The notes under the pieces: generated by a model
Databases searched by the model: none
What the model was told of the DNA's origin: nothing
The model's input: the letters and a program-made list of their open reading frames with translations, nothing else
Origin: Pseudomonas kribbensis
GTDB taxonomy: Bacteria > Pseudomonadota > Gammaproteobacteria > Pseudomonadales > Pseudomonadaceae
DNA length: 64,000 bases
NCBI RefSeq assembly: GCF_003352185.1
Contig: NZ_CP029608.1
Coordinates: 1 to 64,000 of the forward strand
Direction of reading: 5' to 3'
Shown here: in pieces, positions 1 through 64,000 of the stretch
How the letters are laid out: every line of letters begins with the position of its first letter
Position numbering within the stretch: the stretch's first letter is position 1
Translations under genes and position numbers: made by a program

Positions 1-1497
1 GTGGAGCTTTTGCGCGAAGAGCTGCCAGCCCAACAATTCAACACCTGGATCCGTCCGTTACAGGTCGAAGCCGAAGGCGACGAGTTGCGTGTCTACGCAC
101 CGAACCGTTTTGTTCTGGACTGGGTCAACGAAAAGTATCTGGGGCGCGTCCTTGAACTGCTGGATGAGCATGGCAACGGCCTGGCGCCGTCGCTTTCCTT
201 ATTAATAGGCAGCAAGCGCAGTTCTGCGCCGCGTGCTGCGCCGAATGCACCGTTGGCCGCCGCTGCTGCATCCCTGGCTCAGGCCAATGCCGCACCTGTC
301 AGCGCTCCGGCACCGGCGCCAGCTCCAACCCCGGCCAAGCGCGCGACGCAGAAAACCGAGGAAGTCAGCGAAGAGCCGTCCCGCGACAGCTTTGATCCGA
401 TGGCGGGCGCTGCCTCCCAGCAAGCGCCAGTGCGTGCCGAACAGCGCACCGTGCAGGTCGAGGGTGCGCTCAAGCACACCAGCTACCTGAACCGCACCTT
501 TACCTTCGAGAACTTCGTCGAAGGTAAATCCAACCAGCTCGCCCGTGCGGCGGCCTGGCAAGTGGCAGACAATCCCAAGCACGGCTACAACCCGCTCTTC
601 CTTTATGGCGGCGTCGGTCTGGGTAAAACGCACTTGATGCACGCGGTGGGTAACCACCTGTTGAAGAAAAATCCGAATGCCAAGGTCGTGTACCTGCATT
701 CCGAGCGTTTCGTGGCCGACATGGTCAAGGCGCTGCAACTGAACGCGATCAACGAGTTCAAGCGGTTCTACCGTTCGGTGGACGCCCTGCTGATCGACGA
801 CATTCAGTTCTTCGCCCGCAAGGAGCGTTCCCAGGAAGAATTTTTCCACACCTTCAACGCCCTGCTTGAAGGTGGCCAGCAGGTCATTCTCACCAGTGAC
901 CGCTACCCAAAAGAAATCGAAGGCCTTGAAGAGCGCCTCAAATCCCGCTTCGGCTGGGGCCTGACGGTTGCCGTCGAGCCGCCGGAGCTGGAAACCCGCG
1001 TGGCCATCTTGATGAAGAAGGCCGACCAGGCCAAAGTCGAGTTGCCACACGATGCGGCGTTCTTCATTGCCCAGCGTATTCGCTCCAACGTCCGTGAGCT
1101 GGAAGGCGCGCTGAAACGCGTGATCGCCCACTCGCACTTCATGGGGCGCGACATCACCATCGAGTTGATTCGCGAATCCCTGAAAGACCTGTTGGCGTTG
1201 CAAGACAAACTGGTCTCTGTGGATAACATTCAGCGCACCGTCGCCGAGTACTACAAGATCAAGATCTCCGACTTGCTGTCCAAGCGCCGTTCGCGCTCGG
1301 TCGCTCGCCCGCGTCAGGTCGCCATGGCTCTGTCCAAGGAACTGACCAACCACAGCCTGCCGGAAATCGGCGATGTGTTTGGCGGTCGCGACCATACGAC
1401 GGTGTTGCACGCCTGCCGCAAGATCAACGAACTTAAGGAATCCGACGCGGACATCCGCGAGGACTACAAGAACCTGCTGCGTACTCTGACCACTTGA
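1..1497 (+). CDS. dnaA: Chromosomal replication initiator DnaA (5' end cut by window)
   Basis: DnaA binds DnaA boxes at oriC, melts the origin and loads DnaB. The AAA+ core has Walker A (GGVGLGKT, about residues 204-211 here) and Walker B (LLIDDIQ). The C-terminal DnaA-box-binding helix-turn-helix carries the family signature [16 protein letters not shown] low-complexity Ala/Pro linker lies at about residues 70-150. The window opens on a GTG that reads as a start, but pseudomonad DnaA normally begins MSVELWQQC before VELLR. I therefore take this GTG as an internal Val near codon 10, with roughly nine codons and the oriC-proximal promoter lying outside the window. An exact DnaA box lies inside the gene at 1218-1226. 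It is followed by dnaN in the same direction. Confidence 0.97.
1218..1226 (-). promoter_or_regulatory. DnaA box, inside dnaA
   Basis: Exact TTATCCACA on the minus strand. Confidence 0.8.
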
Positions 1498-1536
1498 TGA
1501 ACACCAGCGCAGCTTATTAAGGCAAGGGACTAGACC

Positions 1537-2640
1537 ATGCATTTCACCATTCAACGCGAAGCCCTGTTGAAACCCCTGCAACTGGTCGCAGGCGTCGTCG
1601 AGCGCCGACAGACCTTGCCGGTACTGTCCAACGTACTGTTGGTTGTCGATGGCCAGCAGCTGTCGCTGACCGGTACCGACCTGGAAGTCGAGCTGGTTGG
1701 TCGCGTGCAACTCGAAGAGCCGGCTGAAACAGGTTCCATCACCGTGCCTGCGCGCAAGCTGATGGATATCTGCAAGAGCTTGCCGAACGATGCGCTGATC
1801 GACATCAAGGTCGACGAGCAGAAGCTGGTGGTGAAGGCTGGCCGTAGCCGCTTCACCCTGTCGACCCTGCCGGCCAATGACTTCCCGACTGTGGAAGAAG
1901 GCCCGGGTTCGCTGACCACCAGCCTGGATCAGAGCAAGCTGCGTCGCCTGATCGAACGCACCAGTTTCGCCATGGCCCAGCAGGACGTGCGTTACTACCT
2001 CAATGGCATGTTGCTGGAAGTGTCCACCGGTGTGATTCGTGCCGTGGCCACCGACGGCCACCGTCTGGCGATGTGCTCGATGCAGGCCGACATCGGTCAG
2101 CAAGAGCGTCACCAGGTGATCGTGCCGCGCAAAGGTATTCTCGAACTGGCACGCCTGCTCACCGAGCCGGACGGCAACGTCAGCATCGTCCTGGGTCAGC
2201 ACCACATCCGCGCGACCACCGGCGAATTCACCTTCACCTCGAAACTGGTCGACGGCAAGTTCCCTGACTACGAGCGCGTTCTGCCGAAGGGCGGCGACAA
2301 GCTGGTGCTGGGCGACCGTCAGGCACTGCGCGAAGCGTTTAGCCGTACCGCGATTCTGTCCAACGAGAAGTACCGCGGTATCCGTCTGCAACTGGCCAGC
2401 GGTCAGCTGAAAATCCAGGCCAACAACCCGGAGCAGGAAGAAGCGGAAGAAGAAGTAGGCGTGGAATACAACGGCGGCTCCCTGGAAATCGGCTTCAACG
2501 TGAGCTATCTGCTCGACGTGCTGGGCGTGATGACCACCGAGCAGGTTCGTCTGATCCTGTCCGACTCCAACAGCAGTGCGCTGGTGCAGGAGTCCGATAA
2601 CGACGATTCGGCTTACGTTGTCATGCCGATGCGTCTGTAA
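1537..2640 (+). CDS. dnaN: DNA polymerase III beta subunit (sliding clamp)
   Basis: The beta clamp is a ring-shaped dimer that tethers Pol III and other polymerases to DNA. The 367-residue length is the family norm. The N-terminus MHFTIQREALLKPLQLVAGVV and the C-terminus ending in VVMPMRL are typical; the C-terminal residues line the clamp-binding pocket. It starts 39 nt after the dnaA stop, with AAGGGA upstream of the ATG, and is followed 14 nt later by recF. This is the conserved dnaA-dnaN-recF-gyrB order, probably cotranscribed. Confidence 0.98.
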   Translation: MHFTIQREALLKPLQLVAGVVERRQTLPVLSNVLLVVDGQQLSLTGTDLEVELVGRVQLEEPAETGSITVPARKLMDICKSLPNDALIDIKVDEQKLVVKAGRSRFTLSTLPANDFPTVEEGPGSLTTSLDQSKLRRLIERTSFAMAQQDVRYYLNGMLLEVSTGVIRAVATDGHRLAMCSMQADIGQQERHQVIVPRKGILELARLLTEPDGNVSIVLGQHHIRATTGEFTFTSKLVDGKFPDYERVLPKGGDKLVLGDRQALREAFSRTAILSNEKYRGIRLQLASGQLKIQANNPEQEEAEEEVGVEYNGGSLEIGFNVSYLLDVLGVMTTEQVRLILSDSNSSALVQESDNDDSAYVVMPMRL

Positions 2641-2654
2641 TCAGCTGACTCTGG

Positions 2655-6181
<3,527 letters not shown>

Positions 6182-6199
6182 TCCCGGTCGGCGCCAACG

Positions 6200-6232
6200 A
6201 AAAGGCCAACGCACAAGCGTTGGCCTTTTTTA
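6200..6232 (+). terminator. Rho-independent terminator after gyrB
   Basis: A perfect 12-bp stem, aaaggccaacgc (6201-6212) with gcgttggccttt (6217-6228), has an ACAA loop and runs into a T tract. It also lies just beyond the 3' end of the convergent response regulator gene and could act in both directions. Confidence 0.92.
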
Positions 6233-6243
6233 TTGCCTGCGAT

Positions 6244-6960
6244 TCACTCTCCAGCCGCCACACTCTCCAACCGATACCCATACCCATAAATCGTCAGCAG
6301 CTGCCAACCCCGATCCGCCGTCAGCCCCAGCTTGTTACGCAGCCGATAGATATGGGTATCCAGTGGTCGTGATGAGGCCATTTCTTCGTGGGGCCAGAAC
6401 CTTTCGTATAGATAGTCCCGTGACAGAGGCCGGCCGAGGTTGCTGAATAAACAGTGAGCGAGTCGGTACTCACGTTCGGTCATCATGATCGGCTTTCCCT
6501 CACGGGTAACGGTCAATTCAGCGTCATCAAATACCAGATCATTGAAACGCAGGACATTGGCCACCGTCGGGCGCTGATGGCTGTGCCGGCGCAATACGGC
6601 GGTGACACGAGCCTTCAACTCGTTGGGACGAAACGGTTTGCTGACATAGTCGTCGGCCCCTGCATTCAACGCCTGAACGATATCGCTCTCACCATCGCGA
6701 CTGGTCAGCATGATGGCCGCTGGCGGCGCCTCCATGTGTTCGCGGGTCCAGCGCAGCAGCGCCAGGCCGGTGAGGTCGGGCAGTTGCCAGTCGAGGATCA
6801 GCAGGTCGAAGGTTTCCCGGCGCAGTTGCCGCAGCAGGTCTTCTCCGCGTTCGAAACTGTGCAGCGACCAGGGCTGTTCGCCGGCCTCGGCCATTTGTTG
6901 CAGGGTCTGCTCGACCCGGCGCAGTTCGGCGGGTTCATCGTCCAGTATTGCAACGCGCAT
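6244..6960 (-). CDS. OmpR-family response regulator
   Basis: A 238-aa DNA-binding response regulator. The receiver domain (1-122) has the acidic pair D7-D8, phosphoacceptor D57 (LLILDWQLPD), T86 and K108 (YVSKPF). The C-terminal OmpR/PhoB winged helix (about 130-232) has the usual HIYRLRNKL recognition region. It is transcribed away from the histidine kinase gene starting at 7127, with a 166-nt shared promoter region, so the two are the likely cognate pair. Its target genes cannot be told from the sequence. The pair sits between gyrB and the PA0005-type acyltransferase, where PAO1 has no such genes, so it is lineage-specific. Confidence 0.9.
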   Translation of the reverse strand: MRVAILDDEPAELRRVEQTLQQMAEAGEQPWSLHSFERGEDLLRQLRRETFDLLILDWQLPDLTGLALLRWTREHMEAPPAAIMLTSRDGESDIVQALNAGADDYVSKPFRPNELKARVTAVLRRHSHQRPTVANVLRFNDLVFDDAELTVTREGKPIMMTEREYRLAHCLFSNLGRPLSRDYLYERFWPHEEMASSRPLDTHIYRLRNKLGLTADRGWQLLTIYGYGYRLESVAAGE

Positions 6961-7126
6961 ACGCGGGATTCCTTGTCGCTTGGGTAATGGGTGGTCGATA
7001 CCGTCGGTTCGACCAAAGCAGTGAAAGTAAGCGGCACGCTGTGGGGTGAGCCGCTATGATTCTTCGGGTCCACATCCTCAGACCTGTCGCCTATGAAACC
7101 ATTCAACCCGCCCTGCCCTGTTTTCC

Positions 7127-8668
7127 ATGATTAACCGACGCCGCCACGAAAGCCGTGTGCAAAGTCAGGTTCAACGCCTGTTTCGGCAACTGGTGCGCGA
7201 GTGGGTGTGGATAAGTCTAGTGCTGTTGCCGCTGACTGCATTGTTGTCCTGGCGTGCGCAGATCAATCTGCATGACCCGGCACCTGTCAGCGGCGCAGTG
7301 CTGTCTACCGTGCTGGTGGCCATCGTGCTGGGATTGTTGCTGTGGCGACCGCGTCTGGCGCTCTGGCTCACGCTGATCGGCATGGTCGGCGTGCTGCTGA
7401 CCAGCGCCGGCCTGGCGGAAGTTCAGCGTTGGTGGTCCCCGACGCCGGCAGTGCTGGGCATGCTGTTCGGTTATCTGATCTGGAACTGGCGACGTCTGAG
7501 TGTCGTGCTGACCTACTTCGGCTGGGAGTTGTCACGGCTGGACGATGAACCGAAGGTGTTCCCCGAACGTCGCCGCACACAATTTGCCAGTGGCGACAGG
7601 TTGCAAGGCCAGATCATGGCGCTTGAACAGGCCATGAGCCGCACACGTGACACCCGGCGCTTCATCGCCGATGGCCTGGAGTATCTGCCGGTTGCGACCC
7701 TGATCAGTGATCCCAAAGGTCAGATCCTGTTGGGCAACCGCAAGGCGCGTGATTTGTTCGGCAGTGATCTGGTCGGTGATGAAGTCCTCGATCGCCTGGC
7801 GAGTCTTGGCTATCCGGATTTATCCACAGCGTCGCATCCACTGTTGTCCGACTTGCCTCTGGTGGAGTTTCGTGATCACAAGGAGCGCAGCTTGCGGCTG
7901 GAACGCGCCGCGTTGTTGCCGGTGGATGGTGATACTCCAATAGGATGGCTGCTGAGCCTTACCGATCTGAGCGCCGAACGTGCCGCCGAAGAGCAGCGCG
8001 GCGTGCTGCTGCGTTTTCTATCCCATGACTTGCGTGCCCCGCATTCGGCGATTCTCGCTCTGCTCGACGTACACCGGCATCAGGCCGGGACAGATTCGCC
8101 TTTGTTCGAGCAGATTGAACGCCAGGTGCGTCGAGCGCTGGAACTGACTGATGGTTTCGTATTGCTGGCCCGGGCCGAATCCAAGGCCTATCAGTTCCAG
8201 CCGAGTCTGTTTGCGATGCTGGTCATGGACGTCCTGGATCAGGCGCTGCCCATTGCCCAACAGAAGCGTATCGAACTGCTGAACGATATGGACGAACAAT
8301 CCCAGGAACGTCTGGTGCTGGCAGATCAGGGCCTGCTGACCCGGGCGCTGTTCAATCTGCTGGAAAACGCGATCAAGTACAGCCCGGCCGGGTCCGCGGT
8401 CAGGTTGCGCGTTCGTTGCCACGATGACTGGCTGCGATGCGAACTGACCGATCAGGGCAAAGGCATTGCGGCTGAAGAGCTGCCTGATCTGTTCACTCAA
8501 TATCGGCGTTTTTCTTCGGCCAAGGGCATCGATGGCGTCGGGCTGGGGCTGTCGATGGTCAAAGCCGTGGTGGATCACCACGGTGGGCGGATCGAATGCA
8601 TCAGCGTCATCGATGAGGGCACCACATTCCGCCTTGAGCTGCCATTGATCGCCGAAGAGCAGGCATAA
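7127..8668 (+). CDS. Membrane sensor histidine kinase (CHASE2-type kinase without CHASE2)
   Basis: A 513-aa sensor kinase. Four hydrophobic segments (about 27-43, 56-73, 78-96, 106-121) are followed by a linker, a PAS-like domain (180-285), a HisKA box with H300 (FLSHDLRAP), an N box (NLLENAIKYS) and G boxes (DQGKGI, GVGLGLS). The N-terminal LVREW...LLPLTALLSW, the block before PAS (GYLIWNWRRL) and the linker LDDEPKVFPE resemble kinases with a periplasmic CHASE2 domain between TM1 and TM2. Here only about 12 residues separate TM1 from TM2, so the sensor domain appears absent. The start ATG at 7127 gives a plausible amphipathic cytoplasmic N-terminus. Partner: the divergent regulator at 6244-6960. 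Confidence 0.88.
   Translation: MINRRRHESRVQSQVQRLFRQLVREWVWISLVLLPLTALLSWRAQINLHDPAPVSGAVLSTVLVAIVLGLLLWRPRLALWLTLIGMVGVLLTSAGLAEVQRWWSPTPAVLGMLFGYLIWNWRRLSVVLTYFGWELSRLDDEPKVFPERRRTQFASGDRLQGQIMALEQAMSRTRDTRRFIADGLEYLPVATLISDPKGQILLGNRKARDLFGSDLVGDEVLDRLASLGYPDLSTASHPLLSDLPLVEFRDHKERSLRLERAALLPVDGDTPIGWLLSLTDLSAERAAEEQRGVLLRFLSHDLRAPHSAILALLDVHRHQAGTDSPLFEQIERQVRRALELTDGFVLLARAESKAYQFQPSLFAMLVMDVLDQALPIAQQKRIELLNDMDEQSQERLVLADQGLLTRALFNLLENAIKYSPAGSAVRLRVRCHDDWLRCELTDQGKGIAAEELPDLFTQYRRFSSAKGIDGVGLGLSMVKAVVDHHGGRIECISVIDEGTTFRLELPLIAEEQA
7206..7214 (-). promoter_or_regulatory. DnaA box, inside histidine kinase gene
   Basis: Exact TTATCCACA on the minus strand, in the TM1 codons. Confidence 0.75.
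7820..7828 (+). promoter_or_regulatory. DnaA box, inside histidine kinase gene
   Basis: Exact TTATCCACA, in the PAS-region codons. Confidence 0.75.
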
Positions 8669-8669
8669 A

Positions 8670-8696
8670 AAAACCGGCTATATCAGCCGGTTTTCT
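8670..8696 (+). terminator. Terminator after the histidine kinase gene
   Basis: A 10-bp stem, aaaaccggct (8670-8679) with agccggtttt (8685-8694), starts 2 nt after the stop codon. The T-rich 3' arm continues into TTTTCTT. Confidence 0.88.
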
Positions 8697-8812
8697 TACT
8701 TCCGAAAAAAACTTATGCACCTTTTACGGTGTTTTATCAGCTTCAGAAATATATATAAAAATCAGTCACTTAATCGCTGTTTTCGGAATATTGCCAACAA
8801 ACCGTACACAGG

Positions 8813-8821
8813 TTATCCACA
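8813..8821 (+). promoter_or_regulatory. DnaA box, intergenic
   Basis: Exact TTATCCACA in the AT-rich gap after the histidine kinase gene, just beyond the convergent acyltransferase stop. Confidence 0.8.
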
Positions 8822-8825
8822 AAAA

Positions 8826-9605
8826 TCAGACAGTCACTTGATCGCTGGCTGCCGGGGCTTGTGGTGCCGGTGGCAATGAACCCATTTCCCGTTGAGCCTG
8901 CTCGTTCCATGCCTGCACCCGGTCGTTCAGATCGGCGATGGCGCGAGGGCCTGATCCTTCGGCATACATCGGTTCACCGATGACCACGGTGATCACACCC
9001 TGTTTTTTGCCCCAGCCGATTTTCGGCCAGAACTTGCCGGCATTGTGTGCAATCGGCAGCACTGGAAGTGCCGCATTCACCGCCAGGGCGCTGCCGCTGC
9101 GGGAAAACTTGCCGATGGTGCCGTGGGGAACGCGAGTGCCTTCAGGGAAGATCAGCACCCAGACATTGTCCTTGAGCAGTTCGTCACCTTTCGCCGCGAC
9201 CTGCTTGAGGGCGGCTTTCGGATTGTCGCGATCAATCGCGATCGGCCGCAGCATGGCCATGGCCCAGCCGAAGAACGGCACGTACAGCAATTCGCGCTTG
9301 AGCACCTGGCTCAAGGGTGAGAAATAAGCGGAGAGAAAGAACGTCTCCCAGGTGCTCTGGTGGTTCGATTGAATCACGCAGGGCCGGTCAGGCACGTTTT
9401 CCGCGCCTTTGACTTCATAACGGATACCGAGGAACACCTTGGTCAACCACAAGGCGCAGCGGCACCAGTACACGTTGATGAAGCGATAGCGCGCCTTGAA
9501 CGGCAGAAAGGGCGCGATAAAAAAGCTCAGGCTGCACCACAGCAGAGCGGTGGTGCCCAGCAGCAGGTAAAAGAGGAAGATTCTGATGGCCTGCAGTATC
9601 GACAT
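8826..9605 (-). CDS. 1-acyl-sn-glycerol-3-phosphate acyltransferase (PlsC family)
   Basis: This enzyme acylates lysophosphatidic acid to phosphatidic acid at the inner membrane. The HX4D block is seen as NHQSTWETF and the FPEGTR block in WVLIFPEGTRVPHG. An N-terminal membrane segment (FLFYLLLGTTALLWC) precedes them. I start at the ATG ending at 9605 (MSILQAIRIF), giving 259 aa, the family length; an upstream in-frame ATG adds 15 residues unlike the family. It corresponds to PA0005. It is followed upstream on the same strand by gmhB and glyS/glyQ. Confidence 0.92.
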   Translation of the reverse strand: MSILQAIRIFLFYLLLGTTALLWCSLSFFIAPFLPFKARYRFINVYWCRCALWLTKVFLGIRYEVKGAENVPDRPCVIQSNHQSTWETFFLSAYFSPLSQVLKRELLYVPFFGWAMAMLRPIAIDRDNPKAALKQVAAKGDELLKDNVWVLIFPEGTRVPHGTIGKFSRSGSALAVNAALPVLPIAHNAGKFWPKIGWGKKQGVITVVIGEPMYAEGSGPRAIADLNDRVQAWNEQAQREMGSLPPAPQAPAASDQVTV

Positions 9606-9687
9606 GGCGACGTTTACCGTTACGGGCGATGCCCGACTGTTCAAGCGCACTCCCGATCAATCCCTGGTCAGGAACTTCAGAAGTACT

Positions 9688-10221
9688 CTAGTTGTGGATA
9701 AGTTCTGCGGCAATCGCCGCCAGATCGTCAAAAATCAGGGTGCCGACCGGAAGGGTCTTGCCCAGAGTCTTTTCGCCTTTCCCGGTCTTTACCAAAACGG
9801 GCTGTGAATCGACGGCTTTGGCGGCCTCCAGGTCACCAAGGCTGTCGCCGACGAACCAGACATTCGTCAGCGCCACGTTGTAATGCTGCGCGATGGTTTT
9901 CAACATGCCGGGTTTCGGTTTGCGGCAGTCGCAACCCTCGTCCGGTCCATGCGGGCAATACACGATCAGCCCGACTTCACCCCCCTGCTCCGCCACAAGC
10001 GTGCGCAGGCGCGCATGCATGGCATCGAGGGTGGCGAGGTCGTAGTAGCCGCGAGCAATGCCCGACTGGTTGGTGGCAACCGCCACCGTCCAGCCGGCCT
10101 TGCTCAACTGCGCAATCGCTTCGATCGAGCCAGGCAGCGGAATCCACTCCTCCACCGACTTGATGTAAGCGTCGGAGTCGTAATTGATCACTCCGTCCCG
10201 ATCGAGAATCAGCAGTTTCAA
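9688..10221 (-). CDS. gmhB: D-glycero-beta-D-manno-heptose-1,7-bisphosphate 7-phosphatase
   Basis: GmhB removes the 7-phosphate in ADP-heptose synthesis for the LPS core. The HAD motif LDRDGVIN at the N-terminus, the TNQSG motif, the zinc-binding CPHGPDEGCDCRKP loop and the C-terminal VGDSLGDLEAA are all present. The start is a TTG at 10221 (M)KLLILDRDGV, preceded by GAGGGA; this gives 177 aa and fits the family. It lies 10 nt downstream of glyS. An exact DnaA box (9693-9701) is embedded in the last codons. Confidence 0.93.
   Translation of the reverse strand: MKLLILDRDGVINYDSDAYIKSVEEWIPLPGSIEAIAQLSKAGWTVAVATNQSGIARGYYDLATLDAMHARLRTLVAEQGGEVGLIVYCPHGPDEGCDCRKPKPGMLKTIAQHYNVALTNVWFVGDSLGDLEAAKAVDSQPVLVKTGKGEKTLGKTLPVGTLIFDDLAAIAAELIHN
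9693..9701 (-). promoter_or_regulatory. DnaA box, 3' end of gmhB
   Basis: Exact TTATCCACA on the minus strand, in the last gmhB codons. Confidence 0.75.
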
Positions 10222-10231
10222 CAGCAATCCC

Positions 10232-12286
10232 TCAACCCAGCAGCGAAATGTCGGCAACGCCCAGGAACAGGCCACGCAGACGCGCCAGCAGCGCGTAACG
10301 GTTGGCCCGCACATTGGCGTCTTCGGCATTGACCATCACCGCGTCGAAGAACGCGTCCACCGGCTCGCGCAGGGCGGCCAGACGTGCCAGCGATTCGTTG
10401 TACTGACGCGCCGCGGCCATTGGCTGTACAGCCTGGTCCGCCTGCTGGATCGCCGAGTACAGCGAGAACTCGTTGGCGTTGTCGAAGTACTTGGCCTGAA
10501 CGTCGGTCGGCACGGAGCCTTCGACTTTGCTCAGCAGGTTCGACACACGCTTGTTCACCGCCGCCAGCGCTGCCGCTTCCGGCAGTTTGCGGAAGGCCTG
10601 AACCGCTTGCACACGCTGGTCGAAGTCCAGCGCCGAACCCGGCTTCAGGGCACGTACCGACAGGTAGGTGGCCACGTCCACGCCTTCGTCTTCGTAACGC
10701 GCACGCAGACGGTCGAAGATGAATTCCAGCACCGCGTCGTTCAGGCCGGCAGCCTTGACCTTGGCGCCGAAGGAATTCACGGCGAAAGCCACGGCGTCGT
10801 TGAGGTCCAGATCCAGTTGTTTCTCGATCAGGATCCGCAGCACGCCCAGTGCTGCACGGCGCAGGGCATACGGGTCTTTGCTGCCGGTCGGCAACATGCC
10901 GATGCCGAAGATGCCGACCAGGGTGTCGAGCTTGTCGGCGATGGCCACGGCCGCACCGGTCAGGGTGGCCGGCAGTTCAGCGCCGGCACCGCGTGGCATG
11001 TATTGCTCGTTCAGGGCCAGGGCAACGTCTTCCGGCTCGCCGTCATTGAGGGCGTAGTAGTAACCGGCGACACCTTGCATTTCCGGGAACTCGCCGACCA
11101 TTTCGGTGGCCAGGTCGCACTTGGACAGCAGGCCTGCACGGGCAGCCCACGAAGCGTTGCCGCCGATGCGTGCGGCGATGTACGCGGCCAGTTTCGACAC
11201 GCGCTCGGCCTTGTCATAGACGCTGCCGAGTTTTTCCTGGAACACCACGTTCTGCAGGCGATCATTGAACGCTTCGAGCTTCTGCTTCTTGTCCTGCTTG
11301 AAGAAGAACTCGGCGTCGGTCAGACGTGGGCGAACCACCTTCTCGTTACCGGCGATGATCTGCTGCGGGTCTTTGGATTCGATGTTGGCCACGGTGATGA
11401 AACGTGGCAGCAACTTGCCGTCGGCATCCAGCAGGCAGAAATACTTCTGGTTGTCCTGCATGGTGGTGATCAGCGCTTCCTGCGGCACATCGAGGAAACG
11501 TTCCTCGAACGAGCACACCAGCGGCACCGGCCACTCGACCAGCGCGGTCACTTCGTCGAGCAGCGCCGGCGGCACGATCGCGGTGCCTTCCTGACGGGTC
11601 GCCAGCTCTTCGGTGCGCTTGCTGATGATCTCGCGACGCTCGTTGGCGTCGGCCAGCACGTAAGCGGCACGCAGGTCGGCCAGGTAGCTCGACGGCGAAC
11701 CGATGCGCACGCTTTCCGGGTGGTGGAAGCGGTGGCCACGGGATTCACGGCCAGCCTTCTGCGCGAGGATCGTGCAGTCGATGACCTGGTCGCCGAGCAG
11801 CATCACCAGCCACTGGGTCGGACGCACGAACTCTTCCTTGCGCGCACCCCAACGCATGCGTTTCGGGATCGGCAGGTCGTTCAGCGAGTCTTCGACGATG
11901 GTCGGCAGCAGGCTGGCGGTCGGCTTGCCGGCGATGTTCTGGCTGTAGCGCAGTTTCGGACCGCTCTGGTCGATTTCGCTCAGCTCGACGCCGCACTTCT
12001 TGGCGAAGCCCAGTGCCGCTTGAGTCGGATTGCCTTCGGCATCGAACGCGGCCTGACGTGGCGGGCCGTCGAGGTTGATGCTGCGATCCGGCTGCTGGGT
12101 GGCCAGCGCGGTGATCAGTACGGCCAGACGACGCGGTGCGGCGTAGACGGTTTTGGTCTCGTAGTTCAGACCGGCAGCCTGCAGGCCCTTGTCGATACCG
12201 GCGAGGAACGCTTCGGCCAGGGTGTTCAGGGCTTTGGGTGGCAGTTCTTCGGTGCCCAGTTCAACCAGAAAATCTTGAGCACTCAT
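10232..12286 (-). CDS. glyS: Glycyl-tRNA synthetase beta subunit
   Basis: The beta chain of the alpha2beta2 bacterial glycyl-tRNA synthetase, which binds tRNA-Gly. The N-terminus [19 protein letters not shown] is the family signature. The 684-aa length is normal, ending in an anticodon-binding-like alpha-helical region. The start ATG overlaps the glyQ stop by the ATGA arrangement (12283-12286), giving translational coupling and equal subunit synthesis. Confidence 0.97.
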
Positions 12287-13236
12287 TGTGCAGCCTCCAG
12301 CTTGGCCAGTACTTCGTCACGCAGGTCCGGGGTTGCCATCGGGAAGCCCAGCTTGGCGCGGGCCAGCAGGTAGGCTTGGGCGACGGAACGCGCCAGGGTG
12401 CGAACGCGCAGAATGTATTGCTGACGCGCAGTCACCGAGATCGCCCGGCGCGCATCCAGCAGGTTGAAGGTGTGCGAGGCCTTCAGGACCATTTCATAGC
12501 TTGGCAACGGCAGCGGCTGGTCGAGTTCGATCAGGCGCTTGGCTTCGCTTTCATAGAAGTCGAACAGCTCGAACAGTTTGTCGACGTTGGCGTGTTCGAA
12601 GTTGTAGGTGGACTGCTCCACTTCGTTCTGGTGGAACACGTCGCCGTAGGTCACCTTGCCGAACGGACCGTCAGCCCAGACCAGGTCGTAGACCGAATCC
12701 ACGCCCTGCAGGTACATGGCCAGACGCTCGAGACCGTAGGTGATCTCGCCGGTCACCGGGTAGCACTCGATGCCGCCCGCCTGCTGGAAGTAAGTGAACT
12801 GGGTCACTTCCATGCCGTTCAGCCAGACTTCCCAGCCCAGACCCCAGGCACCGAGGGTCGGCGATTCCCAGTTGTCTTCGACGAAGCGGATGTCGTGTAC
12901 CAGCGGGTCCAGGCCGACATGCTTGAGGGAGCCCAGGTACAGTTCCTGGAAGTTGTCCGGGTTCGGCTTCAGGACTACCTGGAACTGGTAGTAGTGCTGC
13001 AGACGGTTCGGGTTTTCGCCGTAACGGCCGTCAGTCGGACGGCGGCTTGGCTGTACGTAAGCGGCGTTCCAGGTTTCCGGGCCGATGGCACGCAGGAATG
13101 TCGCGGTGTGGAAAGTGCCGGCGCCTACTTCCATATCGTAGGGCTGAAGTACCACACAACCTTGCTCGGCCCAGTATTGCTGGAGCGCGAGGATCAAGTC
13201 TTGGAAGGTACGCACGGCTGGCGTAGGCTGGCTCAC
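12283..13236 (-). CDS. glyQ: Glycyl-tRNA synthetase alpha subunit
   Basis: The catalytic class II alpha chain. Conserved blocks include [33 protein letters not shown] and [20 protein letters not shown] start at the GTG ending at 13236 ((M)[10 protein letters not shown]), preceded by CAGGTGAA, giving 317 aa; the longer in-frame extension reaches into the divergent tag promoter and looks non-coding. It is divergent from tag and translationally coupled to glyS. Confidence 0.96.
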
Positions 13237-13317
13237 GAAATTCACCTGTTTCTTGGGCTGCGATTTAAAGAGCGGGAGTATACCCGATTCAGTCGCACCT
13301 CCACCCCCTGGAGCCTT

Positions 13318-13875
13318 ATGCCACGCTGCTTTTGGTGCAACGAAGATCCGCTCTACATGGCTTACCACGATCAGGAGTGGGGCACGCCGCTACGCGATGC
13401 GCAGGGATTGTTCGAGTTGCTTTTGCTCGAAGGGTTCCAGGCCGGGCTTTCGTGGATCACCGTGCTGCGCAAGCGCGAGCGATATCGCGAGGTGTTGTAC
13501 GGCTTCGACGTACAACGCGTGGCGCAGATGAGCGACGCGGAAATCGATGAATTGATGCTCGATCCGGGCATTATCCGCAACCGCCTCAAGCTCAATGCCG
13601 CCCGACGCAATGCCCAGGCTTGGCTGGCGCTGGAAGACCCGGTGGCCTTCCTCTGGTCGTTTGTGGATAACCGGCCGGTGATCAATCATTTCAAGGATCG
13701 TAGCGAAGTCCCGGCCATCACCCCGCAAGCCGTGGCCATGAGCAAAGGTTTGAAAAAGGCCGGTTTCACCTTCGTCGGTCCGACCATTTGCTATGCGCTG
13801 ATGCAGGCCTCGGGCATGGTCATGGATCACACGCAGGACTGCGACCGCTACGCGCAGTTGGTCAACGCCGGTTAG
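13318..13875 (+). CDS. tag: DNA-3-methyladenine glycosylase I
   Basis: Tag excises 3-methyladenine from alkylated DNA as the first step of base-excision repair. The N-terminal zinc ligands and substrate pocket are recognisable in [21 protein letters not shown]. The catalytic-pocket segment [22 protein letters not shown] is intact, and the C-terminal zinc ligands H and C fall in [10 protein letters not shown]. 185 aa is normal. The ATG at 13318 follows GGAG by 6 nt. A DnaA box lies within the gene at 13662-13670. Confidence 0.95.
13662..13670 (-). promoter_or_regulatory. DnaA box, inside tag
   Basis: Exact TTATCCACA on the minus strand. Confidence 0.75.
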
Positions 13876-13915
13876 AATGGCCGCCTCGCGCACAGCACAA
13901 GATCAGGAGTGACCT

Positions 13916-14803
13916 GTGGAAAAGTTTAAAGGCGCCATGCTGGTTGGCGCTCTGCGGCTGTTTGCCCTGCTTCCGTGGCGGGCCGTGCAGGCCGTGGGTT
14001 CGGCGATCGGCTGGATCATGTGGAAAACCCCCAACCGTTCCCGGGATGTGGTGCGGATCAACCTCGCCAAATGTTTTCCACAGATGGACCCGGCCGAACG
14101 TGAGCGTCTGGTGGGCCAGAGCCTGAAAGACATCGGCAAGTCCCTGACCGAAAGCGCCTGCGCCTGGATCTGGCCGGCCCAGCGTTCCATCGACCTGGTG
14201 CGCGAAGTCGAAGGCCTCGACATCCTCAAGGATGCGCTGGCGTCGGGCAAAGGCGTGGTCGGCATCACCAGCCACCTCGGCAACTGGGAAGTGCTCAACC
14301 ACTTCTATTGCAGCCAGTGCAAACCGATCATTTTCTACCGTCCGCCGAAGCTCAAGGCTGTGGATGAATTGCTGCGCAAACAGCGGGTGCAACTGGGCAA
14401 CCGCGTGGCGGCGTCGACCAAGGAAGGCATCCTCAGCGTCATCAAGGAAGTGCGCAAGGGCGGTCAGGTGGGGATTCCGGCGGACCCGGAACCAGCTGAA
14501 TCCGCCGGGATCTTCGTACCGTTCTTCGCCACCCAGGCCCTGACCAGCAAGTTCGTGCCGAACATGCTCGCTGGCGGCAAGGCTGTCGGCGTGTTCCTGC
14601 ATGCCCTGCGTCTGCCGGACGGTTCCGGCTACAAGGTGATCCTGGAAGCCGCACCGGAAGCCATGTACAGCACCGACACCGAAACCTCCTGCGCAGCGAT
14701 GAGTCAGGTGGTCGAGCGTTATGTGGCGGCTTATCCGAGCCAGTACATGTGGAGCATGAAACGCTTCAAGAAGCGTCCGCCGGGTGAGGCGCGCTGGTAC
14801 TGA
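13916..14803 (+). CDS. Lipid A biosynthesis lauroyl-type acyltransferase (LpxL/HtrB family)
   Basis: An inner-membrane acyltransferase that adds a secondary acyl chain to lipid A. The HX4D-type motif is seen as TSHLGNWEVLN, and the downstream RPPKLKAVDEL and PADPEP blocks are typical. The N-terminal segment LVGALRLFALLPWRAVQAVG anchors it. 295 aa. Start GTG at 13916 follows AGGAGT. It corresponds to PA0011. The 3' end faces a TPR gene on the other strand, across a hairpin made of two DnaA boxes. Confidence 0.92.
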   Translation: MEKFKGAMLVGALRLFALLPWRAVQAVGSAIGWIMWKTPNRSRDVVRINLAKCFPQMDPAERERLVGQSLKDIGKSLTESACAWIWPAQRSIDLVREVEGLDILKDALASGKGVVGITSHLGNWEVLNHFYCSQCKPIIFYRPPKLKAVDELLRKQRVQLGNRVAASTKEGILSVIKEVRKGGQVGIPADPEPAESAGIFVPFFATQALTSKFVPNMLAGGKAVGVFLHALRLPDGSGYKVILEAAPEAMYSTDTETSCAAMSQVVERYVAAYPSQYMWSMKRFKKRPPGEARWY

Positions 14804-14818
14804 TCGGCGATGTGCAAT

Positions 14819-14850
14819 TGTGGATAACCTGACAAAACGGGTTATCCACA
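14819..14850. repeat. Inverted pair of DnaA boxes forming an 11-bp hairpin
   Basis: TGTGGATAACC (14819-14829) and GGTTATCCACA (14840-14850) are perfect inverted copies separated by 10 nt, between two convergent genes. Each arm contains an exact DnaA box. There is no T tract, so it is a weak terminator at best. Confidence 0.8.
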
Positions 14851-14854
14851 GCCG

Positions 14855-15169
14855 TCACGGTTTCTGACGTTCAAGCTTCTTCAGAAACACCGTCATTTCC
14901 TTCTCGGCCTGCTTGTCGCCATGGACCCGGGCCGCTTCCAGCCCCTGTTCCCACGCCTGCCGGGCAGCCGCCAGATCACCCAGCGCCAGTTGCGCCTTGC
15001 CCAACAGTTTCCAAGCAGCCGAATACTTCGGATCGAAGCCGACACACCGCTGGAAATGCTCGGCCGCCTTCGCGTTTTCTCCCAGATCCAGATAACCCTT
15101 GCCCAGGCCGAAGCGCAGCAATGAGTTATCCACACCCTTGGCGAGCATTTTTTCCAGGGATTCGATCAT
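14855..15169 (-). CDS. Small tetratricopeptide-repeat protein
   Basis: A 104-aa protein built from about two and a half TPR units (FGLGKGYLDLGENAKAAEHFQRCVGFDPKYSAAW, then LLGKAQLALGDLAAARQAWEQGLEAA). TPRs mediate protein contacts; no signal peptide or enzyme motif is visible. It lies 20 nt beyond trkA on the same strand and may share its transcript. It corresponds to the small TPR gene at PA0015. A DnaA box covers 15126-15134 inside it. Confidence 0.85.
   Translation of the reverse strand: MIESLEKMLAKGVDNSLLRFGLGKGYLDLGENAKAAEHFQRCVGFDPKYSAAWKLLGKAQLALGDLAAARQAWEQGLEAARVHGDKQAEKEMTVFLKKLERQKP
15126..15134 (+). promoter_or_regulatory. DnaA box, inside TPR gene
   Basis: Exact TTATCCACA, about 280 nt from the inverted pair at 14819-14850. 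Confidence 0.75.
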
Positions 15170-15189
15170 CGGTCTCGCCTCTTGGTCGG

Positions 15190-16566
15190 TCAGAAGAAAC
15201 TCAGTCCCACGTGGAACAGCTTCTCCACATCGCGAATGTGCTTTTTATCCACAAGGAACAGGATTACATGGTCGCCGGCGGCGATCACCGTGTCGTCGTG
15301 GGCAATGATCACTTCTTCATCACGGATGATCGCGCCGATGGTGGTGCCCGGCGGCAGGGCGATGTTTTCGATGGCCTTGCCGATGACCTTGCTCGACTTC
15401 GAATCACCATGGGCCACCGCTTCGATGGCTTCGGCCGCGCCACGGCGCAAGGAGTGCACGCTAACGATATCGCCCCGCCGCACGTGGGCCAGCAAGGTGC
15501 CGATGGTTGCCAGTTGCGGACTGATGGCGATGTCGATGTCGCCGCCCTGAATCAGGTCGACGTAGGCCGGGTTGTTGATGATCGTCATCACCTTCTTCGC
15601 CCCCAGACGCTTGGCCAGCAGCGACGACATGATGTTGGCTTCGTCATCGTTGGTCAGCGCCAGGAAGATGTCCGCATCGGCGATGTTCTCTTCCAGCAGC
15701 AGGTCGCGATCCGACGCGCTGCCCTGCAGCACCACGGTGCTGTCGAGGGTATCGGAGAGGTAGCGGCAACGCGCCGGGTTCATCTCGATGATCTTCACCT
15801 GGTAACGGCTTTCGATGGCCTCGGCCAGTCGCTCACCGATCTGCCCGCCACCGGCGATGACGATGCGCTTGTAGGTTTCGTCGAGGCGGCGCATTTCGCT
15901 CATCACGGCGCGAATGTTCTCACGGGCGGCGATGAAGAAGACTTCGTCGTCCGCCTCGATCACCGTGTCGCCCTGAGGAAGAATCGGACGGTCACGACGG
16001 AAAATCGCCGCCACCCGGGTTTCCACATTCGGCATGTGTTCGCGCAACTGACGCAGTTGCTGACCCACCAGCGGCCCGCCGTAATAGGCGCGCACCGCCA
16101 CCAGTTGCGCCTGGCCTTCGGCGAAGTCGATTACCTGCAAGGCGCCGGGATGCTGGATCAGGCGCTTGATGTAGTTGGTGACCACTTGCTCGGGGCTGAT
16201 CAGCACGTCCACCGGGATCGCTTCGTTCTGGAACAGTTGCTCCTCGCGGGTCAGGTACGACGCTTCGCGCACCCGGGCAATCTTGGTCGGGGTGTGGAAC
16301 AGGGTGTGGGCAACCTGGCAGGCGACCATGTTGGTTTCGTCACTGTTGGTCACCGCCACCAGCATGTCGGCGTCGTCGGCGCCGGCCTGACGCAGTACGG
16401 TCGGCAGCGAACCACGGCCCTGCACGGTGCGGATATCCAGACGGTCGCCAAGGTCGCGCAGACGGTCGCCATCGGTGTCGACCACGGTGATGTCGTTGGC
16501 TTCGCTGGCCAGATGTTCAGCCAGCGAACCGCCGACCTGCCCTGCACCGAGGATGATGATTTTCAA
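15190..16566 (-). CDS. trkA: Trk potassium uptake regulatory protein TrkA
   Basis: A peripheral membrane NAD(H)-binding protein that gates TrkH/TrkG K+ channels. It has two RCK-N Rossmann domains ([19 protein letters not shown] at 1 and [17 protein letters not shown] at about 234), each followed by an RCK-C domain. 458 aa is the family length. It lies 22 nt after rsmB in the rsmB-trkA order seen across Pseudomonas. The 3' end carries a near-parS site and a DnaA box (15245-15253). Confidence 0.96.
15203..15218. promoter_or_regulatory. Near-parS sequence (two mismatches) in trkA 3' end
   Basis: AGTCCCACGTGGAACA keeps the CCACGTGGAACA core of parS and differs at two outer bases. It lies at the very end of trkA, about 11.5 kb from the perfect parS. 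Confidence 0.5.
15245..15253 (+). promoter_or_regulatory. DnaA box, 3' part of trkA
   Basis: Exact TTATCCACA, about 30 nt from the near-parS sequence at 15203-15218. Confidence 0.75.
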
Positions 16567-16588
16567 CCCGTCACTCCATTGAATCCGT

Positions 16589-17899
16589 TTAGCCGCGCGC
16601 GGCAGCGATCTTGATCAGCTTGGCGTAGTAGAACCCGTCATGCCCGCCCTGCTGGGCCAGCAACTGGCGACCATGAGGCTGTTTGATCCCGGCGGCGGTG
16701 GCCAGATCCAGTTCCCGGGCGCCCGGCGTGCGTTCAAGGAACGCGGCGATGACTTCGGTGTTCTCGGTCGGCAAGGTCGAGCAGGTGGCGTAGAGCAGGA
16801 TGCCGCCCACTTCGAGGGTTTTCCACATCGCGTCGAGCAACTCGCCCTGCAGTTGCGCGAGGGCGGCGATGTCGTCGGCCTGACGGGTCAGCTTGATGTC
16901 CGGATGGCGGCGGATCACTCCGGTGGCCGAGCACGGCGCGTCGAGCAGGATGCGCTGGAACGGTTTGCCGTCCCACCACGCGGCCGTGTCGCGACCGTCA
17001 GCGGCAATCAGCTCGGCGCTCAGACCGAGGCGTTCGAGGTTTTCCTTCACCCGCACCAGACGCTTGGCTTCCAGATCCACCGCCACCACGCCGGCCAGCG
17101 CCGGTTCGGCTTCGAGGATGTGGCAGGTCTTGCCGCCAGGGGCGCAGCAGGCGTCCAGTACCCGTTGGCCCGGCGCGAGGTCGAGCAGGTCGGCGGCCAG
17201 TTGCGCGGCTTCGTCCTGCACGCTGATCCAGCCCTCGGCGAAGCCCGGCAGGCTGCGCACGTCGGCGGCTACGTCGAGGACGATGCCGTCGCGGCTGAAG
17301 GTGCACGGCTGCGCGGCGATGCCCGCTTCCGTCAACAAACTGAGGTAGGCGTCGCGGCTGTGATGACGGCGGTTGACCCGCAGGATCATCGGCGGATGCG
17401 CATTGTTCGCCTCGCAGATCGCTTCCCATTGCTCAGGCCAGAAGGCCTTGAGGGATTTTTGCAGCCAGCGCGGGTGAGCAGTGCGCACCACCGGATCGCG
17501 CTCCAGTTCGGCGAAGATCGCCTCATGTTCACGTTGGGCGTTGCGCAGTACGGCGTTGAGCAGACCTTTGGCCCACGGCTTTTTCAGCTTGTCGGCGCAA
17601 CCGACGGTTTCGCCGATGGCGGCGTGCGGCGGGACGCGGGTGTAGAGCAACTGATAGAGACCCACCAGCAACAGCGCCTCGACATCGGCGTCGGCAGCCT
17701 TGAACGGCTTCTGCAGCAGTTTTTCCGCCAGCGCCGACAAACGCGGCTGCCAGCGGGCAGTGCCGAACGCCAGATCCTGGGTGAAGCCGCGATCGCGATC
17801 CTCGACCTTGTCCAGTTGCGTCGGCAGGGAGCTGTTGAGCGAAGCCTTGCCGCTGAGGACGGCGGCAAGTGCCTTGGCGGCGGCCAGACGCGGGTTCAT
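16589..17899 (-). CDS. rsmB: 16S rRNA (cytosine-967-C5)-methyltransferase
   Basis: RsmB (Sun/Fmu) methylates C967 of 16S rRNA. The N-terminal NusB-like RNA-binding domain (1-140) is followed by a SAM methyltransferase domain with motif [17 protein letters not shown]. The catalytic cysteines are in motif [13 protein letters not shown] and motif VI YATCS. 436 aa. Its start codon overlaps the fmt stop (ATGA at 17896-17899). Confidence 0.96.
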
Positions 17900-18855
17900 T
17901 GCGCGTCCACCGCTGCGCCCAGTACGGTGCCGACAGCGAACTTCTCACGGCGGCTGTTGAACAGATCGCTGAAGTTCAGCGCCTTGCCGCCGGGCAATTG
18001 CAGGCGGGTCAGGCACAGCGCCTGTTCGCCACAGGCGACGAGCAGGCCGTCCTTGCTGGCGCCGAGAATGGTGCCCGGTGCGCCTTTGCCTTCGGCCAGT
18101 GTCGCCGCCAGCACTTTCAGCGCTTCGCCGTTGAGCGTGCTGTGGGTGATCGGCCATGGATTGAAGGCGCGGACCAGACGTTCCAGCTCGATGGCCGGGC
18201 GACTCCAGTCGATGCGTGCTTCGTCCTTGTTCAGTTTGTGCGCGTAGGTGGCGAGGTCATCGTTCTGCACTTCGCCTTCCAGAGTGCCGGCGGCCAGACC
18301 GGCAATTGCTTGCACGACGGCTGGCGGGCCCATTTCGGCGAGACGGTCGTGGAGGCTGCCACCGGTGTCTTCGGCGCTGATCGGGGTCACGACCTTGAGC
18401 AGCATCGGCCCGGTGTCCAGGCCCGCTTCCATGCGCATCACGGTCACGCCGCTTTCGGCGTCGCCTGCTTCGACGGCGCGCTGGATCGGCGCCGCACCGC
18501 GCCAGCGTGGCAGCAGGGAGGCATGGCTGTTGATGCAGCCCAGGCGCGGAATATCCAGCACCACTTGCGGCAGGATCAGGCCATAGGCGACCACCACCAT
18601 CAAGTCCGGCTTGAGCGCAGCGAGCTCGGCTTGAGCGTCAGCGTTGCGCAGGGTCGGCGGCTGCAACACCTGGATATTGTTTTCCAGGGCGAGCTGTTTG
18701 ACCGGGCTCGGCATCAGCTTTTGCCCACGACCGGCCGGACGATCCGGTTGGGTGTAGACCGCAACGATCTCGTAAGGGCTGTCCAGCAGGGCCTTGAGGT
18801 GCTCGGCGGCGAATTCCGGGGTGCCGGCAAAAACGATGCGCAGTGGCTCAGTCAT
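17896..18855 (-). CDS. fmt: Methionyl-tRNA formyltransferase
   Basis: Fmt formylates initiator Met-tRNA using 10-formyl-THF. The N-terminal formyltransferase domain has the [10 protein letters not shown] start, the catalytic-site segment [21 protein letters not shown] (N and H) and the D of [13 protein letters not shown]. An OB-like C-terminal domain follows. 319 aa. It lies downstream of def, with a hairpin terminator between them, and is coupled to rsmB by a 4-nt overlap. Confidence 0.96.
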
Positions 18856-18865
18856 GGGGGGAGTC

Positions 18866-18902
18866 TCATAAAAAGAAAAAGGCTTGCCGCAGCAAGCCTT
18901 TG
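18866..18902 (-). terminator. Terminator/attenuator between def and fmt
   Basis: Read on the minus strand, AAGGCTTGC and GCAAGCCTT pair (18892-18900 with 18879-18887) across a 4-nt loop, followed by TTTTTCTTTTTA. It sits in the 57-nt gap between the def stop and the fmt ATG, so fmt is reached by read-through or a local promoter. Confidence 0.82.
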
Positions 18903-18912
18903 AAGAGGGGCA

Positions 18913-19419
18913 TCAAGCGTTCTGGCGGTGCTGCTTTTCCAGTTTCTTCTTGATCCGGTCGCGTTTGAGCGTGGACAGGTAATCGACGAACAACTTGCCG
19001 TTGAGGTGGTCGCATTCGTGCTGGATGCACACGGCGAGCAGGCCTTCGGCGATCAGTTCGTAAGGCTTGCCGTCACGATCCAGAGCCTTGATCTTGACCT
19101 TCTGCGGGCGGTCGACGTTTTCGTAGAAACCCGGCACCGAGAGGCAGCCTTCCTGGTATTGCTCCATTTCGTCGGTCAGCGATTCGAACTCGGGGTTGAT
19201 GAACACCCGCGGTTCGGTGCGGTCTTCGGAAAGGTCCATCACGACGATACGTTTGTGCACGTTGACCTGGGTCGCGGCAAGGCCGATGCCCGGCGCTTCA
19301 TACATTGTTTCAAACATGTCATCGACCAGCTGACGCACTTCGTCGTCCACTACAGCCACAGGTTTGGCGATAGTGCGCAGACGCGGGTCCGGAAATTCGA
19401 GGATGTTCAAAATGGCCAT
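18913..19419 (-). CDS. def: Peptide deformylase
   Basis: Removes the N-formyl group from nascent proteins. All three motifs are present: [17 protein letters not shown] (metal Cys) and HECDHLNG (two metal His and catalytic Glu). The ATG ending at 19419 ([14 protein letters not shown]) gives 168 aa, the family length; the longer in-frame extension crosses the divergent promoter. It is divergent from the LysM gene. Confidence 0.96.
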
Positions 19420-19589
19420 AAGCTTGATTGCTGCACGTGTGAGGTAAAGTCGGGTCGATGGCCTGGCGGGTCCGAAGATGCAGGCTACCGTTGTGAAACG
19501 TAGCTCCTTGCTTTTAAGCATAGAGCAGGGAGCGAGCCACGGGGGCTCTGGCGTTTCACGCGAACGCACATAATAAAGGGATTCACCGC

Positions 19590-20615
19590 ATGAGGAAATC
19601 ACTACTCGCCCTGCTGTTTCTGGCCTCGGCCGGCGCCGCGCACGGGCAAGTGCAACTCAAGGAAGGTTTTCCACAGCAATACACGGTGGTTTCGGGGGAT
19701 ACGCTCTGGGACATCTCCGGTAAATATTTGCGCGAACCCTGGCAGTGGCCGCAGCTGTGGCGGGCCAATCCGCAGATCGAAAACCCCAACCTGATCTATC
19801 CGGGCGACACGCTGACCCTCAGTTACGTCAACGGCCAGCCCCGCCTGACCCTCAATCGCGGGGCGTCGCGCGGCACCATCAAGCTGTCGCCACGAATCCG
19901 CAGCAGCCCGGTGGCCGAAGCGATCCCGAGCATTCCGCTCAAATCCATCAACAGTTTTCTGCTGAGCAACCGCATCGTCGATAAGGTCGAGGACTTCGAC
20001 AAGGCGCCGTACATCGTTGCCGGCGATGCCGAGCGGGTGCTCAGCGGCACCGGTGACCGGATCTTCGCCCGAGGCCATTTCGATCCGAATCAGCCTGTCT
20101 ACGGCATCTTCCGCCAGGGCAAGGTCTACACCGATCCGCAGAGCAAGGAGTTCCTGGGGATCAACGCCGACGACATCGGCGGCGGTGAGATCATCGCCAC
20201 CGAAGGCGACGTCGCCACCCTCGCCCTGCAACGCACGACCCAGGAAGTGCGCCTCGGCGACCGTTTGTTCAGCGGCGAAGAGCGTTCCATCAACTCGACC
20301 TTCATGCCCAGCGCGCCCACCACCGACATCAAAGGCCTGATCATCGATGTTCCGCGCGGCGTGACGCAGATCGGCGCGATGGACGTGGTGACCCTGAACA
20401 AGGGCAAACGTGACGGGCTGGCTGAAGGCAACGTGCTGGTGGTGATGAAAACAGGGGAAACCGTGCGTGACCGGATCACCGGCCAGCCGTTGAAAATCCC
20501 CGATGAACGTGCCGGATTGCTGATGGTGTTCCGCACCTACGACAAACTCAGTTACGGCCTGGTATTGAACGCATCGCGCTCGCTAGCGGTGCTGGACAAG
20601 GTGCGAAATCCTTAG
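19590..20615 (+). CDS. LysM-domain peptidoglycan-binding protein
   Basis: A 341-aa exported protein. The signal peptide [19 protein letters not shown] is followed directly by one LysM domain ([27 protein letters not shown]...NLIYPGDTL, about 30-80) that binds glycan. The remaining region has no enzyme motif. It corresponds to PA0020. In pseudomonads it stands next to dprA; the two are separated here by 79 nt carrying a DnaA box (20641-20649). Confidence 0.9.
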
Positions 20616-20640
20616 CTGGCTTCACAAGTTACCAACAGAG

Positions 20641-20649
20641 TTATCCACA
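20641..20649 (+). promoter_or_regulatory. DnaA box, upstream of dprA
   Basis: Exact TTATCCACA in the 79-nt gap between the LysM gene and dprA. Confidence 0.78.
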
Positions 20650-20694
20650 GCTTGTTCCGAAAGGTTCGGGGCTTATAACGATCAAGGATGATCC

Positions 20695-21795
20695 ATGATG
20701 ATGCCTGTCTGTACGCCGGTTTCCCCAGCGGAACTGGAAGCGCGTTTGCGCCTGCACCGCCTGCCGGAAATCGGCCCGAAACGTTTTGCCCGATTGCTCG
20801 AAGCGTTCGGCTCCGCCTCCAAGGCCATCAGTGCGCCGGCCAGTGCCTGGCGTTCGTTGGGGTTGCCGGTGGCAAGTGCCGAAGCGCGCCGTTGTCCTGA
20901 AGTACGCGACGGCGCGAGCCGCGCATTGGCCTGGCTAGAGCGCCCGGGCCAGCATTTGCTGATGTGGGACCAGCCGGATTACCCGGCCTTGCTGGCGCAG
21001 ATTGCCGACCCGCCACCGCTGCTGTTCGTTGCCGGTGCCCCGCTGATCCTGGAAAAACCGCAACTGGCGATGGTCGGGAGTCGCCGCGCCTCACGGCCGG
21101 GAATGGACACCGCCACGGCGTTTGCCCGCAGCCTGGCCGGGGCCGGTTTCGTCATCACCAGTGGCCTGGCGCTGGGCATCGATGCGGCTGTGCATCAGGC
21201 CGCGCTCGACGCCGGCGGGCAAACCGTCGGTGTGTTGGGCACCGGTCTGGAAAAATTTTATCCACAGCGCAACCGGCGGCTGGCGGACACGATGATTGCC
21301 TCGGGCAGTGCAGTGATTTCGGAGTTTCCACTGGACGCCGGACCGACGGCGAGCAACTTCCCCAGGCGCAACCGGATCATCAGCGGTTTGTCCCTCGGCG
21401 TACTGGTGGTCGAGGCCAGCGTGGCCAGCGGCTCGTTGATCACCGCTCGACTGGCGGCGGAACAGGGGCGCGAGGTGTACGCGATTCCGGGCTCGATCCA
21501 CCACCCCGGCGCGCGCGGTTGCCATCAACTGATCCGCGATGGCGCGGTGCTGGTGGAAACCATCGAACATATTCTCGAAGCCTTGCGCGGCTGGCAGCAC
21601 CTGTCGGTGTCCGCAACCGCACCAAGTACCGATAACCCGTTGTTGCGGCTGTTGCACGCCGCACCCCATACCAGCGAGGCGTTGGCCGACAGCAGTGGCT
21701 GGGCGTTGCCCAAAGTACTGGCAGCATTGACCGAACTGGAGATGGAGGGCTGCGCCGTATGCGAAAACGGTCGCTGGTTTGCGCGGGTAAGCTAG
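20695..21795 (+). CDS. dprA: DNA-processing protein DprA/Smf
   Basis: DprA loads RecA onto incoming single-stranded DNA during transformation. An N-terminal helix-hairpin region (LPEIGPKRFARLLEAFGS) is followed by the Rossmann-like core (MVGSRRASRPG, SGLALGIDAAVHQAAL, FPRRNRIISGLS) and a C-terminal winged helix. 366 aa. I use the first of three tandem in-frame ATGs, 7 nt after AAGGA. A DnaA box lies inside at 21258-21266. Confidence 0.94.
   Translation: MMMPVCTPVSPAELEARLRLHRLPEIGPKRFARLLEAFGSASKAISAPASAWRSLGLPVASAEARRCPEVRDGASRALAWLERPGQHLLMWDQPDYPALLAQIADPPPLLFVAGAPLILEKPQLAMVGSRRASRPGMDTATAFARSLAGAGFVITSGLALGIDAAVHQAALDAGGQTVGVLGTGLEKFYPQRNRRLADTMIASGSAVISEFPLDAGPTASNFPRRNRIISGLSLGVLVVEASVASGSLITARLAAEQGREVYAIPGSIHHPGARGCHQLIRDGAVLVETIEHILEALRGWQHLSVSATAPSTDNPLLRLLHAAPHTSEALADSSGWALPKVLAALTELEMEGCAVCENGRWFARVS
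21258..21266 (+). promoter_or_regulatory. DnaA box, inside dprA
   Basis: Exact TTATCCACA. Confidence 0.75.
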
Positions 21796-21849
21796 GTTTT
21801 ACATTGAAGATCGGTAAACTGCGCGAAACCTGTTTGCGGAGAGTTTTTC

Positions 21850-22407
21850 ATGGTCAACAGTTGGCGTGTGCAACAAGCCGCACGAGAGATTCGCGCCGGG
21901 GCGGTGATTGCCTATCCAACCGAAGCCGTCTGGGGGCTGGGGTGCGATCCATGGAATGAAGAAGCGGTGGATCGCCTGTTGGCGATCAAGAACCGTTCGG
22001 TGGACAAGGGGTTGATCCTGGTCGCCGACAACATTCGTCAGTTCGACTTCCTGTTCGAGGATTTTCCTCAGGATTGGATCGACCGAATGGCCAGTACCTG
22101 GCCGGGGCCGAACACCTGGCTGGTGCCACATCAGAACCTGTTGCCGGAGTGGGTGACCGGGGTGCATGACACCGTGGCGCTGCGGGTCAGCGATCATCCG
22201 CAGGTGCGGGACTTGTGCTCGCTGGTGGGGCCGTTGATTTCGACATCGGCCAACCCGCAAGGCCGGCCAGCGGCGAAGACTCGCTTGCGGGTCGAGCAGT
22301 ATTTCCGTGGTCAGGTCGATCTGGTGCTGGGCGGAATGCTCGGCGGGCGCAAGAACCCGAGCCTGATCCGCGATCTGGCGACCGGCAAGGTTGTGCGCCC
22401 GGCCTGA
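21850..22407 (+). CDS. tsaC: Threonylcarbamoyl-AMP synthase
   Basis: TsaC makes threonylcarbamoyl-AMP from Thr, bicarbonate and ATP for the t6A37 modification of ANN-decoding tRNAs. The YrdC fold is recognised by [25 protein letters not shown], the [13 protein letters not shown] block and [12 protein letters not shown]. 185 aa, short form without the Sua5 domain. It marks the left edge of the accessory operon; in PAO1 the next gene is qor. Confidence 0.94.
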
Positions 22408-22679
22408 TATTACCCTTGGTTAATTCTGTGAGTACTCCTCGGCTTTCATGGCGAGGAGTACTACGCGTGCCTGCGATTTTTCCTTCATGTAACTGAACAT
22501 ACTGACCGGTTTTTCGGTTTGAATTTTTCCTTTCTATGTCAGATGAATCGGTAAGTATTCATTTGTTGTAACTTTTCCGACGTTATTCTCAGAAGCCGTA
22601 CAGTGGCGGTTTTTCTAAAAACATTCATTATTTCAATGCGCTCAGAAAACTTCGACAAGTTCACGGCTGCGGAGAAGAA
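22408..22679. other. AT-rich gap upstream of the accessory operon
   Basis: No gene is seen in these 272 nt. The base composition is clearly more AT-rich than the flanking core genes. It must hold the operon promoter, but I cannot identify -35/-10 elements with confidence. An 11-bp inverted repeat lies at 22431-22462. Confidence 0.6.
22431..22462. repeat. 11-bp inverted repeat after tsaC
   Basis: AGTACTCCTCG (22431-22441) and CGAGGAGTACT (22452-22462) are perfect inverted copies with a 10-nt loop. No T tract follows directly. It could be the tsaC transcript end, an operator, or a junction scar of the inserted operon. Confidence 0.6.
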
Positions 22680-23351
22680 ATGGATATCACGTATTTGCAA
22701 TTAACGGACTGTCTGCAGGCCTTACAGGCGACCTTGAAAAGTCGTTATGAAAGTTATCGTATCGTTATTCTTGAGGCAGGCTCGGATACTCGAGAGTTTG
22801 AACAGTTTGTTGCTCGTCATTTTCGACTGCGATTGCAGCACTACATGCTGACACCCAAAGCCAGACTGTTTGAAACACACCTGGCAATTGCCTCGCGCAG
22901 TACTCACTTTTTGCTGTATCTGCACGACAGACCCATGGCTGTATTGAGAGTCACGCCTGCGCCGTTCGAATGGGCATCACTGGCGCAACAGCAGCTTTCT
23001 CCTACCGTGGCGCTATCGCGCCATGTCGAGTTCAGCCGCTTGATCAGCCACTCGCAAAATCAGTTCCCGATGTCGGTCAACGGCCTGCTGGCGGCTGCCA
23101 CGGAATGGGCGATCAGGCACGGTCATGAAGGCGTCACCGCCCTCTGCCGATCACCGCAACGGCGATTCTTCCAGCGCTTCGGCCTGACGCCGATCACTAC
23201 CGACGCTCTGCACATCGAACACCGCAAGCGTGGTGATTACTGGCTGCTTTCAGCTCAATGGCAGCAGATTTTCGCCGCACTTCAACAACCCATCCACCTG
23301 CTCGCCAATCCATCGGAGAAGCACCTTGATGAATGCGCCCCTCAGTTTTAA
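22680..23351 (+). CDS. GNAT-fold acyltransferase, LuxI/FeeM-like (function unknown)
   Basis: A 223-aa protein, first gene of the accessory operon. The segment HVEFSRLISHS (115-125) resembles the E-x-S-R-F/L motif of LuxI acyl-homoserine-lactone synthases and FeeM-type N-acyl amino acid synthases. The surrounding order (variable N-terminus, core strand with RPMAVLRVT, then LLAAATEWAIRHGHEGVTALC and FFQRFGLTPI) fits a GNAT fold. The likely role is transfer of an acyl chain to an amine, but donor and acceptor are unknown. The ATG follows GGAGAAG by 5 nt. The last 23 nt overlap the next gene. Base composition is more AT-rich than the neighbouring core genes. The family placement is my reading of motifs and was not searched. 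Confidence 0.62.
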   Translation: MDITYLQLTDCLQALQATLKSRYESYRIVILEAGSDTREFEQFVARHFRLRLQHYMLTPKARLFETHLAIASRSTHFLLYLHDRPMAVLRVTPAPFEWASLAQQQLSPTVALSRHVEFSRLISHSQNQFPMSVNGLLAAATEWAIRHGHEGVTALCRSPQRRFFQRFGLTPITTDALHIEHRKRGDYWLLSAQWQQIFAALQQPIHLLANPSEKHLDECAPQF

Positions 23352-24063
23352 CCAACAGTTGAGCCTGCTCGATGAGCGAATCGAAAAGTCATGGGCCGAT
23401 ATTCTGGAGAATTCGCGGCTGGTTAAAGCCATTCGCGAAGGTGAAGTTTCCAGAGCGTTATATGCGATCTACATGATCGAAACCTTTCACTACACGGCAC
23501 ACAATGCGCGAAATCAAGGATTGGTGGGTGTGCGACATGCAGATAATCCGGTGTATGCAAAGTTCTGTTTTGAACATGCGGCACAGGAAGTCGGTCATGA
23601 AAAGATGGCATTGCACGATGTCATGAGCCTTGGTCTGAAGCATGAAGTGTTCGATATTCCATCTGCACTTCCAGAGACTGAAGTACTGATTGCCTATTTG
23701 TACTGGATTTCCTTTACCGGTAATCCGCTACAGCGACTGGGTTATAGCTACTGGGCAGAAAATGCCTACCAGTTCATTACGCCACTTATCAACCGTCTGA
23801 GTGAAACGCTGGAGCTGAAACCGGCTCAGCTGACGTTCTTCGTTGCACATTCCGACATCGATATCGAGCACTTCAACGAAATCAAACTCATGCTGCAGCG
23901 CACCTGCAAGCGTCAGGACGATTGGGATGCCGTTGCTACCGTCATGGAAACCAGCCTGCGCCTGACCGGCAACATGCTTGAGGCCGTTTATGAGCAATAC
24001 GAGGCCTGGCAAAACGGGCTGGCGCCCCGCTATGACTTTCTCCACGCCCTGGACAGCCAATGA
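23329..24063 (+). CDS. Heme-oxygenase-like diiron oxidase (HDO family)
   Basis: A 244-aa, all-helical protein of the iron-containing redox (TenA/PqqC/heme-oxygenase-like) class. Candidate diiron ligands are E51 (ETFH), E87 and H90 (EVGHEK), and H174, D178 and H181 in the H-x3-D-x2-H pattern of helix 3 (HSDIDIEH). SznF- and BesC-type enzymes have this arrangement. Such enzymes use Fe2 and O2 for N-oxygenation, C-C cleavage or desaturation, and the reaction here cannot be told. I start at the ATG at 23329 (MNAPLSFNQQ), overlapping the upstream gene; the upstream in-frame ATG at 23230 gives an uncharacteristic extension inside that gene. Confidence 0.78.
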   Translation: MNAPLSFNQQLSLLDERIEKSWADILENSRLVKAIREGEVSRALYAIYMIETFHYTAHNARNQGLVGVRHADNPVYAKFCFEHAAQEVGHEKMALHDVMSLGLKHEVFDIPSALPETEVLIAYLYWISFTGNPLQRLGYSYWAENAYQFITPLINRLSETLELKPAQLTFFVAHSDIDIEHFNEIKLMLQRTCKRQDDWDAVATVMETSLRLTGNMLEAVYEQYEAWQNGLAPRYDFLHALDSQ

Positions 24064-24105
24064 AGATCTCGTGCCCATGTTCATATCAGGTGGCTGGAGG
24101 CAGGC

Positions 24106-25200
24106 ATGGCTGACTATTTCGACCAGCTCAACTACACGCTGGGGGATGAAGACACCGCGCTTGAGTACGCGATCCTGCCCAGGCATGCCCGACACGTGCT
24201 GGGTATTGCCGGATGCGGCGGGCGCCTGTTGCCGCTGCTGGCCGCAAACCCGTTACGCATGACCTGTAGCGACATCAGTGCGCCGCAACTGGCGTTCACC
24301 CGGTTGCGTCTGGCGTTGCTGGAACAGACCGATCACGAGTCGTTCATGGAGTTCATGGGCTATCGGATGGAAAGTCCGAGGGCACGGCGCCGATCCATTT
24401 TTCAGCAATTGATCTTGCCGGCCGCAGACCGTCGCTGGTTGTCCGGGTTGTTTCAGTCCCGACACTGGGAAGCGCCAATTTACATGGGCGCATTCGAGCA
24501 GACCCTGAAGAGGTTGGCAAAGATCGCCGGACTGTTTACCGGCAAGGCGGGCCGGGGCATTTTTCAGTACGGCTGCCTTGAAGAACAAACGGAATATTAC
24601 CGAAAGCGCTTTCCGCTCAAGCGCTGGAAGGCCGTGATCGCTTTGCTGGGCAACGCAGCAGTGCTCAATTCGCTGTTGTACAAAGGTTCATTTCCACCCA
24701 ACAACCTTGGTATCAGTTCCCGTGCGGCCTATCTGGAAATTTTCCACAGGCTGTTCACCTCTCAGGTGGTCCGGGAGAGCTTTTTCCTGCAAATGCTGTT
24801 TTTCGGTGAGCTGCGCTATCCGCAAGGCTTTCCGCTGGAGTGCGATCCGGCAATTTTCCAGCGTGCCCGTGAGGGGCTTCAGCAGTGCGAGTTACGCATT
24901 GTGCAGGCTGACATCCTCGACTGTGTTGCCAGGGAAACGGGCATCGATTTCGTATCTCTGTCCGACGTGCCCTCCTTCATGCCCGAAACGGCTGGTACCC
25001 ATGTTCTGCAGCGTCTGGCACCGGCGCTGGCAGAAAACGCGCGGGTGGTCATGCGTGGCCATTTGCATGTGGTTCAACCCGATTGTGCAGGTTTCTGCGA
25101 TATCACCCATCAGTACCAGGCAGAAATCGCACGAGAAAAAACCCAGCTCTGGCGTGTGCAGGTCTATCGCCGGACAGCCGCTATGCAGGTATCCCGATGA
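24106..25200 (+). CDS. BtaA-like (DUF3419) 3-amino-3-carboxypropyl transferase
   Basis: A 364-aa protein resembling BtaA, which moves the 3-amino-3-carboxypropyl group of SAM onto diacylglycerol in betaine-lipid synthesis. Seen: N-terminal EDTALEYAILP, a SAM-binding turn HVLGIAGCGGRLLPLL (30-45), an acidic strand end CSDISAPQLAF (54-64), then the helical insert with FQYGCLEEQTEYYRKRFPLKRW. No BtaB-like N-methyltransferase lies nearby, so betaine lipid is unlikely to be the end product. An aminocarboxypropylated small molecule is more probable. It starts 42 nt after the diiron oxidase gene and overlaps the next gene by ATGA. Confidence 0.72.
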   Translation: MADYFDQLNYTLGDEDTALEYAILPRHARHVLGIAGCGGRLLPLLAANPLRMTCSDISAPQLAFTRLRLALLEQTDHESFMEFMGYRMESPRARRRSIFQQLILPAADRRWLSGLFQSRHWEAPIYMGAFEQTLKRLAKIAGLFTGKAGRGIFQYGCLEEQTEYYRKRFPLKRWKAVIALLGNAAVLNSLLYKGSFPPNNLGISSRAAYLEIFHRLFTSQVVRESFFLQMLFFGELRYPQGFPLECDPAIFQRAREGLQQCELRIVQADILDCVARETGIDFVSLSDVPSFMPETAGTHVLQRLAPALAENARVVMRGHLHVVQPDCAGFCDITHQYQAEIAREKTQLWRVQVYRRTAAMQVSR

Positions 25201-26465
25201 ACACCTTTCAACCGACCGTCAATTGGGTCAAAAACCGTGTCCGGCAATCTCGTGATGATCAACAGCAGTTATTCGATGCCGGGCTGAATGGTCTGAAACT
25301 GGTCAAGCGTGAAGGCAAGGAGATCGAACTCGACAGCGGCGAACGGCTGACGGAGTTTCTCTCATGTTCTTACCTGGGGCTGGAGTGTGATCCACGCTTG
25401 ATTCACGGAGCCGTGAGCGCCGCCGAAGCCTTCGGCGTGCAGTTCGCTGCCGCGCGAACCCGAGTCCTGCTGCCTCCCATGCGTGAGCTGGATGAGCAAC
25501 TGAGCCGGATATTTCAGGGACACACGGTTACCTTCAACTCCGTAGGCAGTGCGCATCTCGGCTGCCTGCCGCTGCTCGGTTCCGGCGAGATGCCTTCCTA
25601 CCCCTTGAGGCGTGGTCCCTGCTGGATTGTTGACCGCGCGGCGCATGCCTCGATGCAGGTGCTGCAGGGCATTCTCTGGCAGTTCGGGCCGGTAAAGCGC
25701 TGCGATTGCAGCGATTTGGAGCAAGTGGAGGATGCGTGTCTGGCGGCGGTCGCAGCGGGTAACTCGCCCATCATCCTGACCGACAGCATTGGCTCGATGC
25801 GCGGTTTGTATCCGGTTAACCGCCTGCTGCAACTGGCGGAGCGTTTTGACGGTTATCTCTATGCGGATGATGCCCACGGTACCTCGATCCACGGAGCGGC
25901 CGGGGGTGGGTATGCATTGGCCGCTGCAGAAGAACGGCTGCGCGGTCGGCTGATCCTTCTGTCGTCGCTGTCCAAGGCATTCGGTGCAACCGGTGGCGCG
26001 ATCACCGTGCGTACGGCAGCCGATGCCGAGCTGATACGCAGCCACGCCTCGACCTATACGTTTGGCGGACCGCTTTCCATGGCCGGAGTGGGCGCGGCAG
26101 TTGTCTCCGGGAATATCCACCTGTCGCCGGAGCTGGGTCAATTGCAGGCCGCACTGTGGCGAAATATCGCCGTGATCGACGGTCTGCTTGGGCCGGTGCT
26201 GGGCAATCATCAGGTCGAGTCCCCCATTCGTTTTGTCCGCGTCGGAGCCGAAAGAGATGCGATCTGTCTGGCGCAGCATTTGCGCCGGCGGGGCATGGCG
26301 GTCACTACCGCACTGTTTCCGGTAGTGGCCAAGGGCGAGGCGATTCTGCGCCTGGCCGTCAGCGCGAGCCACAGTCAGCGCCAGTTGGAATCTCTGGCGA
26401 GTGCCGTCCGTAGCGGATTCGACGAGTTGGGCATTCGTCAGGGAGGATGGGCTAATGAGCAATGA
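25197..26465 (+). CDS. PLP-dependent alpha-oxoamine synthase family enzyme
   Basis: A 422-aa fold-type I PLP enzyme of the alpha-oxoamine synthase group (BioF, KBL, SPT, CqsA). These enzymes condense an amino acid with an acyl thioester, usually with decarboxylation. The PLP lysine is K260 in LLSSLSKAFGATGGAIT. H150 (DRAAHASM) would stack on PLP, D196 is in TDSIGSMRG, and D224/H227 are in YADDAHGTSIHG, so the active site looks complete. CqsA is a precedent for using SAM itself as the amino acid. The ATG at 25197 overlaps the upstream stop. The 3' end overlaps the next gene by 11 nt. Confidence 0.85.
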   Translation: MNTFQPTVNWVKNRVRQSRDDQQQLFDAGLNGLKLVKREGKEIELDSGERLTEFLSCSYLGLECDPRLIHGAVSAAEAFGVQFAAARTRVLLPPMRELDEQLSRIFQGHTVTFNSVGSAHLGCLPLLGSGEMPSYPLRRGPCWIVDRAAHASMQVLQGILWQFGPVKRCDCSDLEQVEDACLAAVAAGNSPIILTDSIGSMRGLYPVNRLLQLAERFDGYLYADDAHGTSIHGAAGGGYALAAAEERLRGRLILLSSLSKAFGATGGAITVRTAADAELIRSHASTYTFGGPLSMAGVGAAVVSGNIHLSPELGQLQAALWRNIAVIDGLLGPVLGNHQVESPIRFVRVGAERDAICLAQHLRRRGMAVTTALFPVVAKGEAILRLAVSASHSQRQLESLASAVRSGFDELGIRQGGWANEQ

Positions 26466-27753
26466 TCCACTGATGGATTTATCAGCCGAGGCGCTTGCAC
26501 AAAAATTGGCTCACGCGCGTTCTCTGCCGTGGTTCCGTGCGCTGTATCCCCGGATTCTGGAGGTGCAGACATTGGCTGATCTGCATCGACTGCCGGTTCT
26601 GGCAGTGGAAGACGAGTTCGGCGGTGAGTTGTTTTCCGCACTCGGCGATGCGTCGCACCGAGCACCCGGTGGCGGACTGACCCTGACCTCGGGAGGGAGC
26701 ACCGGCAATCGCAAACAGATCACCCATTCCTGGACGTTTAACGCCGCGATCGTGCCTCTGGGGGCACGGATGTTTGATGTGACGGACGAGCATCCGGAGG
26801 TGGTCATCAACTGCCTGACGGCCGGTGAAATGCAGGGTGCGTTTCATTACGCGACAGCCATCGTCCAGCATATTGGCGCACGCTTGTTGCCCGCCGGCTC
26901 ACAGATGGGTGTTCAGCGCATTGCCGAGCTGATTCAGTCACACTCGGCCGATGCGCTGATGTGCACCCCCTCCTTTGCCGCCGCGCTGTTCAATCATGAA
27001 AACGTTGGTTCAGAACAGTTGGGCAGTCTGAGGTGGCTTTACTACATTGGAGAACCCTGCAGTAAAACGCTGCGCAACCAATTGGCCCGGGATTGGCCGA
27101 AGCTGAAAATTCGCTCGTTGGGCTACAGCTCGACGGAAACGGGTCCCATCGGCTTTCAGTGTGCACACCTTGAACACGGTTTTTATCATTTGCATGCCGA
27201 CGCGATGCTGGTCGAAGTGGTTGATCCCCTGACCCTGCAGGCCGTGGCAGAAGAGAAGACAGGCGAGTTTCTGCTGACGCCCCTGCTGCCCGATCATGCG
27301 CCGCTGTTTCGCTACAGGATCGGGGATCGTGGGCGAATCCAGCGCACTGTGACGAATTGTGCCTGCGGCAGCTCCATGCCGGTTCTGGCCCTTGAGGGAC
27401 GGGTCGAAACATCGATCAAACTGGGTGGGGCGATCGTCACTCAGTCACAGGTATTGCACGTACTCCGGCAGATCCTGCCTGAGTTGGACACTGCAGATGT
27501 CCAGGTGCAGATCGATCGACAGCCCGGTGGAGCGCACATGCGTCTGGCTATCGCCGAGGACAGGCTGACTGCCGTCACGCAAACCTTCATCGAAGGTGCT
27601 TTGCAGGTTGAAGGGCAGGCGAGCGCATTGCTCAGGCTGCCCGGCGTGTTGGGGCTGGAGGTGAAGCGTCTTGCCCGTCAGGCATTTGAAACGACCTTGA
27701 CCGGCAAGACACCGTTTTTTGTGACGTTGGAACCGACCCCGGCCAAGTCATGA
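26455..27753 (+). CDS. PaaK-like adenylate-forming ligase (ANL superfamily)
   Basis: A 432-aa acid-activating enzyme like phenylacetate-CoA ligase. The phosphate-binding loop LTSGGSTGNRKQI is at about 77-89, the A5 motif is GYSSTETGPI, and the ribose-binding region is FRYRIGDRGRI. A Cys-containing CACGSSMPVLALEGRVE precedes the C-terminal domain, as in PaaK. It should convert a free acid to acyl-AMP and then a thioester, possibly feeding the oxoamine synthase. No carrier-protein gene is present, which favours CoA as acceptor. ATG at 26455, with GGGAGG 8 nt upstream. It ends 23 nt before the convergent qor gene. Confidence 0.82.
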   Translation: MSNDPLMDLSAEALAQKLAHARSLPWFRALYPRILEVQTLADLHRLPVLAVEDEFGGELFSALGDASHRAPGGGLTLTSGGSTGNRKQITHSWTFNAAIVPLGARMFDVTDEHPEVVINCLTAGEMQGAFHYATAIVQHIGARLLPAGSQMGVQRIAELIQSHSADALMCTPSFAAALFNHENVGSEQLGSLRWLYYIGEPCSKTLRNQLARDWPKLKIRSLGYSSTETGPIGFQCAHLEHGFYHLHADAMLVEVVDPLTLQAVAEEKTGEFLLTPLLPDHAPLFRYRIGDRGRIQRTVTNCACGSSMPVLALEGRVETSIKLGGAIVTQSQVLHVLRQILPELDTADVQVQIDRQPGGAHMRLAIAEDRLTAVTQTFIEGALQVEGQASALLRLPGVLGLEVKRLARQAFETTLTGKTPFFVTLEPTPAKS

Positions 27754-27776
27754 CGATTGGCCGGAGAAGTCTGTGG

Positions 27777-28754
27777 TCAGGGCAGCAGAACGGTAGAGCC
27801 AGTGGTGCGTCGCGCCGACAACTCGGTCTGCGCTTTCGCCGCATCAGCCAACGGATAACGCTGGCTGATATCCACCTTGAGCTTGCCGCTGGTGATCATC
27901 CCGAACAGCTCATCGGCCATGCGTTGCAGGTTTTCGGCGTTGTTGGCGTAGGTCGCGAGCGTTGGCCGGGTGACGTACAGCGAGCCTTTCGCCGCCAGAA
28001 TCCCCAGGTTCACTCCGTCCACCGCGCCCGAGGCGTTGCCGAAGCTCACCAGCAGACCGCGAGGCGCCACGCTGTCCAGCGAGGCCGGCCAGGTGTCTTT
28101 GCCGACGCCGTCGTACACCACCGGGACTTTTTTCCCGTCGGTCAATTCAAGCACCCGTTGGGCGACGTTTTCGTGGCTGTAATCGATGGTTTCCCAGGCG
28201 CCGTGGGCCTTGGCCAGTTCGGCTTTCGCTGGCGAGCTGACGGTGCCGATCAGCTTCACTCCCAGCGCTTTCGCCCATTGGCAGGCCAGCAAACCGACGC
28301 CGCCGGCCGCCGCGTGGAACAGAATGGTTTCGCCGCCGTTGAGTTCATAGGTCTGGCGCAGCAGGTACTGCACGGTCAGGCCCTTGAGCATCACGCCGGC
28401 GGCGGTTTCGAAGCTGATGGCGTCCGGCAGGTGCACCAGATTGGCCTCGGGCAGGACATGCACGTCGCTGTACGCGCCCAGCGGGCCGCTGCCATAGGCC
28501 ACGCGGTCGCCGACCTTGAACCGGGTGACGGCGCTGCCCACCGCCTCGACGATGCCCGCGCCTTCCGCCCCCACACCCGACGGCAATGCTGGTGGCGCGT
28601 AGAGACCGCTGCGATAGTAGGTGTCGATGAAGTTCAGGCCGATGGCCTTGTTGCTCACGCGAACCTGCTGCGGGCCGGGCGCGGCAGGCTGGTAGTCAAC
28701 GTATTCGAGCACTTCGGGGCCGCCATGGGTGCGGAACTGGATTCGCTTGGCCAT
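27777..28754 (-). CDS. qor: NADPH:quinone oxidoreductase (zeta-crystallin type MDR)
   Basis: A medium-chain reductase without structural zinc that reduces quinones with NADPH. It has an N-terminal GroES-like domain (GLNFIDTYYRSGLY) and a Rossmann segment HAAAGGVGLLACQWAKALG. The 325-aa length fits Qor. The start is the ATG ending at 28754 (MAKRIQFRTHGG). It is convergent with the accessory operon and divergent from hemF, as in the core PA0023-PA0024 order, so it marks the operon's right boundary. Confidence 0.95.
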   Translation of the reverse strand: MAKRIQFRTHGGPEVLEYVDYQPAAPGPQQVRVSNKAIGLNFIDTYYRSGLYAPPALPSGVGAEGAGIVEAVGSAVTRFKVGDRVAYGSGPLGAYSDVHVLPEANLVHLPDAISFETAAGVMLKGLTVQYLLRQTYELNGGETILFHAAAGGVGLLACQWAKALGVKLIGTVSSPAKAELAKAHGAWETIDYSHENVAQRVLELTDGKKVPVVYDGVGKDTWPASLDSVAPRGLLVSFGNASGAVDGVNLGILAAKGSLYVTRPTLATYANNAENLQRMADELFGMITSGKLKVDISQRYPLADAAKAQTELSARRTTGSTVLLP

Positions 28755-28807
28755 CTGCCTACTCCTTGGGACGTTTTGGAAGGCCCCTATCGAACTCCCC
28801 TGCTTGA

Positions 28808-29821
<1,014 letters not shown>

Positions 29822-29830
29822 GGATTTCCG

Positions 29831-30652
29831 ATGGATCGTTACGTCGTTTTCGGTAACCCGATCGGCCACAGCAAGTCGCCGATGATTCACAAGCTGTTCG
29901 CCGAACAGACCGGGCAGAGCCTCGACTACAGCACCCTGCTGGCGCCGCTCGATGATTTTTCCGGCTGCGCCACGGCGTTTTTCCAGGACGGTCGCGGCGC
30001 CAACGTGACTGTGCCGTTCAAGGAAGACGCCTATCGTCTGGCCAACAGCCTGACCGCCCGCGCCGAACGCGCGGGCGCGGTGAACACCCTGAGCAAACTG
30101 GCTGACGGCACCTTGCTCGGCGATAACACCGACGGCGCCGGGCTGGTGCGGGACCTGACGGTCAACGCCGGATTCAGCCTCACCGGCAAACGCGTTCTGT
30201 TGCTCGGCGCCGGTGGCGCGGTACGCGGTGCGCTGGAGCCGTTGCTGGCGGAGAAACCGGCCTCGGTGATCATCGCCAACCGCACGGTGGACAAGGCCGA
30301 GCTGCTGGCCGAACTGTTCTGCGACCTCGGGCCGGTGTCGGCCAGCGGTTACGACTGGCTGCGCGAGCCGGTGGACGTGATCATCAACGCCACCTCCGCC
30401 AGCCTTACCGGCGACGTTCCGCCGATTGCCACAAGCCTGATCGAGGCTGGCAAGACCCTGTGCTACGACATGATGTACGGCAAGGAGCCGACCGCGTTCT
30501 GCCGCTGGGCCAGTGAGCACGGCGCGGGTGTGGTGATGGATGGCTTGGGCATGCTGGCGGAACAGGCGGCGGAAGCCTTTTTCCTATGGCGCGGTGTGCG
30601 TCCCGACACGGCGCCGGTTTTGGCGGAATTGCGTCGACAACTGGCGCTGTAA
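29831..30652 (+). CDS. aroE: Shikimate 5-dehydrogenase
   Basis: Reduces 3-dehydroshikimate with NADPH in aromatic amino acid synthesis. The substrate region [14 protein letters not shown] and the catalytic Lys in [11 protein letters not shown] are present. The NADP Rossmann loop [13 protein letters not shown] and ANRTVDKAE, and the C-terminal [14 protein letters not shown], are intact. 273 aa. It forms an operon with hemF and ends 7 nt before a convergent transporter gene. Confidence 0.97.
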
Positions 30653-30659
30653 GGCGTCT

Positions 30660-32228
30660 TCAGTCCTCGAAGCGGATCGGGCATTTTTCCGGCCCTTCGA
30701 GTTTGCGCAACTCCTCCACCACCTGTGGTCGTGCCTGACGCAAGGTCAGGCTGCGATCCTGGCGCAGCAGGCGCCGGGCTTCCTGATGGAGCATTTCCAC
30801 GCCGGAGTAGTCGATGAAGTTGATCTGCTGCGCCTCGATCACCACCCGCGCGCCGTGCATCCGTTGCAGGCGCACTTGCAGGTAGTGGCTGGCGCCGAAG
30901 AAGATCGACCCGCCGACCCGCAGCACATCGTCCTCGCCGTCGCGCCAATGCTGCACTCGCGGCTGCGAAGTGCGCTTGAGGTAGAAAAACAGCGAAGCCA
31001 GCACCCCGGCGTAAATGGCCGTCTGCAATTCCAGCAACAACGTGGCGACGCAGGTCAGGCTCATCACCACAAATTCCGCCCGGCTGACCCGCAACAGCGC
31101 GCGAATGCCGCGATGATCCACCAGTCCCCAGGCGATCAACAGAATGCTGCCGGCCATCGCCGGGATCGGAATATGGGCAATCAGCCCGGCGCCGAAAATC
31201 GCGAACAGCGCCACCCACAACGCCGAAAACACCCCGGCCAGCGGTGAACAGGCCCCGGCCTCATAACTCAGCCCGGAACGGGTGAACGATCCGGCGGACA
31301 ACGATCCCGAAAAGAACGCCCCGATGATGTTGGAAAGCCCTTGGGCACGGACTTCCTGATTGGCATCAAGCAATTGCTGGGAACGTGCAGCAATCGAACG
31401 GGCAATCGACAAACTGGTGACCAGTCCGAGCATGCCCACCGCCACGGCGCTCGGCAGCAGACGCAGGACCAGATCCATATCCAGCGGCAAACCACTGAGC
31501 GGTGGCAGGCGCCCCACGAAAGCGCTGACCAGGTGAACATGGCCAAACATCGCCGGCCACAGCCACACCACCAGGCTGCCGAGCACCAGAGTCATCAACA
31601 GCGTCGGCCAGCGTGGCAGCAGTTGTTTGAGCAATACGCCAACCAGCACCGTAGCGACGCCGAGGACGAGCGAGGGTTTATCCACAACCCCGAGATGGCG
31701 CAGCAAGTCCATCAGGCTGGCCAGTGCCGTGGCCTTGGCCGGCAGATCCAGCCCCAGCAGGTTCGGCAATTGCCCGATGGCAATGACCACCGCCGCGCCG
31801 AGGGTGAACCCCAGCACCACCGAGTGCGAGACGAAATTCACCAGTGCGCCAAACCGCAACAGGCCGAGCAGCCACTGGAAAATCCCCGCCAGGAACGTCA
31901 GCAGCAGGATCAGGGTGATGTAGTCCTGTGATGCCGGCACGGCCAGTGGGCTGACACTGGCGAACAGCACAATCGAAATGGCAGCGGTCGGGCCGCAGAT
32001 CAGATGCCACGACGAGCCCCAAAGGCAGGCGATCAGTACCGGGATGATTGCGGCATAGAGGCCGTACTCGGGGGGGAGTCCGGCGATCAGGGCGTAGGCA
32101 ATCGACTGCGGCAACGCGAGAATCGCACCGCTAAGGCCGACGACCAGGTCCCGCCCGACGCTGGCGCGGGTCTGCCGGGGCAGCCAGGCCAGGAAGGGGA
32201 ACAGTGAGCGGCGGCTGGGGAAGGCCAT
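30660..32228 (-). CDS. SulP family anion transporter with STAS domain
   Basis: A 522-aa membrane carrier of the SulP/SLC26 family, corresponding to the sulfate-transporter gene PA0029. It has about 11-12 hydrophobic segments, the SulP signature region LPQSIAYALIAGLPPEYGLYAAIIP, and a cytoplasmic C-terminal STAS domain (about 410-520: IEAQQINFIDYSGVEMLHQEARRL). I start at the ATG ending at 32228 (MAFPSRRSLF). Its location beyond betC and the choline-binding protein suggests it handles sulfate released from choline-O-sulfate or the ester itself; this is inference. Confidence 0.88.
   Translation of the reverse strand: MAFPSRRSLFPFLAWLPRQTRASVGRDLVVGLSGAILALPQSIAYALIAGLPPEYGLYAAIIPVLIACLWGSSWHLICGPTAAISIVLFASVSPLAVPASQDYITLILLLTFLAGIFQWLLGLLRFGALVNFVSHSVVLGFTLGAAVVIAIGQLPNLLGLDLPAKATALASLMDLLRHLGVVDKPSLVLGVATVLVGVLLKQLLPRWPTLLMTLVLGSLVVWLWPAMFGHVHLVSAFVGRLPPLSGLPLDMDLVLRLLPSAVAVGMLGLVTSLSIARSIAARSQQLLDANQEVRAQGLSNIIGAFFSGSLSAGSFTRSGLSYEAGACSPLAGVFSALWVALFAIFGAGLIAHIPIPAMAGSILLIAWGLVDHRGIRALLRVSRAEFVVMSLTCVATLLLELQTAIYAGVLASLFFYLKRTSQPRVQHWRDGEDDVLRVGGSIFFGASHYLQVRLQRMHGARVVIEAQQINFIDYSGVEMLHQEARRLLRQDRSLTLRQARPQVVEELRKLEGPEKCPIRFED
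31678..31686 (+). promoter_or_regulatory. DnaA box, inside SulP gene
   Basis: Exact TTATCCACA. Confidence 0.72.
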
Positions 32229-32292
32229 GGGTCCTCTCGGGTGAAATTTTGCGCATTGTACGCAGCTCGGGACGCGGAGCGCCCATGGCGGC

Positions 32293-32315
32293 ATTCCCAC
32301 GCAGAGCGTGGGAAC
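32293..32315. repeat. REP-like hairpin (TTCCCACGC/GCGTGGGAA)
   Basis: ttcccacgc (32294-32302) and gcgtgggaa (32306-32314) form a 9-bp stem with a 3-nt loop between the SulP and choline-binding protein genes. The GCGTGGGAA unit is typical of dispersed pseudomonad extragenic repeats. Confidence 0.7.
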
Positions 32316-32330
32316 GATCAGCCCGTGCAG

Positions 32331-33248
32331 TTACAGTTTGGCTTTAACCGCCGGCAACGCATCTTTGCCGTCCACGGTTTTCACCCCATCAAGCCACTTA
32401 TCCAGCACCGCCGGATTCGCCTTGATCCAAGCCTTCACCGCATCCGCATTGCTGACCTTCTTGTTCACCACCTCGGCCATGATGCTGTTCTCCATCTCCT
32501 GAGTGAACGAAAGATTGGTCAGCAATTTACCCACATTCGGACAGGCCTCGGCGTAGCCCTTGCGGGTCAGGGTGTAGACGCTACCCGTGTCGCCGAAGTA
32601 TTTCTCGCCACCCTTGAGGTAATGCATTTTCAGCTGCACGTTCATCGGGTGCGGGGTCCAGCCGAGGAAGGTGACGAATTTCTGTTTCTTCACTGCCCGC
32701 GAGACTTCGGCAAGCATCGCCTGTTCGCTGGACTCGATCAGCTTCCACTGACCCATGTCGAAGTCGTTCTTCTTGATGATCTCTTGCAGCGAGATGTTCG
32801 CCGGCGCGCCGGAGCCGATGCCGTAGATCTTGCGGTCGAACTTGTCGGCGAATTTGTTCAGGTCGGCAAAGTTATGCACACCCGCGTCCCATACGTAGTC
32901 CGGCACGGCCAGGGTGAATTCGGTGCCGTCGAGGTTCTTCGCCAGTTGCGTGACGTCACCGGTGGCCACGAACTTGTCGTAGAAGCCCTGCTGCGCCGGC
33001 ATCCAGTTGCCGAGGAACACGTCGACCTGGCCATCCTTCAAGCCGCCGAAGGTGATCGGCACCGCGAGGGTGTCGACCTTGGCCTTGTAGCCCATGCCGT
33101 CCAGCAGAAACCCGGTGATGGCGTTGGTCGCGGCGATGTCGCTCCAGCCGGGATCGGCCATTTTCACCGTGTCGCAGCTCTCGGCGAACGCGGACGCGCT
33201 GCCCAGTGCCAGCAGGCTGATCGTCACGACTGTGGATAACTTGACCAT
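32331..33248 (-). CDS. Choline/betaine-type ABC substrate-binding protein (ChoX-like)
   Basis: A 305-aa periplasmic binding protein of the OpuAC/ChoX class, with signal peptide MVKLSTVVTISLLALGSASAFA. Segments such as VKMADPGWSDIAATNAI, VDVFLGNWMPAQ and FVTFLGWTPHPMN contain the tryptophans that normally cage a quaternary ammonium. It lies 16 nt after betC and presumably binds choline or choline sulfate. No permease or ATPase is encoded nearby, so it must borrow a system elsewhere, as some pseudomonad choline SBPs do. A DnaA box (33231-33239) covers its signal-peptide codons. Confidence 0.88.
   Translation of the reverse strand: MVKLSTVVTISLLALGSASAFAESCDTVKMADPGWSDIAATNAITGFLLDGMGYKAKVDTLAVPITFGGLKDGQVDVFLGNWMPAQQGFYDKFVATGDVTQLAKNLDGTEFTLAVPDYVWDAGVHNFADLNKFADKFDRKIYGIGSGAPANISLQEIIKKNDFDMGQWKLIESSEQAMLAEVSRAVKKQKFVTFLGWTPHPMNVQLKMHYLKGGEKYFGDTGSVYTLTRKGYAEACPNVGKLLTNLSFTQEMENSIMAEVVNKKVSNADAVKAWIKANPAVLDKWLDGVKTVDGKDALPAVKAKL
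33231..33239 (-). promoter_or_regulatory. DnaA box, 5' codons of choline-binding protein gene
   Basis: Exact TTATCCACA on the minus strand. Confidence 0.72.
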
Positions 33249-33264
33249 GGACTTCCCCTTAACG

Positions 33265-34779
33265 TTATTGGTTTTGGCAGGGTTGTGGATAACGGGCTTT
33301 GCGCTCCAGGTCATCGAGGTCGATGTGGTTGCGCATGTACTGCTGACTGGCGTCCACCAGCGGCTGGTGATCCCAGCTCTTCAGCTTGCCGATGGTCAGC
33401 GCTTCGGCAACGAAGCGCCGGCGCCGCTGGCTTTCGAGCACCTCGCGGTGAATCGCCGGAATGTCCCATTTGGCCCGTGCTTCGGCGAGAAAATCGTCGA
33501 ACAGCTGGCGATGTTGCGGTGACTGGCTGAGTTCTTCCTGCTCCCGTGGATCGTTATCCACATCGAAGAGTAGGCAAGGGTCGGTTTCGCTGTAGATAAA
33601 TTTGTAGGCGCCACGCCGGATCATCATCAGCGGGCTGACGGTGCCTTCGGCCATGTATTCGCCGAACACTTCGTCGTGACCGCCCTGCCCTTGCAGGTGC
33701 GACACCAGCGAGCGGCCGTCCAGTGGCAGGTTCGGTTCCAGGCTGCCGCCGGCCAGTTCCACGAAGGTCGGCAGCAAATCGGCGGTGGACACAGCAGCGC
33801 TGACGCGGCCGGATTTGAACTGACCGGGTGCACTTATCAACAGGGGCACCCGCGCTGCCATCTCGAACCAGTGCATTTTGTACCAGAGGCCTTTTTCCCC
33901 AAGCATGTCGCCGTGGTCGCCAGAGAACACGATGATGGTGTCATCGATCAGCCCGGTATCTTCGAGGGTTTGCAGGAGTTTGCCGACGTTGGCGTCGATA
34001 TAGCTGCACGCGCCGAAATACGCCCGGCGAGCATCGCGGATCTTATCCACAGGCAGCGGCTTGTCCCACAGGTCGTAAACCTTGAGCAAACGCTGGGAAT
34101 GCGGATCGAGCGAATGCTGGTCCGGTGTTGTGGGAAGCGGTATATCCGCATCGTCGTACAAATCCCAGAACGCCTTGGGAATCGTGTACGGGTCGTGTGG
34201 GTGAGTCATCGACACCGTCAGGCAGAACGGCTGGTCGCCGTCCTCACGAATGTGGTCGAACAGGTATTGCTGCGCCTTGAACACCACCTCTTCGTCGAAG
34301 TCGAGCTGGTTGGTGCGCACGCACGGTCCGGCCTGCAACACCGAGGACATGTTGTGGTACCAGCTCGGCCGCACGTCCGGCTCGTCCCAGTTCACCGCCC
34401 AGCCGTAGTCGGCCGGGTAGATGTCGCTGGTCAGGCGCTCTTCATAGCCGTGCAGTTGATCCGGCCCGCAGAAGTGCATCTTGCCCGACAGCGCAGTGCG
34501 GTAACCGAGGCGCCGCAGATAATGGGCGTAGGTGGGAATGTCGGCGGGGAAATCGGCGGCGTTGTCGTAGGCGCCGATCTTGCTCGGCAACTGGCCGCTC
34601 ACCAGGGTGAATCGCGACGGCGCGCACAGCGGGCTGTTGCAATACGCGGCATCGAATACCACGCCTTGTTCGGCGAGGCGACTGAGATTCGGCAGTTTGA
34701 TCGGCGACGGGCCGTAGAACGGCAACATTGGCGCGGCCATTTGATCGGCCATGATGAAGAGAATGTTCTTGCGCTTCAT
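33265..34779 (-). CDS. betC: Choline-sulfatase
   Basis: A type I sulfatase hydrolysing choline-O-sulfate to choline and sulfate, feeding glycine betaine synthesis and sulfur supply. The formylglycine motif is NSPLCAPSRFTL (C-x-P-S-R). Metal-binding ILFIMADQM and FSGDHGDMLGEKGLWYKM are intact, as is the C-terminal choline-sulfatase tail. The ATG ending at 34779 (MKRKNILFIM) gives 504 aa, the family length. It is divergent from a LysR regulator. Two DnaA boxes lie inside (33554-33562, 34043-34051) and one starts just after, at 33284-33292, within its 3' codons. Confidence 0.95.
   Translation of the reverse strand: MKRKNILFIMADQMAAPMLPFYGPSPIKLPNLSRLAEQGVVFDAAYCNSPLCAPSRFTLVSGQLPSKIGAYDNAADFPADIPTYAHYLRRLGYRTALSGKMHFCGPDQLHGYEERLTSDIYPADYGWAVNWDEPDVRPSWYHNMSSVLQAGPCVRTNQLDFDEEVVFKAQQYLFDHIREDGDQPFCLTVSMTHPHDPYTIPKAFWDLYDDADIPLPTTPDQHSLDPHSQRLLKVYDLWDKPLPVDKIRDARRAYFGACSYIDANVGKLLQTLEDTGLIDDTIIVFSGDHGDMLGEKGLWYKMHWFEMAARVPLLISAPGQFKSGRVSAAVSTADLLPTFVELAGGSLEPNLPLDGRSLVSHLQGQGGHDEVFGEYMAEGTVSPLMMIRRGAYKFIYSETDPCLLFDVDNDPREQEELSQSPQHRQLFDDFLAEARAKWDIPAIHREVLESQRRRRFVAEALTIGKLKSWDHQPLVDASQQYMRNHIDLDDLERKARYPQPCQNQ
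33284..33292 (-). promoter_or_regulatory. DnaA box, 3' codons of betC
   Basis: Exact TTATCCACA on the minus strand, 53 nt from the previous box and in the same orientation. Confidence 0.72.
33554..33562 (+). promoter_or_regulatory. DnaA box, inside betC
   Basis: Exact TTATCCACA. Confidence 0.72.
34043..34051 (+). promoter_or_regulatory. DnaA box, inside betC
   Basis: Exact TTATCCACA. Confidence 0.72.
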
Positions 34780-34880
34780 GTGATCGCGGCATTCCATAGT
34801 GAATATTTATGCGACATTGCTGCGATCGAGCATGGATTCCACGCAATCTCCGGTAAAGCCCGCGCCGGACAATGACTAGG

Positions 34881-34895
34881 ATAAGCACAGCTTAT
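34881..34895. promoter_or_regulatory. LysR-type operator candidate (T-N11-A)
   Basis: ATAAGCACAGCTTAT is a 6-bp inverted repeat with a 3-nt spacer and contains the T-N11-A LysR pattern. It lies in the betC/LysR divergent region and overlaps the regulator's ATG, which would suit autorepression. Confidence 0.55.
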
Positions 34896-35844
34896 GTATG
34901 AAGCTCTCGGTGGTTTGTCGCTGGACCTGCTGCGCGCCTTCGAGGCGGCTGCCCGTCATCGCAGTTTTACCGCCGCAGCGGTGGAACTCGGCACCACTCA
35001 ACCGGCCATCAGCCAGCAGATCAAACGGCTGGAGGAGCAGCTCGGAACACGGCTGTTCGACCGGATCTACCGAGGTATCGAGCTGACCGAAGTCGGTTCG
35101 ATCCTTTTCGAGCAAGTCACCCTCGGTTTGCAGAATATCGACGCAGGATTGGGCGCGATCAGCGCACAACAGCAACATGAAGTGCTGCAGGTCGCCACCG
35201 ATTTCGCCTTCGCTGCGTACTGGCTGATGCCACGTCTGCATCGTTTTCACGAAGCCAATCCACAGGTGGATGTCAGCCTGGTCACCAGCGAGCGCAATCA
35301 CAACATGCTCCGGCCGGATATCGACGTTGCCGTGCTGTTTGGCGACGGTCGCTTCAAACAGGGCGAAAGTCATTGGCTGTTCAGCGAAGAAGTGTTCCCG
35401 GTGTGCAGCCCGCAATTGCTCAAGGATCGCGCCCGGCCCTTGCCGCCTCAGGCGCTGCTGGAGTTTCCGCTGCTGCACTTGCGCGGTGAGAACAGCAGCA
35501 ACTGGTTCGACTGGAGCGGTCTGTTCCGCGAACTTGGCATCAACACGCCGCCCGCTCCGGGCCAACTGCGCTTCGACAACTACACCTTGCTGATTCAAGC
35601 GGCGATTGGCGGTCAGGGTGTGGCCATCGGCTGGCGGCACCTTGTGGATAACTTGCTGGCCCAGGGGTTGTTGTGCCGGCCGATTGCCGAAACCACCCTC
35701 TCCCGCCTCGGCTATTACGTGGTGCTGCCGCAGCGCAAGCGGCGTGGGGCGTTGATTCAACAATTTGTCGATTGGTTGATGGCCGAACAGGCCAGCAGCG
35801 CGCAGTCGCTGACGGGAATGGAGTTGCCTTCAATCGCGGTGTAA
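34894..35844 (+). CDS. LysR-family regulator of the choline-sulfate genes
   Basis: A 316-aa LysR regulator. The N-terminal winged HTH (LSLDLLRAFEAAARHRSFTAAAVELGTTQPAISQQIKRLEEQLGTRLFDR) is followed by a two-lobed effector domain. Divergent placement next to betC, as PA0032 is to PA0031, points to control of betC in response to choline sulfate or a related compound. The ATG at 34894 has only a weak RBS, and a palindromic box overlaps it. A DnaA box lies within (35643-35651). Confidence 0.88.
   Translation: MYEALGGLSLDLLRAFEAAARHRSFTAAAVELGTTQPAISQQIKRLEEQLGTRLFDRIYRGIELTEVGSILFEQVTLGLQNIDAGLGAISAQQQHEVLQVATDFAFAAYWLMPRLHRFHEANPQVDVSLVTSERNHNMLRPDIDVAVLFGDGRFKQGESHWLFSEEVFPVCSPQLLKDRARPLPPQALLEFPLLHLRGENSSNWFDWSGLFRELGINTPPAPGQLRFDNYTLLIQAAIGGQGVAIGWRHLVDNLLAQGLLCRPIAETTLSRLGYYVVLPQRKRRGALIQQFVDWLMAEQASSAQSLTGMELPSIAV
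35643..35651 (-). promoter_or_regulatory. DnaA box, inside LysR gene
   Basis: Exact TTATCCACA on the minus strand. This is the last one seen going rightwards in the window. Confidence 0.72.
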
Positions 35845-36510
35845 TCAGCCGTCCGACGCCGCAACAAAACTCACGTGTTCGCCCACATGCAGATTCAACC
35901 GCAGCTCATCGGCCATCCCGACCGCTACCCGATGAAGACGCTCCAGCGGCTCGGCCAGGCCCGGTTCCAGCGTGCCGCCGACCTGGTTGAAATGCTCGAT
36001 GGTCAGCCCCGCCACTCCGCGTGGCGCGTTGACCAGCGTCCAGTGCAACGGGCTGCCTTGCAGGGCTTCGCGGATTTCCTCGGCGGCGTGGCGTTGCAGG
36101 CGATCATCCAGATCCGGCTCGTCCAGCAGCGCGAAATCCCCCACGACAAACAGCCGCGACACGTGCGCCGCTTGCAGGCCATCGATCAGCGCATCGACCG
36201 CCAGCACCTGTTCCACCGGCCCGAGCACCACGGACTTTTCCACATGATCGCTGCTGAACGGCAGGCCCGGCGCATCGAGCAGGCAAATCACCGCCGAGCT
36301 GCCGGCCACACTCTGGTTGACCCGTTCGGCATCGAACAGATCGCCGCTTTTGGTGCGCAGGCCAGGACGTGGCGCCAGGGCGGTCAGGTCGTCGAGAATG
36401 GCGATGACTTCGTGCTGGCGGCGCAGCAGTTCAGCCATCAACGCACTGCCCAGGCTACTCATGGCACCATAGAGCACCACTTTCACCACCGGGGTTTCGG
36501 CATTTTTCAT
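35845..36510 (-). CDS. NAD(P)-binding Rossmann-fold protein (NmrA/SDR-like)
   Basis: A 221-aa protein with an N-terminal nucleotide-binding segment VVKVVLYGAMSSLGSALMAELLRR, then AVICLLDAPG and RLFVVGDFAL. This is an atypical SDR/NmrA-like epimerase fold. No YxxxK catalytic pair is evident, so catalytic activity is uncertain. The start is the ATG ending at 36510 (MKNAETPVVKV), after GGGACC; the longer reading frame is rejected. Its stop abuts the LysR stop. Confidence 0.72.
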   Translation of the reverse strand: MKNAETPVVKVVLYGAMSSLGSALMAELLRRQHEVIAILDDLTALAPRPGLRTKSGDLFDAERVNQSVAGSSAVICLLDAPGLPFSSDHVEKSVVLGPVEQVLAVDALIDGLQAAHVSRLFVVGDFALLDEPDLDDRLQRHAAEEIREALQGSPLHWTLVNAPRGVAGLTIEHFNQVGGTLEPGLAEPLERLHRVAVGMADELRLNLHVGEHVSFVAASDG

Positions 36511-36594
36511 GGCTGAGGTCCCTTTTGTTTTCCCTTGTATGGCGTGTGACATACGGCCAGCGCCAAGGGTTCGAACCGATTCAGAGGGTTTGCG

Positions 36595-36921
36595 ATGCAG
36601 ACGATCAAGGGTTATCACGCCCACGTTTATTACGACGCCAGCACCATCGAACAGGCGCGGGCGCTGTGTGAGCAGGCCGCGCAATTATTCCCGTTGAAGA
36701 TGGGCCGTGTGCACGAACGCCCGGTCGGCCCGCATCCGGATTGGAGCTGCCAGCTGGCCTTCGGCCCGGAGCTGATCGGCGACGTGCTGCCGTGGCTGGC
36801 ACTCAATCGCAAGGGGTTGGTGGTGTTCCTGCACCCGGACACCGGCGATGACTTGCTTGACCACACCGAGCACGCGATCTGGATGGGCGCGATGCGGCCG
36901 CTGGATCTGTCTGTTTTTTGA
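36595..36921 (+). CDS. DOPA 4,5-dioxygenase family protein
   Basis: A 108-aa protein of the DOPA-dioxygenase-like family. The fingerprint GYHAHVYYD near the N-terminus and GLVVFLHPDTGDDLLDHTEHAIWMG near the C-terminus supply the conserved histidines likely to bind metal. The physiological substrate in pseudomonads is not known. It stands alone, with a GFA remnant on the opposite strand starting at its stop codon. Confidence 0.85.
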   Translation: MQTIKGYHAHVYYDASTIEQARALCEQAAQLFPLKMGRVHERPVGPHPDWSCQLAFGPELIGDVLPWLALNRKGLVVFLHPDTGDDLLDHTEHAIWMGAMRPLDLSVF

Positions 36922-37035
36922 TCAGGGCGTTTCTTTACTGGTCGAGAAGTGGCAATGGGCAATGTCGCGCAACGCTCCGCTGAACTGATAGCGGATATGT
37001 CCGCAATGGCAGCCGCCGCTGTGCAATTCATTCAT
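36922..37035 (-). pseudogene. GFA/CENP-V (Mss4-like) family gene remnant
   Basis: A 37-codon reading frame on the minus strand encodes MNELHSGGCHCGHIRYQFSG followed by ALRDIAHCHFSTSKETP and a stop. The GGCHCGxIRY start and the DIAHCH step are the N-terminal hallmarks of glutathione-dependent formaldehyde-activating (GFA) proteins. The normal CHCSxC second zinc site reads CHFSTS here, and the remaining about 90 residues are missing. I read it as a degraded 5' fragment, though a GA-rich stretch upstream of the ATG is still present. Confidence 0.65.
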
Positions 37036-37359
37036 CACCCTGCCCTCCCGTTCCCGTGTTCATTGACTCCAGTCGCATCCGACGGTCGGTTGGCCGTTCG
37101 CATCGAAGCTTTCACCTGCGAAAGCTGGCTGAAAGGTTGCCCCATTAGGATCGCCGCCACTACCGGCAACAGACCGGTTGGCCAACGCGTGTGATTGCTC
37201 CCGCGTCAGGCCCAATTAACAACAACAATGGTGATTCTGATGTCCTCTGTAGCCCGCCTCCTCGCTCCAACTCCGCCCGTACGTCTCGTGCTTCCCGTTC
37301 TGCGCTGATCCCGCCCGATCCGCTCACCTACCTAGCCGCGCTACGCCTGGAGTATTCCC
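37036..37359. other. Leader/promoter region of the citrate transporter gene
   Basis: No conserved gene is seen in these 324 nt. They contain an AACAACAACAA Crc/Hfq-like motif (37218-37228) joined to a possible 26-codon leader ORF (37228-37308: MVILMSSVARLL...PVLR). Confidence 0.5.
37218..37228 (+). promoter_or_regulatory. Candidate Hfq-Crc (catabolite activity) motif
   Basis: AACAACAACAA matches the AAnAAnAA motif bound by Hfq with Crc in Pseudomonas catabolite repression. It abuts the ATG of a short leader ORF about 130 nt upstream of the citrate transporter start. Confidence 0.45.
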
Positions 37360-38667
37360 ATGCTGACTTTCCTTGGCTTCGCCATGGTCATCACGTTCAT
37401 GTTCCTGATCATGACCAAGCGCCTGTCCGCGCTGATCGCCCTGATCATCATCCCGATCCTGTTCGCCCTGTTCGGTGGCTTCGCCCCGAAGATCGGCCCG
37501 ATGATGCTCGAAGGTATTACCAAGCTTGCGCCGACCGGCGTGATGCTGATGTTCGCCATTCTGTATTTCGCCCTGATGATCGACTCCGGCCTGTTCGACC
37601 CGGCCGTGCGCAAGATCCTCAAACTGGTCAAGGGCGACCCGCTGAAAGTTTCGGTCGGCACGGCCGTACTGGCGCTCGTCGTTTCCCTCGATGGTGACGG
37701 CGCGACCACTTACATGATCTGCGTGGCCGCCATGCTGCCGCTGTACAGCCGCATCGGCATGAGCCCGCGGATCATGGCCGGCCTGATCATCCTCGCCGGC
37801 GGCGTGATGAACATGACCCCGTGGGGCGGCCCGACCGCCCGTGCCGCCAGTGCGCTGCACGTCGACCCGTCGGACATCTTCGTGCCGATGATCCCGGCGA
37901 TGGCTGCCGGTGTGGTGGCGATCCTGATCATTGCCTACTTCTACGGTAAACGTGAACGTGCGCGTCTGGGTGAACTGCACCTGATCGGCGACGAGATCGA
38001 TCACAGCGAAATCAGCGTGTCGCAGTTCCCGGATGCCCGCCGTCCGAAGCTGATCTGGTTCAACGGCCTGCTGACCCTGGCGCTGATGTGCACCCTGATC
38101 GCCGGCCTGCTGCCGCTGCCGGTGCTGTTCATGGTGGCGTTCAGTATTGCAATGATCGTCAACTACCCTTGCCTGCAACAGCAGAAGGATCGCGTCGCGG
38201 CTCACGCCGGCAGCGTGCTGTCGGTGGTCAGTCTGATCTTCGCGGCGGGCATCTTCACCGGTATCCTGTCGGGCACCGGCATGGTCGATGCCATGTCGAA
38301 AAGCCTGCTGGCGGTGATCCCTGATTTCCTCGGTCCGTACCTGGCGGTGATTACCGCGCTGGTGAGCATGCCGTTCACGTTCTTCATGTCGAACGACGCG
38401 TTCTACTACGGTGTGCTGCCGGTGCTGTCGGAAGCGGCCAGCCATTACGGCATCACCGCCGTGGAAATGGCCCGCGCCTCGATCGTTGGCCAGCCGGTTC
38501 ACCTGCTGAGCCCGCTGGTGCCGTCGACCTACCTGCTGGTGGCACTGGCCGGGATCGAGTTCGGCGATCACCAGCGTTTCACCCTGAAGTGGGCAGTGCT
38601 GGTCTGCCTGTGCATACTGGCCGCAGCCTTGCTGTTGGGGACTTTCCCGCTGTTCAGCACTTTGTAA
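37360..38667 (+). CDS. Citrate-Mg2+:H+ symporter, CitMHS family
   Basis: A 435-aa polytopic membrane protein with about 12 hydrophobic segments. Family features include LDGDGATTYMICVAAMLPLY, GGVMNMTPWGGPTARAASAL and SMPFTFFMSNDAFYYGVLPVL. CitM-type carriers import citrate complexed with divalent metal. The ATG at 37360 follows CTGGAG. A hairpin (38686-38706) follows the gene. The A-rich leader motif suggests catabolite repression. Confidence 0.92.
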   Translation: MLTFLGFAMVITFMFLIMTKRLSALIALIIIPILFALFGGFAPKIGPMMLEGITKLAPTGVMLMFAILYFALMIDSGLFDPAVRKILKLVKGDPLKVSVGTAVLALVVSLDGDGATTYMICVAAMLPLYSRIGMSPRIMAGLIILAGGVMNMTPWGGPTARAASALHVDPSDIFVPMIPAMAAGVVAILIIAYFYGKRERARLGELHLIGDEIDHSEISVSQFPDARRPKLIWFNGLLTLALMCTLIAGLLPLPVLFMVAFSIAMIVNYPCLQQQKDRVAAHAGSVLSVVSLIFAAGIFTGILSGTGMVDAMSKSLLAVIPDFLGPYLAVITALVSMPFTFFMSNDAFYYGVLPVLSEAASHYGITAVEMARASIVGQPVHLLSPLVPSTYLLVALAGIEFGDHQRFTLKWAVLVCLCILAAALLLGTFPLFSTL

Positions 38668-38685
38668 CGGCATCAACTCACCAGA

Positions 38686-38710
38686 ACGCCAGCTGCTTGC
38701 TGGCGTCCTG
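38686..38710 (+). terminator. Hairpin between the citrate transporter and terC genes
   Basis: acgccagc (38686-38693) pairs with gctggcgt (38699-38706) over a 5-nt loop. The following CCTGGTTT is only weakly T-rich, so it is a modest terminator. Confidence 0.6.
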
Positions 38711-38737
38711 GTTTAACACACGCTCAAAGGAATACAC

Positions 38738-39505
38738 ATGGAATGGCTGACCAACCCTGAGATCTGGGTTGCCTTCTTCACCCTGACCGCCCTGGAAATC
38801 GTCCTGGGCATCGATAACATCATCATGATTTCGATCCTGGTCAGCCGCATGCCCAAACACATGCAGCAGCGCACCCGGATCTTCGGTCTTGGCCTGGCCA
38901 TGATCACGCGGATCCTGTTGCTGCTGTCGATCACCTGGGTCATGCGCCTCACCGCTGACCTGTTCGTGGTGTTCGGCCAGGGTATTTCCGGGCGTGACCT
39001 GATTCTGTTCTTCGGTGGCCTGTTCCTGCTGTGGAAAAGCTCTCAGGAGATGTACCACGCGCTGGAAGGTGAAGACGAAAGCGACGAGACGCCCGGCGGC
39101 AAGGGCGGCAACTTCCTCTACACCATCATCCAGATCGCGATCATCGACATCGTGTTCTCGCTGGACTCGGTCATCACCGCCGTCGGCATGGTGTCCCATG
39201 TGCCGGTGATGGTGGCGGCAATTATCGTGGCGGTGCTGGTGATGATGGCGGCCTCGGGCAAGATCAGCGAGTTCATCGACAAGCACCCGTCGCTGAAAAT
39301 GCTCGCGCTGTCGTTCCTGCTGGTGGTCGGCACCGTGCTGATCGCCGAAGCGTTCGACGTGCACGTACCGAAAGGCTACGTCTACTTCGCCATGGGCTTC
39401 TCGCTGGCGGTCGAGGCCATCAACATCAAGCTGCGCACCGCGATGGCAAAAAAGAAGAAACAGCAGGATCCGGTGAAACTGCGCAAGGATGTTCCGGGTC
39501 AGTAA
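38738..39505 (+). CDS. TerC family integral membrane protein
   Basis: A 255-aa protein with about seven membrane segments. The TerC hallmarks EIVLGIDNIIMISIL and IDIVFSLDSVITAVGM place acidic residues within the membrane, as expected for metal-ion (Mn/Ca-type) exporters of this family. A Lys-rich cytoplasmic tail ends the protein. No yybP-ykoY riboswitch is seen in the short 70-nt upstream gap. A strong terminator follows. Confidence 0.9.
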   Translation: MEWLTNPEIWVAFFTLTALEIVLGIDNIIMISILVSRMPKHMQQRTRIFGLGLAMITRILLLLSITWVMRLTADLFVVFGQGISGRDLILFFGGLFLLWKSSQEMYHALEGEDESDETPGGKGGNFLYTIIQIAIIDIVFSLDSVITAVGMVSHVPVMVAAIIVAVLVMMAASGKISEFIDKHPSLKMLALSFLLVVGTVLIAEAFDVHVPKGYVYFAMGFSLAVEAINIKLRTAMAKKKKQQDPVKLRKDVPGQ

Positions 39506-39527
39506 CCGGAACGCTGCGCTGATGATC

Positions 39528-39550
39528 AAAGGGCCTTCGGGCCCTTTTTT
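39528..39550 (+). terminator. Rho-independent terminator after terC
   Basis: aaagggcc (39528-39535) pairs with ggcccttt (39540-39547) around a TTCG tetraloop and continues into TTTTTT. Confidence 0.93.
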
Positions 39551-39718
39551 CATGGCTGCATGAACCTGTTTTCATGACGCTTTTGTTTCAATCCCCACTT
39601 TAGCTGTGCAATGCTGGCGCCCGGACCGTTAGCCAACTACAGCTTAAGAACAACACGTAGAAACCGCGCGGTATCGTCAACTTGCCCCTTTGGGGCGCTG
39701 CAAATACAGGGGGTCTGC

Positions 39719-41377
39719 ATGCTAACCCTGCTCAATCTGCTTTCTGCCGTGGCCTTGCTGATCTGGGGCACGCACATCGTTCGAACCGGCATCCTGCGGG
39801 TGTACGGCACCAACCTGCGCCATGTGATCGGCCAGAACATGTCCAGGCGCTGGCTCGCCTTCATCGCCGGCATCCTCGTGACCGCCATGGTGCAGAGCAG
39901 CAACGCCACCGCCATGCTCGTCACCTCCTTCGTCGGCCAGGGCCTGATGGCGCTGACCCCGGCCCTGACCACCATGCTCGGCGCCGATGTCGGTACGGCG
40001 CTGATGGCGCGGGTGCTGACGTTCGATCTGTCGTGGCTGTCGCCGCTGCTGATTTTTCTCGGGGTGATTTTCTTTCTGTCGCGCAAACAGACGCGGCTCG
40101 GGCAGATGGGCCGTGTGGCCATCGGGCTGGGGCTGATCATTCTGGCCCTGCAACTGATCGTCGAGGCCGCCGGGCCGATCACCCACGCAAAAGGCGTGAA
40201 GGTGATCTTCGCCTCGTTGACCGGCGACATCCTGCTCGACGCCCTGGTCGGTGCGTTGTTCGCGATGATTTCGTACTCCAGCCTGGCCGCTGTGCTGCTG
40301 ACTGCGACGCTCGCGGGTGCCAACGTGATCAGCCTGCCGGTGGCGATCGGTCTGGTGATCGGCGCCAACATCGGCAGTGGCGTGCTGGCCTTCATGAGTA
40401 CCAGCATGCAGAACGCCGCCGGCCGGCAAGTGGCGCTGGGCAGCCTGTTGTACAAACTGATCGGGCTGCTGCTGATCATTCCGGTGCTTGATCCGCTGGC
40501 GCACTGGATCGACAACCTCGATTACAGCCCGCAGGAAATGGTCATCGGCTTCCACCTGCTCTACAACACGGCGCGCTGCCTGATCCTGCTGCCGACGGTC
40601 GCGCCGATGGCACGGCTGTGCGCCTGGCTGTTGCCGGAGCGTCCGGAGGTCAACGGCACCGCCAAACCCCGTCACCTCGACGCGACGGCACTGGTCACGC
40701 CAAGCCTGGCGCTGGCCAACGCCGCCCGGGAAACCCTGCGCATGGGCGACCTGATCGACAACATGCTCGATGCCGCCCTCGACGTGCTGCGCGGCAAACA
40801 GACTGCCGTCACCCAGGAAATGCGCAAACTGACCGATGACGTGGAGGCGCTGTACAGCGCGATCAAGCTGTATCTGGCGCAGATGCCCCGGGAGGATCTC
40901 GGTGAGCAGGACAGTCGGCGCTGGGCGGAAATCATCGAACTGGCGATCAACCTCAAGCTCGCCAGCGACCTGATCGAACGCATGCTGCGCAAGGTGCAGC
41001 AGCAGAAGACCTCGCAACGCCGTTCGTTTTCCGAAGACGGGTTGGAAGAGCTGGCCGGGCTGCACCAGCAATTGATCGCCAACCTGCGGCTCGGGCTGTC
41101 GGTGTTTCTCAGTGGCGACAAGGAAAGCGCCCGTCAGTTGTTGCGCGAGAAACGTCGCTTCCGCGCCCAGGAACGCCGTCTGGCCCACGCCCATGTCAGC
41201 CGTTTGCAACGCAAGATCGTGCAAAGTATCGAGACCAGTTCGCTGCACCTGGAGTTGATTGCCGACATGAAACGTTTGAATTCGCTGTTCTGCAGCAGCG
41301 CCTATGTGGTGCTGGAAACTTCCGATACCGGCGCGCTGGCGGCGGACGAAATGGCGGACATCACGCATTCGCCTTGA
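39719..41377 (+). CDS. Na/Pi cotransporter family protein with PhoU-like domain
   Basis: A 552-aa protein. The N-terminal half is the Na/Pi-cotransporter membrane domain, with the QSSNATAMLVTSF motif and a second, degenerate repeat (ISYSSLAAVLLTATLAG). The C-terminal 200 residues are a helical PhoU-like regulatory domain. It presumably moves phosphate with Na+. The ATG at 39719 follows AGGGGG; an upstream in-frame ATG at 39611 adds 36 residues that do not look coding. Confidence 0.88.
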   Translation: MLTLLNLLSAVALLIWGTHIVRTGILRVYGTNLRHVIGQNMSRRWLAFIAGILVTAMVQSSNATAMLVTSFVGQGLMALTPALTTMLGADVGTALMARVLTFDLSWLSPLLIFLGVIFFLSRKQTRLGQMGRVAIGLGLIILALQLIVEAAGPITHAKGVKVIFASLTGDILLDALVGALFAMISYSSLAAVLLTATLAGANVISLPVAIGLVIGANIGSGVLAFMSTSMQNAAGRQVALGSLLYKLIGLLLIIPVLDPLAHWIDNLDYSPQEMVIGFHLLYNTARCLILLPTVAPMARLCAWLLPERPEVNGTAKPRHLDATALVTPSLALANAARETLRMGDLIDNMLDAALDVLRGKQTAVTQEMRKLTDDVEALYSAIKLYLAQMPREDLGEQDSRRWAEIIELAINLKLASDLIERMLRKVQQQKTSQRRSFSEDGLEELAGLHQQLIANLRLGLSVFLSGDKESARQLLREKRRFRAQERRLAHAHVSRLQRKIVQSIETSSLHLELIADMKRLNSLFCSSAYVVLETSDTGALAADEMADITHSP

Positions 41378-41428
41378 ACGTCTGGGACTGTGGTCAGTCA
41401 GTAACTTTGATTCAGCCTTCAGGCCGCT

Positions 41429-41492
41429 ATCGCCAGCAGGCTGGCTCCCACAGAGATTGCATTTCAGATGTGGGAGCCAACCTGCTGGCGAT
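41429..41492. repeat. REPIN (inverted doublet of a pseudomonad REP sequence)
   Basis: Two 24-nt arms (41429-41452 and 41469-41492) are inverted copies with one mismatch, around a 16-nt spacer. Each contains the GTGGGAGC core typical of P. fluorescens-group REP sequences mobilised by RAYT transposases. It lies between the Na/Pi cotransporter and peptidase genes. Confidence 0.9.
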
Positions 41493-41544
41493 GAGGGCCG
41501 GGCTGACGACACGGATCTCCAATTCAGCTGTATGGAAGCTCGTT

Positions 41545-42936
41545 ATGCGTTGCCTGTTGTTCGCTTGTCTGTTGCTCGGTTCCCTGCCCGCCTTCGCCCT
41601 GGATCGCTTCCAGGTCGAAGGCTATGCGCTGCCCAACGGCCTGCAACTGCTGCTCAAGCCCGGCACCGAGCGCGGGCACGTGGCGATCCGGCTGGTGGTG
41701 GGCGTCGGCCTCGACGACTTCGACTGCAATGAAAAGGAACTGCCGCACCTGCTTGAACACCTGCTGTTCAGCGGCATCGACGCCACCGGCGAAGGTGGCC
41801 TCGAAGAACGTATGCAGGCTTTGGGCGGCGATTGGAACGCCTTCACCAGCAACGCCGACACCACCTTCGTCATCGAAGCTCCGGCGAAGAACCAGCGCAA
41901 GGTGCTCGACCTGTTGCTGGATCTGCTGACCCAGACCCGTTTCGACGACAACGCGATCAACGCCGCCAAACGGGTGGTCGAGCGCGAGGATGGCGGCCAT
42001 TACACCCGTCTGCGGCGTTTTCTCGACCGTCAGGATCTGGGCCACAGTGCGAGCAATCAACTGGCGGTCGAGCTGGGCCTGAAATGCCCGCAACGGGCCG
42101 AAGTCGAGGGCCTGACCCGCGAGCAGCTGGATAAGGTGCGCAAGGCCTGGTACGCGCCGAACAACATGACCCTGATCGTCGTCGGTGACCTCGACAAGCT
42201 GCTGCCGGCCTATCTGGAACGGGCGTGGGGCGCGCTTGAGGCGGTCGATCCGAGCGAGCACCGGTCGCTGCCGGACATCCGCACCAGCGCTGCTCACGAA
42301 CGCACGATCACTCGCGGTTTCATCGGTAACAGCGCCAAGCTGCACTGGCTGGTGCCGGAGCCGATGCTCGACGATCAGTACGACGAGACTTTCGACCTGC
42401 TCAAGGAGTATCTGGAGTGGGCGCTGTACCGCGAGCTGCGCTTGAACCATGGCCTGTCCTACGGGCCCTGGGCCGAGCGAGAGGTGTTCGGCGGTGTCGG
42501 CTTCATGAGCCTCAACGCCGATCTGGATCGTGGCGACATCGCCGAAGCCGAGCAGGTGCTGGAAGACCTCAAGGCCAGCCTGCTGAAAAACGGCCTCGAT
42601 GCCGATACCTTCAATCGCATCAAACAGGCAGCCATCGCCCACCAGGCCTGGGCCGTGCAGGGCAACAGCGGCATGGCCGACTATTACTGGAGCGCGCTGG
42701 GCGACTACGAGGATGGCCGTTTCGCCGATCCCGCCCGGGAACTGCAAGGGGTCACGCTGGAGGCGGCGAACAAGGCCATGCGCGAATTGCTGTTGCAGCC
42801 GGGCTATCTGCGGATCGAGAAGCCGCTGTTCAGTGACGATCAGGTGCTGTGGCTGATTGGCGGCGCGGTCGGTGTTCTGGGGCTTGTCCTGCTCGGCTGG
42901 CATCTGCGCCGGCGCAAATCCGTGCCTTCAGACTGA
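41545..42936 (+). CDS. M16-family zinc peptidase, exported and membrane-anchored
   Basis: A 463-aa protein with a signal peptide (MRCLLFACLLLGSLPAFA). The inverted zinc motif HxxEH is LPHLLEHLLF (H68, E71, H72), and the third ligand is probably E148 in VVEREDG. One N-terminal M16 domain is followed by an inactive-type domain. A C-terminal membrane helix (WLIGGAVGVLGLVLLGWHL) with an RRRK stop-transfer tail puts the peptidase on the periplasmic face. Start ATG at 41545 after GGAAG. Substrate unknown. Confidence 0.88.
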   Translation: MRCLLFACLLLGSLPAFALDRFQVEGYALPNGLQLLLKPGTERGHVAIRLVVGVGLDDFDCNEKELPHLLEHLLFSGIDATGEGGLEERMQALGGDWNAFTSNADTTFVIEAPAKNQRKVLDLLLDLLTQTRFDDNAINAAKRVVEREDGGHYTRLRRFLDRQDLGHSASNQLAVELGLKCPQRAEVEGLTREQLDKVRKAWYAPNNMTLIVVGDLDKLLPAYLERAWGALEAVDPSEHRSLPDIRTSAAHERTITRGFIGNSAKLHWLVPEPMLDDQYDETFDLLKEYLEWALYRELRLNHGLSYGPWAEREVFGGVGFMSLNADLDRGDIAEAEQVLEDLKASLLKNGLDADTFNRIKQAAIAHQAWAVQGNSGMADYYWSALGDYEDGRFADPARELQGVTLEAANKAMRELLLQPGYLRIEKPLFSDDQVLWLIGGAVGVLGLVLLGWHLRRRKSVPSD

Positions 42937-43012
42937 TCGACAGCCTCGCCACAGCCCCCGGCGGGCGGTACTCTGTCGAGGTTTTTTTCTTCGACTGTTG
43001 TGAACCGCCCAA

Positions 43013-44041
43013 ATGCCCAAATTGACCCTTCTGATCCAGCGCATCCTCGAACTGATGAAGCGCTACCCCGGGGTCATTGCGCTTGGTGGTTTCATCTCCG
43101 GAGTCGGCAGTTTCATCCTGGTCGACCGGCAACAGGGGCTGGCGAGCTGGATCACCACGATCATGCTGCTGAGCTGGATCTGGCTGATGCTGGAAAACAG
43201 CCTGACCGAGCTGTTCACGCGGGTTTTCAAACGGGAAATCCCCCAGCCGCTGCTGCGTTATGCGACGCAGATGATCCACCAGGAAAGCCTGTTTTTCGTC
43301 CTGCCGTTCTTCTTCATCACCACCACCTGGAACAGCGGCCAACTGGTGTTCACCGGTTTGCTGTGCATCGCCGCGTTGATCTCGATCGTCGATCCGCTCT
43401 ACTACAAATGGCTGGCGCCGCGGCGCTGGGCGTTCCTTGCATTGCATACCCTGACATTGTTCGCCGCCCTGCTCACCGCGCTGCCGGTGATCATGCACCT
43501 GACCACGTCGCAGAGCTTCAAATGGGCGCTGGGGACTGCCGTGGTCCTGTCGTTCCCGAGTCTGGCGTCGATCTTCCCGATCCGCACCGTGCGCAACGCG
43601 CTGGCGATCCTCAGCATCACCATTGGTATCGGCGGCGTCGGTTGGGTGCTGCGTTCGTGGGTGCCGCCGGCGACGCTGTGGATGACCGATGTGGCGATCA
43701 GCACCCAGTTGCAGGATCGCACCCCCGGCGCGAGCCTCGAGCAACTCAGCGCCGAGCAGATCCGCAACGGCGGGCTCTACGCCTACACCGCGATCAACGC
43801 ACCGCGCGGGCTCGATGAGCGGATCTATCACGTGTGGCAGTTCAACGGCAAAGAGGTCGACCGCATTGCCCTGGACATCCACGGCGGGCGCAAGGAAGGC
43901 TACCGGGCGTGGACCCACAAGCAGGTTTTCCCCGGCAACCCGGTCGGTGACTGGCAGGTGCGGGTGCTGACCGAAGACGACCAGGTAATCGGCGTGCTGC
44001 GCTTCGAAGTCACGGACAGCACACCGACCAAAGAAAAGTAA
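43013..44041 (+). CDS. DUF5924/DUF2914 membrane protein
   Basis: A 342-aa protein. The N-terminal two thirds has about seven hydrophobic segments (DUF5924-like). The soluble C-terminal domain (about 235-335) looks like DUF2914 by its IYHVWQFNGKEVDRIALDIHGGRKEGYRAWTHKQ and GDWQVRVLTEDDQVIGVLRFEV pattern. No function is established. It lies 55 nt upstream of the lipid ABC operon. Confidence 0.75.
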   Translation: MPKLTLLIQRILELMKRYPGVIALGGFISGVGSFILVDRQQGLASWITTIMLLSWIWLMLENSLTELFTRVFKREIPQPLLRYATQMIHQESLFFVLPFFFITTTWNSGQLVFTGLLCIAALISIVDPLYYKWLAPRRWAFLALHTLTLFAALLTALPVIMHLTTSQSFKWALGTAVVLSFPSLASIFPIRTVRNALAILSITIGIGGVGWVLRSWVPPATLWMTDVAISTQLQDRTPGASLEQLSAEQIRNGGLYAYTAINAPRGLDERIYHVWQFNGKEVDRIALDIHGGRKEGYRAWTHKQVFPGNPVGDWQVRVLTEDDQVIGVLRFEVTDSTPTKEK

Positions 44042-44096
44042 TCCGGTTCGTGCTATTACGTAGGTTCGCGAATTCAGCCGAACAAGCACGGAGCTT

Positions 44097-45245
44097 ATGA
44101 CCAGCAGCTCGATGACCGGTAATGCCCGACTGGACACCACGATCAGCCCTGCCCGTCTGCGGGTCACCGGGGACTGGACGCTCGCCCATTACGCCGAACT
44201 CAAGCACCTGAGCGAAACGCTCCGCGGTCAGTACGACGCCAGCACCACCATCGATCTCAACGGCCTCGGCGCCCTCGACACCGCCGGCGCCTCGCTGCTG
44301 GTGGAACTCCTCGGCTCCGAGCGCCTTGGCAAATCCGCCGAACATCCTGATTGCAAGATTTCCACGGCCGACCGCGCCTTGCTGCAAACCGTGTATCGCT
44401 CGCTGACCGACTTCTGCGTGCCGATCAAAGAACCGGAAATCAGCGTCAGCGTGCAACTGCTGACCCGCATCGGCCGGGCCGTCGACACGGTCTGGCAAGA
44501 CACCCTGCAACTGCTCGGCTTCGTCGGCCTGATCCTCGAAACCATTGCTCGCAGTCTGTTCCGGCCCAAACGCTGGCGGATCACGCCGATGATCGCGCAC
44601 ATCGAACAAACCGGCCTCGACGCCGCGCCCATCGTGGCGCTGCTGACCTTTCTGGTGGGCGCGGTGGTGGCGTTTCTCGGGGCAACGGTGCTGGCCAGTT
44701 TCGGCGCCAGCGTGTTCACCGTGGATCTGGTGGGCTTCGCCTTCCTGCGCGAATTCGGCGTGCTGCTCACGGCGATCCTGATGGCCGGCCGCACCGCCAG
44801 TGCCTTTACCGCACAGATCGGCTCGATGAAGGCCAACGAGGAAATCGACGCGATCCGCACCCTCGGCCTCGACCCCATGGAGTTGCTGGTAGTGCCGCGG
44901 GTACTGGCGTTGCTGGTGGCCCTGCCGATGCTGACCTTCCTCGCGATGATCTGCGGGATCATCGGTGGCGCGGTGGTCTGCGCCGTGTCGCTGGATATTT
45001 CGCCGGCGATGTTCCTGTCGCTGCTGCAAAGCGACATAGGGATTCAACATTTCCTGGTTGGCCTGGTCAAAGCCCCGATCTTCGCGTTCCTGATTGCCGC
45101 CATCGGCTGTCTGGAAGGCTTCAAGGTCAGCGGCAGCGCCGAATCGGTCGGCGCCCACACCACCTCGAGCGTGGTGCAATCGATCTTCGTGGTGATCGTG
45201 CTCGATGCGGTTGCCGCGCTGTTCTTCATGGAGATGGGCTGGTGA
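44097..45245 (+). CDS. MlaE-family ABC permease with N-terminal STAS domain
   Basis: A 382-aa permease of an MCE/Mla-type lipid transporter. Residues 1 to about 110 form a STAS-like domain (ARLRVTGDWTLAHYAEL, TIDLNGLGALDTAGASLLVELL). The rest is the MlaE permease domain with LREFGVLLTAILMAGRTASAFTAQIGSMKANEEIDAI. In the classical Mla system the STAS protein (MlaB) is separate, so this is a fusion. Its stop overlaps the ATPase start (GTGA). Confidence 0.9.
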   Translation: MTSSSMTGNARLDTTISPARLRVTGDWTLAHYAELKHLSETLRGQYDASTTIDLNGLGALDTAGASLLVELLGSERLGKSAEHPDCKISTADRALLQTVYRSLTDFCVPIKEPEISVSVQLLTRIGRAVDTVWQDTLQLLGFVGLILETIARSLFRPKRWRITPMIAHIEQTGLDAAPIVALLTFLVGAVVAFLGATVLASFGASVFTVDLVGFAFLREFGVLLTAILMAGRTASAFTAQIGSMKANEEIDAIRTLGLDPMELLVVPRVLALLVALPMLTFLAMICGIIGGAVVCAVSLDISPAMFLSLLQSDIGIQHFLVGLVKAPIFAFLIAAIGCLEGFKVSGSAESVGAHTTSSVVQSIFVVIVLDAVAALFFMEMGW

Positions 45246-46045
45246 GTCGTCTACCCCGCGTGCCGTCCGAGGCGGTGATCGAAGTCCGTGGCCTGTGCAA
45301 TCGCTTCGGCAGCCAGAGCGTGCACGAGAACCTCGACCTCGACTTGTACAAAGGCGAAATTCTCGCCGTGGTTGGGGGTTCCGGTAGCGGTAAGTCGGTG
45401 TTGCTGCGCAGCATCGTCGGCTTGCGCCGGCCCAGCGAAGGCAACGTGAAAGTGTTCGGCCAGAACCTGCCGAGCCTGTCCGAGCACGAGCGGTCGCTGG
45501 TCGAGCGGCGCTTTGGCGTGCTGTTCCAGAAAGGTGCGCTGTTCTCCTCGCTGACCGTCACCGAGAACGTCGCCCTGCCCCTGATCGAACATGCCGGCCT
45601 GAGCCGTGACGACGCCGAGCACCTGGCGGCGGTAAAGCTGGCGCTGGCCGGGCTGCCGCTGTCGGCGGCGGACAAATACCCGGCGTCGCTGTCCGGCGGC
45701 ATGATCAAGCGGGCGGCGCTGGCCCGGGCGCTGGCACTGGACCCGGACATCCTGTTTCTCGACGAGCCCACCGCCGGTCTCGATCCGATTGGCGCTGCGC
45801 AGTTCGACCAGTTGATCCTGACCCTGCGCGATGCCCTGGGCCTGAGCGTGTTTCTGGTGACCCACGACCTCGACACGCTCTACACCATCACCGACCGGGT
45901 GGCGGTGCTGGCGCAGAAAAAAGTGCTGGTGGCCGGGCCCATCGACGAGGTCTCGGAAACCGACGACACGTGGATTCACGAATATTTCCACGGCCCTCGC
46001 GGCCGCTCGGCGCTGGACGCCGCCAAACTGCTCAACGAGGTCTGA
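45242..46045 (+). CDS. MlaF-type ABC ATPase
   Basis: A 267-aa ATPase powering the lipid transporter. Walker A is VVGGSGSGKSVLL, the Q loop is VLFQKGALFSSLTV, the signature is LSGGMIKRAALARALAL, and Walker B is ILFLDEPTAGLDP. I start at the GTG at 45242, which overlaps the permease stop; the much longer upstream frame is antisense noise. The next gene follows 1 nt after the stop. Confidence 0.93.
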   Translation: MSRLPRVPSEAVIEVRGLCNRFGSQSVHENLDLDLYKGEILAVVGGSGSGKSVLLRSIVGLRRPSEGNVKVFGQNLPSLSEHERSLVERRFGVLFQKGALFSSLTVTENVALPLIEHAGLSRDDAEHLAAVKLALAGLPLSAADKYPASLSGGMIKRAALARALALDPDILFLDEPTAGLDPIGAAQFDQLILTLRDALGLSVFLVTHDLDTLYTITDRVAVLAQKKVLVAGPIDEVSETDDTWIHEYFHGPRGRSALDAAKLLNEV

Positions 46046-46046
46046 C

Positions 46047-46985
46047 ATGGAAACCCGAGCCCATCATGTGTTGATCGGCCTGTTCACGGTGATTGTGGTG
46101 GCCGGCGCCCTGCTCTTCGGTCTGTGGCTGGCCAAGTCCAGCGTCGACACCGAGTTCAAGGATTACGAAATCGTCTTCAACGAGGCGGTCAGCGGCCTGT
46201 CCCGGGGCAGCCCGGTGCAGTACAGCGGGATCAAGGTTGGCGACGTGGTCAGCCTGCGGCTCGACCCGAAGGACCCGCGCCGGGTGCTGGCGCGGATTCG
46301 CCTCGGCGGCGATACGCCGGTCAAGGAAGACACACTGGCCAAACTGGCGCTGGCCGGGATCACCGGCACCTCGATCATCCAGCTCAGCGGCGGCACGCCA
46401 GAGAGCCCGAAACTGCGTGGCAGGGACGGCGAACTGCCGACCATCGTCGCCTCGCCCTCGCCTATCTCTCGGTTGCTTAACGACAGCAACGACCTGATGA
46501 GCGGAGTCAGCACGCTGCTGAACAATGCCAATCAGATGTTCTCCGCCGACAACATCGAGCGCGTGAGCAAAACCCTCGAGCACCTGGAACAGACCACCGG
46601 CTCGATCAACGATCAGCGCGGCGACCTGCGCCAGGCCATGCAACAACTGGCAACCGTCGGCAAACAGGCCGGCAGCATGCTCGAGCAGACTTCGGCGCTG
46701 ATGCGCAACGCCAACGGCCTGCTCAACGATCAGGGCAAACAGGCGCTTGGCAGTGCCGAGCAGGCGATGAAGTCGCTGGAGCAGAGCAGCGCCACCATCA
46801 ACGGCTTGCTCAGCAAGAATCAGAATTCCCTCGACAGCGGCATGCAGGGGCTCAACGGCCTCGCGCCGGCAGTGCGCGAACTGCGTGAAACCCTGACTTC
46901 GCTGCGGGCCATTTCCCAACGTCTGGAGGCCAACCCCAGCGGTTACCTGCTGGGCAGTGAAAAGAACAAGGAGTTCACGCCATGA
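46047..46985 (+). CDS. MCE/MlaD-domain lipid-transport protein
   Basis: A 312-aa protein anchored by one N-terminal helix (HHVLIGLFTVIVVAGALLFGLWLA), with a single MCE domain (about 40-120: VSGLSRGSPVQYSGIKVGDVVSLRL). A long periplasmic helical coiled-coil region (150-300) follows, rich in Gln, Asn and Ser. MCE proteins form hexameric conduits for lipids between membranes. It overlaps the lipoprotein gene by ATGA. Confidence 0.92.
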   Translation: METRAHHVLIGLFTVIVVAGALLFGLWLAKSSVDTEFKDYEIVFNEAVSGLSRGSPVQYSGIKVGDVVSLRLDPKDPRRVLARIRLGGDTPVKEDTLAKLALAGITGTSIIQLSGGTPESPKLRGRDGELPTIVASPSPISRLLNDSNDLMSGVSTLLNNANQMFSADNIERVSKTLEHLEQTTGSINDQRGDLRQAMQQLATVGKQAGSMLEQTSALMRNANGLLNDQGKQALGSAEQAMKSLEQSSATINGLLSKNQNSLDSGMQGLNGLAPAVRELRETLTSLRAISQRLEANPSGYLLGSEKNKEFTP

Positions 46986-47608
46986 AGCTGACTCGCCTCG
47001 CCCTCCTCGCCGGCTTCACGCTGATCGGCGCCTGCTCGATCCTGCCCAAGTCCGAGCCGCTGGATGTCTACCGCTTGCCAGCCGCACAGGCGCCCGCCTC
47101 GACCGGTTCGGCAGCGACTCAACACTGGTCGCTGCGCCTGAACAAACTGCAAGCCAGCGAAGCGCTGAACCGTCCGGGCATCGCCGTGATTCCCCAGGGC
47201 GATGTGATCAGCACCTACAAGGCTTCGCGCTGGAGCGATCCGGCGCCGGTGCTGGTGCGTAACCGGCTGCTCGATGGCTTTGCGCGTGATGGCCGGGTGA
47301 CGTTGCTGAGTACCGATGACAGCAACTTTTCTGCGGATCTGGAGCTGGGCGGCAGCTTGCAGGCGTTCCAGACTGAATATCAGGGCAATCAGGCCAGCGT
47401 CGTGGTACGGGTGGATGCGTTGCTGGTGCGCGGCTATGACCAGAAGATTCTTGCCAGCCACCGCTTTGAAGAGCGCCAGCCGTTGAGTGATGTGAAGGTT
47501 CCGGCGGTGGTTGCCGGGTTTGGACAGGCCAGTGATCGCCTCACTGCGAAAGTCGTGGCATGGGCGGTGGAGCAAGGGCAGAAAGTTGCCCCACCTGCCC
47601 GGCCTTGA
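46982..47608 (+). CDS. ABC-type transport auxiliary lipoprotein (PqiC-like)
   Basis: A 208-aa lipoprotein, with lipobox LIGAC at about 14-18 and a Ser at +2, fitting the outer membrane. The ABC_trans_aux-type domain includes WSDPAPVLVRNRLLDGFARDGRV and VVVRVDALLVRGYDQKILASHRFEE. It is the presumed outer-membrane partner of the MCE protein. It ends 3 nt before a convergent gene, and no terminator is seen. Confidence 0.88.
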   Translation: MKLTRLALLAGFTLIGACSILPKSEPLDVYRLPAAQAPASTGSAATQHWSLRLNKLQASEALNRPGIAVIPQGDVISTYKASRWSDPAPVLVRNRLLDGFARDGRVTLLSTDDSNFSADLELGGSLQAFQTEYQGNQASVVVRVDALLVRGYDQKILASHRFEERQPLSDVKVPAVVAGFGQASDRLTAKVVAWAVEQGQKVAPPARP

Positions 47609-47611
47609 GCC

Positions 47612-48841
47612 TTAACCGAAGAACCAGTAGCAGACGCCGATAGCGCCGAGCACACCCGCCAGCTCGGCCAGCAGCGCGCAACCGACGGCATGCCGTGCGC
47701 GTTGGATGCCCACCGCGCCGAAGTACACCGCCAGCACGTAGAACGTGGTCTCGGTGCTGCCCTGGATCGTCGCCGCCACCAGCGCCGGGAAGCTGTCGAC
47801 GCCGGAGGTCTTCATCGTTTCGATGAGCATCGCCCGGGCGGCGCTGCCGGAGAACGGCTTGACCATCGCAGTCGGCAGCGCATCGACGAAGCGCGTGTCC
47901 CACCCTGCCCACTGCACCAGATGACGAATACCGTCGAGGCCGAAATCCAAAGCGCCTGACGCGCGCAATACGCCGATCGCGCAGAGCATCGCCACCAGAT
48001 ACGGCAATAGATTCTTGGCGACGTCGAAACCTTCCTTCGCACCTTCGACGAACGCTTCGTAGACCTTCACCTTGCGCAAGGCGCCGATCACCAGGAACAA
48101 CATGATCAGGCCGAACAGCGTCAGGTTGCCGAGGATCGACGACAGCCCCGCCAGCGCCGTGGCCGACATCGTCGCCAGCAACGCCATGAAGCCGCCAAGG
48201 ATCAGCGCGCCGGGAATCAGGTAGGCCAGCACCACCGGGTCCCAGACCCGCAGCCGCTGCATGAACGCCACCGACAGGAAGCCGACGATGGTCGAACAAC
48301 TGGTGGCCAGCAGGATCGGCAGGAACACCAGCGTCGGGTCCGGCGCGCCTTGCTGGGCGCGGTACATGAAGATCGTCACCGGCAGCAGAGTCAGGGACGA
48401 CGCGTTGAGCACCAGAAACAGGATCTGCGCGTTGCTGGCGATGGTCGAGCTGGGGTTGAGCTCCTGCAGCGCCTTCATGGCCTTGAGGCCTATCGGTGTG
48501 GCGGCGTTGTCCAGGCCCAGGCCGTTGGCGGCGAAGTTCAGGGTGATCAGGCCCAGCGCCGGATGCCCGGCCGGCACCTCCGGCATCAGCCGCAAGAACA
48601 ACGGCCCGAGTACCTTGGCCAGCCATTCGACAATCCCGGCTTTCTCGGCAATGCGCAGGAAGCCCAGCCACAGGGTCAGGGTGCCGAACAGCAGCACCAT
48701 GACTTCGACCGACAGCTTGGCCATGGCAAAAATGCTTTCCACCATCGCCGCAAAGATTCCGGCGTTACCGCCGACCAGCCACTGCACCAGTGCCGACACG
48801 GCTGCCACGATGAAGAAGCCAAGCCACAGGCCATTAAGCAT
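47612..48841 (-). CDS. Nucleoside-recognition (Gate) domain membrane protein, SpmA-SpmB fusion
   Basis: A 409-aa polytopic protein made of two halves that resemble spore-maturation proteins SpmA (N-terminal: NFAANGLGLDNAATPIGLKAMKALQ) and SpmB (C-terminal: LPTAMVKPFSGSAARAMLIE, IQGSTETTFYVLAVYFG). Despite the name, non-sporulating bacteria carry it; the transported compound is not known. The ATG ends at 48841. It stands downstream of gltP beyond a terminator. Confidence 0.87.
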   Translation of the reverse strand: MLNGLWLGFFIVAAVSALVQWLVGGNAGIFAAMVESIFAMAKLSVEVMVLLFGTLTLWLGFLRIAEKAGIVEWLAKVLGPLFLRLMPEVPAGHPALGLITLNFAANGLGLDNAATPIGLKAMKALQELNPSSTIASNAQILFLVLNASSLTLLPVTIFMYRAQQGAPDPTLVFLPILLATSCSTIVGFLSVAFMQRLRVWDPVVLAYLIPGALILGGFMALLATMSATALAGLSSILGNLTLFGLIMLFLVIGALRKVKVYEAFVEGAKEGFDVAKNLLPYLVAMLCAIGVLRASGALDFGLDGIRHLVQWAGWDTRFVDALPTAMVKPFSGSAARAMLIETMKTSGVDSFPALVAATIQGSTETTFYVLAVYFGAVGIQRARHAVGCALLAELAGVLGAIGVCYWFFG

Positions 48842-48892
48842 CAGTCAAATCCCCCGGAAGATGCGGCGAATGATAGCGGGGTCGCCAGAAAC

Positions 48893-48922
48893 GACAAACC
48901 CCGGATTTCTCCGGGGTTTGTC
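48893..48922 (-). terminator. Terminator hairpin downstream of gltP
   Basis: gacaaaccccgg (48893-48904) and ccggggtttgtc (48911-48922) form a perfect 12-bp stem with a 6-nt loop. The T tract is interrupted, but the stem is strong and sits 22 nt past the gltP stop. Confidence 0.85.
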
Positions 48923-48943
48923 AGGGTGCCTTGCAGGCGGAGA

Positions 48944-50275
48944 TCAGTTTTTCGAAACGTCACCGGCCGGCAGTTTTTCCTTGCTGCGCCAGTGCGGCAG
49001 CGAGTTCCAGTAGCGCTGGCCCTTGGCGTCGTCGTACATGCCTTCCCAGCGGGCGATGACCAGTACGGCGAGGGCGTTGCCGATCACGTTCAGGGCGGTA
49101 CGCGCCATGTCCATCACACGGTCGACACCGGCGATGAAGGCCAGGCCTTCCAGCGGAATGCCGACGCTGCCCAGAGTGGCCAGCAGTACCACGAAAGACA
49201 CACCCGGCACGCCGGCGATACCTTTGGAGGTGACCATCAGGGTCAGGACCAACAGCAGTTGCTGGCTGATCGACAGGTCGATGCCGTACAGCTGGGCGAT
49301 GAAGATGGCGGCGATGGACTGGTACAGGGTCGAACCGTCGAGGTTGAACGAGTAACCGGTCGGCACCACGAAGCTGCAGATGGCTTTCGGTGCGCCGTAG
49401 GCTTCCATCTTCTCGATCACGCGCGGCAGCACGGTTTCCGAGGAAGCGGTGGAGTAAGCCAGCACCAGCTCATCCTTGAAGATGCGCATCAGCTTGATCA
49501 CCGAGAAACCGAACATCTTGGCGATCAGGCCCAGCACCACGAAGGCGAAGAAGGCGATGGCGACGTAAACCAGGATTACCAGCTTGGCCAGCGGCAGCAG
49601 CGAGGCGAAACCGAAGTTGGCCACGGTCACCGCGATCAGGGCGAACACGCCGATCGGGGCGTAGTTCATGATCATGTGGGTGACTTTGAACATGCTTTCC
49701 GAGACGCCCTGGAACATCTTCACCAGCGGCTCGCGCAGGTCCGACTGCAGGCTCGACAGACCGAGACCGAACAGCACGGAGAAGAAGATGATCGGCAGCA
49801 TCTCGCCGCGGGCCATGGCCGCGAAGATGTTCGACGGGATCAGGTTGAGGATGGTCTCGATGAACGCGTGTTCATGCTGTACTTCGGCGGCGGTCGCCTG
49901 GTACTTGGAGATGTCCACGGTGCCCAGGGTGCTCATGTCGATGCCGGCACCCGGATGGAACAGGTTGGCCAGCAACAGGCCGACGACGATGGCGATGGTG
50001 GTGACGATTTCGAAGTAGATGATGGTCTTCAGGCCGATACGCCCGAGCTTCTTGGCGTCGCCCACGCCGGCGATGCCGACGATAAGGGAAGAAATGACGA
50101 TCGGGATCACGATCATCTTGATCAGACGGATAAAGATATCGCCTGCCGGTTGCAGGACGTTGCTGATCCACCAGGCCTTTTCGGCACTGAAATGGTTGAG
50201 CAACGCACCGATTGCAATCCCCAATACCAGACCGATGAGGATCTGCCAGGCGAGGCTAAGCTTTGCCTTCTTCAT
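48944..50275 (-). CDS. gltP: Glutamate/aspartate:proton symporter (DAACS family)
   Basis: A 443-aa secondary transporter. The DAACS hallmarks are PTGYSFNLDGSTLYQSIAAIFIAQ, the serine-rich re-entrant loop AYSTASSETVLPRV, and VTSKGIAGVPGVSFVVLLATL. I start at the ATG ending at 50275 (MKKAKLSLAWQI), in preference to one 30 nt upstream. A minus-strand terminator lies about 125 nt before the start (50405-50440), hinting at leader control. It corresponds to PA5479. Confidence 0.93.
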   Translation of the reverse strand: MKKAKLSLAWQILIGLVLGIAIGALLNHFSAEKAWWISNVLQPAGDIFIRLIKMIVIPIVISSLIVGIAGVGDAKKLGRIGLKTIIYFEIVTTIAIVVGLLLANLFHPGAGIDMSTLGTVDISKYQATAAEVQHEHAFIETILNLIPSNIFAAMARGEMLPIIFFSVLFGLGLSSLQSDLREPLVKMFQGVSESMFKVTHMIMNYAPIGVFALIAVTVANFGFASLLPLAKLVILVYVAIAFFAFVVLGLIAKMFGFSVIKLMRIFKDELVLAYSTASSETVLPRVIEKMEAYGAPKAICSFVVPTGYSFNLDGSTLYQSIAAIFIAQLYGIDLSISQQLLLVLTLMVTSKGIAGVPGVSFVVLLATLGSVGIPLEGLAFIAGVDRVMDMARTALNVIGNALAVLVIARWEGMYDDAKGQRYWNSLPHWRSKEKLPAGDVSKN

Positions 50276-50404
50276 ATTCTTTACCCTTACTTGCGTTTGA
50301 CTCAAGGCACATGCAGGAACTGGAACGCTCTTGGCGGAAAAGTCTGTGCATCTGCCTCCGTATAAGGTGCCCCGAAGCGCGTGTTTACGGCTCTCCGGCA
50401 GGCG

Positions 50405-50440
50405 AAAAAAGGCGCAACTATTCCGATGCGGGGTTGCGCC
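50405..50440 (-). terminator. Minus-strand terminator upstream of gltP
   Basis: GGCGCAAC (50433-50440, read on minus) pairs with GTTGCGCC (50411-50418), then TTTTTT (50405-50410). No coding gene ends just before it on that strand, so it may attenuate gltP or end a small RNA. Confidence 0.78.
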
Positions 50441-50945
50441 GTCTAATGCCGTAAACGCCTACCCTATGCCGAATCGGCATGAGCTTTTTTAAATGAAACT
50501 GGCGTCCCAACCGGTTCGAATACGACATTTCGGCAGGCATAAGTGCCGTGAACCGGCCATTACAGCGTAGATTGGTTATTTTTTGAACGAGTGATTTCGA
50601 CGAAAATTTTCCGAAAAAGCCTACGTTTCGAATCTAAAACGCCGACTGGCTTTATCGACTCTTTCTCGATATACGGTCGCGAGGAAACACCGCGAAATGC
50701 TTTTCGCGCGCAGTGTGATCGATAAAAAGATGAGCAGAACGCTCTGGATCAATGTTTTGTCACTTTGAAAGCTCAGCGCAAGTCCGTCGAACCGCTCCGG
50801 GTTGGCGAACTTGCGTCGCAGCTTTTACCCTGACCCGGCCCTCATCGCAGGCACTCCCTGTACCCGTAGGTCACTCCGACTCTGCAACAGTCAGAACGTC
50901 CCGGCCCCCTGGTCATGCACCGGCCTTCCTCGGGCGGGCGCAATG

Positions 50946-50968
50946 GAAGGCAGCTGTCGGCTGCCTTC
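50946..50968 (-). terminator. Hairpin downstream of ivy
   Basis: gaaggcagc (50946-50954) and gctgccttc (50960-50968) form a 9-bp stem 4 nt past the ivy stop. There is no T tract. Confidence 0.55.
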
Positions 50969-50972
50969 ATGT

Positions 50973-51437
50973 TCAATACCAGTTCGGATCTTTTTTCAGC
51001 GTTTCCATCAACAGATCCTGCATGCCCTGATCGGGTTTGCCGAGGAAGCGGTAGGTGGCATGTCGCGTGGGCGACTTGTCGGCCGGCAATCCTTCGGGCA
51101 CATCGACCAGCATGGCGTAAGCGTGTTTCTTGTCGAAGCTGAACGCGACGATCAAGCGGTGGTTGAGGCATTTGTCCTGCGATTCGCAGAGCGGCCCGAC
51201 CAGATACTTGTCGCCGTCTTCAGTGACGGCATTCATCTGTTGGTCCGGCGTACCGGAGAGGTTCATCACCCATTCCGGCAGGCGTTCTTCCTTCTTCACC
51301 ACGCCTTCCCAGGTTTCCCTGTAGTGCGGGTCTGAACTCAGCAGCTCGTTGACCCGCGTCTGGCCATCATTGGCCGCCATCGCCATGGCACTACCGCCCA
51401 GAAGCAGGGCGGCTGCCAGTGTCTTTAAAGCACTCAT
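50973..51437 (-). CDS. Ivy-type lysozyme inhibitor, periplasmic
   Basis: A 154-aa protein with signal peptide MSALKTLAAALLLGGSAMAMA. The mature part has the Ivy-like WEGVVKKEERLPEWV and a disulfide loop CESQDKC followed by LIVAFSFDKKHAYAMLVD. This corresponds to the C-x-x-x-x-C inhibitory loop that enters the lysozyme active site; the canonical His of the loop is not seen. It corresponds to PA5481. The ATG ending at 51437 lies 2 nt after the upstream DUF1328 gene, forming an operon. Confidence 0.78.
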   Translation of the reverse strand: MSALKTLAAALLLGGSAMAMAANDGQTRVNELLSSDPHYRETWEGVVKKEERLPEWVMNLSGTPDQQMNAVTEDGDKYLVGPLCESQDKCLNHRLIVAFSFDKKHAYAMLVDVPEGLPADKSPTRHATYRFLGKPDQGMQDLLMETLKKDPNWY

Positions 51438-51439
51438 GG

Positions 51440-51625
<186 letters not shown>

Positions 51626-51671
51626 TTAGGGGTGTTGCCGGTCTCGGCGCAGCGGCGCCCAGATTCGTGGA

Positions 51672-51956
51672 TCAGAAAACCCAGCGTTCTTCGCGTGGCA
51701 TGTCGCCCAGCGGCTGCGGCTGGTCGACATCCATCATGCGCATCGCGCCGTTGTCGGCCTGGCTGCTGCTGACGGCACTGAAGTGCGTTTGCGTTGCGTG
51801 CTGCATCGAAATCAGGGGCTCGGGTTGCTGACTCTGTTCCCAGCGCTGGTATTGCTGGCAGGCGATCAGGGTGATCAGCAGCGCAAGTGCGCCAAACAGA
51901 GCCTGCTGCAGGTGCAGTGGCGAGATACGCATTTGGGCGGCACGTTGGCGAGTCAT
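51672..51956 (-). CDS. Hypothetical single-pass membrane protein
   Basis: A 94-aa protein with one membrane segment (ALFGALALLITLIAC, about 20-34), a short N-terminal basic region and a Gln/Ser/Met-rich tail ending in REERWVF. The ATG ends at 51956, with GAGGA upstream. I recognise no domain. It probably shares a transcript with the DUF1328 and ivy genes (67-nt gap). Confidence 0.65.
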   Translation of the reverse strand: MTRQRAAQMRISPLHLQQALFGALALLITLIACQQYQRWEQSQQPEPLISMQHATQTHFSAVSSSQADNGAMRMMDVDQPQPLGDMPREERWVF

Positions 51957-52383
51957 CCTGGGTTCCTCACTCTTATTCGGTTAGGGCAGTGCATATCTGC
52001 CCGGGCTGAGAGAGGTATTGCAGCCTGCATGCCAGCTTTTTTGTTTTAAAAAAACCAATAAAATCAGATAGTTACAAACGTAATGAGAAATCAGGACGAC
52101 GCATCCTGCACGATGGCTCATCCACGGTCGTGCGAAATGCACGAATGTTTCGTAGGAGAAATCATTCTTTTTGAATTGAGAGCAGGGTGCGGATGTCAGA
52201 AAAGGAAGCAGGCAAATGCCTGTAAAACGCCGTTTGTTTAAAAAATCAACAAAATCAGTGAATTAGCCGTGAGGGCAGGAGAGAGCTACCCTGCTATGAC
52301 TGGAATCGATCAGAATCAACCATGCAACTTGCCCGATTTTTCCGGGACTAACCCAAGACATTCACTTATGGAGCGTAGGAAAA
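51957..52383. other. Upstream region of algB
   Basis: These 427 nt are AT-rich and hold no recognisable gene. They include the divergent promoters for the small membrane protein gene and algB; I cannot fix -10/-35 elements. Confidence 0.5.
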
Positions 52384-53730
52384 ATGGAATCAGCCACTGA
52401 GCATCAAGGCCGCATTCTGCTGGTGGACGATGAATCCGCCATCCTGCGAACCTTCCGTTATTGCCTCGAAGACGAAGGCTATACGGTTGCCACCGCCAAC
52501 AGCGCGGCCCAGGCCGATGCGCTGTTGCAGCGTCAGGTGTTCGACCTGTGCTTCCTCGATCTGCGCCTCGGCGAAGACAATGGTCTCGACGTGCTGGCGC
52601 AGATGCGCATCCAGGCGCCGTGGATGCGGGTGGTGATCGTCACCGCGCATTCGGCTGTCGATACGGCGGTGGACGCGATTCAGGCGGGCGCCGCCGACTA
52701 TCTGGTCAAACCGTGCAGCCCTGACCAGTTGCGCCTGGCGACCGCCAAGCAGCTTGAAGTCCGCCAGTTGTCTGCGCGTCTGGAAGCCCTCGAAGGCGAG
52801 ATCCGCAAACCCAAGGACGGTCTCGATTCCCACAGCCCGGCGATGAAAGTCGTACTGGAAACCGCGCGGCAAGTGGCGAGTACCGACGCCAATATCCTGA
52901 TCCTCGGCGAGTCCGGCACCGGTAAAGGTGAGCTGGCCCGGGCGATTCACGGCTGGAGCAAGCGCGAGAAGAAATCCTGCGTCACCATCAATTGCCCGTC
53001 GCTGACCGCCGAGCTGATGGAAAGCGAGCTGTTCGGTCACAGCCGCGGCGCGTTCACCGGGGCCAGCGAAAGCACCTTGGGCCGGGTCAATCAGGCCGAT
53101 GGCGGCACGCTGTTTCTCGACGAGATCGGCGATTTTCCACTGACATTGCAGCCAAAGTTGCTGCGATTCATTCAGGACAAGGAATACGAACGGGTAGGGG
53201 ACCCAGTCACCCGCCGCGCCGATGTGCGCATCCTCGCGGCCACCAACCTCAACCTTGAAGACATGGTGCGCGACGGTCGTTTCCGCGAAGACCTGCTTTA
53301 TCGCCTGAACGTCATCACTCTCCATCTGCCACCGCTGCGCGAGCGAGCCGAAGACATCCTGACCCTGGCTGACCGCTTCCTCGCCCGTTTCGTGAAGGAA
53401 TATGCCCGTCCGGCCCGTGGCTTCAGCGACGAGGCCCGGGAAGCACTGTTGGGTTACCGCTGGCCCGGCAACATCCGCGAGCTGCGCAACGTGGTCGAGC
53501 GTGCGAGCATCATTTGCCCGCAGGAGCGTGTGGAAATCAGCCACCTCGGCATGGCCGAGCAACCCGCCAACAACGCGCCGCGCGTCGGTGCGGCCTTGAG
53601 CCTCGACGAGCTGGAGAAAGCCCACATCGGCGCGGTGCTGGCGACTGCCGGAACCCTCGACCAGGCTGCCAAGACTCTGGGGATCGACGCCTCGACCCTG
53701 TATCGCAAGCGCAAGCAGTACAACCTGTGA
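52384..53730 (+). CDS. algB: NtrC-family response regulator AlgB
   Basis: A 448-aa sigma54-type regulator known in P. aeruginosa for alginate control and, with KinB and a bacteriophytochrome, light responses. The receiver has D59 (LCFLDLRLG) and K109. The AAA+ domain has Walker A GESGTGKG (175-182), GAFTGA (222-227) and Walker B GGTLFLDEIG. A Fis-type HTH ends the protein (LDQAAKTLGIDASTLYRKRKQY). The GAFTGA loop is intact. It lies 10 nt upstream of kinB. Confidence 0.95.
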   Translation: MESATEHQGRILLVDDESAILRTFRYCLEDEGYTVATANSAAQADALLQRQVFDLCFLDLRLGEDNGLDVLAQMRIQAPWMRVVIVTAHSAVDTAVDAIQAGAADYLVKPCSPDQLRLATAKQLEVRQLSARLEALEGEIRKPKDGLDSHSPAMKVVLETARQVASTDANILILGESGTGKGELARAIHGWSKREKKSCVTINCPSLTAELMESELFGHSRGAFTGASESTLGRVNQADGGTLFLDEIGDFPLTLQPKLLRFIQDKEYERVGDPVTRRADVRILAATNLNLEDMVRDGRFREDLLYRLNVITLHLPPLRERAEDILTLADRFLARFVKEYARPARGFSDEAREALLGYRWPGNIRELRNVVERASIICPQERVEISHLGMAEQPANNAPRVGAALSLDELEKAHIGAVLATAGTLDQAAKTLGIDASTLYRKRKQYNL

Positions 53731-53740
53731 GCGCCCGCCG

Positions 53741-55531
53741 ATGAAACTGGCGATGAAGTTGCGGACCCGCTTGTTCCTGAGCATTTCCGCGCTGATCACC
53801 GTGGCCTTGCTCGGGCTGATGCTCGGGCTGGTCAGCGTGATGCAAATGGCCGGTACTCAGGAGGCGTTGATCCGCAACAACTTCGTCACCCTCGATCTGG
53901 GCCTCAAACTGCGCCAGACCCTGGGCGATCAACTGATCATGATGCTTGCCGAGAAGCCCGATCCGGTGGCCTTCGAAGCGTCCAAGCAGCATTACTTTGA
54001 ACTGCTCGACGAGGGCATCGCCCAGGAACAGAAGGACGACGGGCGCCAATACGGGTTCAGTCAGGCCAAGGCGGATTATCTGAATTTCCTTCAGGCGTTC
54101 GATGTGTCCCGCGACCCGGCTGCGGCCCTGAGCGGTAGCGGCGATCTGCGCGAGCGCTTCAACACCCTGCGCAACGGCTTGATCGCTGAACACAAGCACG
54201 CACTGGATAACATCAACTCCGTACAACACGCCGCCCGCGACCGGGCCTTGCTGATTGCCGGCCTGCTCGGGCTGGTGGGGCTGGCGGTGCTGATCATCGG
54301 CTTCATTACCGCCCAAGGGATCGCCCGCCGGTTCGGTTCGCCGATCGAGGCGCTGGCGAAAGCGGCGGACAACATCGGCCAGGGCAATTTCGAAGTGACC
54401 CTGCCGGTGTCCTCGGCCATGGAAATCAACCTGCTGACCCGGCGTTTCGGGCTGATGGCCGAAGCGCTGCGCGAGCATCAGGCGACCAATGTCGATGAAC
54501 TGCTGGCCGGCCAGCAACGTTTGCAGGCCGTGCTCGACAGCATCGATGACGGTTTGTTGATGATCGACCGTCAGGGGCATCTGGAGCACTTGAACCCGGT
54601 GGCACAACGGCAATTGGGCTGGGACAGTGACCGCTTTGGCGAAGGCCTGGGCACCGCGCTCCAGCGTCCGGAACTGGATGCGCAGCTGCAACTGGTGCTG
54701 CGCGGCGGAACCCTTGAGCGCGCGCCGGAAGACTTGAGCATCGAGGTCGACGGCGAGTCGCGGCTGCTGACCTACAGCCTGACCCCGGTCAGCCACACCC
54801 AGGGGCATATCCTTGGTGCAGTGATGGTGCTGCACGACGTCACCGAACAGCGCGCGTTCGAGCGGGTGCGCAGCGAATTCGTATTGCGTGCCTCCCACGA
54901 ACTGCGCACGCCAGTGACCGGCATGCACATGGCGTTCGGGCTGTTTCGCGAACGGGCGAAGTTTCCGGCGGAATCCCGCGAGTCGGATCTGCTCGACACG
55001 GTCAATGAAGAAATGCAGCGCCTGATGCAGTTGATCAACGACCTTCTGAACTTCTCACGCTATCAGAGCGGTTTGCAGAAACTCACGCTGGCGCCGTGCT
55101 CCATCGAGGATTTGCTGGTTCAGGCGCAATCGCGTTTTGCCGACACGGCGGCGCAGAAGGGCGTGGCATTGAATGTCGAGGTACAGAGTCCGTTACCGCG
55201 CTTGCAGGCCGATCAGGCCCAGCTGGATCGGGTGCTGGACAACCTGATCGACAACGCCTTGCGCCATACGGCCCGTGACGGCCTGATCCGTTTGCAGGCA
55301 CGCCGGCATGGCGAGCGGGTGATCATCAGCGTCGAAGACAATGGCGAAGGCATCGCCTACGGTCAGCAGGGGCGAATTTTCGAGCCGTTCGTCCAGGTCG
55401 GACGCAAGAAGGGTGGGGCCGGACTCGGGCTGGCGCTGTGCAAGGAAATCGTCCAGCTGCATGGCGGGCGGATGGGCGTCTATTCGCGGCCGGGGCAGGG
55501 CACGCAGTTCTACATGGCGCTGGCGGTCTAG
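53741..55531 (+). CDS. kinB: Sensor kinase/phosphatase KinB
   Basis: A 596-aa inner-membrane sensor paired with AlgB. TM1 (about 11-35), a helical periplasmic domain (40-165), TM2 (169-190), HAMP, a PAS domain (about 258-370), then HisKA with H386 (LRASHELRTPVTG) and a HATPase with NLIDNALRH, DNGEG and KGGAGLGLAL. In P. aeruginosa KinB mainly acts as a phosphatase of AlgB. Its stop overlaps that of the convergent EAL gene by 3 nt (55528-55531). Confidence 0.95.
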   Translation: MKLAMKLRTRLFLSISALITVALLGLMLGLVSVMQMAGTQEALIRNNFVTLDLGLKLRQTLGDQLIMMLAEKPDPVAFEASKQHYFELLDEGIAQEQKDDGRQYGFSQAKADYLNFLQAFDVSRDPAAALSGSGDLRERFNTLRNGLIAEHKHALDNINSVQHAARDRALLIAGLLGLVGLAVLIIGFITAQGIARRFGSPIEALAKAADNIGQGNFEVTLPVSSAMEINLLTRRFGLMAEALREHQATNVDELLAGQQRLQAVLDSIDDGLLMIDRQGHLEHLNPVAQRQLGWDSDRFGEGLGTALQRPELDAQLQLVLRGGTLERAPEDLSIEVDGESRLLTYSLTPVSHTQGHILGAVMVLHDVTEQRAFERVRSEFVLRASHELRTPVTGMHMAFGLFRERAKFPAESRESDLLDTVNEEMQRLMQLINDLLNFSRYQSGLQKLTLAPCSIEDLLVQAQSRFADTAAQKGVALNVEVQSPLPRLQADQAQLDRVLDNLIDNALRHTARDGLIRLQARRHGERVIISVEDNGEGIAYGQQGRIFEPFVQVGRKKGGAGLGLALCKEIVQLHGGRMGVYSRPGQGTQFYMALAV

Positions 55532-57141
55532 GCTTCGTCGTCCATCCGGCGGCCGGCGAGTCGCCGTCCTCGAGTGATCAGTTCAATGAATTGCACGGCG
55601 CTCAAGGCATGGGCGAACAGCCAGCCCTGGCCGAACTTCACGCCTTCACTGCTGAGCAGCGCCGCCTGGGATTCATGCTCGATACCTTCAGCGATCACTT
55701 TCAGATCCAGTGCCTGGGCCATGTGAATGATGTGCGGCGCGACACCGCTGCTGGCCGCGTCATGGCCGAGGGCGTCGATGAAGGCTTTGTCGATTTTCAG
55801 GCAGTCCACCGGCAGGGTCTGCAGGTAGGCGAGGCTGCAATAGCCGGTGCCGAAATCGTCGATCAGCACTTGATGACCGACATCACGCAGCGCTTGCAGG
55901 TTTTCCCGTGCGACCACCACATCAATCAGCCCGCGCTCGGTCACTTCAAACGCAATCTGCCGCGCTGCCACCCGGTGCAGGCTCAGTAGCCGCGCCATGA
56001 CCTGGCCGATGCGCGGCACCATCACATCGCATGCCGCCAGGTTCACCGAGATGTACAACTGCGGATTGGCTCGCAGCAGTTGGCCCAGTTGTTCGAGCAG
56101 GCGCTGGAGGACGAAGTCGGTCATCTGGCGGATCTGCCCGGTGTTTTCCGCCATCGGGATGAACAGGTCGGGACTGGTCAGCGTGCCGTCCGGCCGGCGC
56201 CAGCGCAGCAAGGCTTCGGCGCCGACGCAGTTGCGGCTGTCGAGATCGAAGATCGGTTGATACAGCACCTGCAACTCGCCCCGGCGGATCGCTCCGTGAA
56301 GCTCGGCGTCCAGAGACTGACGCTGGCGCACGATCCAGAACACCAGAACGCCCACCAGCGCCCCGAGTACCAGACAGAACGGCACCATCCACCACCACAG
56401 CTCCGGAATGTGCATGCCCGTGCGCGGACTGATCAGCACCAGCTGATATTCCGGGTTGTCGGTGGGCATGCGATAGATCAGACGCGTCTGGGTGACTTGC
56501 AACGCGTCAGTGGATTTAGGTGGCCACGGCTCAGTGGGTGGCCAGGCCTGTGGCACGCCGAGCACCGGAATCGCCCGGGTCCCGTGATCCAGCACCACCA
56601 GCAGGCTGCTGTCGGGAGACAGGTCGACCATGTCGGTCAGATGCCCGCGTGAGGTGGCCACGCGAAAGTTGCCGCGGCCGAGCATCAGCGCCGCGCGGTT
56701 CTCATCGGGTTCGGTGGTGGTGTTCAGCCAGTAGCTGTAGGTCGGGCCCTTGATGTCCGGCGGGCGGACGACTGACAGGCCTTCCTGGCGCGGGCGGTTG
56801 GAGCAGATGCGCGAGTCATCCATGTAGGCGGCTTCATAGACGAAGCGATAGTTGAAGGTCACTTGCTGCAGCGTGGCGATCATTTCGTCATCGCAACTGC
56901 GCAGGGGCTGGGCCTCGAGGTCGTCGAGGCTTTCACGCAACTGGCCGAACAATTGCTCGAGGCGAGCCAGGAAGCGCTCGCCTTGGGCATTCATTTCCTG
57001 GCTTTCACTCTGTTCGACCTGATGCATGGCCACGAACAGCCCGCCGGTGATCAACAGGCCTGCACTGAGGACAGCCGCCAGCATCGCCAGAAACCACGGA
57101 CGATAAAACCAGCTACGCAGCGTCTCTCGGGTAGCAACCAT
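55528..57141 (-). CDS. c-di-GMP phosphodiesterase with periplasmic CSS-type sensor and EAL domain
   Basis: A 537-aa protein: TM1 (WFLAMLAAVLSAGLLITGGLFVAMH), a periplasmic domain with Cys residues (RSCDDEMI, RICSNRP) like CSS-motif sensors, TM2 (MVPFCLVLGALVGVLVFWIV), then an EAL domain. Catalytic motifs are intact: GAEALLRW, SVNLAACD, IDDFGTGYCSL, KIDKAFID and AEGIEHE. Redox-sensitive periplasmic cysteines, linked to DsbA-type control in this class, may regulate it. No GGDEF domain. Confidence 0.88.
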   Translation of the reverse strand: MVATRETLRSWFYRPWFLAMLAAVLSAGLLITGGLFVAMHQVEQSESQEMNAQGERFLARLEQLFGQLRESLDDLEAQPLRSCDDEMIATLQQVTFNYRFVYEAAYMDDSRICSNRPRQEGLSVVRPPDIKGPTYSYWLNTTTEPDENRAALMLGRGNFRVATSRGHLTDMVDLSPDSSLLVVLDHGTRAIPVLGVPQAWPPTEPWPPKSTDALQVTQTRLIYRMPTDNPEYQLVLISPRTGMHIPELWWWMVPFCLVLGALVGVLVFWIVRQRQSLDAELHGAIRRGELQVLYQPIFDLDSRNCVGAEALLRWRRPDGTLTSPDLFIPMAENTGQIRQMTDFVLQRLLEQLGQLLRANPQLYISVNLAACDVMVPRIGQVMARLLSLHRVAARQIAFEVTERGLIDVVVARENLQALRDVGHQVLIDDFGTGYCSLAYLQTLPVDCLKIDKAFIDALGHDAASSGVAPHIIHMAQALDLKVIAEGIEHESQAALLSSEGVKFGQGWLFAHALSAVQFIELITRGRRLAGRRMDDEA

Positions 57142-57215
57142 ATGGATATCCGAAGAATTACCAATGAGTTATAGCTGCTGATTGCGTTTTCGCCCTGACC
57201 GTCGGGCGGGCGTCA

Positions 57216-57995
57216 TTATTTTGTCTGATTCAGCACCAGCAGCAACGCTGCCGTTTGCGCATCCGGAGTACCGTCGAAGCGGGAAGGGCGGAAGTGCATC
57301 TGGAAGGCTGCGAGGACATGGCGGGTCGCGACGTCCAGCTCGCCGTTCTGCGGCGTTGCGTAGCCCAGGCGCGCCAGTTGCGCCTGGAACCAGCTGATGC
57401 TCGGCAGCTCGACGTCGAATCGCACTTGCTGGCGGGCGACGGCTTGCTCATCTGGCCACAAGCCAAGGCCTTCGGCAGCCAGGCGCTTCCACGGGAACAA
57501 CGGGCCCGGATCAAGCTTGCGCAGCGGTGCGATATCGCTGTGGCCGATGATGTGGTCCGGGCTGATGCCGTTGCGTTTGCTGATGTCCTTGAGCAGGACG
57601 ATCAGCGACTGTACCTGGGCTTCGCTGTACGGAAACCACACGCGTCCGGTCGGAGTGTCCTTGAAGCCCGGGTTGACGATTTCGATGCCGATGGAGCTTG
57701 AGTTGAGCCAGGTACGGCCTTGCCATTCACTTTCGCCGGCATGCCAGGCGCGCAGGTTTTCGTCCATCAGCTTGTAGATCGTGCCTTTCTTGTCGTCGCC
57801 GATCAGGTAGTGGCTGCTGACTTCACCGTGGGTCAGCAGTTGCAGCGAACGCTCGAGGGAGGCGGAGGTGTAATGCACGATCACGAACTGCGCGCGGCTG
57901 TCGTGATTGGCAGAAGGATGGCTGGTGTCGTAGCGCGGTCCGCTGGCACAACCGGCCAGAATGAGCAGCGACGTGATGAGGGCAAGGAATTTCAT
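57216..57995 (-). CDS. ampDh2: N-acetylmuramoyl-L-alanine amidase AmpDh2-like lipoprotein
   Basis: A 259-aa Amidase_2 zinc enzyme that cleaves the MurNAc-L-Ala bond. The lipobox LAGC is at the N-terminus (LLILAGCASG). Zinc-site residues lie in FVIVHYTSASLERS (H), GHSDIAPLRKLDPGPLFPW (H, D) and IGIEIVN (E). A C-terminal peptidoglycan-binding-like segment follows. It corresponds to PA5485, involved in cell-wall turnover and AmpC induction. Confidence 0.9.
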   Translation of the reverse strand: MKFLALITSLLILAGCASGPRYDTSHPSANHDSRAQFVIVHYTSASLERSLQLLTHGEVSSHYLIGDDKKGTIYKLMDENLRAWHAGESEWQGRTWLNSSSIGIEIVNPGFKDTPTGRVWFPYSEAQVQSLIVLLKDISKRNGISPDHIIGHSDIAPLRKLDPGPLFPWKRLAAEGLGLWPDEQAVARQQVRFDVELPSISWFQAQLARLGYATPQNGELDVATRHVLAAFQMHFRPSRFDGTPDAQTAALLLVLNQTK

Positions 57996-58090
57996 GGCAG
58001 TACACGCAAGTCAGTAATGCAACAGTGTAACGTACTGACCTGCGTGCGAACGGCAAAAGGGCTGATTTAAATGAAATGGAACAATTGTCT

Positions 58091-60187
58091 TCAGCCTAGC
58101 TCCACCCGGTTGCGACCTGCGTTTTTGGCTCGGTACAGTGCCTGATCGGCTCTTTTGAGCACCAGATCGCTGTGTTCTCCCGGCCTGAACGCCGCCAGTC
58201 CCATGGAAATGGTGATCGTGACGCGCTCACCCTTGAAGTGGAACGGACAGGCCTCGATGGACGCGCGCAGGGTTTCCAGCAGTTTGGCGCCGACGGCCGG
58301 CGGAGTTGCCGGCAGCAGCAGGACGAATTCCTCGCCGCCGAACCGGGCAATGAAATCGCTGCCGCGCAGGCGCTTGCGCAGCACCGTGGCAATGATCTTC
58401 AACACTTTGTCGCCGGCCAGATGGCCGTAGTTGTCGTTGATCCGCTTGAAGTGATCGAGGTCGAGCATGGCCAGGCTCAGAGTATTGCCATGCTGCTGCC
58501 ATTGGGCGATTTCGTGGTCGAGCCGCTCGCTCCAGGCGGCGCGGTTAGGCAGGCCGGTGAGCGGGTCAATCAGGGCTTTCTGGCGCTGCTCTTCAAGGTG
58601 CTCGCGGTAGCCGAGGGCCTCCTGCTCCATGTGCGCCACCCGTTCGGCCAGGCTTTTCAGGCGCCCAGCCACTTCCTGCTCACGGGCGTCGCGCTGTTTC
58701 TGATGCTGGTCCATCGTGCCGAGCAGACCTTCGAGGTGGTTTTCCAGAACCTGCTTGAGGTCGTCCAGGTCCGCCGCTTCCTGCACGCTGGTCTGCAGGC
58801 CATCGACCTGTTCACGGATCTGCGTGTCCATCGCTCGCGCCGCCGAACTGTTGTCGGCGTGACCTTCGCTGGCAGCCTGCAGGTTGCTCTGGAACGCTTC
58901 GAGGCGTTCGTTGAGTTGTTGCAGATAAGCTTCGAACTCGTGCTGGCCACTGTCGGTGATGGCCAGCATCAAGGTCGCCAGATCGTCGAGGATCGGTAGC
59001 AGTTCGTACCAGTTCAGGCCATTTTTCAGCCGGTCGCGCATGGCTTCGGCTTGCGGGCGGTGGCGCTCAGGCAGGGTCAGGTCGTCCAGCAGGCCGATCA
59101 GCGTGTCTTCTATGTGCTTGGCCACCGAGCTGTAGGAGGGTTCGGGCGAATCCGGCAGGGCATAGAGAATGTCTTGCTCGGGTTGCTCCGGGTCGATGGC
59201 CGCCAGGGCCTGCGCGATGGGCTCGGGCAGGGGCAGGCTGTCGAGGAAGACCGGAGGCGGGTTGTCGCCGGGGTGGATCAGTTCGTCAGGGTTGAAGGCC
59301 GCAGGCGTTGCTGGCGCGAAGACCGGAGGTGGCGTGAAGGCTTGCGGCTCGGGTTCTGGCTCGGAGGGGGCCGGTTCGCTGGGAGACGGAACGACTTCTG
59401 TGCGGATCCGGGCAGGCTCGAAGGCGACCACTCCCGGCTCTGCAACAGGCTCGGGTGTTGCTATTGGTGCTGAAGCTTGCAGTGGCGCGGCCAGAGGTGC
59501 GGTGACCGGTGCTTCACTGACGGTGGCAATGGCTGCCGGTTCGGCGATTGCAGCGGGCGCTTCTGGCATTTGCGCGCTTTCAGGCGCGGCGGGCGGTTGC
59601 TCTGGCTGAGCGGCCGGAGTGATCACGGCAGGCTGAGCTACAGATGCAGGCGTTTCCTCGCTGTCGCGGCTGCCAAACAGGCGCTGCAACAACCCAAGAC
59701 GTCCCGGTTCCGCCGGCGTCTCCAGTTGGCTCAGGGCCTTGCCCTGCAAACCGCTGAGTTCGCTCAGCAATAACGGCATTTCCCGGGCCTGACTGACTCG
59801 CCCGTCGAGCTGCTTGGCGAATTTCTTCAGTGGCTGCGCGACATCTCGGGGCAGAGGTAGCGATTGCAGCTGAGCCACCAGCGAGTTCAGCGCGGTGCTG
59901 ACCTGCTCGATCCGGGTTTCACGACGCTGCTCGGAGTCGAGCACAGCTTTTTCAAGGCGTGGCAACAGGGCGGCGAGGCCGGCATCCATGTCGTCGGTGC
60001 GCACCACATCGCGCATTTCCTTCATGCATTGATCGACCACGCGATCGGTGCCTTCCGCCGCGAGCGTGCTACGCACCAGGCCGCGACGCAGCAGGTCGAG
60101 CCGGGCGTCCCATCGACGTTCGAGCTTTTCCTGTTGTTCGATGCTTTTGAGGTATTTCTCTTTCCAGCGCTGGGCTTCGTCGCTCAT
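58091..60187 (-). CDS. dgcP: Diguanylate cyclase DgcP
   Basis: A 698-aa c-di-GMP synthase. An N-terminal DUF-type helical domain (1-130) and a Pro/Ala/Glu-rich linker (180-310) precede coiled-coil segments and a C-terminal GGDEF domain. The active site is RFGGEEFVLLLP. An inhibitory RxxD site (RGSD) lies five residues upstream, so product inhibition is likely. It corresponds to PA5487, which localises at the cell poles. Its start overlaps the stop of the next gene (ATGA). Confidence 0.92.
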   Translation of the reverse strand: MSDEAQRWKEKYLKSIEQQEKLERRWDARLDLLRRGLVRSTLAAEGTDRVVDQCMKEMRDVVRTDDMDAGLAALLPRLEKAVLDSEQRRETRIEQVSTALNSLVAQLQSLPLPRDVAQPLKKFAKQLDGRVSQAREMPLLLSELSGLQGKALSQLETPAEPGRLGLLQRLFGSRDSEETPASVAQPAVITPAAQPEQPPAAPESAQMPEAPAAIAEPAAIATVSEAPVTAPLAAPLQASAPIATPEPVAEPGVVAFEPARIRTEVVPSPSEPAPSEPEPEPQAFTPPPVFAPATPAAFNPDELIHPGDNPPPVFLDSLPLPEPIAQALAAIDPEQPEQDILYALPDSPEPSYSSVAKHIEDTLIGLLDDLTLPERHRPQAEAMRDRLKNGLNWYELLPILDDLATLMLAITDSGQHEFEAYLQQLNERLEAFQSNLQAASEGHADNSSAARAMDTQIREQVDGLQTSVQEAADLDDLKQVLENHLEGLLGTMDQHQKQRDAREQEVAGRLKSLAERVAHMEQEALGYREHLEEQRQKALIDPLTGLPNRAAWSERLDHEIAQWQQHGNTLSLAMLDLDHFKRINDNYGHLAGDKVLKIIATVLRKRLRGSDFIARFGGEEFVLLLPATPPAVGAKLLETLRASIEACPFHFKGERVTITISMGLAAFRPGEHSDLVLKRADQALYRAKNAGRNRVELG

Positions 60188-61062
60188 TCAGGCGTTCCGC
60201 GAGGGGCAGGACTCAACGCGGGCAATGCATCGGCCGTGAGCGAACCCGGCAGACGAATCTCTACCGCGACGGGCAGGTGATCGGAAATCGGTTGGGCCAG
60301 CACTTCGACCTTTTCCAGCGTCAGGGTCGGGCTGAGCAGAATATGGTCCAGGCAGCGCTGCGGGCGCCAGCTGGGGAATGTCGCTTCGAGTTGCGGGGCC
60401 AGCAGGCCGAGGTCGCGCAAGGGCGAGTGTTGCAGCAGGTCGCTGGCGTGGGTGTTCATGTCGCCCATCAGCACCTGATGCTTGTAGCCGCCGATCAGCT
60501 CGCGGATATAGGCCAGTTGCATGGTGCGTACCCGGGCGCCGAGCGCCAGGTGCATCATCACCACCACCAGCGCCTCGGGACCTTCGCCAAAGCGCACCAG
60601 GATCGCCCCGCGACCTTTCGGCCCCGGCAGCGGATGGTCCTCGATCGCCCACGGGCGCAGGCGACTGAGCACGCCGTTGCTGTGCTGGGCCAGTCGGCCA
60701 AGGTTGCGATTGAGTTGTTGATACCAGTAGGGGAAGGCGCCGAGGTGGGCCAGGTGCTCGACCTGATTGACGTAGCCTGAGCGCAGGCTGCCGCCATCGG
60801 CTTCCTGCAGGGCGACCAGGTCGAAGTCGCCGAGCAGATTGCCGATCTTCTGCAGATTGCCGGAGCGGCCGGGGTGCGGCAGCAGATGCTGCCAGCTGCG
60901 GGTCAGGTAGTGCCGATAACGCTCGGTGCTGATGCCGACCTGGATATTGAAGCTGAGCAAGCGCAAACGGCTGTCTGCGGGCAGGCCCGTGGACTCCAGG
61001 TGATGCTCGTTGACCTGCGGATCATGCAGGCCGACGAGTCGTTCGGTTCCCCAGCGGCGCAT
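60184..61062 (-). CDS. Endonuclease/exonuclease/phosphatase family hydrolase
   Basis: A 292-aa EEP-fold protein. Metal and catalytic motifs are RLRLLSFNIQVG, VALQEADGGSLR, MMHLALG, MGDMNTHASD and QPISDHLPVAVEI. The substrate could be nucleic acid, a phosphodiester or a lipid, and cannot be told. It is coupled to dgcP by a 4-nt overlap and lies 14 nt after dsbA, so all three may be cotranscribed. Confidence 0.88.
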   Translation of the reverse strand: MRRWGTERLVGLHDPQVNEHHLESTGLPADSRLRLLSFNIQVGISTERYRHYLTRSWQHLLPHPGRSGNLQKIGNLLGDFDLVALQEADGGSLRSGYVNQVEHLAHLGAFPYWYQQLNRNLGRLAQHSNGVLSRLRPWAIEDHPLPGPKGRGAILVRFGEGPEALVVVMMHLALGARVRTMQLAYIRELIGGYKHQVLMGDMNTHASDLLQHSPLRDLGLLAPQLEATFPSWRPQRCLDHILLSPTLTLEKVEVLAQPISDHLPVAVEIRLPGSLTADALPALSPAPRGTPE

Positions 61063-61076
61063 GGCGATTGCCGCGC

Positions 61077-61718
61077 TTAGTTGGAGGCTGCCTTGTTGGC
61101 CGCTCGCTCTTTGGCGACCAGTTGGTCAGCCAGTTTCAGAGCCTCTTCGGCACCACCGGCAGAGCCGATGTCAAAGCGGTATTTGCCGTTGACGATCATG
61201 GTTGGAACGCCGGAGATTTCATATTTCTTGGCCAGTTCGCGAGCCTTGACGATCTGGCCCTTGATGGCGAAGGAGTCGAAGGTGGCCAGGAACTTGTCCT
61301 TGTCCACGCCCTGAGTGGCGAGGAAGTCGGCCATGTCATTCTTGTCGGTCAGCTTCTTGTGCTCTTTCTGGATCGCGTTGAACACGGCAGCGTGAACGCT
61401 GTGCTCGACGCCCATGGCTTCCAGGGTCAGGAACATCTGACCGTGTGCGTCCCAAGGGCCGCCGAACATGGCAGGAATGCGGACGAAGTTGACGTCGGAA
61501 GGCAGTTTTTCAACCCATGGATTGATCACGGGTTCGAAGGCGTAGCAGTGCGGGCAGCCGTACCAGAACAGTTCCACCACTTCGATCTTGCCAGGCACGG
61601 CAACCGGAACCGGATTGCTCAGCTCGACGTACGGGGCAGCAGGTGCTTCGGCAGCCTGGGCGGTTACGCCGAACAGGCTGGCAGCGACGAGAGCGGCGCT
61701 GATGATCAGATTACGCAT
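61077..61718 (-). CDS. dsbA: Periplasmic thiol:disulfide oxidoreductase DsbA
   Basis: A 213-aa oxidase that introduces disulfides into exported proteins. Signal peptide MRNLIISAALVAASLFGVTAQA. The redox motif C-P-H-C is in FWYGCPHCYAFEP, the cis-Pro loop is SGVPTMIVNG, and a helical insert lies between. The ATG ends at 61718 after AGGAGT. Confidence 0.95.
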   Translation of the reverse strand: MRNLIISAALVAASLFGVTAQAAEAPAAPYVELSNPVPVAVPGKIEVVELFWYGCPHCYAFEPVINPWVEKLPSDVNFVRIPAMFGGPWDAHGQMFLTLEAMGVEHSVHAAVFNAIQKEHKKLTDKNDMADFLATQGVDKDKFLATFDSFAIKGQIVKARELAKKYEISGVPTMIVNGKYRFDIGSAGGAEEALKLADQLVAKERAANKAASN

Positions 61719-61812
61719 GCTTTACTCCTGGACAATTTTGTTCGCCTCGCGCGGGCTGTTTTCAGACAGATCCTGGCGGGCATGAGTTCTGTAGTGTAAC
61801 GGCAGCGGCCAC

Positions 61813-61841
61813 AAAAAAGGGCGGCCAAAGCCACCCTTTTT
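61813..61841 (-). terminator. Terminator between cytochrome c4 gene and dsbA
   Basis: Plus-strand aaaagggcggc (61815-61825) pairs with gccaccctttt (61830-61840) with one wobble and a 4-nt loop. On the minus strand it ends in TTTTTT. It follows the c4 gene and precedes dsbA. Confidence 0.82.
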
Positions 61842-61929
61842 ATACTTCATGCAACGGATTAATCGAGCGTTAACGTGGCAGGCGTTGCCCTTCGCGCGCA
61901 ACGCTCGAATCACCATCGCAGGTCTGGCC

Positions 61930-62541
61930 TTAGTGCAGGCCTTGAATGTAGCTGGAGACCGCCGCGATGTCCTCGTCGCTCAGCTTGCGAGCGATGGTGC
62001 GCATGGTCATGGCATCGCCGTCGTTGTTGCGACCGGCTTCTTCCTTGCGGAAATCGGTCAGCTGTTTGGCGATGTATTGAGCGTGCTGGCCACCCAAGTG
62101 CGGGAAGCCGGCGGCGGCATTGCCCGCGCCGTTCGGCGAGTGGCAACCGGTGCAGGCTGGCAGGCCTTTTTCCAGGTTGCCGCCACGGAACAGGGCTTCG
62201 CCGCGAGCGACGATCTTCGGATCGGCGGCGCCGACGCTGCCTTTCTGGCTGGCGAAATAGGCGGCGATGTCGGAGAGGTCCTGATCGCTCAGGTTGGTCA
62301 GCAGGCCGGTCATTTCCAGAACGGTGCGCTTGCCCGACTTGATGTCGTGCAGTTGCTTGGTCAGGTAGCGTTCACCCTGGCCGGCCAGTTTTGGAAAGTT
62401 TGGCGCCATGCTGTTGCCATCCGGGCCATGGCAGGCCCCGCATACGGCAGCCTTCGCCTGGCCTGCGGCGGCATCGCCTGCAGCATGGGCGAAACCTGAG
62501 ATTCCCACGGTCAACAGCAGACTCACGATCAGTTTGTTCAT
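61930..62541 (-). CDS. cc4: Cytochrome c4
   Basis: A 203-aa diheme periplasmic cytochrome with signal peptide (MNKLIVSLLLTVGISGFAHA). The heme motifs CGACH and CTGCH lie in two similar halves, each followed by a distal Met region (GNSMAPNFP; GDAMTMRTIA). It passes electrons to terminal oxidases, notably cbb3. It lies 32 nt downstream of the c5-like cytochrome gene, as PA5490 lies beside PA5491. Confidence 0.95.
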   Translation of the reverse strand: MNKLIVSLLLTVGISGFAHAAGDAAAGQAKAAVCGACHGPDGNSMAPNFPKLAGQGERYLTKQLHDIKSGKRTVLEMTGLLTNLSDQDLSDIAAYFASQKGSVGAADPKIVARGEALFRGGNLEKGLPACTGCHSPNGAGNAAAGFPHLGGQHAQYIAKQLTDFRKEEAGRNNDGDAMTMRTIARKLSDEDIAAVSSYIQGLH

Positions 62542-62573
62542 CAGCTAATCCAACTACGGCTAAGGGTTAAGAG

Positions 62574-62879
62574 TTATGGACCGGGTTTACTTCCGCTCAT
62601 CCAGAGGATGATGGCCTGGTAATCCTCGGCACTGCAGTCCATGCACAAACCACGCGGCGGCATCGCCTTGAAACCCTGGGTTACGTGTTGCACCAGCGTC
62701 TCCATACCTTTCGCCAACCTCGGCGTCCAAGCTTCCTGATCGCCTCTTCTGGGCGCCATGGGTAGTTGGCCGGAATGACAGGCACCACAAACACGGTTGT
62801 ACACGGCTTCCGGATCCTGTGTAGCCTGTGCGCTGTAAAGCGGCATCAGAACTCCGGCAGCCAGCAGCCATTTCGTCAT
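62574..62879 (-). CDS. Small c-type cytochrome (c5-like)
   Basis: A 101-aa monoheme cytochrome with signal peptide MTKWLLAAGVLMPLYSAQA. The heme motif is CGACH. A second Cys pair (GLCMDCSAEDY) near the C-terminus is typical of cytochrome c5, and the axial Met is probably in FKAMPPRG. It forms an operon with cytochrome c4. It corresponds to PA5491. Confidence 0.9.
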   Translation of the reverse strand: MTKWLLAAGVLMPLYSAQATQDPEAVYNRVCGACHSGQLPMAPRRGDQEAWTPRLAKGMETLVQHVTQGFKAMPPRGLCMDCSAEDYQAIILWMSGSKPGP

Positions 62880-63070
62880 AAAACGACCTTTTCAGGGTTG
62901 AGAGCGATCTGCGTTCTGTTGCGCAATCAAAGTCTGTCGCTCTCGTGTACTTCATCCTTCGCTGGGACAAAGCACACACAAAATCTGCGGCATTATATAC
63001 TGGCGTCACTGAAACGGAAGCGACACCGCGTTCCGCGCCCAATCCCGGCGCCGCCCACATCGGAAATCCC

Positions 63071-63715
63071 ATGCAACTCAAGAATCCCATCCTCGGCCTG
63101 TGCCAACAGTCCACGTTCATGCTCAGTGCCGCCAAAGTCGATCAGTGCCCCGACGACGAAGGCTTCGAAGTGGCGTTCGCCGGTCGTTCCAACGCCGGTA
63201 AATCCAGTGCGCTGAACACCCTGACTCACGCCAGTCTGGCGCGCACCTCGAAAACCCCGGGTCGCACACAGCTGTTGAACTTCTTCAAGCTAGACGATGA
63301 ACGGCGTCTGGTCGACCTGCCGGGCTACGGTTATGCAAAAGTCCCGATCCCGCTCAAGCAACACTGGCAGCGTCACCTCGAGGCTTACCTCGGTGGCCGC
63401 GAGAGTTTGAAGGGGCTGATTCTGATGATGGACATCCGTCATCCAATGACCGACTTCGACCTGCTGATGCTCGACTGGGCCGTTGCGGCCGGCATGCCGA
63501 TGCACATTCTGCTGACCAAGGCCGACAAGCTGACCTACGGCGCAGCCAAGAACACGCTGCTCAAGGTGCAGTCGGAAATCCGCAAGGGGTGGGGCGATCT
63601 GGTGACGATCCAGCTGTTCTCCGCACCAAAACGCATGGGCCTGGAAGAGGCCTACACCAAGCTGGCGGGCTGGATGGAGCTGGCAGACAAAGGCGCAGAA
63701 GCGGCGACCGAATAA
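63071..63715 (+). CDS. engB: Ribosome biogenesis GTPase EngB (YihA/YsxC)
   Basis: A 214-aa GTPase for late 50S assembly. G1 is [13 protein letters not shown]2 is the T of KTPGRTQ, G3 is [10 protein letters not shown], and G4 is LTKADKL. The ATG at 63071 ([13 protein letters not shown]) gives the family length; the frame extends upstream without family similarity. Divergent from the cytochrome genes. Confidence 0.94.
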
Positions 63716-63730
63716 TCGGAATATGGAAAA

Positions 63731-63862
63731 TTGGCTGTAGTGCGGTCAGGCAAGGCAAAAGTGTTAGTAAAACGGCCGGGGTCGCGCTCGACTTTAGGGG
63801 ACCTAAATGAGCATTTTTAGTAACGCTTTTAACGCAGCATGACCGCGCTACAGCCGATTTTT
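63731..63862 (+). repeat. Element with 18-bp terminal inverted repeats, ending as a terminator
   Basis: Arms at 63731-63748 and 63840-63857 are inverted repeats of 18 bp; the two differences become G-U pairs in a plus-strand RNA. The last arm runs into TTTTT (63858-63862). Inside, tttagg/cctaaa and related short repeats add more pairing. It probably ends engB transcription, and resembles a mobile or structured extragenic repeat. Confidence 0.6.
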
Positions 63863-63865
63863 GGG

Positions 63866-63992
63866 CAAAAAAAGCCCCGGACTTCATATGGGGAGGGAGA
63901 AGTTCCGGGGTTCAAGTTCCGAACCGCTAGGGCGGGGTTCAGATATCTGCCAACACTTAACACAACATAGGAGCATCGAAGGGCTTCACCAG
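63866..63992 (-). ncRNA. ersA: ErsA/Spot 42-like small RNA
   Basis: Position and strand match ErsA, which in Pseudomonas lies between engB and polA on the strand opposite engB. The minus-strand 3' end is a clear terminator: an 11-bp stem with one bulged A (63875-63885 with 63899-63910), then seven Ts (63867-63873). The terminal loop is C-rich (read UCCCUCCCCAU), suited to pairing with Shine-Dalgarno sequences, as known for ErsA targets. The window ends in CTGA on the minus strand (63997-64000), compatible with a sigma22 (AlgU) -10 TCTGA, which would put the start near 63990 and the length near 125 nt. The exact 5' end is inferred. Confidence 0.65.
63867..63911 (-). terminator. Terminator of the ErsA-like sRNA
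   Basis: Minus-strand CCCCGGAACTTC pairs with GAAGTCCGGGG, followed by CTTTTTTT. It would also stop transcription arriving from polA beyond the right edge. Confidence 0.88.
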
Positions 63993-64000
63993 CCATTCAG

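Follow-up and report, generated by a model that had tools for sequence, protein, structure and literature searches.

A packed five-gene operon lies between tsaC and qor

The window analysed here is the whole 64,000-nucleotide stretch of Pseudomonas kribbensis contig NZ_CP029608.1 (assembly GCF_003352185.1) from position 1 to 64,000 of the forward strand. Its open reading frame list places five tightly packed enzyme genes, all on the plus strand, between the core genes tsaC (21850..22407, plus strand) and qor (27777..28754, minus strand, with its stop at 27777), which form the left and right borders of an insertion. In order, these genes encode a predicted N-acyltransferase of the FeeM / AHL-synthase fold (GNAT, 22680..23351), a heme-oxygenase-like diiron oxidase recognised by profile and ligand residues (HDO, 23329..24063), a BtaA-like DUF3419 protein with a class I Rossmann domain of the methyltransferase type and a helical insert (24106..25200), a PLP-dependent alpha-oxoamine synthase of the PRK07505 subfamily (AOS, 25197..26465) and a PaaK-like acyl-adenylate/CoA ligase (26455..27753). 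The genes overlap by 23, 4 (ATGA) and 11 nt, and the single gap is 42 nt. A first-pass annotation of this DNA had described the same genes, coordinates and junctions, which we recover from both the list and the sequence. It had also remarked on the absence of a regulator, transporter or carrier protein, and indeed no such gene is listed between tsaC and qor.

All five of the earlier family calls hold, four through Pfam/NCBIfam profiles and that of the GNAT through its fold and relatives. The HDO scores above the curated threshold of PF14518 (61.5 bits, cut-off 28.9), and the DUF3419 protein, a putative SAM-dependent 3-amino-3-carboxypropyl transferase, matches PF11899 over its full length (86.3 bits, cut-off 28.2). 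The AOS matches PF00155 (62 bits, cut-off 19.7) and the curated subfamily NF005697/PRK07505 (401 bits, cut-off 342). It falls below every equivalog cut-off for CqsA, BioF, Kbl and serine palmitoyltransferase, the best being bioF (143 against 426), and reaches 44.8 bits against the CqsA-type NF005526 (cut-off 428). Likewise, the PaaK-like protein matches PF00501 (50.8 bits, cut-off 29.9) and lies below the phenylacetate-CoA ligase equivalog TIGR02155 (49.9, cut-off 646). The GNAT matched no Pfam or NCBIfam family, FeeM included, up to an E-value of 1.

Two features occupy the stretch between tsaC and the GNAT gene. The inverted repeat AGTACTCCTCG ... CGAGGAGTACT (22431..22462, no strand assigned), downstream of tsaC, recurs, in altered form, in an alignment of 11 Pseudomonas upstream regions and is likely a tsaC terminator or a repeat element. 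The conserved element TTTTCCNACGTNATTNTCAGAA (22573..22594, plus strand) lies 85 nt ahead of the GNAT start. It has one site in the genome when up to two mismatches are allowed, is retained with 0 and 2 mismatches in two aligned loci that carry GNAT alone, and is possibly part of an operator or promoter. Searches of the GNAT upstream region gave no sigma-70-like site and no Rfam match.

The acyltransferase and the oxidase resemble known enzymes in fold and ligands

Structure comparison gave the GNAT the fold of FeeM and the acyl-homoserine-lactone synthases, and in a ranking by aligned length acyl-amino-acid synthases and AHL synthases come first. The FeeM Pfam family matches 12 of 22 GNAT relatives at E≤0.1. 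An Arg and ExxR motif, which we take to be of the LuxI type and which is also visible in the TofI alignment, is present, with R90 and R120 found in all 22 GNAT rows and E117 in 19. The acidic SAM-binding pair of LuxI would presumably fall at GNAT positions 70-74, where the alignment is loose; the P. kribbensis protein has no acidic residue there, and D is found at 71 in 8 of the 22 rows. The phosphinothricin acetyltransferase of P. syringae (9igl) is also among the Foldseek rows. The GNAT is thus predicted to have a FeeM / AHL-synthase fold and is not obviously an ordinary acetyltransferase. The first-pass annotation had included N-acylation in the assembly of the product; the acyltransferase family stands, while the fold would change the step to one that probably comes early and acts on an amino acid.

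These features could also be read as a split AHL-like signal system, in which the GNAT would perform the acyl transfer of LuxI, the DUF3419 protein would supply the SAM-derived homoserine part, and the PaaK-like ligase would give aryl-CoA as in RpaI-type systems. Such a reading would account for the fold and the motif residues, for two partner enzymes that would both use SAM or its aminocarboxypropyl group, and for the existence of genomes with GNAT alone. We nevertheless regard it as improbable: the expected site of the LuxI acidic pair lacks an acidic residue, albeit in a loosely aligned stretch, the operon contains no LuxR-type gene, and the GNAT occurs without DUF3419.

The HDO keeps the six metal ligands found at the corresponding positions of MboA (3-His/3-carboxylate; E87, H90, E144, H174, D178 and H181), which are conserved in all 27 rows save for H90 (26 of 27). 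By sequence profile, MboA is the nearest PDB HDO of known function (E 1.7e-6). Another solved HDO, 3dde, matches with E 3.5e-75 over 229 residues and could serve as a structural template. The position of MboA Tyr82, the proposed base of that enzyme (PMC13185094), is taken by an invariant His (H83) in the rows examined here. Judged by its sequence, the protein is a candidate diiron, O2-using oxidase. We found no example in open-access papers of an HDO that oxidises N-acyl amino acids.

The operon is an insertion carried by a minority of Pseudomonas

The DUF3419 gene was found in 13 of 298 Pseudomonas genomes. Together with 14 loci from a second search, these gave 27 loci (23 distinct contigs, as four appeared in both searches), and every one carries all five genes in one order, with PaaK truncated by the locus edge in 13 and the HDO in two pieces in one (L017). 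An arrangement shared by all 27 loci rules out a chance run of genes. To survey the empty site, we fetched 30 loci out of 58 tsaC matches in 59 genomes. In 22 of them qor adjoins tsaC, no operon gene was matched, and 48 to 1097 nt separate the matches, which bears out the earlier proposal that one packed biosynthetic cassette was inserted into a core block. Six others contain GNAT and HDO up to the end of the locus, and all six belong to the 13 DUF3419-positive genomes. The remaining two carry GNAT alone.

Altogether, the GNAT occurs without the other four genes in six Pseudomonas genomes, which fall into two clades, and its frame there is open and under purifying selection. The lone GNAT therefore probably serves a separate purpose, in signalling or self-protection, and these genomes offer a natural experiment on its solo role.

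The first three genes form a dispersed module

The trio of GNAT, HDO and DUF3419 is also found grouped in myxobacteria, in other Proteobacteria and in Flavobacteria, and the DUF3419 proteins of these modules form one supported clan in a phylogenetic tree, from which 11 near-duplicate loci of 80 were omitted. The alignments behind this survey each included the P. kribbensis protein, together with 22 of 120 listed proteins for DUF3419 (A1), 22 of 120 and four loci for the HDO (A4), and 8 of 39 and 13 loci for the GNAT (A3). GNAT matches in those 13 loci are partly by construction because A3 includes them; three of them, L037, L042 and L049, were chosen for their position, backed in L037 and L049 by a weak match to GNAT or FeeM. 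Searched with the P. kribbensis sequence alone, all 27 Pseudomonas loci yield the GNAT, as do L031-L035, L038, L041 and L093. L093 and L119-L124 stand outside A3.

The smallest unit seen is the acyltransferase with the oxidase, as in a Burkholderiaceae pair (L121). Seven places with an HDO but no DUF3419 were examined: L119, which stands for 23 Pseudomonas plasmid records sharing the same 35% match, one place in Agarilytica and five in genome sequences. The GNAT adjoins the HDO in six of the seven. Three Pseudoalteromonas records with 22-23% identity, located inside a protein annotated as AMP-binding, lie outside this set. One locus lacks the GNAT and has a GH3 amide synthetase in its place. 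We rejected DUF3419 loci without an HDO, mostly from Bdellovibrionota, as module members: a GNAT of this family was found in 0 of 51, seven of which have <1500 nt of upstream sequence. One of these seven, L058, begins with its DUF3419 gene, and the tree places it among the module proteins. An apparent GNAT-HDO fusion in L030 was also rejected, since the open frame contains 243 N and is therefore uninformative.

Within the loci examined, the five-gene set was not seen outside Pseudomonas, as no AOS or PaaK match lies inside the module in 14 non-Pseudomonas loci with HDO and DUF3419, nor in Deefgea. L042 has a weak AOS match (E 2e-8) more than 7 kb away on the opposite strand. Other companions are found instead. 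Trinickia, Deefgea and a Corallococcus have SpeD, myxobacteria have hydroxylase and FemAB-like genes, and in Flavobacterium (L037) the module is followed by a 217-residue protein that matches no family, then by a PlsC-like acyltransferase and a fatty-acid desaturase. The co-occurrence elsewhere on which the first-pass annotation had made its reading depend is thus found in part: the first three genes recur widely, whereas among the loci examined AOS and PaaK join them only in Pseudomonas. In that genus a dispersed three-gene module has been elaborated into a set of five; this front half is far more widely spread than the full set, and the recurring heart is the N-acyltransferase with the HDO rather than the aminocarboxypropyl or AOS steps. 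That the three genes stand together in very different bacteria points to a natural-product family of undescribed chemistry.

Two other explanations of the operon can be weighed. In one, the operon would make an antimetabolite and its immunity: the DUF3419 protein would use SAM to form a homoserine ether, which the HDO would desaturate to a toxic, oxyvinylglycine-like amino acid. Inside the producing cell the GNAT would acetylate this toxin, in the manner of phosphinothricin acetyltransferase. Oxyvinylglycine chemistry of the rhizobitoxine/AVG type, with a homoserine ether and 3,4-desaturation, is the analogy. An orphan immunity gene would be expected to look like the lone, selected GNAT of the two clades, the Foldseek rows include 9igl, and side-chain desaturation is the reaction of another HDO, MboA (PMC13185094). 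However, the GNAT adjoins the HDO in six of the seven DUF3419-free places examined, amide-forming GH3 replaces it in one locus, its longest fold alignments are to acyl-amino-acid and AHL synthases, and the operon has no exporter, so that we consider this explanation rather unlikely.

In the other, the product would be a membrane aminolipid, with the DUF3419 protein acting on diacylglycerol as BtaA does, the GNAT N-acylating as OlsB does and the HDO hydroxylating the lipid. The match to PF11899, which we take to be the family of BtaA, and the lipid-type genes that follow the Flavobacterium module agree with this, as does the OlsB/OlsA logic set out in PMC11631085. Yet profile searches found neither a BtaB-type methyltransferase nor an O-acyltransferase in the Pseudomonas operon, AOS and PaaK have no evident part in such a lipid, GNAT-HDO pairs occur without DUF3419, and partners elsewhere include SpeD, Asp-hydroxylase-like and GH3 genes. 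A betaine-lipid operon is rejected for want of a BtaB partner within it, and the membrane aminolipid reading as a whole seems improbable.

A proposed pathway to an N-acylated amino acid

A small N-acylated amino-acid metabolite is our leading proposal for the product of the operon, with a probability of about one half. Working from the gene set and order, families, metal-ligand conservation, predicted folds and distribution, we infer all of its reaction steps as follows. The PaaK-like ligase would activate a free carboxylic acid, and the GNAT would acylate an amino acid on its amino group, with acyl-CoA or acyl-ACP as donor. The HDO would then grip this product through its carboxylate and oxidise it with O2, desaturation being the simplest outcome. 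The DUF3419 protein would transfer the 3-amino-3-carboxypropyl part of SAM to a hydroxyl or amine, so as to supply the amino acid that is acylated or to decorate the product, and the AOS would add a decarboxylative C-C step. Acylation and oxidation would be the recurring heart, the aminocarboxypropyl transfer would belong to the wide module, and the first and last steps would be Pseudomonas additions. The GNAT-only lineages hint weakly that the product is diffusible, a signal or an antimetabolite.

More tentatively, the GNAT-HDO-DUF3419 module may be the core of undescribed SAM-derived N-acyl amino-acid signals or antimetabolites in at least three phyla, in which the job of LuxI would be split between an enzyme of AHL-synthase fold and a transferase of aminocarboxypropyl groups, the HDO would finish the amino-acid part and the various hosts would contribute different tailoring genes, such as AOS and PaaK in Pseudomonas or SpeD in Trinickia. 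We found no description of this gene set in open-access papers on related terms, in agreement with the earlier statement that no characterised pathway with this set is known. If the proposal is right, small pathways that lack carrier-protein genes of their own make up a recognisable family, and a minority of Pseudomonas has one of them; the N-acyltransferase and HDO pair would be a search handle for them, and this HDO branch would be predicted to oxidise N-acyl amino acids. The five-gene set is small enough for expression in a laboratory strain.

Comparison with known systems

The GNAT shares the fold, the Arg and the ExxR residues of FeeM and LuxI-type AHL synthases (2g0b, 3p2h, 1ro5 and 6wn0), but at 10-21% identity over the fold alignment and without a Pfam match, and, unlike them, it either has an HDO as neighbour or stands alone at the tsaC-qor site. 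The DUF3419 protein resembles BtaA of betaine-lipid synthesis at the level of the family profile, which spans its full length. It differs in having HDO and GNAT neighbours in place of BtaB; none of the other four operon genes has a methyltransferase family match that would suggest such a partner.

The acyl-oxazolone pathways TyzA-TyzB-TyzC and OxzA-OxzB (PMC10404671) are alike in logic, since a FeeM-fold N-acyltransferase is followed by an O2-using oxidase that acts on an N-acyl amino acid, as proposed here. In Tyz the oxidation falls to a flavin enzyme from the nitroreductase superfamily, which is accompanied by a ThiF-like cyclase (PMC10404671), whereas the present operon has a diiron HDO with DUF3419, AOS and PaaK. 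In the mangotoxin mbo system, MboA (PMC13185094) has the six ligands and the E-x2-H-[DE] motif in common with the operon HDO, but it acts on a tripeptide from ATP-grasp ligases, and the five-gene operon has neither ATP-grasp genes nor a dedicated redox partner. Finally, the P. syringae plasmid cluster L119 (PaaK-GNAT-HDO-flavodoxin-EamA with anthranilate synthase) likewise has adjacent PaaK, GNAT (E 6e-10) and HDO genes. It lacks DUF3419 and AOS and has its own regulator, exporter and flavodoxin, and its HDO is 35% identical to that of the operon and its PaaK 28% identical over 188 residues.

A five-gene cassette occupies one site in Pseudomonas

The first-pass annotation had described five same-strand genes between tsaC and qor (22680-27753, + strand), with overlaps of 23, 4 and 11 nt and one 42-nt gap, and we reproduced these coordinates. 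Its family calls were borne out by curated models for the heme-oxygenase-like diiron oxidase (HDO), DUF3419, alpha-oxoamine synthase (AOS) and PaaK genes; the N-acyltransferase (GNAT) matched no model. The window is part of a chromosome of 6.32 Mb, and the nearest relative of its DUF3419 protein is one of Pseudomonas kribbensis (97%). DUF3419 was present in 13 of 298 genus genomes, the window's own counted. Together with 14 loci from a scan of named genomes, these gave 27 Pseudomonas loci on 23 distinct contigs, all of which keep the five genes in order, with the locus edge cutting PaaK in 13 short ones. Every one of the 14 long loci sits between tsaC and qor. Among 30 tsaC loci, taken from 58 hits in 59 genomes, tsaC adjoins qor with no operon gene matched in 22, so at this single site the cassette was either inserted or is ancient and has frequently been lost. 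An 11-bp inverted repeat lies 3' of tsaC (22431-22462) and recurs, with changes, in aligned Pseudomonas loci.

In the window's cassette, the front end has the lowest G+C (intergenic 0.41, GNAT 0.54, HDO 0.50, DUF3419 0.575, AOS 0.61, PaaK 0.59; tsaC 0.63), from which we infer that the front is more foreign-looking than the rear. Means over 14 Pseudomonas loci were 0.56, 0.49, 0.58, 0.60 and 0.61 from GNAT to PaaK. The HDO is rare both in a class-wide draw (2 of 369 genomes, own counted, E<=1e-25) and in one from Trinickia's family (4 of 299 genomes, E<=1e-30). The P. anatoliensis HDO gene appears to be split in two (L017:9224-9958), and another Pseudomonas HDO, P0133, has Gln at ligand position 90; both are possible signs of operon decay.

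The GNAT-HDO-DUF3419 triad extends beyond Pseudomonas

Scanning named genomes with the DUF3419 profile returned 113 relatives, of which 79 distinct loci were retained. HDO adjoins DUF3419 in 28 of these, and a GNAT of the window's family is also present in 25 of the 28, although one of them (L030) counts for little, since 243 N fall within the frame shared by the two genes. The three without GNAT are Sorangium, Pyxidicoccus and one contig starting inside HDO. Neither HDO nor GNAT was found in the remaining 51 DUF3419 loci, seven of which were examined over less than 1500 nt of upstream DNA. These 51 (L039, L040, L043-L048, L050-L092) are mostly from Bdellovibrionota, and in many of them DUF3419 follows three same-strand genes of about 320, 340 and 690 residues.

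In a tree of 69 of 80 loci, the triad DUF3419 proteins form one clan (support 100/100) spanning Myxococcota, Pseudomonadota and Bacteroidota, whose one additional member, L058, is a contig beginning at the DUF3419 gene. One Corallococcus and one Trinickia protein are neighbours in the tree (100/99), a placement suggestive of horizontal transfer. The Deefgea triad is plasmid-borne. A single Corallococcus exercitus genome harbours two distinct triads (L033, L034; two HDO places in genome G671).

The genes 3' of the triad vary by host. In Pseudomonas they are AOS and PaaK. SpeD-like (AdoMet decarboxylase) genes lie next to the triad in Deefgea (L093:11044-11487, by annotation), Corallococcus (L034:8152-8595, PF02675) and Trinickia (L038:7982-8371, by similarity). 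Aspartyl-hydroxylase-like, Acetyltransf_6/FemAB-like and FMN-binding genes occur elsewhere (assigned by family search for Sorangium L028 and Corallococcus L031 and otherwise by similarity), and PlsC-like and desaturase genes in Flavobacterium L037. The structure model of DUF3419 is confident (mean pLDDT 90) and has a Rossmann fold of the class I methyltransferase type that carries a helical insert. The protein's family points to aminocarboxypropyl transfer; the alternatives are methyl or aminopropyl transfer, the latter made worth testing by the SpeD neighbours in three hosts. On plasmids of Klebsiella and E. coli, AOS relatives with 39-42% identity lie directly 3' of an MFS transporter gene (L117:6883-9224, L178:4886-7224), possibly a two-gene make-and-export unit.

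GNAT and HDO form a minimal pair

We examined seven places where the window's HDO branch is present with no DUF3419 nearby. GNAT adjoins HDO in six (E 5e-49 to 9e-9): a P. syringae pv. actinidiae plasmid, an Agarilytica plasmid, two small-genome Trinickia relatives, a second Trinickia copy and another relative. At the seventh (L125:7089-10780, - strand), genes for a ketoacyl synthase III, a GH3 amide synthetase and HDO follow one another, with a 4-nt overlap and a 3-nt gap, GH3 taking the place of GNAT. GH3 enzymes couple acids to amino acids. That two unrelated amide-forming enzymes, GH3 at a single locus, take up this position beside HDO is our best clue to an N-acyl amino acid as the HDO substrate.

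The P. syringae locus (L119:2488-11132) reads PaaK-GNAT-HDO-flavodoxin-EamA-hydrolase, with LuxR and anthranilate synthase genes adjoining, and is a different pathway sharing the GNAT-HDO pair. HDO was matched in 23 plasmid records of Pseudomonas, of which this locus is the one whose neighbourhood was examined. In three Pseudoalteromonas records (including NZ_CP077771.1:419328-419912), a distant match to HDO (22-23%) falls within a protein with an AMP-binding annotation, which may combine ligase and HDO in a single polypeptide.

Some genomes retain GNAT alone

GNAT is carried by 19 of the 298 genus genomes: all 13 DUF3419 carriers and six with GNAT only. In all six the gene still lies between tsaC and qor and its frame is open. 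In the tree they make up two separate clades of three genomes each. One of these is joined to the clade of the window by a branch supported at 90/99, in a tree with very long outgroups. GNAT dN/dS is 0.03-0.04 in one GNAT-only clade and 0.12-0.15 in the other, compared with 0.07-0.36 in six full-carrier pairs. An upstream element (22573-22594), occurring once in the window's genome, has 0 and 2 mismatches in two aligned GNAT-only loci. The simplest reading is that the rear four genes were lost twice and GNAT retained; alternatively, the four genes were gained. The main rival to a biosynthetic role is that GNAT confers immunity to an antimetabolite; the GNAT-only genomes favour this reading, and the pairing of GNAT with HDO counts against it.

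Comparison with known systems

From family, fold and neighbourhood, we infer an N-acyl amino-acid pathway with putative substrates and product. Among the entries listed by our searches of 5.39 million open papers, none described the operon or triad. The enzyme families are all known; what is new is their combination, the GNAT-HDO pairing and the GNAT-only genomes.

The nearest solved structure to HDO, 3dde (E 3.5e-75), has no function assigned in its annotation; of those whose function is known, MboA is the nearest. Through repeated desaturation, MboA turns the side chain of a peptide into an alkyne, and its metal ligands are Glu86, His89, Glu143, His172, Asp176 and His181 (PMC13185094). All six ligands are present in the operon HDO. 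Where MboA has Tyr82, its proposed base, the operon HDO has a histidine that is invariant (27/27 and 7/7), so the chemistry may differ from MboA's. In several HDOs the substrate carboxylate binds iron (PMC13185094), and an N-acyl amino acid could bind likewise. The closest experimental precedent is TyzA/TyzC, in which an N-acyltransferase of GNAT's fold is followed by an O2-dependent desaturase of a family other than that of the operon HDO (PMC10404671).
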